NCBI GenBank assembly: GCA_947579605.1 | Contig: OX388314.1 | Coordinates: 7,316,001-7,380,000, forward strand | Direction of reading: 5' to 3' | Origin: Athripsodes cinereus | Lineage: Eukaryota > Arthropoda > Insecta > Trichoptera > Leptoceridae | Length of the DNA stretch: 64,000 nucleotides | Part shown: positions 1 through 64,000 of the stretch, piece after piece | Position numbering within the stretch: the first letter of the stretch is position 1 | Layout of the letters: each line of letters begins with the position of its first letter | Made by a program: the position numbers and the translations under genes | The notes under the pieces: model-generated | Seen by the model: only the letters and a program-made list of their open reading frames with translations | What the model was told of the DNA's origin: nothing | Database searches by the model: none

Positions 1-2351
1 CCGAGTTAGGACGAGGAAATCTTAGCTGCCTATTTTGCTGCCGAATATGTCTTTTTCTATACAAAACTTCTCCACTCAGCTGTTGGTTATCACTAGATTC
101 AAATTCATATCCCATCAGTGTAAAAGCAGCCTTTACTTTCTCCAAACCACCCTCCTCTGTATCACTTTCATGACTGAAAAACATTAATATTGAGAAATCT
201 TATTTTTGAAAACAAATAATATATTACATTCAACCAAAAGTACGGTCACATGCTGACTATAATGAACAGAAAAGCATGCATGCGGAACTGCATGAATGTT
301 AAAGAAAGAAAAAAGTATTCTTAAGGAGAGGAGTAAATGGTGCTTAATATTTTCTGTTGACTCTGCAAAGGAAGCAGTATGATGAGATAATAATTATCAA
401 CATAATTATGATTTAAGGAAATGGGTTAATGTAAATTACAATTACCTCCTTTTCAATGTAGTTGCCTTATTATTTTGTTCTGGTGGCTTCTCATCATCGC
501 TTCCAAGTATCAAATTTAGTCTTCCACTGGAAACACTTGGTTCCTGAGTCTGACTTCCTGTAGTGTTATCACTACAATTTTCCGTTTCTTTCTTATTAGA
601 TTTTTTTTCTGAAGTATCATTCCCATCTTGTGGCTTCTCAGCTCCACTGGGGCAGTCAATATTTAGAGACTGCAACAGATATCCAACAGAATCCAAATAT
701 TTTTTACCTTTTATTCTGTGGCTACCCCTAGATGAATTAGAGTTTGTTTTTGATAAGGATTTTATATTGCTTTGAGAATCTATTTGATTGGTTTCAATAA
801 CCGATGGAAATTCCTGCGAATTACTTTCACTGTGATCGTCTTGGAAATCAAACATAACACTATTACTTAACGTCTCAGCTGATTCCGGATTTGCCTTTAA
901 ATAGCCACTGTAGTGATATGAATATTGTTCGTTGAAGTGCTTCTGCCACAAAACTTGCCAATATTGATCTATATCCATAGAAGATTCATCCATCTTTGGA
1001 CTTGAACTGTCTCTCAATAATAGTTCCTTTTCTGAAGAACTGGTTGTGCTTAAAACCATTCCATCTTCAGATGATTCAGATGAAAGTGTACTTAAATTAG
1101 AATCTGAAGAATCTGTTGCCAAGCTACTAGAATTAATTTCGTAGCTAGTAATTTTTGTGACGTTGGTCATGGAATCGGAAGCAGCTGCTGTAGCTGGTAC
1201 ACTACTAGAGAGGGAGTCACAATGTGGACTGGTGAGTTGATCATTCTCTGAATATGACCTCACTTTATGGTTGCGGTTCCAAGAATCACTTTGAGATAAA
1301 GGATTCCATGCCTCCACATTGGATAATTCACTAATGTCATGTAATCTGCCAGGATCAGAGAGATTTTCCCTGTCTTTCTCTAATTCTTCGGGATTCTTTA
1401 AAGTGAGACCTTCCACTAACCCACTATGCACTTTCCCATTCTTGTTCCCCTTAGTCTTATGACTCTTTCCAGTAATCTGTTGAGCAACATTTGCTTTACT
1501 GCTGGGAGAGTTGTCATGCAGGTAAGAAGGGTTGATATAGTCACTGTACTTTTCAATCCAGGAAGCCCATATCAATCGCTCTCCGTGCATTCCCCAAAAC
1601 TTCTCCCAAGTGTCTTCAGTCTTGTAGTCTTCGTCAGGGTTTTCTTCAGATAATGGAATGAGAACATCAGATTTAGGGTTGAAGGTTTCATCTTTAGCAA
1701 CATCAGCATCACAAGATGTATGCTCCTCCAATGGGTATAATGTTGAGTGCATGTGGTAGGAGAGATCAGCTCCACTGTCACTAGGCTGTAAAGGTCTAGG
1801 GGCAGATGTGCTAGTGCCAACATCATGTTCGTCTGTTGAATAATTGTTGTCTGTGTGGGAAGCACTGCAGTAACAACTTACTCCTTCGTCTTTCTAAACA
1901 TGTAAGAAAACAACTGTGTTGATAAAATTCATAATCTTAATATCAATTTTTATTGTATATAATTTATGTACTAGAAAACATCAAGGAAAATTTTATCAGA
2001 TATAGAAAGCCAAAGAAGGAAATATCATACCTCTCGATGAGAAGTGTCGTGGGATGCATCGTCTGTAAAATGAACATGTGCACTGGTGTCTATCTCACAG
2101 CTTTCTCTCTTCAATTCTTCCACATCACTTTGCACAAACTCTCCGTACACTTCATAAGAATTCCTTAAAAAATTTAAGTAGTACATAAATAAACTTACAA
2201 ATTAAGATAACATAATACCAGTAAGGGGGTGAGTAGATTTTTACCTCAAGAACACTCGACTGCATAAGCAATATATGTAATTATCGTCGCATTTTGTAGG
2301 ACCCAAATTAAAATGGACCTCTGCCAGGGGCTCCCACTGATGGTCACACAT
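1..2351 (-). CDS. Tgs1: Trimethylguanosine synthase 1, N-terminal part (3' end off the window)
   Basis: TGS1 converts the m7G cap of snRNAs, snoRNAs and some other RNAs to 2,2,7-trimethylguanosine using S-adenosylmethionine. I reconstruct four exons: 2245-2351 (ATG at 2351, MCDHQWEPLAEV...), 2031-2163, 446-1893 and 1-173. Every junction has GT...AG ends and phases agree (107, 133, 1448, then 173 nt), giving about 620 residues before the window ends. Family marks are the two Trp-rich acidic motifs of the TGS1 N-terminal region: WEKFWGMHGERLIWASWIEKY (20 residues shown from W177 on, final Y omitted: WEKFWGMHGERLIWASWIEK) near residues 176-199 and YWQVLWQKHF near 386-412; between them is a Ser/Asp-rich, probably disordered linker. 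The last visible exon reads into a segment with AAFTLMGYEF, also TGS1-like. The methyltransferase domain itself is outside. The gene is head to head with BPNT2, 1.1 kb away. Identification is from motif recognition; exon structure is from reading the splice sites. Confidence 0.85.
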
Positions 2352-3463
2352 AGTATTGAGTAAAATCACATCAACATTTTGACAAAATTAACAACGGACA
2401 ATAGTAGCAACCAGTACATCACCCCGTCATTGACAGACAGTTGTGAATAGTCATAGAAAATTGATGAATTTTTTACCAAAGAGAATATAATACTACGTTT
2501 TTTACAAGCATAGAAAGAAGCATATCGACCTTAAAGGGGTATTCACACTAAACTTGTTCACTTGATGATCATTCTGAATGATCCGCCAAAATGAAAAGGT
2601 ATGAACAGACTACTAGCGATGACAAAAGAAAGCGATTACTACACAACATAATTTTGATGAAAGTCCTTTCACTGAAACGACCATAAACAAGTTTTATTCT
2701 ATTATTTGTCTTATTCTCTATAAATTAGTGTTGAAAGACAGAATCATTTGCAAAAATATTATGCTGTCAAGAATTATATTAATTTGTTTTAATTTTTGAT
2801 AAGTATTATTTTTCATAATTTTATTTAATTAATTAAAGCATAGGACGAACAACTGTGAACAGACGTGTTCAATTTCGATGAACAGCTTTGGCCCTAGCAC
2901 TCTGGATGATCTCCAAAGTGAAGCAATGTGAATACTACTTCAGCCTATGATTCTAACTTGATTATAACATTTATTAGTTTTTTTACTTCATCGCTGGAAT
3001 GAAATAGGTAAGTCAATCATAAAATGTTGATGATTTAATTAATTTTTTTTTATCATATTGAAATAAGTCAAAAACTAGAGCTATTTTTAAGTGATTGAGA
3101 AATGAATCGTTGGGCTAAAAGTACCCATGTAAACGCATTTTTACCATAGAAAATAAAATAGAGTGTTTCTCAATCTTTGGTTCCGAGTTTGCGAATGTTG
3201 ACAAATGACGTTTTATTCAACACCACCTCTGAGCTATCTCTGAGCGTTCGGAGGCAGTCAGAGTACGATAATATTATATTAAATGTTAAAGTCGTAGGCT
3301 CATCGCGATTAGAAGTAGAAAATATATCTCCATGCGACCATTTTTACTGCATTCGTTCAAAAATATTGAATATGTATGAAACGATTTAAAAATTGAGGCT
3401 GACTGAAGTGTTTCTAAGGATGAACATAGTTTTGATAGTGAAAAATATTTTCCATTTGTCACA
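2352..3463. promoter_or_regulatory. Shared upstream region of Tgs1 and Bpnt2
   Basis: About 1.1 kb separates the two divergent start codons (2351 minus, 3464 plus). It should contain both promoters and both 5' UTRs. I recognise no specific core promoter element. The middle (about 2535-2947) looks like a small inverted-repeat transposon; the rest is AT-rich without obvious coding sequence. Confidence 0.5.
2535..2947. mobile_element. Putative MITE with imperfect ~35-bp terminal inverted repeats
   Basis: The left end reads GGGGTATTCACACTAAACTT and the reverse complement of the right end reads GTAGTATTCACATTGCTTC. They share GTATTCACA, then TTCACTT, then GATCAT in the same order. The interior (about 410 bp) is AT-rich without an ORF. 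No clean target duplication is visible, so the exact ends are uncertain. The GGGGTATTCAC-type end recalls PIF/Harbinger MITEs, an inference only. Confidence 0.4.
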
Positions 3464-4492
3464 ATGAATTTCGGGGGTACTATACGATTAAATCGTACAG
3501 GATGGATAATTCTAGTTGTAATTGGTTTTTTGATTATGTTTATACATTTCAGTCGCTCAAGATATAACAGTGAAGATGAGATCAAAGAGGATATGGTAAA
3601 TCTAAAAAGTCTTCTAATTAGTTCTATACAAGCTTCTCAACTGGGTGGAAAGAAAGTTATCGCCGGTTCTAAAGGTGAATTAAATGTTGTGAGCAAAGGA
3701 AAGACTTTAGAAGGTGTTAATGATCCCGTAACAGATGCGGACTTTGCTTCGCATTGTGAAATGTTCAACAGTCTGGTGAAAGCTTTTCCTAAAATTCACG
3801 TTCGTTCAGAAGAGGAGCACATTAAAGGTGATGCTTGCTCATCAAAATCGAAACTAATACCAAGAAATCCTGAGAAAGATTTTCCAGTCATTAAAACTAT
3901 ACTCGATCAATATGTTCATCCTGAAGATGTTACTGTGTGGATTGATCCTTTGGATGCCACTAAAGAATACACAGAGAAATTACATCAATTTGTGACAACC
4001 ATGGTGTGTGTAGCTGTAAAAGGAGTTCCCGTTATAGGAGTCATACATCGTCCATTTACGCAACAAACCTCGTGGGGGTGGATCGCTCATGTCAACTCTC
4101 CGGATCTGCAAGTGTCCAAGGATCCCACCTCAACCAAAGAAAATCCCGCTGTGATTGTCTCAATATCTCATAAAGGAAATGTAGAAGAACTTGTTAAAAA
4201 AGCATTTGGACCAACGACTCATGTTCTAACAGCTGCCGGAGCTGGTTATAAAGTTTTAGAGGTAGCTCACGGTAATGCAGATGTGTATTTACATAACACA
4301 CATATTAAGAAATGGGACATATGTGCTGGGAATGCCATTATAGATGCTCTAGGAGGCCGTATGACTACTTTGCACAATACCACTATTGACTATTCATTTG
4401 ATTCTGATGACATAAACAGAGATGGTCTCTTGGTTGCTGTCAAAAATCACGGATACTATTCCAAACAAATTGAAAATGTTCTTCCAAAGTGA
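3464..4492 (+). CDS. Bpnt2: Golgi-resident 3'-phosphoadenosine 5'-phosphate phosphatase (BPNT2/IMPAD1)
   Basis: This protein hydrolyses 3'-phosphoadenosine 5'-phosphate, the by-product of sulfotransferases, to AMP in the Golgi lumen; it belongs to the Mg-dependent, lithium-sensitive inositol monophosphatase fold. The 342-residue ORF is close to the usual length (~350-360). Residues 13-29 (GWIILVVIGFLIMFIHF) form the single N-terminal membrane anchor of a type II protein. Metal/catalytic motifs are present in order: NDPVTDAD near 86-93, SEEE at 115-118, WIDPLDATKEYTE at 159-171 and KWDICAGNAI at 283-292, with D161, D164 and D285 expected to bind metal. The ATG follows CACA and precedes the anchor, so the start is well supported. 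It is a single uninterrupted exon. Neighbour Tgs1 is divergent; nothing suggests a shared pathway. Confidence 0.92.
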   Translation: MNFGGTIRLNRTGWIILVVIGFLIMFIHFSRSRYNSEDEIKEDMVNLKSLLISSIQASQLGGKKVIAGSKGELNVVSKGKTLEGVNDPVTDADFASHCEMFNSLVKAFPKIHVRSEEEHIKGDACSSKSKLIPRNPEKDFPVIKTILDQYVHPEDVTVWIDPLDATKEYTEKLHQFVTTMVCVAVKGVPVIGVIHRPFTQQTSWGWIAHVNSPDLQVSKDPTSTKENPAVIVSISHKGNVEELVKKAFGPTTHVLTAAGAGYKVLEVAHGNADVYLHNTHIKKWDICAGNAIIDALGGRMTTLHNTTIDYSFDSDDINRDGLLVAVKNHGYYSKQIENVLPK

Positions 4493-4709
4493 GACCTGGA
4501 GGGGGTAGAACTACACTATTTTTAAAGTTGTGACAGTTAAGACATAAGTTATATAGCGTATATGTTAATTATTATACTGATTTTTTTATAAATTCATCAA
4601 CTCCAATTGTGTGAAACACAAATTGAAGAAAATTTATGTCTTAACAAACCCACCTTGATGAAATAATGTTTAATGAAAAGGTGAGAAAACATATTGCATT
4701 TTTAATATT

Positions 4710-4715
4710 AATAAA
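4710..4715 (+). terminator. Candidate polyadenylation signal of Bpnt2
   Basis: An AATAAA hexamer lies about 220 bp after the Bpnt2 stop codon in AT-rich sequence. It is a plausible but not unique candidate. Confidence 0.35.
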
Positions 4716-5079
4716 TGTTAAAAACATTGCTGTATAGGCATGTCTACATTCACTGAGTTTATAATGTGAAGAAATGTTTTTTTTTTGTCTCTTTTTTTGT
4801 ATTAGACCTACAACAATTAGTTAAGTCTCATTCTTTGTTGATTTATTTACCATTGAAAAAAAAGAGAACATTAATTTGCATCATTCGTTCATGTGTGGTT
4901 TCGGTACAAAAAAGTGATTGTATTGATATTTTTATGATGTTATAAAATTTGATAATCTCTTTATGAAACTCATCTCCAATCTTCTTATGGGTTATATCCG
5001 TAATATGTGTATCTCAAGGCCCCTTAACCATGAAATTGTGCTAAACTAAGTGCTTACCTTATCAAATAATAGACCATGT
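4716..5079. other. AT-rich intergenic sequence
   Basis: Downstream of Bpnt2. I see poly(T) runs and no coding sequence, RNA gene or clear repeat. Confidence 0.5.
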
Positions 5080-5499
5080 TCACCACATTGTCACCACGAG
5101 TCTCCATTGATGTAGGTGTGACACTGTGCATCCAATGTCACTCCTTAGTCTGTTTAAAGTGCACCAGAGTTTTCTGGGCAACGTAGAACCTGGAAACTGT
5201 ATAGTTGAATCTGCAACTATGTTATGGTTTCTCACTGGGGTTATTGCCCACAGATCTCGCCATTTGTAGTCAGTTGGTCGGCTATTACTTCCAGCTATTA
5301 TCCAATATGAATGCCGCGATTTAAGTTGATAATTAGGTCGATGTTCTATATCTAAATGTATAAGATCAGGATTTTTGAAGATTTTCTGGTGTTCTCTCCG
5401 CAGTATTTCTTCACACCTTAGATGTGTGGGGGTATATTGGAGAGCATTGGGAGCCAAGATAGAGGAGTTAGTTTCAGAGTACCACTGATAATTCTCATA
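5080..5499 (-). mobile_element. Non-LTR retrotransposon relic (reverse-transcriptase C-terminal tail)
   Basis: The minus-strand reading contains LPRKLWCTLNRLRSDIGC followed by HLHQW, the typical tail after the reverse transcriptase of Jockey/CR1-like LINEs, where a nested-gene ORF ends with a Leu-Pro-Arg...Trp...Leu-Asn-Arg-Arg-Gly-Cys pattern. Upstream in the same frame NALQYTPTHLRCEEI fits. No RT catalytic domain, poly(A) tail or 5' end is preserved, so it is a dead fragment. It can be read open from about 5499 with no initiating ATG at the domain edge. Confidence 0.6.
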
Positions 5500-6670
5500 G
5501 TTTCATTTAATTGGGTGTCTATGAGTTTTATGCGTGCACTTAAGTGATATTACATGCGTTATGATTGTAATTAAATTATTACATATACTTGATTTTATTT
5601 ACCGTTAGCATTCTGATGTTTGTCCAATCATATTCATAGAGGGCTTTTCCATAAACCAATAACTCAAAATTAAAATATTCCAAGATAAAGCTTTTAAACA
5701 CAATGAAGTTTGTTGGCACTATGAGTTGTCCAAAACTAGAAACATATGCTTGTGATATACACCTAAAGTATTTGATTTTTAGAAGTAAAAACTCTCAATA
5801 TTAAAATTTTTGTTTTGTCGACTTGCATGATTGACGTACACACCAACAATATCAAAACAGTCTACTGAACAAGGATCTGGATGCAAAACATATTCACACG
5901 GCTAATGCAGCCACATTAATGGCACTTATAAGTTATTTTATGAAATCCAAGAGTTTGAAAACAAAATTGCAAAGGAAAGTATCAATCAAAACTTTTTGTT
6001 AAAGATAAAAAATCTCTGGTAGTTTTGAATTTCTGAATTTAGAATTGGGTTGAATGCCTCAATGCTGAATGTAAGGTGTTTATAGAAACTAGTCTGAAGG
6101 TGATTTTTATACATAAATATAATATATTATATAATATTTGATTAATATTGATGCAACATAGAAACATTTAGCTATTATATACATCTACATATTATATAAC
6201 TGTAAGTAGACAGTTTTTTTAGTAGTGTGTACAAATATGAAAATTACTGCATCATTATTTTTTATCTCGTCTATTTAACAGCGATAGCGAAATATTCACA
6301 AGTTCTTGAAAGGATCATCTAAGTGTATATAATATATTAAAAACTTCATTTTCAAGTTCACCATATTTTTGATGTACAATTTTTATGCAGCAAATTCTGA
6401 AATTGATTTTTTAAACTTTATAATCACATTACTATCATGCATTTTTATGATTTGGCCATCTCAATATAAATATCATGAGATCAATCATTTCACTTAACTT
6501 AAAGTAATTTTTTGCCAAGAATAAAAACAGTTCTTTTTGTAATTATTAGATATAAAGACACCTGATAGTAACACAAAAATAAAATAAATTGATTGTAATT
6601 ACATACACTATAATTGAAAATAATATTAATACTTGATACAATCAAAAATTTCCTCATTTAAACTAGTACT
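5500..6670. other. AT-rich intergenic sequence
   Basis: More than 1 kb between the LINE relic and the transposon. Low-complexity AT stretches only; no ORF or repeat I can support. Confidence 0.5.
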
Positions 6671-6704
6671 GCTATACCATCACGGCATATCCCAGGAGTG
6701 GTGA
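6671..6704 (-). repeat. Interspersed SINE-like repeat, copy 1 (tail side, split by a transposon)
   Basis: The piece CTATACCATCACGGCATATC matches the tail end of the ~245-bp family seen at nine or more places here. It stops at GTGA, the target duplication of the transposon that begins at 6705; the same repeat resumes at 11049. Confidence 0.75.
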
Positions 6705-7392
6705 GGGTCAATCCGCGTCAGTTCAACCACACCATGCCACCCAACATCTCAGATTTTGATGAAACTTGGCATGATTATTCTATTCATTGATGTTAGTAAC
6801 CATACCAAATTGTTTTGCTATATCTCTAACGGTTTAGATTTTACAGCCTCTTAAAGTTTTTGGATTTTTGCAAATTTTATCATTCGGCGGTAGAAAACTA
6901 GTTTTGTTTTCCGATGAAAAATAATTTATATCTTTCTTGGTTACCAACCAATGTTGATGATTTTTTTTTTAAGTATACATCAATATGTGAGGAATAATTA
7001 AAAAAATGAACAAAGCTACCAAGTGTTTATTTGGGGCCAGAAAAAAATCTTAAAATGTCATTTTTAGGATTTTTAAAACAAAATTTAGAGTTCTACGGTA
7101 AATGTAATATCTCGTAAAGGGAAAAGGATAATCGTGATTTTCTTTTTTTGGTTTTGTTCTAAGATATATGCTCTACCACATGAAACAATAAAAATAGTGG
7201 GTATTTCTACTGTTCTGTTATTTTTGCCACTACAAAACAAAAAATGTGTTAATTTATTAACTGTACTAAAAATTATAAAAATAATAATTTATCTAATAGA
7301 AATAACATTTGATAGGTTTATTTCTATTGAATATAGTTTTAATAAAAAAAATAATGATGAATAATAAAACAATCTCTACGTTTAATAATATA
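6705..7392 (+). repeat. Left terminal inverted repeat of the 4.3-kb DNA transposon
   Basis: It pairs with 10358-11048 as a reverse complement; for example TAGAGCATATATCTTAGAAC on the right arm is the reverse complement of sequence near 7156-7175. The outermost ~40 bp are more diverged (left arm lacks a short insertion), while the inner ~640 bp differ at only a few positions by eye. Confidence 0.88.
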
Positions 7393-7460
7393 GTTTAAAA
7401 ATTTGTGGGTTTTTTACTCCTTTATTATTAAGGTTTACAATTCTTACCATTGAAACAGGT

Positions 7461-10031
7461 TTAGGTCATTGTACTTTGAAACTTTTCTATATTGTTAAAT
7501 TTTGATTGGACACTTATCATACATTCTTGAGAAAACTGATAGGTTCTTCCAGTCATTGTTTTTGGGGGTTCCACCATAGCAATAATATGAGGAATGGGCA
7601 CAGCACATGCATCTTCCTTCTTGGGCCAAAAAAATGATGTTGATGGTCCGTGGGGATGTAGAAACTGTATAGTGACATCTTTTTCTTTAGCATTTACCTC
7701 ACTAACCATGCCAAAGTACCATAAGCTGTCATAAACACAAGCAATAAAGCACCCAGGGTTCAAATTTTCCAATTTCACAAGTAAATTTTGCTGCTTGTTA
7801 AATAAATTACAAATAATAGCTGCTTTTTCGTCCCTGCTAATTCTTCTAGCCTCAATTGTTCCCAAATCATTTAGTGGCTGAAAATTGTGAAATGATCTTG
7901 TCCCTGGAAGAGTTTGAACATCTTTGAAGCGACTTTCTAAAGCAGAACGAGTTAATTCAACCGCTTCTTTAGAAATAAAGTGGAAACTGATTTTTTCAAT
8001 TCTGGTCTTGCAAAAGTCAACCAGTTCAGTCACTGTTATTATTTGTTTTTCCAGGGGTCGTTGAAGACTTTCCCTCCGAGCTTAGCGCTTCACAGTACCC
8101 CCTATTCCATCACATTCTGTTTTGCCATGGCTGGTTGCAAAAAATGACCACTGAGCTTTAAGTTGAAAATCTTTCTCATGCAGACAGAGGTTTATGAAGT
8201 TGTATTTATTTTTATACTGGGCAGCACACCCATCACTAAAGTAATGAATCTCTTTAATGTGTGGGTGATTCTCTTTCAAAAAGGCCGTCACAGTTTTTTG
8301 TATTTCATACACCATACTTACATCATGTTTGAGGTCATCAGATATGATGCAAAGAGGTAGAACAAGTTTTTGGTCAGTTGCATTCTTGCAGTGAATGATT
8401 ACAGGATGAATAGTGCATGAATCTGAAGTCCAATGGTAACCTTGGGCTTCTTCTTGTATTGTGAAAGCATAATTTTCACTGAAGTCCATTGAGATGACAG
8501 CAATGTTAGAAGAAGCTGTTTCCTTTAAACTTTTAAAAGTTGATGCTTGTGATTTGGCAATGTAAGAATGAGGTATTAATTTGTTTAGTTTTTCAACTAA
8601 TGTTTCAATAAATTCATCAACAGAGCTTGAACACCGTATCATTTCAGTTCGATCTGTGGAAACCCACTGGCTGTACTCAATAACGTCTTCATCATCATAG
8701 TTCTGAAACTTTAACTGTAAAAAGTGGACAAGGTTATCTTTGGATGGACATTTGTCACAATGCCTTAACATACATTCTCTCGTTGCTCCTACACAAACCA
8801 TGTGCAATATAAGTTCTTTGTAATCCTCCTCTATACCGGCTCCATAAATCAATAAATTGACATTCTGGTGGATTGTGCATACACATACTAAGTGTGTGCC
8901 GCTAGCACCAGCCAAAATGCACCACTTAGGTCTCAAAGTGCAGAATTTTGAAAAACCTATTTTCAAATGAGGATACTCCCATTTAAAACTTGAGTATAGC
9001 TCACGAAGATTACACAAAATCAAACGCTTTCTCTCATAAACTTTTTTTTCTATACTCACTACATCCTTCATCCCCGGTAAAATTCTACAGTGTTCATCAC
9101 TTTGATAAAAGTTTTTCACCAATTCAATATTTTCAAGGCTTAGCTTTTTCCCTAGCCCAGGATCTGGTTCTCCTAAAAACCCCTTGTCTTTGAACACTTG
9201 TTGAGCCTTACGAACAGAATAATCAGATGTCTTAAAAGTTTCTTTTATTTTTTTTCTTGACCACATCAGAGAAGCTGGTATTGTCAATATTTGGATCTGT
9301 TTACTTCTTGATGCACCTATCATTCCATTTTTAATTATGTCCACTAGTTTATCCATGTCTTCACTTTTTTGCAATAACACACTTTTTTCCGAGTCATTTT
9401 TATCTTCTGGCAAATCAACTTCAAGAACAGTTAGAATTTTTGCTTTTACTTTTTCATTAACTCTCTGTAGCTTTTCTTTACCATAAGATGATTTGCTATG
9501 CTCACGAAGTGCATGTAATTTTATTGGTGAACATCCAATTTCATGAAAGGAAGCATTTAGTTCGTCAATTGCAGTTTTTTTTTGCAATTGGTGTACTTCA
9601 TCTAAACTTAATCCTATATCTTCAGTTTCTACATTCTGACTCTCATCAATAACTTCATCAGTTTGTTTAACTTTAAAAAGCTCTTTCCTGCAAAATGAGC
9701 AAAGTTTTTGACCCGGTTTTACCTTGTACCCTTTTGATAAGATGATTCTACTCTGTTCTGAAGTTACAACACGAAGTGTTTTTTTAATAGAATTTTTATG
9801 TTTTTGAAAAGGATCACAACATACCTTTTGTAAAAATTCATACTTGTTTAAAAACACATTTTGATGGTGAAGACAAACAGTGTTCAATATGTTAGATTCC
9901 GTTCTTAATCTCAAAAGATTCAAATATTTTTCAGAAAGTTTATCAATACTTTGTATAGATTTTTTCTTGACATAGTTTAACAGATGACAATCACTTTGAG
10001 TAGTTTCCCCCACACTGCACTTTTCCTCCAT
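7461..10031 (-). pseudogene. Transposase of the 4.3-kb element, one in-frame stop
   Basis: A 649-codon ORF (ATG at 10031) ends in TAA at 8084-8082, and the same frame then continues for 206 codons to 7461, so the original gene encoded about 856 residues. The stop falls directly after the conserved stretch HGKTECDGIGGTVKR; one base change from a sense codon (for example TTA) would explain it. Recognisable features are a Cys cluster CSFCRKELF near residue 112, the SDGCAAQYKNKYNF motif before FFATSHGK, and a C-terminal part with PGTRSFHNF and PGCFIACVYDSLWYFG. These motifs are familiar from many unnamed transposase-like proteins of insects and cnidarians. Which residues form the catalytic triad is not clear to me. 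Full-length protein cannot be made from this copy without readthrough. Confidence 0.85.
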
Positions 10032-10357
10032 TGTTCAACAAAAAATACCACCAATAAACTTATTTTTAAAAAATAATTATTATGTTACTTTATAATTAGT
10101 TTGAAAATACATAAAAAAACAACACTATTAATAACATCTATTAACTAAAAATATTGCTACATATAAGCACCAATCATGCACCTTACACTGGCAATAGCCT
10201 AAGACTGACTGACAAATAGAAGCCAGACTTTGCTTGCTAGACAGACTCACTTGTTGAAACATGAGAGTTTCATGTCTCAACGTGACAGTTTGCTTCCAGC
10301 AGCAGAGTGTGCAGTCTGAGGTTCTTGTTACAACTTGAATAGTTCAATTGCATAGCT

Positions 10358-11048
10358 TTATTAAACATAGAGATTGTTTTATTATTCATGATTATTTTTC
10401 TTATTAAAACTATATTCAATAGAAATAAACCAATCAAATGTTATTTCTATTAGATAAATTATTATTTTTATAATTTTTAGTACAATTAATAAATTAACAC
10501 ATTTTTTGTTTTGAAGTGGCAAAAATAACAAGAGTAGAAATACCCACTATTTTTATTGTTTCATGTGGTAGAGCATATATCTTAGAACAAAACCAAAAAA
10601 AGAAAATCACGATTATCCTTTTCCCTTTACGAGATATTACATTTACCGTAGAACTCTAAATTTTGTTTTAAAAATCCTAAAAATGACATTTTAAGATTTT
10701 TTTCTGGCCCCAAATAAACACTTGGTAGCTTTGTTCATTTTTTTAATTATTCCTCACATATTGATGTATACTTAAAAAAAAAATCATCAACATTGGTTGG
10801 TAACCAAGAAAGATATAAATTATTTTTCATCGGAAAACAAAACTAGTTTTCTACCGCCGAATGATAAAATTTGCAAAAATCCAAAAACTTTAAGAGGCTA
10901 TAAAATCTAAACCGTTAGAGATAGAGCAAAACAAATTGATATGGTTACTAACATCAATGAATAGAATAATCATGCCAAGTTTCATCAAAATCTGAGATGT
11001 TGGGTGGCAAAATCATTTTTTTGTGGTTGAATTGGTATGGATTTACCC
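10358..11048 (-). repeat. Right terminal inverted repeat of the 4.3-kb DNA transposon
   Basis: Reverse complement of 6705-7392. Between it and the transposase start (10032-10357) is about 330 bp of AT-rich sequence that probably holds the transposase promoter. Confidence 0.88.
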
Positions 11049-11168
11049 GTGAGCCAGTAGAGCAGCTGCGTGTAATAAACGTGCAAGATGTCCTCGCCGT
11101 GCCAACAAAATATCGAGATGTTCAGGGTGGCAAATCTTGTTGCTGAATTCAAGACGTATAATGTCATT
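11049..11168 (-). repeat. SINE-like repeat, copy 1 continued
   Basis: Resumes the copy cut at 6704: AGCAGCTGCGTGTAATAAAC, CGTGCCAACAAAATATCGAG and GTGGCAAATCTTGTTGCTGA match the family with scattered mismatches, making this one of the more diverged copies and hence older than the transposon inside it. Confidence 0.75.
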
Positions 11169-13935
11169 GTAATTTATTTTTCATAAATACATAATTTTTA
11201 TATAAATATTTAAGAAATAAGAACTATATTCCGTGTTATCATTTGTTGAAATTATGTAAGTATTGAGTCACAAATATCCATATTTCCTGTTGCATAAATT
11301 TCTTTCGTACTCAAAATAATAATCAGTGGGTGAGAATTATCACTGTAAATGATTCTGCTTTACGCGTACTTTTCTCATTTTTTTCTTGACTTCATGTTTT
11401 AGATTAAATCGTCAATAGGTAATGTGTAATGAAGAGTCACGGCCAAAGAGAGTAAATTCAATATTTTATGAAATACTTACTACTACTTCTGTTGGCCAAC
11501 GAAAATGGATCTCCCAAGTCTTTTGATCCCTTGATTTCCAATTGTCATCTTTAACTTTTCCAGATCTTAATGAAATAGCATATTATTATAAAATAATGAA
11601 ATCTTTTGAAACTCATAACCTTCTATTGCTCGTAATAACATCTGATAATCTTTCTTTTAGCGTTACCTCATGTTATTATTTGTATGAAGGTCTTTAGTCA
11701 TTTACACACAACACTGTGGTTGGAGAGATTTAGTGGCTGTGAGGATACTAAATTGCTTCTTGGGTAATTGACAGGCTAATTGTGTACAATGATACTCCTA
11801 GATCGTTCCTGGTACAGTGTTCTGAGTTTATGCTATCCATTGTAGAAATTGGCCTATGTATGTATCCTAAGGTTGTCTTTAGATGTAGCTATAATATTTT
11901 TATTATAATTATGTAAATCTGTGAATAATTATTATTGGGAGAATATATACCTACATAGGAAAATTTATTTTGTTATTATGTTTTAATTAAATTATGTTTT
12001 TCTTTTATAAAATAATCTTTCATTTCCTTTTGACTTACCCATTTGACCAAAAATGTGACTACAGCAATTTGAATTGATTATTTCCAAAACAACCAAATTT
12101 TCAGACATGTCACGAAACTTTGGATGTTTTTGATAAAATTGAGTCAATTATAGAGTGATAGTTTGTTGAATGATTTTTAAGAAATTTTTGTGATTTCAAG
12201 ATTGATCCAAAAACACTCTCACAGTAAGAAATATGCTTGTCATGATTTTAGAATGGATTGCCACCATGCATCCTTATGGTACGAAGGTAGCGACTAATAC
12301 ATTAATTGTATGCAGTTAGTCCACTTGTTACTGTGATAGTGTGCATACATAGAGATTAATTTATCAACTATAAGAGAAAGGTATAATAATAAATAACATT
12401 TGAGTAAGTGGTAAAAATACTTTATCTCTCTCTCTCTCTCTAGATTTGAAGAATCCTTAAACTGCAGCATCCAATCGCAAGAGGTGACTTGAAATATAAG
12501 ATTTGGTGAAACAGTCATTACTATGTACTATAAATGTTGTGTATTACGTTATTATTATCAAGTCACCTTGTAGAGCGCATGGATACGGAGTTTAAACCAT
12601 CGTATCTTTAAGTACTTATACACAAATCATTAAACTAGAATAATAAGTATTACACAATAATAATATGTTTACATCTAATATTTTTACATAAGTGAACCAC
12701 TGAACAGATGTGAATATATTATTCTATATAATATAATATAACAACAATACAATATTACATATTTCAATAAGATAATGCACACATGAATCGTGTTACGTAG
12801 CTGGGTTTGGAGCTAAACCAACTTCAAACTAAGATATATATTTTTCGTATTGGATTAACAGGTATACGGGTTGAGTCAACACAATATGGAAGTAATACAG
12901 AGAACTAATTGGCTTTAACTACTCAATTATTATAGCAAAAGAGAACAATAATTTTTAGGTTTGAATAATGAGTAACTCTTTTTAAGTGGCTTTATGTATT
13001 ATTACATAGCAAATTCCATACATTGCGAGTCCATTTTATATCCAAAAGCAATATAAATCCTTGAGATTCCACCAATTCAAAATCTTATTCAGGTTCATAA
13101 ATGACACATTTCGAGGTCAATTTTTATTGTTAGCCCACCATTGTCTTGTTGATAGGTATCATGCTTCATTTTACGGCAATGCACCCACAATCGAGTGAAT
13201 TATGATCTGTATCATACTAAAACAATTAAATTATACTGCGACATTATTTTCATGGATTGCAATGACATTTATATTACTCTCAAGCACTATAAATAATATG
13301 GATATAATTGGACACACAATATTTGTACATTATTAGTTTACACACATAACTAATCATAACTGGAATAATACATCATATTTTTTTTATTATAAATGTATAA
13401 TATTGAAAAATATTATGTAAGTATTATCAAAAAATTATATTTTTATGGTTGTTTATGATAAAAATAAACAGTGTGATATAAGAATAGATTTAGAAGAATG
13501 GGACATCTCAGGAAAATATATAAAAATAATGGAGGATATGGGAATATTTTACTAATTCAACAAAAAGATTCAAAATAAAAAATGCTAACAGCAAATTAAA
13601 CTATATAATTAAAAAAAAAATAGCTGGATTTTTGACGAAAAACCATATTCTTCTGAATTATTACCAATCTAATGGTAAATTGGAAATATTTATTTGATTA
13701 TTACTGTGCAAGGGATAAAATGCTCTACTTATTGTTTTTGAAATATAAAAAGATTGTTCATTATTTGCAATATAGGAAACATTTTGAAAATTTTATGTGA
13801 TGTAATTTATTTTCGAAATTTCCATATGTTTGTTGTGATATTTTTTAGGGCCACCATCTTTATAAAATTAACGAAGCATTTTTGATTGTGAGGAGAGGAG
13901 AAACTCAAGAGGGTTAAAAAAGGGTGAACATTAAA
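11169..13935. other. AT-rich intergenic sequence
   Basis: About 2.8 kb. It contains a short CT microsatellite (12424-12440) and one exon-like segment (11481-11565, listed separately). Otherwise no feature is evident. Confidence 0.45.
11481..11565 (-). other. Possible orphan coding exon
   Basis: On the minus strand 28 codons read open with protein-like composition (KVKDDNWKSRDQKTWEIHF, then RWPTEVV), flanked by AG at 11567-11566 and a good donor GTAAGT at 11480. I do not recognise the protein and find no partner exons nearby. It could be an exon of a gene whose other parts lie far away, or chance. Confidence 0.25.
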
Positions 13936-14105
13936 TTCTACTACTACTACTACTATACCATCACGGCATATCCCACAAATGGGGTAGCCAGCAGACCAGC
14001 TGCATGTAAGAAACATGCAAACTGTCCTCTTCGTGCCAATATAAAATCAAGACATTCAGGATGGGTGGCAAACCTCATCGCTGAATTGAAGATGTAAAAT
14101 GTTAA
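13936..14105 (-). repeat. SINE-like repeat, copy 2
   Basis: Starts with (CTA)n, then TATACCATCACGGCATATCC and the body through GATGTAAAATG; lacks the distal ~90 bp. Strand is assigned on the assumption that the simple-repeat end is the 3' tail. Confidence 0.8.
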
Positions 14106-17100
14106 TGTTAAATGTTAAAATGTTAAAATGTAAAAAGAAAAAAAACATTAAATTCAGTATTAAATAATGACAACATTAATTATTCTGCAGTGGGATAGTA
14201 GTAGCTTCATATATAAAATCAATCAATTTTGCAGAAAACAAAGAATTCACAAACAAATCACAGGTATATAATACATAATATTTTTATAGGCTGTTTTGCA
14301 TAGAACTTCCTCCAATTATTATAACTTCAGTTTTTTTTTTAACAATAAAACAATTAATTATGTAACATATTATGACATTGAGAGCAATGTTGTAAAGTAT
14401 ATATATATATTATTTTAATACAATGATATATTATACATGTACATACACTAAATTGATAATAATATATGTTATATTAAATGACATGGTTTAATCATTGTGT
14501 CAAAAAAATCACTACCCAAAAAATAATTAGGATGAGCTCTGTATTAAAAACATTATTAAGCTAATACTTTTGATAAATAAGCCAATACTCAACCTTAATG
14601 CAAAATAATAAAATTGTGAATATAGCTTGACTGAAGTGTCTCGGGCTTTCAATTGGGAGATTCAGGGTTCTAATCTACTCTTTCTTCACAACACCAATAT
14701 GTTGCTTAGTGTAGGGGTGTAATTGGATTCATTACATACCCAAATATATGTTAGGATATAACAGTAAGTCAAATATTAGATTGCCAATTTAAAAATCCGC
14801 TGTTTTATATGTTATTTATTTGAGTAGTGATATTTTTAATAGAATGAGTATTACTTTATTATCTAAATATAAATTAAAGATAAATTAATAAATAAAATAT
14901 ATTATTCATGACAAAAACAAGTTGCAAACAAAAAACAAACAAAATAGTGCAGTAAATATTGTAACTATACAGATAAACCCTACATACACAGACATGGCTA
15001 AATTATGAAGCTCAAGTAAATTTATTTATGTTTTATGCTGTAATTTATAAGTGGAAAACAGTATCTTTTCTCTCCTCTCACAGGGGAATAATCTGTAATA
15101 TATAAAAAAAAAAATACCAGATATTCCTGTCATGGGAATGGTGTATTGCAAAAGAGGATATTTCAGGTTGTGGGCAGCCCAATTGGTCCTGTCCAAAGAG
15201 ATCCTGTTTATCAATAGCAGTACTTATTAGCACTACTATTTGGCTAACAAAACTTCACCAGCCAAGTACTCCCCATTCTAAAGAAAATTGCTTGAGTCTA
15301 ATAATTTAGCCATGTCTGTAAATTACACTAGTAATTTGGAAACACTAATAATAACTTTTGAGAGGAAATTTCTCACATCATATTATCCGTAAATAAAATG
15401 AAATTAATTTTTAAAACTATCACTGGTGTTTGTTCAAGTTCATTTTAGTTTCTAACATTTGAAAGTAAATAATATATACAAGATCTACAGAAATAGAGCT
15501 ATAAATAATTTAAATAATATTAGTTCTTGCATAAAAAGCATAACATAATAAAAAAAAAATTTAACACAATAATTGGCGACCATCAAAGCCTTTTACATAT
15601 AAAGTACATGGATATAAACTAAAGTTACAATGAAGTAAAAATTTTCAATATCTTTAAAGAAGATATTGACTTGACTAACTTGGTATTCAATAAGAGCACT
15701 CTACAATATAATAAATTATAATCATAAGCTTAGCATAGCTTAGCTGTAATGCTGTGTTTAAATCTTTAACTACGAACACATATACATATTAAGAAGTCAT
15801 TTATGAATACCAATATTTAGTACAATTAGTATTTTAGATGATAAAAAAAAAATATAAATGATACACATAAATCATGTGTGTATAAAAATATTATGCAGTT
15901 TGATTTGAATTGCACAAGAAATCTGTCTTTTAGATTACGTCTGAATATAACAATGAGATTTTTCTACAAATAAATACTTTCTGTATAGATTTTTTAACAA
16001 TTGATTATTACTAAGATTTAAACTTTTGGGAATGTTTAATTTCAATCCAAACATTCTCAGAATTTTAACAATGATTTCTTTCCTTTCAGGGAATGTTCAG
16101 AAAAAAATACTATAAGTAATATCTTCTTTTCTTTTTAATTTTATCATCAATGTCTATATTAAATCACATGGCAAAATGAAGGAGTACACGACATAGAAAA
16201 GTTAAGGTATGAAATGTTTGTGGAATTAACTATTATGCACGGATCAATTTTTATTGGATAGACGGTTCCGCCAATCCATTATTCGAGTTTGTAATACTGA
16301 GGAACACGTAAAATCAATGTTTAGTTTTGTATTCAAAGGTACAATGAGTCACAATACTGAAACTGATTTGTCATGACTGTATTATCAAAAAGTTTAAATT
16401 ATTTACAAATCTTTTCTAAATACCAGATTGGGGTGGATATGATAATTAATGTTGTGTATACTCCCCTCCTTTAGGCCACAATTCTAGAGATTAAACAACA
16501 TCACAAATCATTGACAAATCAAACAACATTAACAACATCTCTCAAACAAACACACAAACTACGGGAATGCATATTTACTAATAACATAAATTAAATATAT
16601 GTTCATACAGTGGCCTCAATCATAAAGATTTTACTCAGAGACCAGTAGATGAAGGTATATGTGACATACACTGTAATGTGAATTAAAAAAGCTATTTAAC
16701 ACGGTATATTTGTGTAAAATAAAAATAAATATGTAAACACAATACTAAAACCCCTGAGGTACAACTTTTGAATACAATGTAAATATTATACCATAAAACT
16801 TTCAACAACTTTTCATTTTGGATATTTTCCTCTTTAATATGACTATTTTAGTTTCACATAATAAAGATGTTAATAAATTACACCTTCATCCACTTTATCC
16901 ACTGGCATTTTCAGTAGCTTATCTTACCCATTTCTCAAATATTGTGATGATGCCATTGTGATGATTTTAGCATGAAAGAAATGTTAAAAAGAGTTAAACG
17001 TGATTTGAGATTTATACAAGATGACAGACAATCCAATAAATATACTACCCATAGTATGTAATAATACAACCGAGCACCACAAATTATATCCGATGATGGC

Positions 17101-17234
17101 AGAATATATATCTAATTCATTGTCGACATTCTTTACGATGTTGATGTAATCCACACAATTATGTTTAACAAGTCTCTATTACTTTGTTCTCACTATTACA
17201 ATATATATTATTTGTATTAATTCAATCTCAAAAT
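14106..17234. other. AT-rich intergenic / probable 3' UTR of Ube2w
   Basis: The segment next to 17235 should hold the Ube2w 3' UTR, whose end I cannot place. A weak tRNA-like B-box (GGTTCTAATC near 14669) in a GC-richer patch may mark an old SINE. No coding exon is recognisable. Confidence 0.4.
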
Positions 17235-20200
17235 TTACACGGTGTCATCTGAAACAAAACATAAGGATTATAAAACATTTAGATCATCAAAACATACAGA
17301 TTAAAACTCATGAAATGCCATCAAATCATAGTTATTGTAAGCAAAATATGAGTAATGGAAAATTGATGAAATTTTCAAGGACTTGAAACGAACCAAAAAA
17401 TATTTTTTGAACTATTTTAAGATTACATGAAAAAAAGTTGCACTATGGTTGATACAGTCAGCAGTCATATTCAATTAAGAATTCTGATAACTGATACAAT
17501 TTTATTAAATGTCGACATATTACTACTACTACTACTACTATACCATCACGGCATATCCCACAAGTGGGGTAGCCAGCAGACCAGCTGCATATAAAACATG
17601 CAAGCTGTCTTCTCCGTGCCAATATAAAATCAAGACATTCAGGATGGGTGGCAAACCTCATCGCTGAATTTAAGATGTAAAATGTCTTAATTTTTTCTAA
17701 CACCTGCCTTTTTTAGGACTCGCGAAAACTTACGGAGAAGATATTAACAATTTTATAAACAAGAAATATCTATAAAAAGGCAATATTCAACTTATCTTTG
17801 TAAAAATACTGACCCAACTTTTTTTGTGAGCCCTTCATTTATTTCTAACTAATATTGCTGGATAAAAAAAATAATGTTGAAATAAGCAGTTTTGAAAGTG
17901 TCAGATGGTCCATATTTCAGATGCAATGATGAAAATATTTAATATTATTGTAAATTTGCTTACCGTGAAACCACCAATTAGTTTTCTTGGGATTTTTATT
18001 ACATGTCTTGACATAAAAGGCATCGTCAGCAGGACGTTTCTGGAAAGATGGAACAATAAAAAATATAGCAAAAGTCTACAGTAAATGAATTATAATTAAA
18101 TTATTTAAATACTATGAAAACACTGTTTTTGCTTCACTAAAAGTATACAATATACAAAATGACAGGCGCGTGCCTTCCATAATGCAAATATGCAACGCTT
18201 GCCCTAAAATAAATAAATAAATCTTCAAAATGACATACTTTAGCAGTTAGAAATTCATAAATAATGATATTCTACACTACTTTATTACACAATTTTTAAG
18301 ATTATACATTTTTGGTTAGCTGGAAGATATTGCCTCCAGGCAATAAGTTCGCCAATTGCTCATGATTTTTTTTTCTGATCAATAAAGTGTTCTTATTATT
18401 ATTTATTGTAAGGCATGCGTTGCATATTTGCATGTATGGAAAGCACGCTGCTGCAAAACGCCTACCACTTTCATCACCAAATTGGGATCTTCAGGGCTGA
18501 TTATTAAATAAAATTATATGTTAAACAGAATGTTATCAAAAGAATTAAACATCAGAAAAGAAAAAAGTTGAAGGAATCACAAGATTATCAAATATACTCA
18601 TAAATTCTAGTGAGAAAACATTGAACTTTTATTGCAAGTAGATAATATAGTATTTACCTTTTTCTTGCAACTACTGAGCATGGATACAATGGATAAGCAA
18701 ACGGATCTAACACAGAGAGCCGGAGACCAATCATCTGTGAGGATGGAGAGGCAGATATGTCCATTGGAGTAGATGTGAGGGTGGACAGGAATGTTACTGC
18801 CGATAAACACCACCTGAAAGATGAAAAAAAATATTATATGACGTGTATTTACATAAGCACTTTTTGGTAGAAAAAATGGAACAGTAAAGAATATTTCCAT
18901 ATCTATTGACACTTGATCACAACATGTTTTTTTCGACACTTTAATATTGAGGATAGGCAGTGGATATGAATGCTTAATTTTGGGTCCTAAATAGCTATTA
19001 ACGGGTCCTAATTGTGGAGGATAACTTATATATTGACACTGTAATATTATAAACAGAATGTCAGTCAGTAAGTTGGACGCATAAAATTGTAGAAGCAATA
19101 ACCCTGATTTTCGGCACTTAACTATTGTTGAATTTGATTCTCAATATCTTTGTGTTTCTTTAAAATATATATTAATAAACAAAATATTATATATTCTTTA
19201 CTCATCACTATAGTGATTACAAGCAATTAGATACAAAAACACAATGAATATTAGTAGCACATTTGGCTAAAAATGATTGATAATGAAGTGATACATACCT
19301 CGGGTGAGTCAAATGGATATTTGTGAGTGAACTTGAACTGTAATTGAAACTTCTCTCCCTCATACAGGGTCCCCTCCACTCCCTCCAGGTGAACTATCCA
19401 TCTGAAAAATATCAACAATACAATTATCGTCTATATTCTCAAAATAATAAACACATTATCACATCAAAGTCCAGCAAGGCTGTGTGTTGACACTATTAAT
19501 TTTTAACACTATCTCTCAGCAGAAGAGTGAAGCATATGTGGGAGTACTGCACGATCTTGAATATACAGATAACTTAGCCCTGTTTGATACATCTGTGGAT
19601 GCATTACAGTGCAACACCAATGTTCTTAATAAAAATTCATTACCCCTTGGCCTTCGAATCAATGCAGGTAAGACAGAGTATATCTGTAACGCAACGAGTA
19701 CTGACACCCCACTATTAGTTGGGAATACCCAAATATCTCAGATCAGTAAGTTTAAATATCTTGGAAAAACTATAAAGCCAGAAGGCGATCTCCGATTGAA
19801 TGTACCACCCATAGAAGCTGTCAGCAAAGTTTTCAATAACATGGACAGAATTTGGAGGGCGTCTGGACTCAGTGTCAGGACGGAATACCGCCTGTTCAAT
19901 GCTTTATTATCCCAATCCTTCTATATGGCTGTGAGTCTTAATAATATACATTGGTCCTATGAAAACGGCATCAGACCACTAGAAATGTCTTGGAAAGAAG
20001 TAAAACGATTGGCGAAAAGACACTATGAATGGAGGAGACCGGTTTTTACCCTGTGCTCCCGATAAGAGCGTTCAGGAATGAGAATATTAGAATTAGCGGA
20101 TGCGAGAGGAATGTCGTGGATAAAAGAGGGTAGAAAGTAAAGTAGAGTAGAGTAGTAGTATAAAGTAGAGTCTCGGCCTTCAGAACAGGGGGTCGGTGGT

Positions 20201-22718
20201 TCGATCCCAGGTGCCGTCAAACTCCCCTTTCACGGCACAAGCTTTTAGCTTAGTGTGAAAGGTGTATAAGGTTGTATTTGGGTTTATAACAAAACCCAGA
20301 TATATCTTTTATAAAAAATAAAAAAAAATGCGTATAAATAAGTTGTGATGGTTTAGACATGTGGAGTGAATGGATGATGAAGAGGATGTGTATAAAAGCA
20401 GATGAGGGTATAGTTTAGCTCCAATAAGTCACAATAAATGTACTAGACTTTCAACCTTTAGATATGAGATTTAAATCTCAATACTATGTGTCCACCTTCA
20501 CAAAATATGTTATAGAGGAGACATTAGAAATATCTTTGTCGTGGTTACTCCTGTCTAGTTGAATTTGCTTTTATGTACTTTTTTATGTCTATTATATATT
20601 TATTTACATGTAAAAGGCTGACGCCGCCGTATATTGGAATAAAATGAAATAAATAAAAATAAAATAAATAATATTGGGGCATCTCAAATCATCAAATCCT
20701 CTGATTATTAATTTGTTTTACCTTCATGATTAAGTTTATCAGTTGATGCGAAGTTACCTGGAGTAGAATTGGAATCATCACAAACTCAGATTAATGTATT
20801 ATAAAAATAGTCACTTACTGTGTCAGGTTCTGACTGGCCTGTTCTCCATCTACTGTCACACCTGGTGGAGGCTCTTTCATAAGAGTCATCAACTCTTTCT
20901 GTAACCGTTTCTGTAACAACATTATACCAAATTATTTATACAATACTGACACTTCAAGACTTATTTGGAATGGCTCGAGATCTTGGAAGCAGTAATAATG
21001 ATAGGGATCACAGGAGGAAGTGCAAAGGCGCAACGGCCCTCCCACCCAACTAAGATCCGGGGGAGAGAATGTATGTATGTATGATTACACTTTTATGTTA
21101 TCTAAAATATAATGCAACAGTCAATAAACTCATAATTGGTTGGACAGTTTAAAGAAAAAGAAAATTAAGAGTGTTTACACTGGAACCCTTTGAAGACAAG
21201 TGAATTGAATAATATTATCCTTCCCAATGATTGATTATTACATGATGTAGGAATGGTGTGGGGTCTAATTTATTTAAACATTCATAATAATATTCTAGAA
21301 AGAATAATAGGGGAGTAATAATATATAAATAGCTGAATATTAATTATTTATTTTTAGCAGCCATTACTCGCTAGCTTATATATAAGAAAATATATGACAT
21401 GTTTGATTGAATTGTTTACTCTACATCATGTTATGTTATGTATACATTAATAAAATGTATCATGATGTTTTCCAACAAACCTGCATATACATATTTGTAT
21501 ATTGAAAAAAAAAATACATTATATTGAGAATTTTCATTTTTAATTATGGCAATGACATAAGTTTTTTCAACATACATCATCACACTTATTTCTAACATTT
21601 ATGTTGACACAACATTACTGTGTTACTCAAAGACGATTGTGAGTCATTACTATTGACTATTGCCGAAACTTATATCAAGTTTAATCAGCAGTTTTGTTTT
21701 GATAAATATTTTTAACTATAGATATTGTAAAATATAAGGCATTTTTAAAATATGCGATTATGGCATCCAAAACAACATTAAGAGAATTACAATACTATAT
21801 TCATATCTCAATTCGACAAAAAATCAACACAGTGTAGTATCCAACACACAGATTTTTATTTGACAGCCAGATTCCATCATTGTAGATTATCATCATTATA
21901 CATTAAATTGAGGTAAATTGTTTCTGTTGACCATAGCCTTGTATAACGAACAGTAGTAAAGTAGTATTTCCCCAAAAATAAGTGATATTTAATTGAGTGC
22001 AACAGGCACTGAACTGTACAAGGATTGTAATACACATACATATGTTATTGATTACACACTTGTAACAAATCAATGTGTTATTCATATAGACACTAGAATA
22101 TTTTATTACACTTATTAATTCATATCCACAAATCATTTAACAGCAACTGCAGTGTACAAATAAGCCATATTAATAAAATACAGAGATAAAACTGAGTGTT
22201 AAACAAAGCTTATTTTTAAATTAAACTATTGCTGTGATAGGATATTTATACACGTAAACAAACATTGGCAGATTATTCGTGTGTATAATTAGTTATGTCA
22301 CAACTACATAAGTAGTACAAGAACCAACAATTGCGAATGATTGAATACGTCTATCATTTATAACAATTTACAATGCATATGTCCAGGTGTTGGCTCCGAA
22401 GAATGTTGTTAAATCACATTATTCAGTTTCGTAAAATGGAATTCAAACATTGACCACTAGTTCAGAAACCCGTTAGAAAACATTCGAGATAACATTAATT
22501 TTATAACAGGATTATCGTATCACTAATTCTTAATCACATCAAGATCGATTGGGATGATTTCGTTATAATCAAATTACATGCCTAAAAAATAAGCCAAAAA
22601 CATTGAAGCTAATATTTACCGATAAAACATTTCTACAAATGTCGATTTGCATCCAAAAATATATTCAAAATAAAGAAAAAAAATATTATTTCAGTACCTC
22701 AGCTGGAGACGCGGCCAT
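17235..22718 (-). CDS. Ube2w: Ubiquitin-conjugating enzyme E2 W
   Basis: UBE2W is the E2 that transfers ubiquitin to the alpha-amino group of substrate N-termini, often priming them for other E3/E2 pairs. Six coding exons were read: 22698-22718 (MAASPAE), 20819-20910, 19299-19401, 18658-18813, 17964-18039 and 17235-17248. All introns are GT-AG and the phases close exactly, giving 153 residues (human is about 151). The sequence runs KRLQKELMTLMKEPPPG, W-IVHLEGVEGTLYEGEKF, YPFDSPE, then IPVHPHIYSNGHICLSIL with the catalytic Cys at residue 93, LSSCKKKKRPADDAFYV and NPKKTNWWFHDDTV. HPH in place of the usual E2 HPN and the flexible C-terminal tail after WW are UBE2W traits. The last exon holds only 14 coding bases. 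Introns carry several transposon fragments but coding exons are intact. Confidence 0.93.
17521..17740 (-). repeat. SINE-like repeat, copy 3 (in Ube2w last intron)
   Basis: (ACT)n followed by TATACCATCACGGCATATCC and a nearly full body through ACACCTGCCTTTTTTAGGAC and CGAAAACTTACGGAGAAG. Lies in the intron 17249-17963. Confidence 0.85.
18167..18455. mobile_element. Putative MITE in a Ube2w intron
   Basis: Two ~40-bp arms face each other: GCGTGCCTTCCATAATGCAA with ATATGCAACGC on the left, and the reverse complement of TTGCATATTTGCATGTATGG with AAAGCACGC on the right. About 200 bp of AT-rich sequence separates them. No clear target duplication. Confidence 0.5.
19462..20120 (+). mobile_element. 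LINE reverse-transcriptase fragment in a Ube2w intron
   Basis: The plus reading contains QQGCVLTLLIFN, YTDNLALFD (a mutated form of the YADD catalytic box), GLRINAGKTEYI, FKYLGKTIKPEG and MDRIWRASGLSVRTEYRLFN, in the order seen in RT domains of LINEs such as RTE/CR1 relatives. It ends at a stop at 20063-20065, followed by a second partial copy of the MSWxxE-type tail (RGMSWIKEGRK). The Asp of the second YADD position is Asn and the N-terminal half is missing, so it is dead. Inserted in the intron 19402-20818 in antisense to Ube2w. Confidence 0.75.
20158..20325 (+). mobile_element. tRNA-derived SINE, copy A
   Basis: Contains a polymerase III B-box-like GGTTCGATCCC (about 20197-20207) and the body TTTTAGCTTAGTGTGAAAGG and GTATTTGGGTTTATAACAAA, ending in an A-rich tail. 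The same body occurs in reverse at 33478 and 63108. Confidence 0.7.
20337..20410 (+). mobile_element. LINE 3' ORF fragment
   Basis: Reads WFRHVE, stop, MDDEEDVYKS: a decayed version of the WFGHVERxxDERMTKRMY segment intact at 41098-41328. It is a 3' fragment of the same or a related LINE family. Confidence 0.55.
20965..21085 (+). mobile_element. LINE 3' end with (GTAT)n tail
   Basis: GGCTCGAGATCTTGGAAGCA, GATCACAGGAGGAAGTGCAA and GGCCCTCCCACCCAACTAAG end in GTATGTATGTATG. GC content contrasts with the surrounding intron, and the layout is that of a truncated LINE tail. Confidence 0.5.
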
Positions 22719-24272
22719 ACCACTTTTAGACAAAAATCACTTTGACAGCAAAATTGCAGTGTTGCAGTTACACAAGACGATATTAAAAAAAAATATTGCA
22801 GAGCGATATTGAACAATTTATTTTATTGGAGTTCTTTTTTGTATATCTTCATTCATTATTTGGAAATATTCATCCAATAATTTGGTGAAAATTTGACGAC
22901 CGAGCATAGCACATTATTTTTATTCATTGTTTTTGTTTGCACAAGTTTCTATTTTTTTTTATTAAAGCAACACTGCAATTTTTTTACATTGACAGTAATG
23001 ACATTTAAGGATGTTTATGTTTTGCGTATTTTATCAATTTTTTTTGTTATCGCTGATTAGTAGATATTTCTAATTTGTGCAATGTTTTTATCGTACCCAA
23101 TCACCTACTATGATTCTAAAATTAACAAGTTTGACAGGTTGTAATTATTATTCACTCGATTCTGGTTGACATAAAAAAATAGATTGAGTGCACTTACATA
23201 ACTTGCGTATATTTCTATTTAATCTCATTATGTAGCATTTCCACCATTTTCTTTGACATTGATTTAAAAATTTATTTTATTCTTTAATTATTATATTTTG
23301 TATATCTTTCATATTCCGAGTTTTTAGATTTTAATATTATAACATTGATGTGTTGTTCAAAACAGTGAATCATTGTCGTTTTTTATATAAGTAACATGTT
23401 TGTATATACCATGTTGTAATCTCATTATTTTTGTTTAAATAATAATAATAAAATTTATTATTATTATTCACAAACTTACTAATTGTAAACAAAAACTTAT
23501 TTCATTAAGAAAATCATTCCGGGTGGTATTTTTTTTCATTTGTGCCTTCAATAATTACATAGAATTCAGTTTAATCATATTGTTACTCACCGAGCTGATA
23601 GGTGAATGTTACGGTATTGTTATACAATCTTAAATTTCCTTTCTAATGCTTAAAATATTTTTGTTTCTTCAAACTTCAGAATGATCCTTATTATTTATTT
23701 TTTTATTTATTCTTCTTGCACATCATCATTACATTACAGTGTTAACAATGTTACATTACAGTGTTAACAATAGACAATGCATCTAAGATTAATTTTGTAA
23801 TTACAGTCGGGCCAGTATACCAATGCACCTCTGAGGCCTGAGTCAACAACACACTATCGCGTCATGTTCCCGCTCCGCTAGCGTTCGGGTGCAGACGATG
23901 GTGCGCCAAAGTGTTAATTTTCGTAACTATTGTGTATTATTATTATTGGTCTCTTTTATTCATAGGCAGGTATCAGCAACCAAAGGCATTGTTATAGAAT
24001 ATTATTTTTATTTTCTATATTATTTTATTATCTAATCCTTGTACCTGTATACCTACATACGTACTGTGCGCCTTACGGTGTAGACCAAGGACCACACACC
24101 CTTTTCGCTTGTTGTTTCTGTCACATTAATATAAGACTTCCTGTTTGGATATTTTGTGTCAAAAAAATATTACATATAAAATTTTTCAAGTATGCGTAGT
24201 AGTACAGTAGGTTAGTTAAAAAGGATATCAAATAATATGGAAGTAGGCAGTTACATACAAAGAATAGTTATA
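22719..24272. other. AT-rich sequence upstream of Ube2w
   Basis: Expected to include the Ube2w promoter just right of 22718. A GC-richer patch at about 23805-23920 stands out but codes for nothing obvious. No other feature is seen up to the retrotransposon. Confidence 0.45.
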
Positions 24273-24276
24273 ATAG

Positions 24277-24614
24277 TGTAACGTAAATCGTTTTTCTATA
24301 ACTTGTGTCAGGGAAAATAAAGTCTGAATTCAATTAAAAGAATGACATCTTGAAAATTAACAATTTATTTAAAATACATATTACAACAACTATTATTTAT
24401 ATATACGTCACATATTATTACAGTTCACACAGATTTCTTATATACCCATTATATAACATCCTTCTTCCAGCCTATCTAGATCTTTCTTTTTTATCAAAAC
24501 CAAAACAACCACCTGTCATTATTTTCCAAACATTCCATAACCAAAAATAATATAAAAATTCAAATTCATTAAACTTCCAAACTTAAGTACCCTCCTAATG
24601 GTGATTACGTAACA
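24277..24614 (-). repeat. 3' LTR
   Basis: 338 bp, identical by eye to 30059-30396. Contains AATAAA on the plus strand only; starts TGTAACGTAAATCG and ends GATTACGTAACA, giving the usual TG...CA ends on both strands. Confidence 0.96.
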
Positions 24615-24627
24615 TTGCCTCCCTCTT
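24615..24627 (-). other. Polypurine tract
   Basis: On the element's strand AAGAGGGAGGCAA lies directly before the 3' LTR, the position where plus-strand DNA synthesis is primed. Confidence 0.75.
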
Positions 24628-24630
24628 AAT

Positions 24631-27600
24631 TTAGTTCGTCCCGAACGAATTCTCTGGATGAAGATAGGAGCATCCTGAATCCTCTCTGCAATGTGAAGTC
24701 TTGAAGAAATAACAAGGTACAGACTTCTTGATGTTCTCACTATACCCTGGATTAAAACAACAAACTAAAACATTAATTCCAGTATTACAGAAGATCTCTT
24801 CTATCATATTTCGAACAACTTTCCAATCCATACTGCCACTTATCCTTGGTATGCCGAGCTTCGTAAGATTCATTTGTAACATTTGATCCCGCAAACTTTG
24901 TAAACAGTGCCACATCTGAACATACTCTGTTTGTTCTTCAGGGATTGCTTTATTTACCATGTAAAATATATGTCGTTCCCCATGCTGTAGATGGACCGCT
25001 TCTCCAATTTTCAAACTCTTGGCCTTAATCTCTTCCAATATCCCGTACTTCTTCTTGAAAACTTTGGCTATGCCATTAGTAAATTTTGCATTCTGAGCCA
25101 AGCAATGAGCCAAAACATAATCCTCTGGAGTGTCAAAAAGATCTTGCTCAACTTCGATAGTGACACCATGATGAATTCTTCGTTGAGGCGTCTTCATAAA
25201 CTCTACAAAACTCTTCTCTTTACTTAGGACTTTACAGACTTGAACAATCGGGTTGTTTCCTTCACTTTTATTGTCTCCTAAAAACGGTGCTAAGCGATTG
25301 AAATGTACCACCCTCGGCTTGCCATTTGATTTTCGTCGTATTCGATAAATAACGTCATTTATTCTTTTAATCACCTCGTACGGTCCTTCCCAGGATTTTT
25401 GAAGCTTCGGTGAATAGCCTCGTCTCCGTTGAGGATTGAACAACCAAACTAAATCTCCAGCTTGATACCTTCCTTCCACAGCTTTGACATCATATCTTTC
25501 CTTCATCCTGTCACTAGCGACTTGAATATTAGCCCGCACACGTTCATGGATGTCGTTCATCTTTCTCCGAAGTTCCGATACATAATCTTCTCCAACAAGA
25601 TCCTCTCCAGGCTTAGATCCATACTGCAAGTCGCAAGGTAACCGTAGTTCACGGCCAAAAATCACACTCGCTGGTGTTTGTCCCGTTGTCTCATGAATTG
25701 CCGAACGATAGGCCAATAAGAACAAGTGGATGTATTCGTCCCAATCCTTCTGATGATCAGACACCGCCTTCGACAGATATTTTCCACATGTTCGATTCAT
25801 TCGCTCCACCATTCCATCCGACTGTGGATGCAAAGCAGTTGTTCTCGTTTTTCGAATTCCCAATATCTCACATACTTGCTGAAATACGGCTGACTCAAAA
25901 TTTCTTCCTTGATCCGAATGAAGCTCCAACGGTACTCCAAAACGACTTATCAGCTCTCTTACCAAGATTTCAGCAACAGTGGTAGCCTCTTGATTTGGTA
26001 ATGCATAGGCTTCTGTCCATTTACTAAAATAGTCCATTGCTACTAAAATATACTTGTTCCCTCTTTCAGTTGTGGGAAACGGTCCTGCTATGTCGATGGC
26101 TATTCTTTCAAATGGACTACCTACATTGTACTGTCTCATTGGCGCACGCCTCTGTTTTTGAGGTCCGTTCGAAGTAGCACAAGTCACACATCTTCTACAC
26201 CAATCTTTTACATCTTCAGTGTAACGGACCCAATAAAATCTCTGACGAATCTTTTCTGTAGTCTTTTTAACTCCCAAGTGTCCACCAGACACATCATCGT
26301 GAAGCAGCTTAAGGACATCAGGAACTCTCTTCCTTGGAACCAATAGCTGTTGTTTCTGCTGTGTTCCATCTTCACTTTCCAGAATACGTTTCAACAACCC
26401 GTTTTCCACAACTATGGATTGCCATTGTGCCCAATATGATTTAACATTTGGTGAACATGAAGCTATTTCTTCCCATGAAGGTTTTCGATCATTTTCTTTC
26501 CACTGCATCAAAAGTCCAAGGTCAGGATCTTCCAACTGGTGCGCTCGAATTTCATCATCTTGCCAAAAATTATCGATGACTGTAGTTCTACGAATCATGA
26601 CGAACCTTTCCTCCGCTTTATTACAATGCTGGCAATCCTCTGGACATGGACGCCTTGACAGTGCATCAGCATTTTTATGACGAAGTCCAGCTCGATGCTC
26701 AGAATCATAGTCATATTCTTGCAATCTTTCTATCCATCTTGCAACCTGACCTTCAGGATTCTTGAATCGTAACAGCCATACAAGCGCCGAATGATCTGTC
26801 CTTAAAAGAAATTTCCGTCCATATAGGTATTTGCGGAAGTGCTCAACTGACTTGATTACAGCAAGTAACTCTCTTCGCGTTACACAATAATTGCGTTCCG
26901 GCCTTGACAAAACTTTACTGAAGTACGCAATTACGCGTTCTTGACCATCCTGAACCTGAGATAGTACACTTCCAATGCCGACGTTGCTTGCATCCGTATC
27001 CAGAATAAAATTCCCTTCAGCTCGAGGATAACTTAGAATCGGGGAATTAATCAATACCTTCTTCAATTCTTCAAACGCGCATTGGCATTTTGAATCCCAT
27101 ATAAATTCATTACTTTCTTCTGTGAGTTTTGTCAATGGTTTAGCGATATCAGCGAAGCCCAAAACAAATCGCCGATAGTAAGTGCTTAAGCCTAAAAAGC
27201 TTCTTACTTCATGCTTGTCTTTAGGTGTAGGCCAGTCTTGAACAGCTCTAATCTTCTCAGGATCCACCGCCACTCCTTCCTCAGAGACAACATGACCCAG
27301 ATAGTTGACTTGTCTTCGGAACAATGTACATTTCTTAACATTGAGTTTCAAGTTGGCCGCTCTCAATCGTGAAAACACTTGTTCCAAATTTCGTAAGTGC
27401 TCCTCAAAACATTTTCCAAGCACGATGATGTCATCCAGGTACACTAAACAGGTCTCCCACGACAATCCTCTCAGCACGCTTTCCATTAAACGCTCAAAAG
27501 TAGCCGGAGCGTTACAAAGTCCAAACGGCATAACAATGAACTGCCATAATCCACTTCCAATAGAGAATGCTGTTTTCTCTCTATCCTTAGGTTCCAGTCC

Positions 27601-28866
27601 AACCTGCCAATATCCACTCTTCAAATCCAACGTTGAAAAGATTTTACAGCCAGCCAATGTGTCCAACGTATCATCAATACGAGGCAAAGGGTAACTGTCC
27701 TTCTTAGTAACATTATTAAGTTGGCGAAAATCAACACAGAACCGAGTTGAGCCATCCTTCTTCCTAACCAGTACTACAGGTGAACACCATGGACTGCTTG
27801 ACGGTTCTATTACCTTGTCCCGTTCCATATCTTGAATAATTTGATCTGCTTCCGCCCGTTTTGCTAAAGGTAATCTTCTGGGTACTTGACGAATGGGTCT
27901 TGCATCACCTGTGTCTATTCGATGACTAACAACACTTGTTCTTCCTTTGGGTTGACTTGAGTTCTCGAAGACATCCTGATTTCTAGCGATGAAGGATCTA
28001 ATCTGTTTGCTCTGTTCCTTGGTAAGTTCCTTACAAGCCTCCTTCACTAAGTCGTCAAGGTGTTTTGGTACCTCCTCTGAAGAAACTTGGCCACCGCTCA
28101 CTCTACATGTTACTGACGAAACCGATGAACACATACTTAAATAAACTCCTTCTTTGATAGTCACTGGATAGTCATTGATATTCATTAGCCTGACCAAAAT
28201 ATCCTTTTTAGCTTGAATCAGGACTCTCGCAATCAACACTCCTTTTCCAGCTTCAGTATTAGCGTTGGACTCCACTACTAAAACATGTCCATTTGGAATG
28301 TCACAATCTAAGTAGGCTCGTACTAACATTTCACTTTGTTTTGGAATAGTAACAACTTCTGCCGCAAGCACACGTGTAGCGAATTCTTCATGCTCTTGTA
28401 CAAGAATATCTTCATCCCCAATTTTCAGAGTTCGCCTCTTCAGATCCAGTTTGAATCCATACTTCGCCATTACATCCATTCCAAGAATAACTTCCTCCTC
28501 TATCTCAGCCACCAACACCTGATGATCGAAGATGGTGCTTCCAATGTGAAAGTTGGCAACTGTCTCACCGCATACAGACGCCGACTCTCCAGTTGCCGTC
28601 CGTAATGTCCATTTAGTTGATTTTATTTGTTTTTTTTCGCAAACTAAATCAGGTCTCATGATTGTCCTTGTTGCTCCAGTGTCCAACAAAAGTTTCAAAT
28701 TCTTTCCATTTACTTTGCCATTTATAAACATGCTGCTGACTTGTCCGCTGAACGACGCAACAACTGCATATCTCTTCGAGGCATTGGCAATGCGGGTCGA
28801 TAGTTGCCCCTTTCCATCAACCCTTTTTAGTTTTCCTGAATCTGCTGTTCGTTTTTCCTTGGACAC
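24631..28866 (-). CDS. pol: Gypsy Pol polyprotein with C-terminal TARG1-like macro domain and CCCH zinc finger
   Basis: The 1411-codon frame holds an aspartic protease (LLLDTG at residues 59-64), reverse transcriptase (YLDD at 476-479), RNase H (D623, E666, D691), and an integrase with the HHCC zinc motif (H856, H863, C890, C893) and DDE triad (D925, D985, E1021), then a GPYEV segment of GPY/F type. After this, where Gypsy Pol normally ends, residues ~1235-1370 resemble TARG1/OARD1 macro domains: QDLFDTPEDYVLAHCLAQN, NGIAKVFKKKYG, GIPRISGSMDWKVVRNMIEE. The positions of the human catalytic K84 and D125 correspond to K1306 and D1347. Residues 1385-1403 form C-x7-C-x5-C-x3-H. The first codon of the open frame is GTG and a stop lies just upstream, so Pol is probably made by -1 frameshifting from gag, with which it overlaps by 40 bases. 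Confidence 0.95.
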   Translation of the reverse strand: MSKEKRTADSGKLKRVDGKGQLSTRIANASKRYAVVASFSGQVSSMFINGKVNGKNLKLLLDTGATRTIMRPDLVCEKKQIKSTKWTLRTATGESASVCGETVANFHIGSTIFDHQVLVAEIEEEVILGMDVMAKYGFKLDLKRRTLKIGDEDILVQEHEEFATRVLAAEVVTIPKQSEMLVRAYLDCDIPNGHVLVVESNANTEAGKGVLIARVLIQAKKDILVRLMNINDYPVTIKEGVYLSMCSSVSSVTCRVSGGQVSSEEVPKHLDDLVKEACKELTKEQSKQIRSFIARNQDVFENSSQPKGRTSVVSHRIDTGDARPIRQVPRRLPLAKRAEADQIIQDMERDKVIEPSSSPWCSPVVLVRKKDGSTRFCVDFRQLNNVTKKDSYPLPRIDDTLDTLAGCKIFSTLDLKSGYWQVGLEPKDREKTAFSIGSGLWQFIVMPFGLCNAPATFERLMESVLRGLSWETCLVYLDDIIVLGKCFEEHLRNLEQVFSRLRAANLKLNVKKCTLFRRQVNYLGHVVSEEGVAVDPEKIRAVQDWPTPKDKHEVRSFLGLSTYYRRFVLGFADIAKPLTKLTEESNEFIWDSKCQCAFEELKKVLINSPILSYPRAEGNFILDTDASNVGIGSVLSQVQDGQERVIAYFSKVLSRPERNYCVTRRELLAVIKSVEHFRKYLYGRKFLLRTDHSALVWLLRFKNPEGQVARWIERLQEYDYDSEHRAGLRHKNADALSRRPCPEDCQHCNKAEERFVMIRRTTVIDNFWQDDEIRAHQLEDPDLGLLMQWKENDRKPSWEEIASCSPNVKSYWAQWQSIVVENGLLKRILESEDGTQQKQQLLVPRKRVPDVLKLLHDDVSGGHLGVKKTTEKIRQRFYWVRYTEDVKDWCRRCVTCATSNGPQKQRRAPMRQYNVGSPFERIAIDIAGPFPTTERGNKYILVAMDYFSKWTEAYALPNQEATTVAEILVRELISRFGVPLELHSDQGRNFESAVFQQVCEILGIRKTRTTALHPQSDGMVERMNRTCGKYLSKAVSDHQKDWDEYIHLFLLAYRSAIHETTGQTPASVIFGRELRLPCDLQYGSKPGEDLVGEDYVSELRRKMNDIHERVRANIQVASDRMKERYDVKAVEGRYQAGDLVWLFNPQRRRGYSPKLQKSWEGPYEVIKRINDVIYRIRRKSNGKPRVVHFNRLAPFLGDNKSEGNNPIVQVCKVLSKEKSFVEFMKTPQRRIHHGVTIEVEQDLFDTPEDYVLAHCLAQNAKFTNGIAKVFKKKYGILEEIKAKSLKIGEAVHLQHGERHIFYMVNKAIPEEQTEYVQMWHCLQSLRDQMLQMNLTKLGIPRISGSMDWKVVRNMIEEIFCNTGINVLVCCFNPGYSENIKKSVPCYFFKTSHCREDSGCSYLHPENSFGTN
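24658..24714 (-). other. CCCH zinc finger at the Pol C-terminus
   Basis: CYFFKTSHCREDSGCSYLH gives C-x7-C-x5-C-x3-H, a spacing used by RNA-binding CCCH fingers. It lies ten residues before the Pol stop, after the macro domain. Confidence 0.7.
24757..25164 (-). other. TARG1/OARD1-like macro domain within Pol
   Basis: Pol residues about 1235-1370. Family knowledge: TARG1 removes ADP-ribose from acidic residues and deacylates O-acyl-ADP-ribose through a Lys/Asp pair. Both residues appear retained in IFYMVNK (K1306) and PRISGSMD (D1347). The Gly before the Asp in human PRIGCGLD is Ser here, and the loop after HC differs, so activity is an inference. Confidence 0.8.
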
Positions 28867-29990
28867 CGATTACGCAGGTGTCCAATTTGTCCACAGTCCC
28901 AGCAACGTAGTTGTCTCTTCTTTCCTTTCAAGGCCTCCAAAACCTTCTTAACTATGTCTTCTATTGAAAGTGGTTGATTTTCTTGTACAGCTTCCATCAC
29001 ACGGGCTTGAGCGTGACCTCGTACGGATTGTCTTACAGCTTCAAATTCGAGTGCTTGGGTTAAAGCATCACTAAGAGTTTGTGGTCTAGCCAGTTTTATA
29101 GCTTGTTGTGTCTCACTTGCTCGTAGTCCATCCAAAAACTTGTCTACTGCAAGACTTTCACATACATCATCAGAAACTGTAGGGTATGCATATCTCACTA
29201 GACGCGCTACATCCGCCTCGAATTCCTGTAGAGTTTCATTGGGCCTCTGCACACGATTCTTCAACTGTGACCTATAAACTTGTTCCATATGCTTATGTCC
29301 AAATCGCATCTCCAGTCTCTCAACCAAAGATTTAAAGTTTTGTCTATCCGCAAGCGGAATCATCTGAAGGACTCTTAAAGCATCTCCTCGTAAAGATATA
29401 CTCAATACTGATGCTTTTCTTGTCATCGACCAGCCATTTATCATAGCTACTGTTTCGAACAAAGTTAAGTACTCTTCCCAAGAGTTCTTTCCATCAAAAG
29501 TTGGCATATCACTACGCACATGCTCCACCATTGAAGTTGCACCACTCTCTACACACTTGAACTCTGTGTCCACCGTTGTGTTCTGCTCAAAATCCGTTCT
29601 TGCTGTTGAAGAAAGCGCCTGATTCTCCAAAACTTTCACCTGCTTTGTTAACTCGCTAATCCTTTCATCAAAGGACACAGAATATTCTTGAAACTTCCTT
29701 TCAATTTCTTCTTTCGTTCCTCTAGAATCTTCTCGAAGCCTTTCTATTTCTTCTTTCATAGCTGTAGCATTTTCTTGAAGCTTCTTTTCGATTTCTTTAT
29801 AAAGCTCACTGGTGGTTATAGGCAACTCGAAGATATATGTTTCCGGATCTTCACCTGCTTCTTCCATCACCTTTCTTAGTCGAAGTTGGAGCACACCCTT
29901 CGTTCCAGATGTATCCGCGTCTCTTTCTTCTAGTTCGCGCTTCAGATCCACCACTTTCAAGTCAAGTAGAGTTAATTTTTTTGATGACAT
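28827..29990 (-). CDS. gag: Gypsy Gag with N-terminal SAP-like domain and zinc knuckle
   Basis: 387 residues from an ATG at 29990, about 70 bases downstream of the 5' LTR. Residues ~6-46 (LTLLDLKVVDLKRELEERD, then GTKGVLQLRLRKVMEE) resemble a SAP DNA-binding helix pair. Residues ~55-120 are heptad-like and charged, probably coiled coil. The central part (FDGKNSWEEYLTLFETVA, LRGDALRVLQMIP, ETLQEFEADVARLV) is the retrotransposon Gag fold. Near 363-376 CWDCGQIGHLRNRC is a CCHC knuckle for RNA packaging. Ends by overlapping pol. Confidence 0.93.
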   Translation of the reverse strand: MSSKKLTLLDLKVVDLKRELEERDADTSGTKGVLQLRLRKVMEEAGEDPETYIFELPITTSELYKEIEKKLQENATAMKEEIERLREDSRGTKEEIERKFQEYSVSFDERISELTKQVKVLENQALSSTARTDFEQNTTVDTEFKCVESGATSMVEHVRSDMPTFDGKNSWEEYLTLFETVAMINGWSMTRKASVLSISLRGDALRVLQMIPLADRQNFKSLVERLEMRFGHKHMEQVYRSQLKNRVQRPNETLQEFEADVARLVRYAYPTVSDDVCESLAVDKFLDGLRASETQQAIKLARPQTLSDALTQALEFEAVRQSVRGHAQARVMEAVQENQPLSIEDIVKKVLEALKGKKRQLRCWDCGQIGHLRNRCPRKNEQQIQEN

Positions 29991-30040
29991 ATTTTACACA
30001 GTCTTTATTTCCACTAAGCACTTAAATATCTGATTCACAA

Positions 30041-30057
30041 CCCCACACCTGACACCA
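30041..30057 (-). other. Primer-binding site
   Basis: TGGTGTCAGGTGTGGGG begins one base after the 5' LTR on the element's strand. It is the complement of a tRNA 3' end ending ...CTGACACCA, which suggests tRNA-Leu as primer. Confidence 0.7.
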
Positions 30058-30058
30058 A

Positions 30059-30396
30059 TGTAACGTAAATCGTTTTTCTATAACTTGTGTCAGGGAAAAT
30101 AAAGTCTGAATTCAATTAAAAGAATGACATCTTGAAAATTAACAATTTATTTAAAATACATATTACAACAACTATTATTTATATATACGTCACATATTAT
30201 TACAGTTCACACAGATTTCTTATATACCCATTATATAACATCCTTCTTCCAGCCTATCTAGATCTTTCTTTTTTATCAAAACCAAAACAACCACCTGTCA
30301 TTATTTTCCAAACATTCCATAACCAAAAATAATATAAAAATTCAAATTCATTAAACTTCCAAACTTAAGTACCCTCCTAATGGTGATTACGTAACA
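30059..30396 (-). repeat. 5' LTR
   Basis: 338 bp, matching 24277-24614 without a difference that I can see. Carries the promoter of the element. Confidence 0.96.
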
Positions 30397-30490
30397 ATAG
30401 CTACATTATAACACTCTATTAGTCTAGGATAATTAAAAAAAAAAAAATAGGGATTTACTGAATGAATCTCAATACAAAACTGCAGATAAT

Positions 30491-30745
30491 GCTCTCTCTC
30501 TCTATACCATCACGGCATATCCCACAAGTGGGGTAGCCAGCAGACCAGCTGCATGTAAGGAACATGCAAGCTGTCCTCTCCGTGCCAATATAAAATCAAG
30601 ACATTCAGGATGAGTGGCAAACTTCATCGCTGAATTTAAGATGTACAATGTCTTAATTTTTTCGAACACCGGCCTTTTACAGGACACTCGAAAACTTAAG
30701 GAGAAGAGTGGGAGACCAATTCTTTACCGGGTGCTCCACGGGATA
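30491..30745 (-). repeat. SINE-like repeat, copy 4 (near full length)
   Basis: Preceded by (CT)n instead of (ACT)n, then TATACCATCACGGCATATCC through GGAGACCAATTCTTTACCGG and GTGCTCCACGGGA. This copy and the one at 56727 define the full ~245-bp unit. On the minus strand a short frame ends ATPLVGYAVMV, which is the translated repeat, not a host gene. Confidence 0.87.
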
Positions 30746-30920
30746 ATGCAGATAATGCATCTTATGATTTATGACTAATTTTTGTCAGGGAATTCCAAAA
30801 TTAACTTATCAGAAATCATCCCTTATATTCTTTAGTTTTAAACGAGCCTTCGGGATCGCAACATCTAACAGTGAAAGTTTATTTTAGTGTCAGTTTATAA
30901 ATTATAAAAATATGCCTACT

Positions 30921-31010
30921 AAACGTCAAGTGTTGACTCCCCAGTGTCGCGAATTTGTGATACGAATTCGCGATTATTTTACAAAGGAAATTTTCTATTT
31001 CAAAGTGGAA
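30921..31010 (+). pseudogene. Relic of a helix-turn-helix transposase-like N-terminus
   Basis: ATG at 30921 reads MPTKRQVLTPQCREFVIRIR and then DYFTKEIFYF before a stop. It resembles the first residues of small helix-turn-helix DNA-binding proteins found in insect transposons. No further domain is readable. Uncertain. Confidence 0.25.
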
Positions 31011-31284
31011 AAAATTAACTGATTGACAATCTCTGATAAATGTATCATTGGTGGTGAGACGTAAGGAAGTTGAGTAAACGTGTAGCAGGGGTTCAGGTGC
31101 ACTCATATACTGGCCCCACTGTAGGTAACTGGTTGATTCAGTGATAGCCCGAGAAATTAAAAAATAAAATTCTCATAACTCTGAATTAGACATTTTATTT
31201 CAGGGTCAACTCTGCTCCAATCGATCCATCTCTTCCCAATAGAATATAGGTAGGAAAAACTATTATGATATGTGGAGATACGAG

Positions 31285-32405
31285 GTCTGTTCAAAAAGTA
31301 TCGCAAATAATGAATTTTTGCGGGCTACGTATATTTGATTTTTTTCGTAGCGTTATGTTGGTACTCATGTCCCTTAATTATGCTGATAGGATAGCCTGGT
31401 ATTCACAGCAATTTTAAAATTTTCGACGCCGGGACCCTCTACAGACGGACCCCGAAGCTTTTTCGTTTGTAACGGTGGCGCACTATTCGTTTTGTTTATT
31501 CATGATTTGTTCATTGCTTTATACATTTCGAGAGATAACGCAAATTTATAAAGAAGGAAAAATAAAATATGAATTTGCTTGTAATCAATGTACAGTAAAT
31601 AATAAATAGAAATAAATATTGGGTCTCCCACTATTTTCCATAAGTTATCGAGTGTCATGGAATAAGCAAATGGTCTCAAAACTTCACATAATATATATAT
31701 GTACTACAATTTGCACCTATTCTGAATGTACTATTCCACACCATCACAGTATATCCCACAAGTGGGTAGCCAGTATACCAGCCGCATGTAATAAACATGC
31801 AAGCCATCCTGAAAACTTACGGAAGAGTTGGAGACCACTTCTTTGCCAAGTGCTCCAAGGAAAAACAAAAGAATCCTGAATGTCTTATTTTTTATTGGCA
31901 CGAAGAGGACAATCTGCATGCTTATTTATTACTTGTTCGACATGCTGTAGGGGTATAACAGTCAGCAGATGGCAGTAATATTAAGTTGATGATTTATTAT
32001 CCTGTGTTCCCCTCAGTCATATTTTATTTTTCTTTCCTCTGAATTTAAATGCCTTATGATGCAGTATTTCATTAATTTTATATCGATCATACACTTCTTA
32101 ACCTTTCTATCAGATTTATAAATTAATGTACAAGGCAATGAACAAATCATGAATAAACAAAACGAATAATCGCCACTGTTACAAACGAAAAAGCTTTGGG
32201 CGTCCGTCTGTAGAGGGTCTAGGCGTCGAAAATTTTAAAATTGCTGAGAATACTAGGCTATCCATGCTGATAAGGTCAGCCATTTTGAATGTTTAGATAA
32301 TTTTTGACAGCTGTTTTGCTTGGATGTATTTTGGCTCATCTTCAATTTTTGCCTATTCCAAAAAATGGATCTATTCCAATCGAAGCTCGTATATCTAGGT
32401 TTTAA
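31285..32405. mobile_element. Mariner-like inverted-repeat element, non-coding
   Basis: The left end GAGGTCTGTTCAAAAAGTAT is the characteristic terminus of irritans-type mariners. Arms 31378-31531 and 32121-32275 are inverted copies (TTTTAAAATTTTCGACGCC..., CAGACGGAC...CTTTTTCGTTTGTAAC, ATTCATGATTTGTTCATTGC). No transposase ORF remains; the centre is filled with a rearranged SINE-like copy. The right outer end lacks the GAGGTCTGTTC motif, so this is a foldback derivative. Confidence 0.6.
31734..31962. repeat. SINE-like repeat, copy 5 (rearranged, part inverted)
   Basis: Reads normally from CACCATCACAGTATATCCCA to AAACATGCAAGCCATCC, jumps to the distal end (CTTACGGAAGAGTTGGAGAC, TTTGCCAAGTGCTCCAAGG), then continues as the reverse complement of the middle (CCTGAATGTCTTATTTTTTA, GGCACGAAGAGGACAATCTG). 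A deletion plus an inverted duplication explains this. Confidence 0.7.
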
Positions 32406-32409
32406 ATAA

Positions 32410-33477
32410 AACATTGATATATTTTTGTTTATATTATTTTTATAAAAAAAATATATTTGTACAGTAATATTGTTGGTTGAGATATAAAGAAAATAAATTC
32501 TTATCAAATAATAAAAGTATACAACACATAACACATACAAGGTAAATATCTAAACTATACAGTATTACAAGTCTCGTGTGATCTTTAAATTTGTGAATCA
32601 TATCCATTATTGTCATAAGATTTTTTTTTATATTTCAGTATAACCTAAATCCAACATAACATGTCAATTGAAAACATTTAAATCCTTTATATTTAATAGT
32701 TATTATTTAATCTTGAAGTTGTTCTGTGAACTTCATAAAATTATCACCCTTTATCATGTCATTTAATCACCTAGCCTGATGATGAGAGCAAAAGCTCTAG
32801 AAAGCCAGCTCGCAACCAATTGAAGTTACAGTGGAAGTATTAAATAAGTGTTTTATTTATAATAAATTAACATGAGCTTTCACCAAGAACTGTCGGCCGA
32901 AAATATAAACTTCACAATTCGTACTTTGATTTTACATATATCTACTAGGTATGTTTTTATATTTCTTTGTTGTGAATTCTTATCAGATTGGCTTGGTAAT
33001 ACTGATATCATTTATATATTTACCACATAAACATATACAATAATAAAAATAAGATACTTAATGATGTATAATTACTGTATTCTATTTTAATTTATTATTT
33101 CTAGAAGTGAATACTGTTGGGTGACCTAGATAATAGTTGCTCTTTATTATCTTACTGTCTCAGTCTTAAGTTTTTTTTTCTATCTTCTGTATGGAAATAT
33201 AATATTACAACAAGTCTGTGTTTGCTATTTTAATTAAGTTATTGATTCCAATTTAAAAACAAATCAAGAATATTTATAAAGAATTTTCTTGGTATTTATT
33301 TTGTAAAACTTCATATCTGTTTATAACAAAAATGAATGCCCAAAATGTAATGTCGAATCTGCAAAATTGTCATTTTACGGGAGAACCAAATAAAAGGAGA
33401 TAAATGCATAGTTTCAGTATTCGTAATAAAGAATTACAAAACTACAATGAAATGGTGTTTTTATGAAGTTTTTTTTT
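32410..33477. other. AT-rich intergenic sequence with a hammerhead-like motif
   Basis: No gene. CCTGATGATGAGAGCAAAAG at about 32774 followed by CTCTAGAAAGCC is discussed in the findings. The rest is AT-rich. Confidence 0.4.
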
Positions 33478-33655
33478 TAAAAAGAGATATATCTGGGTTT
33501 TGTTATAAACCCAAATACAACCTTATACACCTTTCACATAAGCTAAAAGCTTGTGTCGTGAAAGGGGAGTTTGCCAGCACCTGGGATCGAACCGCAGACC
33601 CCTTGTTCACGAGGCCGAGACTCTACCTCCAGGCTACCGACGAACCCTGTTAGTT
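33478..33655 (-). mobile_element. tRNA-derived SINE, copy B (most complete)
   Basis: On the minus strand: GGGTTCGTCGGTAGCCTGGA (tRNA-like A-box region), GAGTCTCGGCCTCGTGAAC, CGGTTCGATCCCAGG (B-box), then CACAAGCTTTTAGCTTATGT and GTATTTGGGTTTATAACAAA. The head thus resembles a tRNA gene with internal polymerase III promoter, the body is family-specific. Confidence 0.8.
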
Positions 33656-35670
33656 ATTTTTATAAAATCTGTAGATCTGGCATTACATTTAGAGCGTGAT
33701 GATATGTTTCAGTTTACTAGTTACCAGCAAATAAGATATTTATTTCGGTGGCTAATAAAACTTTGAAACATATATTTATTTTGTAATAATATGAATATTT
33801 ATTTTATGATTTCATTCTGATGAATTTGAATGGTTGTTTTTTTTTTTAAAAATCTGACTTATGCTATGAAAGTGTGAAGAAAATAGCACCAATCAACACA
33901 TAGGTGAATTAAAATTTGATCATGGCTTGTTATTGATAATAAATATGTGAATTGAAAACAAATCATCATCTTTGTGGGTCTAGTTTTGCATTGAGACCGA
34001 GTAATTTAAGCTAGGTTCAAAGTAAATGTTATTATTTGTATTTAATAGCACAGGAAAAGATAATAAACAATGAGTATTTATTCATAAGAGAATCATGATT
34101 TGCGATAACTCATATTTCTCATTACTGTGTCACAAACACTAGTTTAAAGTTATCTACATTATTATTGACTACTGGTAAATATTTATTTCCTTACATGAAT
34201 GGTATCATTACATCTAGCCAAGTACTTTAAACAATTTTATTTATTAAATTGTTTGTCTTTTCTGATGAAAAATCTTTTCAAATTTTGATCATTGAACAAA
34301 TATAGTAAGACTAATCTCATGAAATGATGACCAAGTTGCCATTTCAAAGTACCCGACTGAGATGTCTGCAAATAAACAATATTGTAACACCGGAAGAAAG
34401 TCTATGTACACGATACAATTATTGTATAATATTTCTTGTAATTATCTATCTTAATGCATAAATCTATCTACTATGATCGACACTAGACTAATATTTACAT
34501 TACATATGATAAATGCTTGTTGGCACATAAAGAATTCGCACTATACAATTAATATTATTTTGATTTCATTTTTTTATGCAAACAAATGACATCTTTTAGT
34601 ACTTTAATCATTTCTGCTATATAACTTTTCTGTTAAATCTATCTAGTATTTTATGTTCATTTTTATAAGGTACCTACTGTTTCTCTAAACGAAGTTTGCC
34701 TGTTGTAAATAATCTACAAGATTATTTTAGAATAATTTATGCGTAAAAACTGTGATAAATAATTTTTACTGAAAATCTTACAAAAAATATAACATAAAAT
34801 TAACACACTAATTTACGTTATTATAAGGCTACCGATTCATTAAAATTTTGTTAATGTTATAAATGCATACAAATCCACCAACCCAAATTTATTTATTTTT
34901 ATTCTAAACACAAAGAAATATATAATGCATAATTATATTTTGGAAGCAAGATGAAAAAATAATAAAAACCAACAATATGTGTACTGACAATGATCATCAA
35001 ACTAAGACTTAAACAGATTTTTTAATTAAACAGTTAAAGTAATTATTAAATGATTATAAACTTATTTGTTTATTTAAATATCAAACACATATTTGTTTCT
35101 AGGATATTATAGTTTATAATAATTTTCCTAATCTATTTTTCTTTTTGATTTATTAGTATTTGTAATTTCCTGGTTAAGTTTGTTGATCACTGTCATGGAA
35201 GAGAAATAAACAATCTAGCTGCTTAATTTACTTTCCTATTAATTTAGCAAATATTTTGAAATCCCCCCTTTTATACTCCCATTTCTATATTTTAAAGATT
35301 CAAAGCATCCTTAACATTTGCTTTTCTAAAATTATCTATACATTTTATGTTAATAAATTTATGTTTTTGTACATTATTATACTTATTATCATGATAATTT
35401 TGTATTCAAAAAGATAGGATTAATGATTTATTTTACACTGGTTTTTTCGTGTATATAATTATTCATATTCAACTTATTTATACCGGAGCTTAAAAAACAA
35501 TTTTAAACAGTTATGGGGGTAATAATTAGACCTGCATTTGGACCCGTGTAAACACAATGTGTCATTCTTATTTATTTAGGCACACTATTGTCAGTACGGA
35601 GGCAAATCAAGCTCCACATAAACATATTAATTGGCACATAGTGTTTATATTATTATCTATGGTCGCCTGC
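33656..35670. other. AT-rich region, probable 3' UTR of dachs at its right end
   Basis: About 2 kb with no coding potential. The portion next to 35671 is expected to be the dachs 3' UTR; several minus-strand AATAAA hexamers occur but I cannot choose one. Confidence 0.4.
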
Positions 35671-38600
35671 TTAAATACTCAATGTTGCCGCAGGCGGTAT
35701 AATTGACTGATTTATTGGAGGAACTGATGTGTGCAGAAGAGTATTGTTGTTCTTCACTAATTCCATGTACTGGAATGGAACATGTAGTGTTGTATTGTTG
35801 TGTTCGACAACAAGATGTCCTCTTCTTGGTGAAGCACCAATAACCAGTACGGAATCTCCCTTGTGAAGTATCAGTTCATGACCTCCATCTGGTATGTCTG
35901 GAAAGTTCATCTTCATTAGACGTGTCTGGGGATAGCCCAACTTGAGGCTGCCTGCTACAGTGTATGGTCTGCTGGGAGGTACAGGAGGTGGTCTTTCCTG
36001 GAAGAAAATATTTTAAATTAGTCATCCAATTCAGATATATTTTTATACCTACATAAAAGAGATTGTACTAATCAGTGTACTTACTAAATCTAATCCAAAT
36101 AAGTTACATGTTTGCTGGATAATCTTTGTGTCACACTTGTCTGTTGGATCTGGAGGAGGAGTTCCAGCAATTGGTTGTGGTCTCGGTCTAGCTCCTGTTG
36201 CTGTGGTACTCCTTCCCATTGTAGAAGTCCCTCCGTTAGGTATTGAGGCATTCACATTTGGAGTTGGACCTCTCATTGGCATAATACCTCTTCTAGAAGT
36301 CACAAATCTTTTCCTAAGTCTCCATCCTCTCCAAGCAGATTGTATCAGTGTGGCAGATCTCTGCCTTGTGTCTGTTCTGATCTTCTCTAAATGCTGTCTA
36401 ATGCCTTCACTTAAGAAAATGTGTCTTTTCCCCAGAGCGTAATTGGTTGAAATCACAGTTTCTTCTTGTTTAGAGATAGAGCTTACAGCATGTTGTAATA
36501 TCAATAGGCAGTCTTCTGTAGCCTTATCCTCACTACGTCTTAATTGATGGAAAGGTGCAATTAGTTTGTATCTTGCATTGAAAGCCTTAAACCTCATTCT
36601 GTGTGGGTAGCCTCCTGCCATTAAGTTCACTGTTTCTAGAACTTGTAATGATCTAATTTGTCTCATTGCTGTAGCTCGATCAAATTTCATTGGGGTTTCA
36701 GTTTCATTGCTTCTTATGCATCTTATGAAATGGGGTCTTGCATGAACTAAGGTTCTTAAGAGATTGTCTAGTCTAGTATGGAAATCTTGTGTAAGTGTGG
36801 AGACTGGTTCATCTCCATTCAGTAAATCAGTATGTGAAGTTGGAGATATTCTAAAACTGACTCCTCTTGGAACAGTTTCACATGAATAAAGAGCTTTTAA
36901 TTCACTGCCAAATAGATGTGTGGCAAATCCAAAATTACAGCTATGCTTATAGAAAATGGAAACTAAATCATCTGGAACAACATCTTTGTTAGTGTCCAAG
37001 AAATCCGAGGCATCATAAACCACTTTCCCAGCAAAATGTTGGATTCCAAATAAGCGTGGTTCTAGTGGCTTAGGTTCAAATAGTCTTGGATTAGTTTTGT
37101 GCTGTACTTTCATTTTAGCAATGTATGATTCTGCTGTTCCTCTCACAGAACACTCAACATCGAGCATACTAAGTAATCCTGTCCTAAGAGATGATATCAG
37201 ATCAATACAAGGCACGTTGTCTACATAGTCCACCTCCAAGTCGCATTGTATTCCTTCTTCTCTACAAGATTCAATACTAGACTTGAATATATGTGTGTTA
37301 TAAAAATGTTGCATGGTTTCTGCACACAGATTTATACATAAATGCTCTAGCTGACTTGGCTTGGGATCTTCGAAACCAAACATATCCAGAATTCCAATGA
37401 ATCCATCTGTTGCATGTCTCACTGCATTATTTAGAGCAGTCATTGATTTAGATCCAGCATTACCACCAATTGTAGAAGCATGCTGACTTGCAACATCACC
37501 ATGATTATGTACACTCTCATTTGAATCTGAACTGAGTGTTCCTAAGGTGGAACCCAAACGCTTCAAACTATTTGCTCGTCTTACAATGGTTGCCACCGTT
37601 CTGCAATACAGTGCTTTAGCTAGGGAATCTCTTGTCATATTGGACATGTTGGCATCACACACTGATTTGATCAACTGTCCTCTTGCATTGTGAGTTCTGG
37701 ATGTAAGTCCTCTAAATAAAGATGGACCAGGAACTCCTAGTAGATTTGCTACAGCATTTAGTTCTGTTTCTCCTTTGATATCCACTTCTAGTCCATGTCC
37801 ATCTACAAACTGAATATTTCCAAGTAGTAAAACCGCTGCTAGAACTCTTACTACATCTAAGAATGGTATGCCAAGAACACCAAGGCAGGCTTTCCATGCC
37901 TGGAATCTAAAAGCAAAACAATAAAATAGAAGTTATAAAATATTCATATACGAATGGAAAAGCTATGTCAATGTGTAAATAATTAAGTACATTACCTTGC
38001 GCTATCTTCTGCTTCGTTTTGTCTGGTGTCTCCCATCTGCAAGTAACGAAGGTTCTGAGGACTGTAACCTTCCAGATTTAGTTTTACTCTGTCTTCATAG
38101 GAGAGTCCAGCTAACATTTGATAAAATATGTGATAGTTCTTCTCATTGGGTAATGGCTTAATGACCCGTGTCTGATCCAGAAAATAGCAATGGATTTTTG
38201 TTCTATAGAGAGCACCATCAGTCACTTGCACTTCTATAAATTGACCCTATGAAATAAAAATACAAATTAATCTATCGGATATTGCATTACTTGTTTACTT
38301 GACTGTAAATATATGGCACCAATGTAAATCATTGAAAATCATCATTTATAGGTATTTTGGCTTCCGACATATTCGCTTCGAAGTACGATGTAAAGCTAAT
38401 TGACTATTTAAGACCCAAAACTACCAAAAGAGCAAGAAGAATTTAGACCTACACATAGCAGCAGAAATTTATCAATAATCAGGATCTCCTTGTATAAGAA
38501 GATTTTAAAAATCCACCCAATTATCTTCAATAACGGTTTCAAAATTTAATTAAAGCCGAAAGTGATAAACAAAAAAGTAGCATAAATAGCTAGGTCTGCC

Positions 38601-41600
38601 GGCAATGACAATAGTGAGAGATCATAACTTGGTTCAACCAGCTTCTAGAATATACCTACTTTGCCCAGAAAACTCAAATGCGTCCTAAGCAGACTATGGA
38701 GTGGTGTCGGATGCACAGCATCACACCTATATTAGTAAGGACTCACAGACTCCCCGTTATCTGTGTGTGGTGCTGACCATGTGATAAACACATGCCCTAA
38801 ATATTATTTTAACGGTGGGTTGCAAGTACTCAGTTAAGAGTTTTACGCGATTTTATGCGTGCGTGATCCAGAAATATGCATATAATGTAAAACCCATAAG
38901 TAGGGTCATTGCACCAGTGTTTGTACACAATAAGAAATTTGTCACAATTTCGCTTCATATTTCCTATGTTTTTTTAGAAAATGGTTACTTTTTCTTGAAT
39001 TTAAGCAGCTGGTTATCCTATAAATATGATAACCTACCTATATTTATCAAATGTATCACTACACATTTTTAATATTTTTTTAATTAATTGAGTTGGTGAT
39101 ATCTAGTGTTTGTCACAATTTCACCAGTTATTGACACATAAAACTCCAGTGTTTGACATATAGAAAAAATAATATTTCATAGTAGTAAAGTAAATAAATA
39201 AACTGAGACTGTTTAAAATGTTTACTAGAAATAAAAACAAACATATTTAGGTACTTTATAATATTATTGAAAAGTATATAGGTACCTACGTGCAGCATAT
39301 CTTACGTGCAGCTGATCTGCTGGCTACCCCACTTGTGGGATATGCCGTGATGGTATAGTATAGTATAGTATATAGGTACCTAACTAAACTTAAAAAAAAA
39401 TTATTGCGGTCAAATCTCATTTGAAAAGACAAAAGTAAAATATAAATTAATGTGCTTCTGAGTACTTCGTATCTCCTGGATGCTTGCATTGGAGACATGC
39501 CGTTTTTGACAGTATCTACTACACTCTTCATATTCTCTTTATCCCAAAGGAATTTGGGTTTTTTGTTTGGAGCCATGTGTCACAAACACATATAAATTTA
39601 CCACTATTTATCACAAAATGTTTAAATTCATAAATTGAGTTTCAAATGCCTTCCCTCACTGATGATTTTAATAGAAAAAATAAATAAATAAAAATATTTG
39701 GTAGAAGTGGCAAACATTGGATTTCTTATAAACCCTAGTAATTGACACTTTGTCAAAGACTGGGGAATTAGTATTAAATACGACTCCAGTGATTGACACT
39801 GCTAATAAAGCACTCAAAATTACTAAATTCAAGAAATATGGCAATCAACACATTATTCAAAACAATAATGACTATGACAAATACTAATCAATCAAAAAAA
39901 TAACATCTTGAAAAAGATGTATGTAGATTATAATACCCTTGTCCTTATCTGGATTAATAAGAAATTAGAAAAAACATGCCTTGTGTTAGATTTTTTTTTT
40001 CCAGCAGCATGCGTAATAACAACCACCACTAATGACATCACACGGGATACTAAAATGAACACGGATGACAAAAAGCATACTAGCACTAAAAATGTGTGCA
40101 TGTATGACTATCTGGAGTCACTTAAGGACAGAATGTCAAACACTGGTTCAGTGTCAAACACTGGTGCAATGACCCTAGTAGAAAGAAAGAAGGTGTTGAG
40201 GAAGTTTGCAGAAAGTGCTAGTGTGTGACTATATTCAAAGCAGGCTCGAACTTACAATTCTACTGGATTCAGAATTTGAAGCAGTTTTTGCAGATCCAAG
40301 CGAGCGCAGGACAGTAAATGCGGCAGCAAGATGTTTGAAGGCATCTGTTTCTGGGCCACCTCCAGCAACATCAAACAGTTGACGCAGCAACAGCATAGAA
40401 GCATATGTTTTCCCTGAACCGCTTGTGCCTACAAAGAGAAAATAATATTTTAGGAACATGACTTCGAGATGGCACTTCCTTTGGATTTATTTATCAAATC
40501 AAGTAGTCTTCAAACTTTTTACCTGATAATATGATTGCTTGTGGATAGCCTGTATCAGCTTGCTGTCTCACAGCTTCATGGACAAGTCTGGCGAGTTGAG
40601 GATGTGGGGTGCCTCCTCTGGCATTCCTCAAAGTCAGTCCGTTGCCAGTGTCATTGTAAGGGTTCACTGATATTAGTATAGGTCCGACATTGGTCTGTAA
40701 TAAACAATACCAATAAAGGTTGGGATTTATTTACAATTATCATTTCATTTCTGAAGGCATATTTATAAACCTACTGAAGTGGTCACTGATAGATGGTGAC
40801 GTCTGTGACAGTTAGCAAAAGTTCCTAAATGAAATTTTCGCTGCTGACTCTCCTTGCCTTTTACAATATAGGCGAATTACGTAAGCTGATACAAAGTTTA
40901 ATATATTAGCTATAAAAATAAAGCCACTGATCAATTTAGGTTAATTTTAGGTAAAGATGACTTTTAGGAATTTTCCTACTTACAACTGTACCAATCTGAC
41001 ATTATATGAATTTACAATTAATTTAATAAATACTATACTATAACCTCACGCCATGTCTCAGGAGGGGTAGACAGAGAGAACGGAACGCCATATAGATCTA
41101 TACATATTTACATACTTCTTTCGCTTCCTCTACATTCATCCAGTTTCTCATACATGCACGCCGATTTTTCTTACTCAACACGGATCCGTCTTTAAAAATT
41201 TGGTCCATGTGATCAAGCCACGTGGTTCTTGGACGTCCGCGCTTCCTCGCACCCCTTCTTTCAGATAAATACATCCTCTTCGTCATCCTTTCATCTTGCT
41301 TTCGCTCAACATGTCCAAACCATATCAACTTGTTTAATAAATATCAATCTACTTATAAAAATACGTGTAGTGGGTACCCTGCTTGAAATCAGTAGATATG
41401 TATCATATAGAATATAGATGGTAGTACGTCGGTAAGTAGCTGTCTTTTAGATTTGTTGTACATGTTGTATGTTACTATTTAATACGTTATTAATCGGTAA
41501 TCCCATCTAAGAGCCATCACACGAGATCCGTTTCGTAGCTGTTAGTAATGATTTTCCTAAATAACATGTTGTGTTGATGATAAATAATAATAAATTGCTT

Positions 41601-44600
41601 ATTATTTTTTGCTGCTAGCACCATCAGCTGTCAAAATGTTTGACGAGTGTGGAATGCGGCCCTGTTGGTTCTTTCACTAATTATTTATTATAATGCTGAT
41701 GTGCTGTTCACTGTTTGAAATCATCTAATTGGAATCTTCTTAGTACCTATCTGCCTGCCGACAAATCTAGAAATAATATCACAAAAATGCTAAATGAACT
41801 GCCATATTGAACTGAAAAATTAGGATATCTCCATCTGTTAAAACCATTTTTAGTTTATCAAACAGGTATATATATAAGTACCAACTCTGTGGATAGTAGG
41901 TAATTTTTACCAAGAGACAAGATATAATATGGTTACATTTAGTTTTAATGTACACCTGTAGGTGCGTATACAGATACTGCACAATGAGTTAATAACATAC
42001 AAACAGGAAAAATGAAATACCTAATCATAAAAAAAACAAGTTATTCGTCTTATCAAATGTGTCACTCCAAAATATTATTGCCTACGCTGATTTAAACTGT
42101 AACAAATGTATTTGTCTTGTATTTCTCGGTGGTCATATTATAGCTTGGGAGTTGTGTATTAGTGGAAGATTGAATAAACAGGTTGTAGAATTTTGATACT
42201 TAAAGCGATGAAAATAATCATAAAATCATTAGACACATTTCTATAATCTCTATAAGATCACCATATCAAAACGGAGGAAAGAATTAAGGTAGTCCAATGT
42301 TTCATTAATGTGTGCGAAATGGTCATCCAAGACTGCAGTTTTTTGTAATTTGAAAATAAAAGTTCGAGATGGAATTCCTTCATCAGTCTATTATTTAAAG
42401 AAATCGTTGATTTTCCCATATAAACGGGTCTTCTGTAATCAAAATTTACACGAACGCTGAAATGAGTATGGCGCGATTAGAATAATTCTAAGTTCTTATA
42501 TTTGACTACACGAATTTTAAAGATAAATACCGTTTAATATTATTTTCTTATTCGTGAAGGAATGTGTAAAGGATAAAGCTAGTGACGTGGTCAAATTAGG
42601 GCGTTCCAAGCAACCATCGTGTGACTTGGTAGAATTGATAGATGAATAGGAATGTGTGTACTTTTTAGGTAGGTGGGTCAGGCCGTAGATTTTGCCACTT
42701 TTTTTCATATCTCGTGTCTCCTTAAGATATTTTATTTCTTATGGTATGCAGAGATTTTTTAATTATTGAATATTGAAACATATTGTATAAACAAACCACA
42801 CAATATTATTTCGCATCGATTTTATTAATATTAAAGTGGAAAAATAATGATTTGTATCAAAAAAACGCATTTTCCCCCAAATAATTGCGTGTCTCCTGTA
42901 CTGTGTAAGACAGATTTACTTAATATTTTGAAGTTGTTCTTATGCCTACAATCATAATAATAACTTTTCCAAAACTATCATGGATTTGGCTAATTTTTTA
43001 TTTATTATTATATGTAAATAATTGCTTATTTCATTACATAATATACAGTTTTTTGTTGATGTACCCGTTTTTGATTTTATGTAACTTTTTTTATGTAACG
43101 GAATTCGAGAACTTTTATTAATATAAAATCATGTGGTAGAATATTTTTTATCTAGTGATAGCACCAAAGGAAACTGTCATGTGGTGGTCCATGCATCAGC
43201 TGCTATTTTGTTAGAGAAATCTAATTGTTTGTCGGTGCGGTCGGGCATCGTCACGTCGTTACGGATATTGTTTTTGAAGATATCATCGTAAGTAAGACAC
43301 ATTCTTATCAAAATTATATTGCAAACTATAGTTAAAGATTAAAGTAATTATGTGATGGTGATTTTAACTAGAAATACATGAGTTTTCATTGATTAAAGAC
43401 CAAAATATTGAGTTACGTAACGGCTATGTAACGCTTATTTTTTTTTTATTTTATTTTATTTCATAGAGACACTCACAGAAAACTGACAACACAATACATA
43501 AATTACAAACATACAATAAGATCTGGCCAGTTCCCCAATTAAGAGCGTCTACAGCATGCACAATCAGAGAATTCGATTAAATTAAATTAAATTAAAGCGT
43601 AACTCAATATCTGCGGTGACAAGGCAAAGGGGCACAAGTCAGCCCCGCAGCACCGAACCCCCCCCCCCCCACAGAAATGCAGGCATACATCACACCCCAC
43701 ATAGTAATGGGATCAAGGGTAGCCCATGGTACTAGGTAACCCCGGATGCCAACACCTGCGAAGCACGACACACACCCACACCTCCGCGGAGGGAACAACT
43801 CAACACCGCAAAACCGACCCACGCCCCCTCACCCCGCCACCACAGATACAATGCCACGATAATGATAATCTCTATGTAGAGATAATCCTGCCAATGCACA
43901 TCATCGCATTTTTATTAGGTAAACTGCTCTGTTGATTTGTTATATGAACGATGATGTGCAAGAAGAACAAAAGAAATGAACAACAAAATATAATGTAACA
44001 ATAATCATAGAACAACACGTTACACAAAAATGAATGTAACGTTACATAAAATCATCACTAAAGTTCAGTTTACATCAAACACTTTCATTAACACATAGAT
44101 ATGCGAATACAGATATAACGGGACAACAAAAAGTTGTAGAAAATAGCTACGTAGTCGTAAAATTTGATTCGGAAAAGAGAGCTATGCACTATATTGGGCA
44201 GGTTACAGAAATTAATGAGAATATTAGTTACAAGGTAATTTTTTACGCAATAAAGGCAATGGAAGATTTTCTTGGCGTAATACTGACGATTTTTCAATAG
44301 TATATGTCGCAATATTGAAAAAAAATTACCAGGTCCATTATCTAAAAGAAGATGGATCAAGGCGTTCGACATATCGAAAATAAATGTCAAAATTGAATAA
44401 AAAAAAAATTGTAACAACCTAATAATATCACTAATCCCTCTATACGTGATCAGTCTAAATATTTACATAATTATTAGCTGTAGCTTACTATGTATCCGTA
44501 ACTACAATAATAACATAAAAAATAATAAACATGCATAACTGATTTTAATCCCGCATTGTCCTATTTTTCTACCTGTGAATTTAACTTATGAGAACTTAGC

Positions 44601-47600
44601 TTTACAATTTTATGTAAGTTTTTTGTGTAACGTTTATGTTATTGTTACATATATTCTATGTAACACTTTATGTCACTTTGTGGCAAAATTCACGGCTTGA
44701 CCCAGGTAGGTACGTACGGTGTTAAAGGTTTCGTGACAAATTAAATGATTTTCTTAATATTATTATTAATAAAAACTCATAAATACATAATATTATGACT
44801 TTATAAACTATTATCTCTTGAGGGTATCGTGGTTACAAATCATCTCACATTATATTTTCTAATGCCATTGTTTTATCAATTTATTTTTATGAACATCAAA
44901 TGATAATAAGTGAAACGAGAATCATCGTTTATTTAAATCGTGAATAATTTATGACTATTGAGTCATTTTACCAGCAAAATGCAGTAAATGATATTTATGT
45001 AGGTAAGTAAATCCCAATGCTTAATCAATTTGTTCTGTCTACAGATACCCATTTTATATGATGTAAAAAAGCTATTTCATCTAATATCTCATCAGAGCGA
45101 TCAAATACGAGATTTCACGGTAACGATTGCATGATATTATAAGAATCGATTAGAAGCAATTACTTTGCTTACAAAACTAAAACTTTGGAGATCTTAGTAC
45201 AAAAATACTTTTTTTCCTATAGTCGATCACGTTTATATGGCGACGTAAATATAATGGAACAGTAAAAAAAAAACTATTCAACCAAAATTCTTTCTGGAGA
45301 AACAATTCAAAAAATATTTCGAATTTAAAAAATAAATCGGAACTCGAATAAAAATAATATGAGTTGCGTTCAAATAGGTAGATATTCATCGCGTGACGTT
45401 CTTTTTAAAATTGGAACATTAGACTGGCATTTGGGTGTGGAGGTGGTATAGGGTGTTCGCTTATAGTTATGCACCAGCCGAAGCAATGCAGAATGCCTCA
45501 AAATACATCGATAAAACCCCCCATATATTTGGCTCATATTGCATAGTTTCAGAGATTTTCTCATTTTTCAGTTTTTTGTTCAAATCGCTACTGCTTTAGC
45601 AAAAAATAAGATAGAGTAGGTACATTTCCCCCCTTTAAACTAAAGCTAGATAATCATTCTAGAATCTAAACAATGGAGTGAAATATAAAAACATAACTCA
45701 GAAGTTACGATAAAAAAAAAACACATGAAACAGAAAAACAATTCAATTTGAAACTTTCTCAGAGGCTTTGAATGTATCTATCTTGTGAATGTTATTATAA
45801 AATGAAGTCAATATTGTCTATCGCAATATTTTCTTCATTTTATGAACTGTCTTCTGACATTATTCTAATTGTTGTTATACTGCTCCAATTTCTGTGTAAT
45901 CTTTATAAGATGTAAATGGTCTCAGCCGTAAATTATGCACAAACAAATAAATAAAATATAAATTACTTTCATGTTTTTATCTCTAAGACTTTTCGAAAAA
46001 TTGCCTTCAAACAGTAATGCGCAAAATTGATAGTTTTCCTTACAAACGAGTATTTCATCGCGTAATCAAGCCATTCGTTACCTTACTAAAAACCGCTTAG
46101 ATACAAATTCAGAAACTAGGCAATATAAACCGAACTTATGGGGGGTTGTTTCGATAATTATAACTTGAGGCCCCCTATCGCCATGTTTCGACTGATCTAC
46201 GACTAAACGGACAACCTGTATAAGAACACATAAAAAACGATACAATGTCCGTAATTTTATGGAGCGATTTCCGCAAATTGTTGTCCAATTATTATTAGGT
46301 ATTATTACTATCATTGCTTGTTATTATACCAACACTGTATTCTTGAGACTTAAAGAATAAACCCTCGGGTCAATGAGACTTTTTTATTGGACAGTTTTAT
46401 TAGGAAGCAGTTGGATGATTAATAAATTACCGTATTGGATATATACGATTTATGATCCATGTTTTATCTTATGCTTTATTGCCTACATAAAACTTTTATT
46501 GCGTTAATCTTATATTATTATTATTATTTTCAACTTGTGGTTTGACTACAGTAAACTGAAACATAATTTATTATTGTCTCCAAAAATAATACCCTGTTTT
46601 CACGACTAATATTATTTTAATATATATTCTAATTGTACGAAAGGGTGTTGGGAGAACTCGGAACTCCTGGCTTCATAATATACATGATTGGACAGGAATA
46701 GAAAGTTCGAAGTGGTATTGGAAGAAAAAGAATGTCCTAGATCCATATTATCCGTTATTGAACAAGAATCAAGAGCGTTGAGGAACTATTTCAGATTGTC
46801 CAGAAAATGGACACTTCCTTACAGGTGATGGTCAATGTGCTTGACACGACAAAAGAAGCAGAAGGAGAATATACAGGATGTTAGCCAGAAAAGGGTGTAT
46901 ATAGAGAGTACCATTTACAACATCCTGTGGGTACTCATTATGTATACAGAGTGTTACGTTTTTTTGGGATTTTTATTATTTTTTCAAAAATTCAAAAGGT
47001 TTGCCTGCTGTGAGTCCATTTTATTTTGAATTTCTATTTCTGGGAGAGATATTATACTTTCAGAGGAGGTGTACATTTTCGATTATAGTATTTTTTTCGT
47101 ACACGGATAAAATTTTGGGATTTTGCAAATAAAATCCCATAAAAATGACACTTTGTATACATAATGAGTACCCACACGATGTTGCGAATGGTACCCTCCC
47201 TACCAGTTTTTCTAACGTTTTGCTTAACTCCTGTACAATTTATAGCCAAATATTTACAGCCAAATTAATACATACAAACTACTACTACTATACTATCATG
47301 GCAAATCCCACAAGTGGGGTAGCCAGCAGACCTGCTGCATAACCAATAAACATGCAAGCTGTCCTCTTCGCGTCAGCAAAAAATGAAGACATTCAGGATT
47401 GGTGGCAAACCTCATCGCTGAATTTAAAATGTAAAAAACCTTTTTTCGAACACCTGCCTTTTACGAAAAGAGTGGGTGACCAATTCTTTGCCGGGTGCTC
47501 CACGGAACAGTTAATAAATCAATTTACATTATGTACGAAACATGTTGCATTTTCTGAGCAAACACATTGAAAGTCAAAACTTATTGGTTTTATAATAAAA

Positions 47601-50600
47601 ATAGCTCCGGTAGGTACATTATTATATCTGCCCCTACCTGTCCACGAGAAACGTAGTTATTAACATACGTAATTATGGGTTGAAATTTGGTCAATTTAAC
47701 TTTTCTTTTTAAGAAATAGCTTTTAAATAATATACTAGCGACGAAGTTCGCGTGCATCGAGTAGATAATAATAATAATAATTGATGAGATGTTAGCTCGC
47801 AGTGAAGTATCGCATTATGTTTAGGTTATAATGAAAAACAAAAAAAAACGAAAAAAAACTTTTTGATAATTTCATAATTAAAGAGTTTGATGGATTGGTA
47901 GACACATCGCGAAATAAAATCACAACTATATTTTAGATGTGCTAGTTCAAAATTTTCCTTGATTTTTTGAAATATGTTTTTTTTTAAACGAATGGATGAC
48001 CTTTGAAAATAGATAGAAACTGAATTTCTGTTGGGAAAATTTTACGAACGACTCAATTTGCATTGGATACACGTGACTATGTGGCAATGTGACAAAAAAT
48101 GAATAGGCGCACTGAGTAGATATGTTATCAAACTGTTTTTTTTTTCGAGATTTTCTTATATTGTGAATATAAATAAATTTGTTGAAAATGTGTATCATTA
48201 AATTCAGAGTGATTCGCTATATTAATTATTATTTTCATACAATGTTGCAGTTAATTCGCCTTTTGATAAATTCCGCGAGATGGCCCATGGCGTTGATGGT
48301 ATGGCCACATACGATAAAGATGGGATGCGCAATGCACACTTACCACAATCTACCTACCTTTCCATACATACGTAATAATGAGTCTGTTTGTAAATAATAA
48401 TATATTATCTCGGAAGTTTTCAGATACTTTTAAAATACACTTATTATGTAATATACTCTTGCTTAATAATATTATAAGTAGAGATGACACAAACAGAAAT
48501 TCAGCTATGCGCGGAGGAATACCTACCCTGTTGACACAAAATCACTCTTGAGTAAAAGATGATATTCTTAACTGTTATCCAATCTGCTATCGACACTAAA
48601 ATCAAGGTATACCTACATTATTATCATGTATTGTATATACACTGAAAAAACTCCTCACTAATCATAAAAATACCCCCATTGAATGTAACTTCTTGCGAGC
48701 TAAACGATTCAAGACTATGGTCGGATATTCGGCTACCCGGTTTGGTAGGATCTCATCACCAATTATTTTAAGTGTAATTTTGTTATATTAGGTATGATGG
48801 CTGGACGCTGGTTACTGCAGTAGGTTCTGGTGTTTATGTAGAATCTAAGCAGAGGAGAGCAGCTCTGGGTTGGTACCTACAACATCTACATACTAATATT
48901 ATTATTATAACACACCGTATGGTATCCAGAAAGTGTAAGCATCAACACCAAACAGGTTTTGGGAGCGAAGAGCCCGAGCGTCCTCTTGCGGTAAGGTCAC
49001 AGCCGATACTACTACTACTACTACTAATAATAATAATATTATTATGTTGATACCATCAGCTTCTATAGCTAACAGACTAACTTCACCTAAATAACATTCG
49101 TAGGTATGTAGGTACTGGAGAATTTATTCACTACCATAAACCTCTTACAAATGCTCCTGAAGTTTCTAATAGATCTATGTAGTCGGAACACCGAATCACC
49201 TATATAAGACATGAGTCACGAGTAAGATCTATGACATAATCTCGAGAGGAAGTAATCTATCGAGTCGATCAGTTGATATTCGCAATGGCAATGGAAGGTA
49301 CCTACTTTAAAGAGAAAAAGTATATTATGAGTATTAAATTAGCGTTGACCTTAATTATGTAATGTATGTATCATAGGTGAATTATGGTTTGTAAGTAACG
49401 TCAATGATCTATCACACGAGGAACAAGAAGAAGTAACGTTATTCACCATTTATATATTGATACATAATTAACTGAATTAATTAATCAATTTATCGAAAAC
49501 TTATACATAGTTTATAGTTGAATCATTACTAAGTCATTCAATCGTTTGTTTTTTTTTTCTTTTCACTTATGGCATAGCATCTTACAAGGATGGTTTGTGC
49601 CAAAAACAGTCTAAATGTAATTAAATCGTCAGGGAGAAGATAGTAAGAAGATAGTTATCATAGAATAATAAAATTGGCCTTTATTGATTTGAAAAGGGAC
49701 AAATGGATTGTATCGGATGTGATACTCAGTAATGATTCAACATTCAGGGAGAATTGGCAATCGTTTAGAAGAGCATCAACGAAAATATCATACGCATCCC
49801 TGATAGGGCACCCCAGGAAAACATGATCAAGCGTCTCCTCGTCTAGGCCGCACTCATCATTTGGTTTAGGAGAGCTTTATTTTACTATATTATCTGTTTC
49901 AGAATGACAAAGAGTGGTAGGAAAATAATCGACGTATCACTAAATATAACAATTATTGCTTTTGAATAGATTCCGTTACTCAATAACTTGCCATGTTTCG
50001 ACAGGGGAATAATTTTACAGAAATTCGAAATATTTCCAACGCGTCATTGTCATTGGGATCAGGTGGATGTCGTCAGTACACGGTGTTGGTAAAATAATAC
50101 GAACTATAATGAGTCATCTTACATCACCCTCACTACCGTGATCCGACGCGACTGGCGAAAGGGATGGGAGATCAACAGAGACCCGACAAGGCTGAGGTCG
50201 ATTGAAATACGTCAATGGCCAATCGAAAAAACATAGTCGGACCAAATATTGATTTTATTGTCCGTTTTTACGTAAGTCTGGATGCCATATGTGTATAAGG
50301 ATGAGATAGGGTCATCGTCATATCACTAATATAAAATCATAATGCTGAATACTAGAATTAATAGATTAACTGTAGGTACATCAAGGCACAAATTTCAGTT
50401 GACAATTTAAATAAATAAAATTATCGTCGCCTAATATTCAAATTATCTAAAGCCTATACAGTATTATATTATTTATGTACCTAAGTTGATAAATTTTTAT
50501 TCATAAGAATTGTCTTCGTTACATCGCAGTACACAGGTTTGTAGTTCCGATGGTTTATTTATTTTAGTTCTTTAATCAATTTATTTTCTAGTTGAACTGA

Positions 50601-53600
50601 GTTGTTAATCTTCCTCTGGTATCTACCATTACTTTGAATATTTATGTAATAGACACTATGAGTAAATGAAGTCATTAATAAATCATGTATTACTGGAATA
50701 TATAAATATTAGTATATATACATGATGGTGATGATCGGAGTCATGAGACCATAAGAGGTCATTAGCACGGAACGTGCTGACTCGCCCTGTCTAGTAGTAA
50801 GTGCCCATGTGCCAAAAAGAGGCTGAGAACATCCGAAGTAAACAAGCACCACAACATCAATATGAAAAACATCACGAATTTTGAAAGCACGAACCATTAC
50901 TAGGTACTAAGAGTATTCACAATAAATTTATAATAACGTTATGTGGTATAAATTCTACGATATTTCTGAGAAGTTATTTGCCCATATGGGGAATAATCTC
51001 GTAACCTACATCATTTTGTTTTATTGAACATATCCGGAGATGTATGTATCTAAGACTATTTTTCACTATTTATGTTATGTGATCGTGGTCTAATGTATGG
51101 GTTGAAATGACGAGTGGCTATTTACGAAAACACACGTACGCAATATAATTATATGCGTTGCTCTGTATCTCGCACTTCTATTTGATTTGGAATATGTGAT
51201 TTACATCCAAATAAAATAAACAAAAGATATAATACTGTATATAATGGATAGTCGTGTAAAACCCTGCTCAGCCGCGGAACTCCGGTAGATAGATAGTGTG
51301 GATGGTAGGGGACAGAGCAAAGCCGAATTTCTACTTTCGGTTTTTGCCGCCGACCACCACTTCATCATCATAATGCGCAGATATAAAAGCAGACAATGTA
51401 AAGACACACACAATACAATACAATAATATGTACATTATTGAACGTTTCTTATATAACAATATCGTACCACTACTTGACTTCATAAGATACAGACCACAGT
51501 ATAATATATTAAAACTTATTGTAAAAGTTTTCAACACGCAGACAATAATCCGTGGTTAGATGGAAGAAATCACTATATAGTGATAATCTCGCCACTGCAC
51601 ATCATCACATTTTTTCTTGTGTATATTTCTTTATTTTATTTGTTATATGAATGATGATGTGCAAGAAGAATAAAATAAATAAATAAGTAAATAGTCGAAA
51701 AGTTTTTCCTTTCAAATTGAAAACATTTCTTTTGCATATTAAACTTCCATCTCAATTTCTATTTCAATTCTACGATAACTGTCTTTTGCGGTTTCTTCAA
51801 AAGAACTTTGAATACTTGATACGTCTGGTGAATAAACCGCATGTTGTAATGTTATATTAGTTGGGTACATTATACAGAATTATTATAGAAGTCACAATTG
51901 AATGAATACCGCAGTCAGAATAGGAGGAGATTATCTTATGTTATTATTATTATTATTATAGAGATGCGATAATAAAACTTGTATTATTAAGTTTATTATG
52001 AAGCTTTCATAGATCATTAAATCATCGCTGCAAGCTCATTTGTACTCCTCGAATAGATACATGAGTAGGTATTGTGTAACATGGTAATGCATGTAATGGT
52101 ACACTACTCCTCTATGTATGTACGTAGTAGGTACAATAACAAATGATAAATATATATAAATTATTATGCCGTATCCTTTGCGAGGCAATCAAGAATGAGA
52201 AATGCTCAGGTAAGTATTAACTTCATTTGTTTATTTTAAAACGATACTGGGAACCCAGGTGCATAAATTTTTATTGAAGTTTTTCGTATGAGTAGTTTTT
52301 TTTAAATCTTTAATAGGTCACAAGAGCTAAGTGTATATCTAACTTTTATAATTATTATTATCAAATAGTGTAACTGAATATTAAGAACGCCTGTTCCCGT
52401 TTAATTACAAATATACATATATTTTACCATTTATAAATTACCATTGAACTAACTGAATATTTTGGGGAACAGCAAATCACGTTTACTATTGAGATTTATA
52501 GAAAACTATGCCAAAACTAATCGGTCATAAAAAAATAAATAATTATGTTCATACACGAGCAGACGGTCTTTGAGAATAAAAATGTAATGAAGAAAGTAGC
52601 TGAAATAAATAAATAATACTCACATAATATTTATTTGCATAGAATTTGGCTTGAAGACACTTGATGACAGCGTCTTCTGTGAGAGGTCCAGGCAGGTGGA
52701 TGAGGTCGGGGAGGTGTGGCGCTCTCAGGGGGGCCACGCCCCCCGGTGGAGCTGGTGGGGGACCATTATCTCCGCGGACACATTTCATGGGACCATTATC
52801 TGAAAAAAAAACACCATATATTTACTGCCTAGATGCAAATATTTTTTTAATCATCTGTGCCCCAAGTGAACTTATCTAAATATTAAAACTGGTCAAATTT
52901 GGTGAATTGATCCAGCGCTTGATTCTATTCTGTACTTTACAACTTTCTTAAGAAAAGTGTGACATGGCTAATTTAATCGTCGCTAACGACCAACGTTTTA
53001 TATACTCATCCAACAAGACCATCTACTTATCCAATGTTTTAAAAATAATCATGGCGCTTGTTCAAATATTTTATTTATTTATTTATTTCAATCAATATAC
53101 GGCATTTGCCTTTTACAGTACATATATTGTCAAATAAACTATGACTCATGTTGTATTTTACCTTGCGATTGGTTCAGCAGGTGATGAGGTGGTGGGAGGG
53201 GTGCGGGGGTATGACGGGGTGGTACAGCTGGACCGCCTTGGTGTTGGGAACCAATGACATAACCACCGACTGGAATCTGAAAAAAGCACCAGTTGATGAA
53301 AAACATTTTTTAATATATTTGGATGACAAATATTGAAAGTGTAGAAGTAGCATTCAGTACCTGTGGTGTTGGAACAGGCTGTTTGTGTTGCGGCGCCCCA
53401 GGGGGGGCCGGGGGCTGCTGTCCGCCTACGTGCAGCCTGTTCCTTAGCGTCACCAGCTCTGTGCTAAGGCTTCGTAGCCTCTGCTGCAGGTGCACCGCTT
53501 CGTTGGATGAAGATGCATCTGAAACAATACACAATATTATATATTAATTTATAATAATATGTTCAAGACTAACTTGTGATTTGAGAGAGTAGCGTGGAAA

Positions 53601-55210
53601 TATGGAGATTAAAACCGTGTAATTTGACTGCACGCGCCAAATTCTTGAGAACAAATTCACACTTAGTAAGCGTACTGGAAAATCATTGAGTATATCGATA
53701 GCTTGATTGAAAATAAGACACGTAATCAATAGGACCATTTAATTGATAATATAAAACTCCATAATATTAATAATATAAAATCTTGGATATGTAACCACAC
53801 GTAGATACATAAACAAATAGTTTACATAATGAATTGAGTAATTGCTTTTATGAAAGAAAATGAGTATGACCGACATGATGCATTAGCAGATATAATATTT
53901 GAATAGGTAGGCTAATGTCATCATTATCTGACGGTGTCTGATAGCTCTTAATGTTGTCTATCTATGTAACTATACAGCAAGACGCGCAGACAGCTGAAGT
54001 TTTCACCTTTGACATCACAAACATGTCGATGATTCTCTATAGCGTAGACATTGGTAGATTAATATAAAAGTATGTTCATCAGATATTAGAAAATAAAATA
54101 AAATTAGGATAACGGACAACAAAATCAACAAATAAATTCACGAAGACAACATAGCATACTCGGAAACTTGTGAAGACTTGAGAACAAAGACAGCAAATAA
54201 CTGAATTAGTTCATCGATCCCAATGCCCTTGAGCTGTACTTGTCACACGTAGCGACTGATACTGCAGTTACTGCAGTTAAGTACCCAATATGCTAAGGCG
54301 ACGTATCAGTGTTAATTTAGCCGAGTATTTTTATAATAAATTCTATCTACAAATAAGCATAATTCACTCGGTGTCGGGTGCCTTGCCTAAAAAAAGAAAA
54401 AAAGAAAGAACTGAATTATATTTAAGAACCTACACGTAAAATGAAAGCTCTCATAAATGGTTTTACCTTAAATAGTTTTTTTTTCTGTAAAGGTACTGTA
54501 AGGCAAATTTATCTATTTGAAACTAAAGTTAATATATTGTAGGGTACAAAGTATTTGTGTCAATATGATAATTCATTAATAACCAATACTTGGATGCACG
54601 TGTATTGATAATCGCTAAACTTGCTGAAATAACGGTGTACGCCTCAATTGACAGAGGCATCCATCTATTCTCGCATAATAAGGTACATAGGTATCTAATA
54701 CTTGAAAGTACAATCTCCATAACAGGTTCCCTCTCAAAACATTTTGAAAATCGTTGTAAGCACCTTCATGCATTTGAAAAAAATAGCAAAACAAAGTGAA
54801 AATTTGATAAAGCTTTGAGATTTCGATGACTTCAGATAATTATTATCTGAATCATCATACTTTCATTAATAAAGCAGAAAATGAATCCGAATAGAATGCT
54901 GATTTCAGCTGTTTCTTTAACTTTTTGATTCTTCGATTTATTAAGACACTAGCAATTGTCAAATCCTGTATTCAATATTGAATTTAATTAGTACAGTGAA
55001 TACTACGAGTATCTTGTGGACGGATGAGACGTCGATGCATTGATTTTTTAGTTTCTGCATGATCTTTCCATTAAGTGTTTGTAAATTTATTTCATAAGTA
55101 ATTTCTTTTAAAATGTCCCATTTACCTCGGTGTACGTTAGATACATATGTTACAACTTGACTCTTAATAACAGCGTGAATCTCAGAATTAAGAACACAAC
55201 CTACCAGCAT
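35671..55210 (-). CDS. dachs: Unconventional myosin XX, Dachs
   Basis: Dachs acts at the apical cell cortex downstream of Fat/Dachsous, lowering Warts and so tuning Hippo-pathway growth and planar polarity. Nine coding exons: 55126-55210, 53361-53518, 53162-53276, 52624-52799, 40523-40694, 40256-40428, 37996-38246, 36085-37906, 35671-35997. All have GT-AG ends and phases close, giving 1092 residues. Order: leucine-rich helix (EAVHLQQRLRSLSTELVTL), Pro-rich linker, motor start (LTEDAVIKCLQAKFY), P-loop GTSGSGKT at 236-243, switch I region NSESSRI at 287-293, switch II DMFGFE at 551-556, PHFIRCIRSN near 768-777, one IQ motif IQSAWRGWRLRKRF at 898-911, Pro-rich linker, and a C-terminal SH3-like segment (ILHKGDSVLVIG...FQYMELV). 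P-loop and switch I depart from the usual GESGAGKT and NxNSSRFGK, consistent with a weak or absent ATPase. The first exon is the least certain; an upstream in-frame ATG lies at 55282. Class assignment is from recalled similarity. Confidence 0.85.
39288..39360 (+). repeat. SINE-like repeat, copy 6 (tail fragment, opposite orientation)
   Basis: CTGGCTACCCCACTTGTGGG, ATATGCCGTGATGGTATAG and a (TATAG)n tail: only the last ~70 bp are present. Nested inside the pogo-like element. Confidence 0.82.
39459..39576 (-). pseudogene. Helix-turn-helix N-terminus of the pogo-like transposase
   Basis: ATG at 39576 reads MAPNKKPKFLWDKENMKSVV then NGMSPMQASRRYEVLRSTL, the psq/CENP-B-type helix-turn-helix of pogo/Tigger transposases. 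Coding sense is lost right after RSTL, where the remaining gene is deleted. Confidence 0.7.
41035..41330 (-). mobile_element. LINE 3' end with (TATAG)n tail
   Basis: The minus frame 41328-41098 reads WFGHVERKQDERMTKRMYLS, GARKRGRPRTTWLDHMDQIF and ends shortly after NWMNVEEAKEVCKYV: the C-terminal end of a LINE polyprotein. The 3' UTR reads CTGTCTACCCCTCCTGAGAC, ATGGCGTGAGGTTATAGTAT. This tail is similar to that of the SINE-like family. Located in the large dachs intron 40695-52623. Confidence 0.75.
41331..42666. other. dachs intron sequence, nothing recognised
   Basis: AT-rich intron without a repeat or ORF I can support. Confidence 0.45.
42675..44703. mobile_element. Non-autonomous DNA transposon with 8-bp target duplication
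   Basis: AGGTAGGT is duplicated at 42667-42674 and 44704-44711. Directly inside, the ends are inverted repeats: GGGTCAGGCCGTAGATTTTG on the left, GGGTCAAGCCGTGAATTTTG as reverse complement of the right, both followed by CCAC (24 bp in all). No transposase ORF. Many copies of TATGTAAC(G) and its complement occur near both ends. An 8-bp duplication fits hAT, P or a few rarer superfamilies; the GGGTCA end is not the usual hAT CAGGG, so I leave it unassigned. It contains a nested GC-rich insertion (43441-43985). Confidence 0.8.
43441..43985. mobile_element. Nested GC-rich retrotransposon-like insertion
   Basis: A poly(T)-rich edge at 43441 leads into a GC-rich block with a run of about 14 C (43660-43673) and then a LINE-type 3' tail: GATAATCCTGCCAATGCACA, TTTGTTATATGAACGATGAT, GTGCAAGAAGAACAAAAG. 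The tail matches 51565-51690. The GC-rich block resembles the 3' UTR of a retrotransposon but is not identified. Confidence 0.5.
44712..46640. other. dachs intron sequence, nothing recognised
   Basis: About 1.9 kb of AT-rich intron. Short frames at 45370-45564 and 46078-46314 show no recognisable domain. Confidence 0.4.
46903..47200. repeat. Foldback repeat with ~70-bp inverted arms
   Basis: Arm 46905-46975 and the reverse complement of 47130-47196 share GAGTACCATTxxCAACATC-type sequence, GGGTACTCATTATGTATAC and TGGGATTTTATT. The two arms differ at several positions. The 150-bp spacer has no ORF. It could be the end of a transposon duplicated in inverted orientation. Confidence 0.55.
47279..47512 (-). 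repeat. SINE-like repeat, copy 7
   Basis: (CTA)n then TATACTATCATGGCAAATCC and a body through GACCAATTCTTTGCCGGGTG and CTCCACGGAACA; near full length with scattered mismatches and a short deletion. Confidence 0.83.
47513..49000. other. dachs intron sequence, nothing recognised
   Basis: AT-rich intron with poly(A)/poly(T) runs; no feature supported. Confidence 0.4.
49006..49042. repeat. (TAC)n/(TAA)n microsatellite
   Basis: ACTACTACTACTACTAC passes into AATAATAATAATATTATTAT. Unlike other (ACT)n runs here it is not followed by the SINE-like repeat. Confidence 0.8.
49673..49870 (-). mobile_element. Jockey-like LINE fragment (Cys/His tail of the RT ORF)
   Basis: The minus frame reads NDECGLDEETLDHVFLGCPI followed by LLNDCQFSLNVESLLS and LFKSIKA. 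The C-G-x-D/E-E-T-x-x-H-x-x-x-x-C signature is that of the C-terminal knuckle of Jockey/R1-type LINE polyproteins. No tail or RT core is present. Confidence 0.65.
50715..50900 (-). repeat. Possible LINE/SINE 3' end with (GAT)n tail
   Basis: A GC-richer block with CAGCACGTTCCGTGCTAATG (internal hairpin ACGGAACGTGCT-like) ends in ATGATGGTGATGATC. It looks like a truncated retroelement tail, but no second copy is in the window. Confidence 0.3.
51565..51690 (+). repeat. LINE 3' tail, second copy
   Basis: ATCACTATATAGTGATAATC, GCCACTGCACATCATCACAT and GAATGATGATGTGCAAGAAG then (AATA)n. Related to 43859-43985. The TCACTATATAGTGAT hairpin near the end is typical of tails of LINEs that recognise a 3' stem-loop. 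Confidence 0.6.
53519..55125. other. First intron of dachs (as reconstructed)
   Basis: About 1.6 kb, AT-rich, no repeat or alternative exon identified. Confidence 0.4.
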
Positions 55211-55282
55211 CCACCAACCGATATAAAATAAAGTACGAGAACATCTCACATCTCTAGCGCTCCAAGAATGTCGGAGCGGCAT

Positions 55283-56726
55283 TCCACGGCACGCCGTCAA
55301 TTCCGTTCCAATCCACGGTCGTCGTGAAAAATTCTCATACCTTTATTTAATTAACTTGGATATTATCAAAATATCATTAAGTAGGTACCTTTGTATGTTT
55401 TATACCGTGATGTGTAGCGTTTATCATATTATGTATAAGGTTGCAAACTCAACCATTCTTCTGATTGATTAATTTTGCGATCGTTCTTAAGCTACCAAAT
55501 GAGACAACTTTTAACAACATATTTAATTTAGCACTAAATATAGCAAAACTTAATAAAACATGAAAACAGTTTTTGTAATATTAAAATGCAATATTTGCAT
55601 TTAGGTACATTATAAAAAATACTTAATGAAATATTTAAGTAAATATCATCTCAAATAATCGAGTACATAGGAGACATAAATTGTTGTCTTTTAAATTCAG
55701 AATACGAGTAGTGAGATAATGCATTAATTAAAGCGTGCATACCTACTACACTTTAATTTGTTGCTTTATGAATCTTTTACAATGCTCAAATTAAAATACC
55801 GTTTTATATTTATCATTAATGACGATATGCCATATCTACTAAAATAGGATCAATAATCTTCCTACACGTGTACGAGAGCTACAACTTGTCAAAATGATCA
55901 AGAGACGAAAATTACAATAATTAATTTTATTATCGCGATATCACATGGTAGGGAAGCGGGAATCAACTTTGACGTGACAAGTCTGACGTATATTTTTACC
56001 TCTGCATGTAAGGAGCGTATGATATTTGTGGTGAGTAAGTATAATAATTAGTATTACACAACATCTTATTGATGTCGCAATATAAGACCTGTCTAAATGT
56101 CAAGTTGACGAGAACATGCGTTCCATGCAAGTAGGTAATTATTACACATGTGTGCACACTCCTTCCAGGTAGGTACTATATTACTGACTGCAAAAGCGAT
56201 CACTAGATATATTTCACAAGATTACACAAAATCATGGTGAAATTATAATGGAGCATGTAAAATTTTATTGATGTGGTCGAAATAAGATACTTATATATGC
56301 ATTTATGCATTTTCACTATAATTTTTGTGCATGACTAGTAAAATTCTATTATGTACAAGTTTTTAGAGTTCAAACGTCTAAATTTTAAATAAGTAGTATG
56401 TTTTTGATTAAACAATACACTAAAATTATCTTGTTTTGAGTTTTCTCTCTTCAAAGGACATTGCGTGAATATAAATTATTATAAATCATTACACCTCTTC
56501 GTTTTTATACAGATAAAAAATAATCAAGCCAAATCTCACAGATAATTTGTTATTTACGTTATTCTTAAAATATTCTATTTTTAGTGTCACGGGAGCTTAC
56601 GCCAGGAACAGTTAATAGAAATTAGAAGAAATAAAATACTTTTTTAAATCAATAATTAAAAATTTACCAGCAAGCTTGCAGGTACATATTATGTTAGTAT
56701 GAGAGTACGTATTATATATTTGAAAT
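55283..56726. promoter_or_regulatory. Sequence upstream of dachs
   Basis: A GC-richer patch at 55255-55325 just upstream of the first exon may hold the 5' UTR and transcription start. No core promoter motif is certain; the rest is AT-rich. Confidence 0.3.
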
Positions 56727-56984
56727 ACTACTACTATTACTACTATACCATCACGGCATATCCCACAAGTGGGGTAGCCAGCAGATCAGCTGCATATAAG
56801 AAACATGCAAACTGTCCTCTTCGTGCCAATATAAAATCAAGACATTCAGGATGGGTGGCAAGCCTCATCGCTGAATTTAAGATGTAAAATGTCTTATTTT
56901 TTTCGAACACCTGCCTTTTACAGGACACTCGAAAACTTATGCAGAAGAGTGGGAGACCAATTCTTTACCGGGTGCTCCACGGGA
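56727..56984 (-). repeat. SINE-like repeat, copy 8 (full length)
   Basis: (ACT)n then TATACCATCACGGCATATCC, CATGCAAACTGTCCTCTTCG, AAATCAAGACATTCAGGATG, GACACTCGAAAACTTATGCA and GGGTGCTCCACGGGA. One of the best-preserved copies. Confidence 0.88.
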
Positions 56985-59164
56985 TTTGAAATAATATTCA
57001 TATAATATTTATTTCTATTTTTATCTATCGAAGGCTCTCATCAATAAAATACAATTATATGATTATATAATTAGTAGTACATGACTAAGCAAATTGGTAT
57101 CATGATAAAACCAAATGAAATATATTTTATTAATATCTACCAGTAGGTTCTAGATAGATACAGTCATGAATGTTCTCCCATCTACCTGATATCAAAACAT
57201 ATTAGATAGCTATACTAGTAATCTATTACAATGTAATTTATAATATGCATATGTACATCTACATATATAATAACGTAGCAATGATTTTAATATATCAAGA
57301 TATCAATCAGAAGGTTGATGTAACTGATTCGTACATTTTATTAAATACACTAACATCAAAAAAGCCTATTTATTTCTAGGGGGTACCTGCATTTAACTAT
57401 ATTATAATAATAATAATTATCAAACTTTTTTATAGGTAAGTACATATTTTTTTACAATACTCTACATATATATTGTACATGTAACTACTTATAAATAAAA
57501 AAAATGTATATACATGACATATTGTACACTTGAAAAAAGAATTAACGTTTTTACAATTTTAATTATTAATTTCATTGTACAGGTATCAAAGTTGTTTTTA
57601 ATATTTATTTCTTCTTCAAGTTAATGATCTCAGATTCACTCGATTTCTGATGGTTTAGCGTGAAAAAAGGTAGAAGGTCTTATTATATTGTATACATCTT
57701 GTTACGCTTTTTTATGCTGTTTTTGTTTATATTACATTTGTTTATTAAATTATATAGAGTAATAATAATATATATATTTACATAAATTGTGTTAAGTAAG
57801 TATATTATATTGCAATTTAAGAGTTTAGTTTAATAAATAAATAAGTAAATAATTATTACCATTCTATATATATTTATCATATAGCATCGGTATAAGCCTT
57901 TATATTTTACAATAATATTTTATTTCTATTCTTAATACATTCTAAAGAAGTTTTCCCTCTTCCCAACAATTTTGTTTCAATTGTATTAATATCGTCAACA
58001 CATTTTTATAATTTGTGTAACAGTAGAAGTATTCCTTAAAATCTTTTAAACCCGAATACATTGTGGAGGTAGGTACTTCAATAGGTACATATTATAAGAA
58101 CATATATAATTATATGTCTGCATATTATGAGGAGCTCACAAAATATTATGTTAAATTCGTTGGGACTGGTTGTATTGGTGTTTCTTTTTTTGCGAGTGTT
58201 ATTGTAGAAGTGTGTGGAGATGTTTTTTTTCTCAGGAACTGGTTACAAGTTATTATTTAAATTATTATTATCATCAATATCTCGAGTATTCGTGATATAT
58301 AATTGCTTTCCGGATGGTCCACGGGCCGTAAACACATTTATATTGCCTACCCTAGGTAGGGCAAATAATAACATACATACACGTTGATAGTATGTAAGAT
58401 GTTAATATAAATAATACACTATTTATTGTACTTACAACAATATTGAAGAAATAAATATAAACATACAAAGAAAATAACAATTTATTTAAATATACCAAAT
58501 CACTGAGCAATTAAAAAAATGTAAAAAATAGTTAACTTCGTGTTTTTTTATTTATTTAATTGAATATCGCATGAGGGCAGTCGTGAGGTAAAGATGTTGT
58601 AGAAAAGTGAATTACTCTTTTTCTACATACCTACTCTTCACGCTGACACTACCAATCCTCAGGTAGGTACTCAGAATACTTCGTATATATATTTAAACCA
58701 CAAAGATTCTCACTCGCAATAATTTATTTTCTCAGCGTCAAATACAAAATTTAATTTTGGTTTAAAATACGTTGATGTCTTTAATTCGACAATAATTTAA
58801 AAGTACTTCTATATATTTACTTACATGACATTTGAAAAGTATTTTGCTGATACCACAATGAGAGGGTAATAATATGTAGACATCTTTACTATTTGCATGA
58901 AGGCATAGTAGTTACAAGTACATTTAGCATTGAATAAAAATTAAAATGATACGTTTTAAGTTTGAATGAAGCTTCGAAACAGACTCTTGTGATTACAATA
59001 TATTCTTTTTAAGGAAAAGTTTATTAGAAAAAGTCTTAGCAATTTTCTGTGATCTTCTATCAATTCAGTACCTTAGGAAAATCTGTGAGGTGAAATCCGG
59101 TGCTACAGACAGGAGTGTAAAAAAGACGAAATAAAATGTTTCAATATAGTATGAATGGTTTTTG
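56985..59164. other. AT-rich sequence, nothing recognised
   Basis: About 2.2 kb. A palindromic CCTACCCTAGGTAGGG at 58349-58364 followed by a CATACATAC run resembles a LINE tail. The short open frame 58063-58260 has no recognisable domain. Confidence 0.4.
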
Positions 59165-59178
59165 AAAATATATTAAAT

Positions 59179-59390
59179 CAGCAGACCAGCAGCACGTAAT
59201 AGAAATGCAAGCCGTCTTCTCCATACCGACCAAAAATTGATACATTCAGGATGAGTGGCAAACCTAATCAATGAACATTCAAAATATCTCTATTTATTAT
59301 CACAACTTGCCTTTTAAAAGACACTCAAAAACTTACTTATGTGAGAGTGGGCGACCAATTCTTTTCCGGGTGCTCCTCAGAACATAAAAA
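59179..59390 (-). repeat. SINE-like repeat, copy 9 (old, diverged)
   Basis: CAGCAGACCAGCAGCACGTA, GCAAGCCGTCTTCTCCATAC, ACATTCAGGATGAGTGGCAA and CAATTCTTTTCCGGGTGCTC follow the family order with many mismatches. The tail end with CACGGCATATCCC is missing. Confidence 0.78.
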
Positions 59391-62300
59391 ATAGTACATA
59401 TTATAAATTATACGAGTATATTTTATTTATGAAACCAATGATATTGTTGGCATCACGAAATATTATATTCTATATACACGCATGGCTCCATAATAATTTG
59501 TATTTCTGTTACGTTCCGTTTCCAATAATACGGAGAAATCTTAATGGCAGTGTATTGTGGGCAACAACAACAATATCTGGAGGCTGCCTTGACAAGGTCA
59601 CCATACATATTATCATAATAATATTAAAAAATATATCAAATTCGGTTATTCACATCAGCAGAGATAGTAATACTCAATTTAATTATGAACGTTAAAAACA
59701 TTATGCAAATGAATTCTTCTAAGTATTATCAAAAATATTCAGAAAACACCTGTTTATATATACTTATTATTATATATTAAGGCATAAGTAGATAGTTATA
59801 ACTACATTTATTACAAGTAGGTAGTGATGGGAGTCGTTGACCTGAATATTGAATAGCTATGTACCTATCACACGTATCATGTGATTATAAATGATAGCAT
59901 TTAGCTGACATTCAAATTACAATCCATATGAAAATTCAAACCCATCGAGTATGAAACTATCTAATAATTATTTTGAATAAAAAATATTGGTAAATTTCCA
60001 TGAATATAAAGTGCATTTCAAGTGTGTGAAAACATACCATAATTTATTTTTTTACATATCTACTTATGTATTGTAAAGTAGGCTCTTGTACTCCCGAAAG
60101 GAGTATTGAAAGACAAACGGAATGATAACGGAACGAAATGTTAGACAAATATGAACAAATTCATATAAATATCACTAATGTTAATTGCTAGTAGATTATT
60201 TTCAATTCTAAAAGTAAAAAAAAACAGATAGGGTAGTTAAAAATAAATTGATGCAAGATTTTTTCGCACATCCAGGCAGCATTGTAAAAGTTAAAAATGT
60301 TAATCAGCAGGCAGTTAAATTATAATAATATTTATGTATTTAATAATAATAATTCTGTATCTGCCTAATCCCAACGAGATGTAACGACTGCTGACTTGAC
60401 TAATGGATATTATTTATTCCGCTTTTAGACGAATCAAATTATTCTCGACGCAGGTTCAAGGTGACATCATTACTCAAACCATTAATCTAGCCATTGTAAA
60501 AAATATAAATAACGAGTACAACGATAAGTTAAACCATCGATTACATTATAATATTCTTTTAGTTTCGATATCATACGACACACACATCGATGATTGACGT
60601 TTTTTCTAGCATCATTTAATAAATTTTGATAGTATATAATATGAAATATAAGGGTCTATAGATTCATCTGTAGGTATCTAATACAATTTTATCTACTTTT
60701 CATTTATTTGAATCAAATTGTAATCTTTAAAAGTTTCAATGTTATGCTTATGAGTTATTATTTAATAATGGGCTTATCAATAAAGCTAAGATGCGTCTGG
60801 TAAGAAATAAGAATAGAAAACAAATAAAATGCATTTAACGCTCACATAAAATTTAAAACTTTAAAAATTAAAGTGTTGTATTTTATTGAACTTGAAATGT
60901 GTTTTTTATTATGATAATAAAATTAACTTCACTTGTCGTAATAACAATTCGATGCGAGTAATAATAATTTTGTGGGCGACGTTAGATCACTAAAGTCAAT
61001 TTAAATTTCTTATGAAATTATTTATTCTCAGACACCTTCCGTATAATTAGTTTGTTTATAGTGTAGTGAGGTACGTATAATTATTGTTGCTCTATACCTA
61101 CTTCTGGATGGAGGCTTCGTATAACCTGGCATTATAAAACAATTTCATAATAATTGATAGGTTTCCAATGTGTACATACAGCTACATATTATTATTATAG
61201 CTACACTCACATAATATGATAGCTGTATTATGTCACAAGCTGTATTGCATTGCGTATATCTGGGGTGGAACTAAGACTCGATAGTTACAATATTAATTGT
61301 TTTTCTTTGTACACGGATATTATGGTAATAGACTCATAAATTATTAATTGAAATGGGTGGCTACCTAATTTTATATAAAATTTAATAGCAGTTTTATAAT
61401 ATAAACGATTCTGATTTAAACGCAGATAGAATTGAATTCTATTATAATAATATGAGTATGATTTTCAATCTCGAATGAGTAATTATTAAATCGCCTTTAG
61501 CTTGTTTTTATTCTGAACCTTAATGTGGGAATTTACAACTTAAATTTGTTATAGATATATTTCACTTTACCTAGCCAGGATTTCTATAGTGAATTTAATT
61601 TTAAATTTGTATTTTCGTTAGTAAAAAATATCTGTATTCTATTTACGAATAGGCTGTAAGTTAATCTTGACTGAAATATATCGAATTAATATTCTTAAAG
61701 CATCCAGAAGTAAATGGTGAAAACCTCTTTCTGATTTGATACTTAAAAAACAGCTCATTCTTTTAAGTCAGAAATAAAATTTACTATGTTACATGCAAAA
61801 CATCTAATAAAATATAATTTCCTATAGAGAACAATAATAATTGTACATTGTTGTATAGGAAAGCTCTGGGAGGCTAATTATCTCTCCCCATTTCATGGTT
61901 TGATTGAAGTGAACGAAACACGATCTCAACCTTTGCCATTAGAGATATTAATAGGAAACAGCAGTACCTATTATGATGCGTGCTGCGTACATTACCTACA
62001 TATAACTAATGTATTATAACTACCAAGTACCTACTACTATATTATACCTGATACACTACATATTATTATTATGGCCTATTCGACCTGTAAATTATATCCT
62101 GTAAAGTTAAACGAATCAAAAAATACTGTATATCTTACAAAGAAGGTAATATCTAAAGAAAAGAATTACAGGAAATACATCAGGAGATCACAAAGCGACA
62201 TTATGTATTGTATATAGAAGATTGAGGCAGACGAAAAAAGAGCAACGCGTGGTCACTAACGAAACATTCACATAAATTATTTTTAATAGACAAAATTGAT

Positions 62301-63107
62301 ACCTACCATTTTTATACGATTTTAAATATTATAAAACAACGAGTATTAAAATATATATCTAATAATATACTATAAATATCTAAATAAAGAAGGTACATAA
62401 GTTTAATATGTAAAAACTGGAATTGGTAGACATAATATCTAAATTATTTGTTTGTACTACAAACGATATATTTTATTGTCTTGTCGAACATTACTCACAG
62501 TCAATTAGATTACAGTCCATTTCTTGGCTTTGTCATGAAACAATCTAAATCACACTTCAATATACCTACATCATAATCTCGGAGTTTGTACGGATATTAA
62601 AATGAAAACGTAAATTAATCAATAGACCTACTCTGACACGAACCAGGTTTGTTGTTCTTATGTGTCTAGATAGTTGAAATATAATAATTCTCAGCGGGCT
62701 AAACAAATAAAATAAATAATAAATAGAAAACAAATAAATAATACAGCAAACTATTCAACTGCAAAGAGGTACTAAAGGTATTCTAGCAAACATAAACTAA
62801 ATTAAATATCAATTCGATTCGATATTTTCACATCGAAGTGTACAGAATTTTGAAACGGTGAGAAAATTTAATATTATTCACCAAAAATTTAACGGTGGTC
62901 TAACAACAATTGTTATTTTTGGATTTTGACATCTTTCCAGTTAAGTAAAATATCAATTCTAAGTAGTTTATTCTTGGAGGTTTGGATTTATTGTCCTGTA
63001 ATATTAAGAAAAGTAACTGAATTACCAAGTTATTAATTTGAATTTCAAAACAATACCCAATATTGCCATAAAATGAGACTTTTTTTAAAAACTTTACCTT
63101 TTTGTAA
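59391..63107. other. AT-rich sequence, nothing recognised
   Basis: About 3.7 kb with short frames only and many TAATAATA runs. I see no gene, RNA gene or repeat family member. Confidence 0.4.
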
Positions 63108-63220
63108 AAGCTATATCTGGGTGTTTTTATAATCTCAACTACAACCTTATACACCTTTCACAGTAAGCTAAAAGCTTGTGTCGTGAAAGCGGAGTTTGCC
63201 GGCTCCTGGGATCGATACAT
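63108..63220 (-). mobile_element. tRNA-derived SINE, copy C (5'-truncated)
   Basis: Reverse orientation: CCTTATACACCTTTCACAGT, AAGCTAAAAGCTTGTGTCGT and GAGTTTGCCGGCTCCTGGGA match copies A and B, cut off at the B-box. Confidence 0.72.
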
Positions 63221-63734
63221 ACTAAGTAGTCCTTAAATAAGATACATTTCGATCTTAACAAACATTCAAATTTAACTATCGGTTCTAACTAAAGCTCTAC
63301 CATATTATCATATCTAAAATTTTCACAAAAATAGCATACTTTGTTAGAAATATTTTCGTGGAACAAATAATAATAAAGGTCATTAGCAGTTTATTTAAAA
63401 TAATATATTTATGTGGCAATATGCCTATGGCAATTCCAAATGATAATCAACTTGGACAGACTTCAAAAGCAATTTCTATAATAATAATAATAATGATTGA
63501 TACAAACAACAACACATGAGAAGGAAATGAGTCGGCGGTTGTTTGTGATGGTGCCTGCCTGAGACTTAAAGGCTTTACTTTGGAGGTCACGATCTGTCCT
63601 CGGGCGATACATCTGCGGCTTATCCGTATACCTACAAACATAGTACATACATGACACTGTCAAACATCGCATATTCATTCTGTATTACAAATGTAATAGG
63701 ATCATTCACAACCACCACCGGCTTTCACTTATGG

Positions 63735-64000
63735 GGTGTTCGCATTTGGCGAATATCGCCAGGCGAATATCGCCAGGCGAATTTCTAAATATATCGCCAG
63801 GCGAAAAACCGGACATCCATTGATCGTCACACCTGTTCACACAGTCCACCGATATAGAAACGATCTGTCAGATGGGCTTTGATTTTGACACTGTTTTCAA
63901 AATGGCGTCGAGATGGAGATCGCGAAGTGTTTATTTTTAGTCGAAAATGTTATAGTAGAGGTTATAAGGCGCCTTTTAATTAAGGAAACAAACGCCACAA
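63735..64000 (+). mobile_element. Probable terminus of a PIF/Harbinger-like DNA transposon (runs off the window)
   Basis: From GGGGTGTTCGCATTTGGCGA the sequence becomes GC-richer and contains three near-copies of ATATCGCCAGGCGAA, then CACACCTGTTCACACAGTCC and, at about 63902, CAAAATGGCGTCGAG. The GGGGTGTTC-type end and internally iterated motifs recall Harbinger elements. No second end is in view, so this is tentative. Confidence 0.4.

What the first reader, a model, noticed from the sequence alone, without database searches (positions are those of the whole stretch)
24658..25164. Gypsy retrotransposon Pol fused to a TARG1-like ADP-ribosyl-hydrolase macro domain and a CCCH zinc finger
Seen: after the integrase and GPY/F segment the Pol frame stays open for roughly 175 further residues (from about 1235), matching the order of TARG1/OARD1 motifs (DLF..P...LAHC, GIA..FKKK.G, PRI...D...V..MIEE) and ending in C-x7-C-x5-C-x3-H. 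The Lys and Asp aligned with human K84 and D125 are kept. Known: macro domains of several animal RNA viruses remove ADP-ribose placed by host PARPs. Inference: this element may have captured a host TARG1-like gene to counter PARP-based or RNA-based silencing, or to process its own modified proteins; the zinc finger could target RNA.
Basis: partly seen in the sequence, partly recalled or inferred. Interest (0 to 1): 0.88.

Follow-up and report, generated by a model that had tools for sequence, protein, structure and literature searches.

The report
Retrotransposon with an ADP-ribose-removing enzyme
A recently active Ty3/Gypsy retrotransposon in an animal genome carries, at the end of its polymerase-integrase protein, a domain closely resembling the cellular enzyme TARG1, which strips ADP-ribose from proteins and DNA, followed by a zinc finger; more distant domains of the same kind sit elsewhere in the polymerases of envelope-bearing elements in the same genome.

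The parts
24277..30396 (-). Whole LTR element, 6120 bp, inserted on the minus strand; flanked by a 4-bp ATAG repeat on both sides
   Evidence: LTR boundaries and flanks computed
30059..30396 (-). 5' LTR (338 bp), 100% identical to the other LTR
24277..24614 (-). 3' LTR (338 bp)
28827..29990 (-). gag ORF, 387 aa: SAP domain, Retrotrans_gag, zinc knuckle
24631..28866 (-). pol ORF, 1411 aa: aspartic protease, RT, RNase H, integrase (H2C2, rve, p58 C-terminal / SH3-type), then the extension
24754..25164 (-). TARG1/OARD1-like macro domain, Pol residues 1235-1371; catalytic-dyad equivalents K1306 and D1347
24658..24714 (-). CCCH-type zinc finger, C1385-x7-C1393-x5-C1399-x3-H1403
   Evidence: sequence; ligands kept in P0004 and P0048; Pfam zf-CCCH above cut-off only in P0004
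25165..25275 (-). linker between integrase tail and macro domain (Pol residues 1198-1234), the least conserved part (65% and 32% identity to the two relatives)

Best explanation
A Ty3/Gypsy LTR retrotransposon encodes, as the C-terminal part of Pol directly behind the integrase, a TARG1-type macro domain followed by a CCCH-type zinc finger. SHOWN: the domain is a real, conserved, open part of Pol in at least three related elements, has the TARG1 sequence signature and predicted fold, and keeps the Lys/Asp catalytic dyad. INFERRED: it is an active ADP-ribosyl hydrolase that stays attached to, or is cleaved from, integrase and so enters the particle and pre-integration complex. There it removes ADP-ribose put by host transferases on the element's proteins or nucleic acid, or on target chromatin, while the finger helps hold it on nucleic acid. 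This would protect reverse transcription or integration from ADP-ribosylation-based restriction or silencing. The domain was most likely acquired from a cellular TARG1/OARD1 gene, in an ancestor old enough to have split into lineages only 44% identical in this segment.
Against: No activity or expression was tested. The substrate loop differs from TARG1: window SGSMD-W and P0004 SDGMD-W lack three residues of TARG1's GCGLDRLQW, and loop residues differ; only P0048 keeps the full-length loop. Processing of the Pol tail and particle entry are assumed. The AF2 alignment was 40 of 43 OARD1-like sequences, so agreement with the TARG1 fold is partly built in; with two element sequences only, the model failed (pLDDT 40.7), and the finger region is low-confidence in both. 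Among 25 copies compared with the window over the 1500 bases upstream, codon changes were 97 non-synonymous to 34 synonymous against 1178 to 322 sites, close to neutral, so within-family variation gives no proof of selection. Monophyly of the three C-terminal domains is unresolved (support 18/8).
Confidence: 0.5

Rival explanations
1. Integrase targeting module: placed directly behind the integrase C-terminal domain, where chromoviruses carry a chromodomain (position recalled), the macro domain reads ADP-ribosylated chromatin or DNA ends and steers integration there; hydrolysis is secondary.
For: Position behind the SH3-type integrase C-terminus; macro domains are ADP-ribose binders (recalled; also stated in the abstract of PMC5087735, listing); the finger could add nucleic-acid contact.
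Against: Both catalytic residues are kept in 3 of 3 C-terminal-type elements, which pure reading would not need. The insertion-site pattern of the 119 copies was not analysed.
Confidence: 0.22
2. Inactive or structural use: the macro fold is kept as a scaffold or tether in the integrase/RT complex, with ADP-ribose chemistry lost or irrelevant.
For: In the internal-type domains between RNase H and integrase the Asp is not kept and Lys is Gln in one of four; the loop in the window element is shortened by three residues.
Against: The C-terminal type keeps the complete dyad. DarG keeps only the Lys, and SCO6735 with Gln at that place is still active (PMC9411070, passages), so even the internal type is not shown inactive.
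Confidence: 0.2
3. Incidental downstream sequence, an assembly chimera, or a passenger gene fragment without function.
For: None found beyond the absence of functional tests and the near-neutral variation among young copies.
Against: Same architecture in two diverged sequences from other sources; 119 copies spanning the segment in one genome; conserved finger ligands and dyad.
Confidence: 0.04

Closest known systems
TARG1/OARD1 (C6orf130), terminal ADP-ribose protein glycohydrolase
   Different: Fused to a retrotransposon Pol and followed by a CCCH-type finger; substrate loop changed and three residues shorter in the window element
DarG antitoxin macro domain (DNA-thymidine ADP-ribose hydrolase)
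   Different: DarG lacks the Asp of the dyad (PMC9411070, passages); bacterial toxin-antitoxin context
Macro-domain ORFs of fish epsilon-like endogenous retroviruses (Basta et al. 2009, as cited in PMC4977317, one passage)
   Same: A retroelement carrying a macro domain
   Different: Described there as an additional open reading frame in epsilon-like retroviruses, not a fusion to Ty3/Gypsy Pol with a finger; the original paper was not seen, so the subtype of macro domain is unknown to me
Viral macro domains (alphaviruses, rubella; TARG1-resembling ones in BFVD such as Kadipiro virus VP8)
   Same: Viral use of a macro domain; Kadipiro VP8 is the top BFVD match (29% identity)
Chromoviral Ty3/Gypsy integrases with a C-terminal chromodomain (recalled)
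   Same: An extra domain behind the integrase C-terminal domain
   Different: Chromodomain reads histone methylation; a macro domain binds or cleaves ADP-ribose

Membership tests
TARG1/OARD1 macro domain | Best match by sequence among solved structures is TARG1/OARD1 itself | tested here: met
TARG1/OARD1 macro domain | TARG1-type macro fold | tested here: met
   caveat: 40 of the 43 rows of the model's alignment were OARD1-like
TARG1/OARD1 macro domain | Lys84-Asp125 catalytic dyad | tested here: met
   K1306 and D1347; role of the dyad from PMC9411070 passages
TARG1/OARD1 macro domain | GCGLD substrate loop of full length | tested here: not met
   Window SGSMD and P0004 SDGMD, three residues shorter; P0048 keeps the length (ACGLDKLNW). 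Hence filed as a TARG1-like domain, not as TARG1 proper
TARG1/OARD1 macro domain | ADP-ribosyl hydrolase activity | not testable with these tools
   -
CCCH zinc finger | C-x7/8-C-x5-C-x3-H spacing, conserved | tested here: met
   3 of 3 sequences
CCCH zinc finger | Pfam score above cut-off | tested here: inconclusive
   Window below; P0004 above for zf-CCCH; P0048 below
Ty3/Gypsy LTR retrotransposon | LTRs with target-site duplication, gag, and pol order PR-RT-RH-IN | tested here: met
Errantivirus-like env-bearing elements | env ORF after pol | tested here: not met
   Window element: only 16 bases between pol stop and the 3' LTR. Met in internal-type elements: L031, L032, L034 and downstream of L055 and L057

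The most novel reading that the evidence does not exclude
ADP-ribosylation is a standing battleground between LTR retroelements and their animal hosts. TARG1-like erasers were acquired at least twice, at two different places in Ty3/Gypsy Pol: behind integrase with a CCCH finger in the window's lineage, and between RNase H and integrase in envelope-bearing errantivirus-like elements. They act on ADP-ribose adducts of the elements' own nucleic acid or of target chromatin.
Probability: 0.3. Interest if true: 0.9.

Novelty: new variant of a known kind. Interest (0 to 1): 0.76.

Why it matters
Virus macro domains that oppose host ADP-ribosylation are a well-known theme for RNA viruses (recalled). 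A TARG1-like domain built into the Pol of a young, high-copy retrotransposon, conserved in two diverged relatives, suggests that ADP-ribosylation matters for LTR retrotransposition in this host. That becomes directly testable by a single catalytic-residue mutation. The second, internal position in envelope-bearing elements suggests the trait is wider than one element, and offers a natural comparison between a dyad-keeping and a dyad-losing form.

Tried and rejected
Rejected: that Pfam silence means no macro domain; Pfam Macro does not report the window domain at E 1 or better, but direct comparison with TARG1 is strong.

Led nowhere: AF2 with only P0001 and P0004 (pLDDT 40.7). Protein search with Pol residues 1225-1411 at full Pol length found nothing at E 0.001 or better among 61 candidates. 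The search with the extension alone found 1 protein (P0004) among 9 candidates. Scans of viral contigs and genome contigs gave 0 relatives. Paper searches: ten. Four papers were opened, by term passages only: PMC4977317, PMC4695847, PMC9411070, PMC5087735. The other papers listed (four; two) were seen as listings only. Nothing seen describes a macro domain in Ty3/Gypsy or errantivirus Pol; only PMC4977317 mentions macro-domain ORFs in fish ERVs. Most subscription-journal papers and all bioRxiv preprints are not held, so absence from print is not shown.

Not achieved: the host genome's own OARD1 gene (pattern search) and a P0048 search of the host genome did not complete. The tree (25 vertebrate OARD1, 3 C-terminal, 4 internal) therefore cannot say who the donor was, nor whether the two positions are one capture or two; long branches meet there. 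Copy variation in the 30 best loci is biased, because they were the best-scoring rows, all 100% identical in protein to the window; macro segment: 26 of 30 with no DNA change, 4 of 30 with one synonymous change, 0 non-synonymous. For the upstream sum, L002, L009, L017 and L029 (unlike upstream sequence) and L020 (the window copy) were dropped, leaving 25 of 30. In one search, 7 of 10 internal-type loci gave the complete RNase H-to-integrase segment without stops; in L032 and L033 the end motif was not found, and L059 printed no segment (its frame skips from the protease region to the macro region). In one search three internal segments (L031, L055, L057) were compared with the fetched proteins; L034 was missed by the search pattern. 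An earlier count said 27 and 3 of 30 for the macro segment; the right numbers are 26 and 4. Absence of other families from the VIA list says nothing about them.

Full report
What is there. The window holds a complete-looking Ty3/Gypsy LTR element on the minus strand at 24277-30396. The 338-bp LTRs are identical and an ATAG repeat flanks both sides (repeat finder showed 300 of these bases). gag (28827-29990, 387 aa) has a SAP domain, a Retrotrans_gag domain and a zinc knuckle. pol (24631-28866, 1411 aa) has protease, RT, RNase H, the integrase zinc-binding domain and core, and an integrase C-terminal domain. Only 16 bases separate the pol stop from the 3' LTR, so there is no env.

It is conserved, not incidental. 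A protein search with the extension found one relative (P0004, from a 990-bp contig; 73% identity over 98%). It aligns with Pol from the integrase tail to the finger. A search with a profile including an OARD1 fragment gave 893 hits among 2620 candidates, of which 120 were listed. Among those 120, P0048 (410 aa; 44% identity over 98% of the extension) carries integrase C-terminal domains, the macro domain and the finger in one frame. Against P0048, identity is 67-76% in the integrase C-terminus, 32% in the linker, 46% in the macro domain and 45% in the finger. The macro and finger are better kept than the linker that joins them to integrase, and all four finger ligands and both catalytic residues are kept in 3 of 3. 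P0048 also keeps a TARG1-length loop (ACGLDKLNW), whereas the window (SGSMDW) and P0004 (SDGMDW) lack three residues there. P0048 therefore looks closer to the ancestral state (inference).

Copies in the host genome. The window lies in a 716-Mb assembly of 160 contigs, unnamed. The extension matched 145 places (150 of 165 candidates scored, so a lower bound; the list includes fragments and a few distant matches). Of these, 119, window included, cover all 177 residues, and in 1 of the 119 there is a stop. Of the 119, 73 lie in open frames of at least 1400 aa; 48 of 119 have a frame of 1775-1788 aa, long enough to include gag, and 18 have the window's 1412-codon form. In 6 copies compared with the window at the gag-pol junction (3 of each form), the two forms differ by 23 bases of length: two coexisting layouts. 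The 30 best copies had 0 non-synonymous changes in the macro segment, but they were selected for exactly that. Upstream changes in 25 of them (97 non-synonymous, 34 synonymous codons) are close to neutral, so young copies say little about selection.

A second position for the same kind of domain. The same searches returned distant matches (23-26% identity) in frames without stops (20 of the 150 rows). Ten loci were fetched. In the 7 that gave a complete segment, an uninterrupted OARD1-like region lies between the end of RNase H and the integrase zinc-binding domain. A profile of 4 of them hits TARG1 in the PDB at E about 1e-16, and one alone (L055) at 9e-11. Envelope frames of the Baculo_F type follow pol in L031, L032 and L034 and downstream of L055 and L057 (in the L055 copy split over two frames). 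The Asp of the dyad is not kept; the Lys is kept in 3 of 4 and is Gln in L034. Between L055 and L057 the domain evolves with dN/dS about 0.24 (macro codons, dS about 0.97). Four more distant pairs give 0.31-0.54 at less reliable divergence, and two near-identical pairs 0 and 0.13. So this domain too is under constraint. The tree separates internal, C-terminal and vertebrate OARD1 domains, but the joins are long-branched and the C-terminal group itself is weakly supported (18/8). One or two captures cannot be told apart.

How it most likely works. The safest inference is from the active site: the C-terminal type keeps the dyad reported as needed for TARG1's chemistry, so an active hydrolase is more likely than a mere scaffold. 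Its place on Pol would bring it into the particle and, if it stays on integrase, to the pre-integration complex. There it could clear ADP-ribose from the element's proteins, from nucleic acid (TARG1 and DarG act on ADP-ribosylated DNA; PMC9411070 passage) or from chromatin. ADP-ribosylation is reported in silencing of L1 (SIRT6 and KAP1, PMC4695847 passage). The main rival is an integrase targeting module, comparable in position to the chromodomain of chromoviruses (recalled). Neither was tested here.

What is known. Fish epsilon-like endogenous retroviruses are reported to carry macro-domain ORFs occasionally (PMC4977317, one passage, citing Basta et al. 2009, not seen). Viral macro domains are widespread, and several proteins in BFVD match the model well, Kadipiro virus VP8 first. 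In ten searches of the open-licence library nothing seen describes a macro domain in Ty3/Gypsy or errantivirus Pol; this does not show that no such paper exists. I therefore call it a new variant of a known kind (a retroelement with an acquired macro domain), with two features I have not found described: fusion behind integrase with a CCCH finger, and a related domain at an internal position in envelope-bearing elements.

Noticed in passing
L031, L034, L055-L058, L060 (G000 loci; segments): OARD1-like macro domain between RNase H and integrase of env-bearing Gypsy (errantivirus-like) families in the same genome, dyad Asp not kept, dN/dS about 0.24 between two families.
   Followed up: partly
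28827-29990 (-): Gag begins with a SAP domain (Pfam E 1.8e-6), a DNA-binding module unusual to me in a Gypsy Gag.
   Followed up: no
about 28827-28866 (-), and L061-L066: Two forms of the gag-pol junction coexist in the family: copies with one continuous frame of 1775-1788 aa (48 of 119) and copies with the window's 1412-codon pol frame, where gag lies in another, overlapping frame (18 of 119); the six copies compared differ by 23 bases of length between the forms.
   Followed up: partly
7461-10034 (-): Two long adjacent frames (206 and 650 aa) without any Pfam match at E 0.001, possibly an uncharacterised mobile element.
   Followed up: no
20165-20323 and 33469-33626: Inverted repeats (88 and 70 nt, 90-94% complementary) about 13 kb apart bracket the region holding the element.
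   Followed up: no
BFVD match list: Kadipiro virus VP8 and an RdRp-bearing protein of a thrips flavi-like virus contain regions matching the TARG1-like model better than the alphavirus macro domains listed.
   Followed up: no
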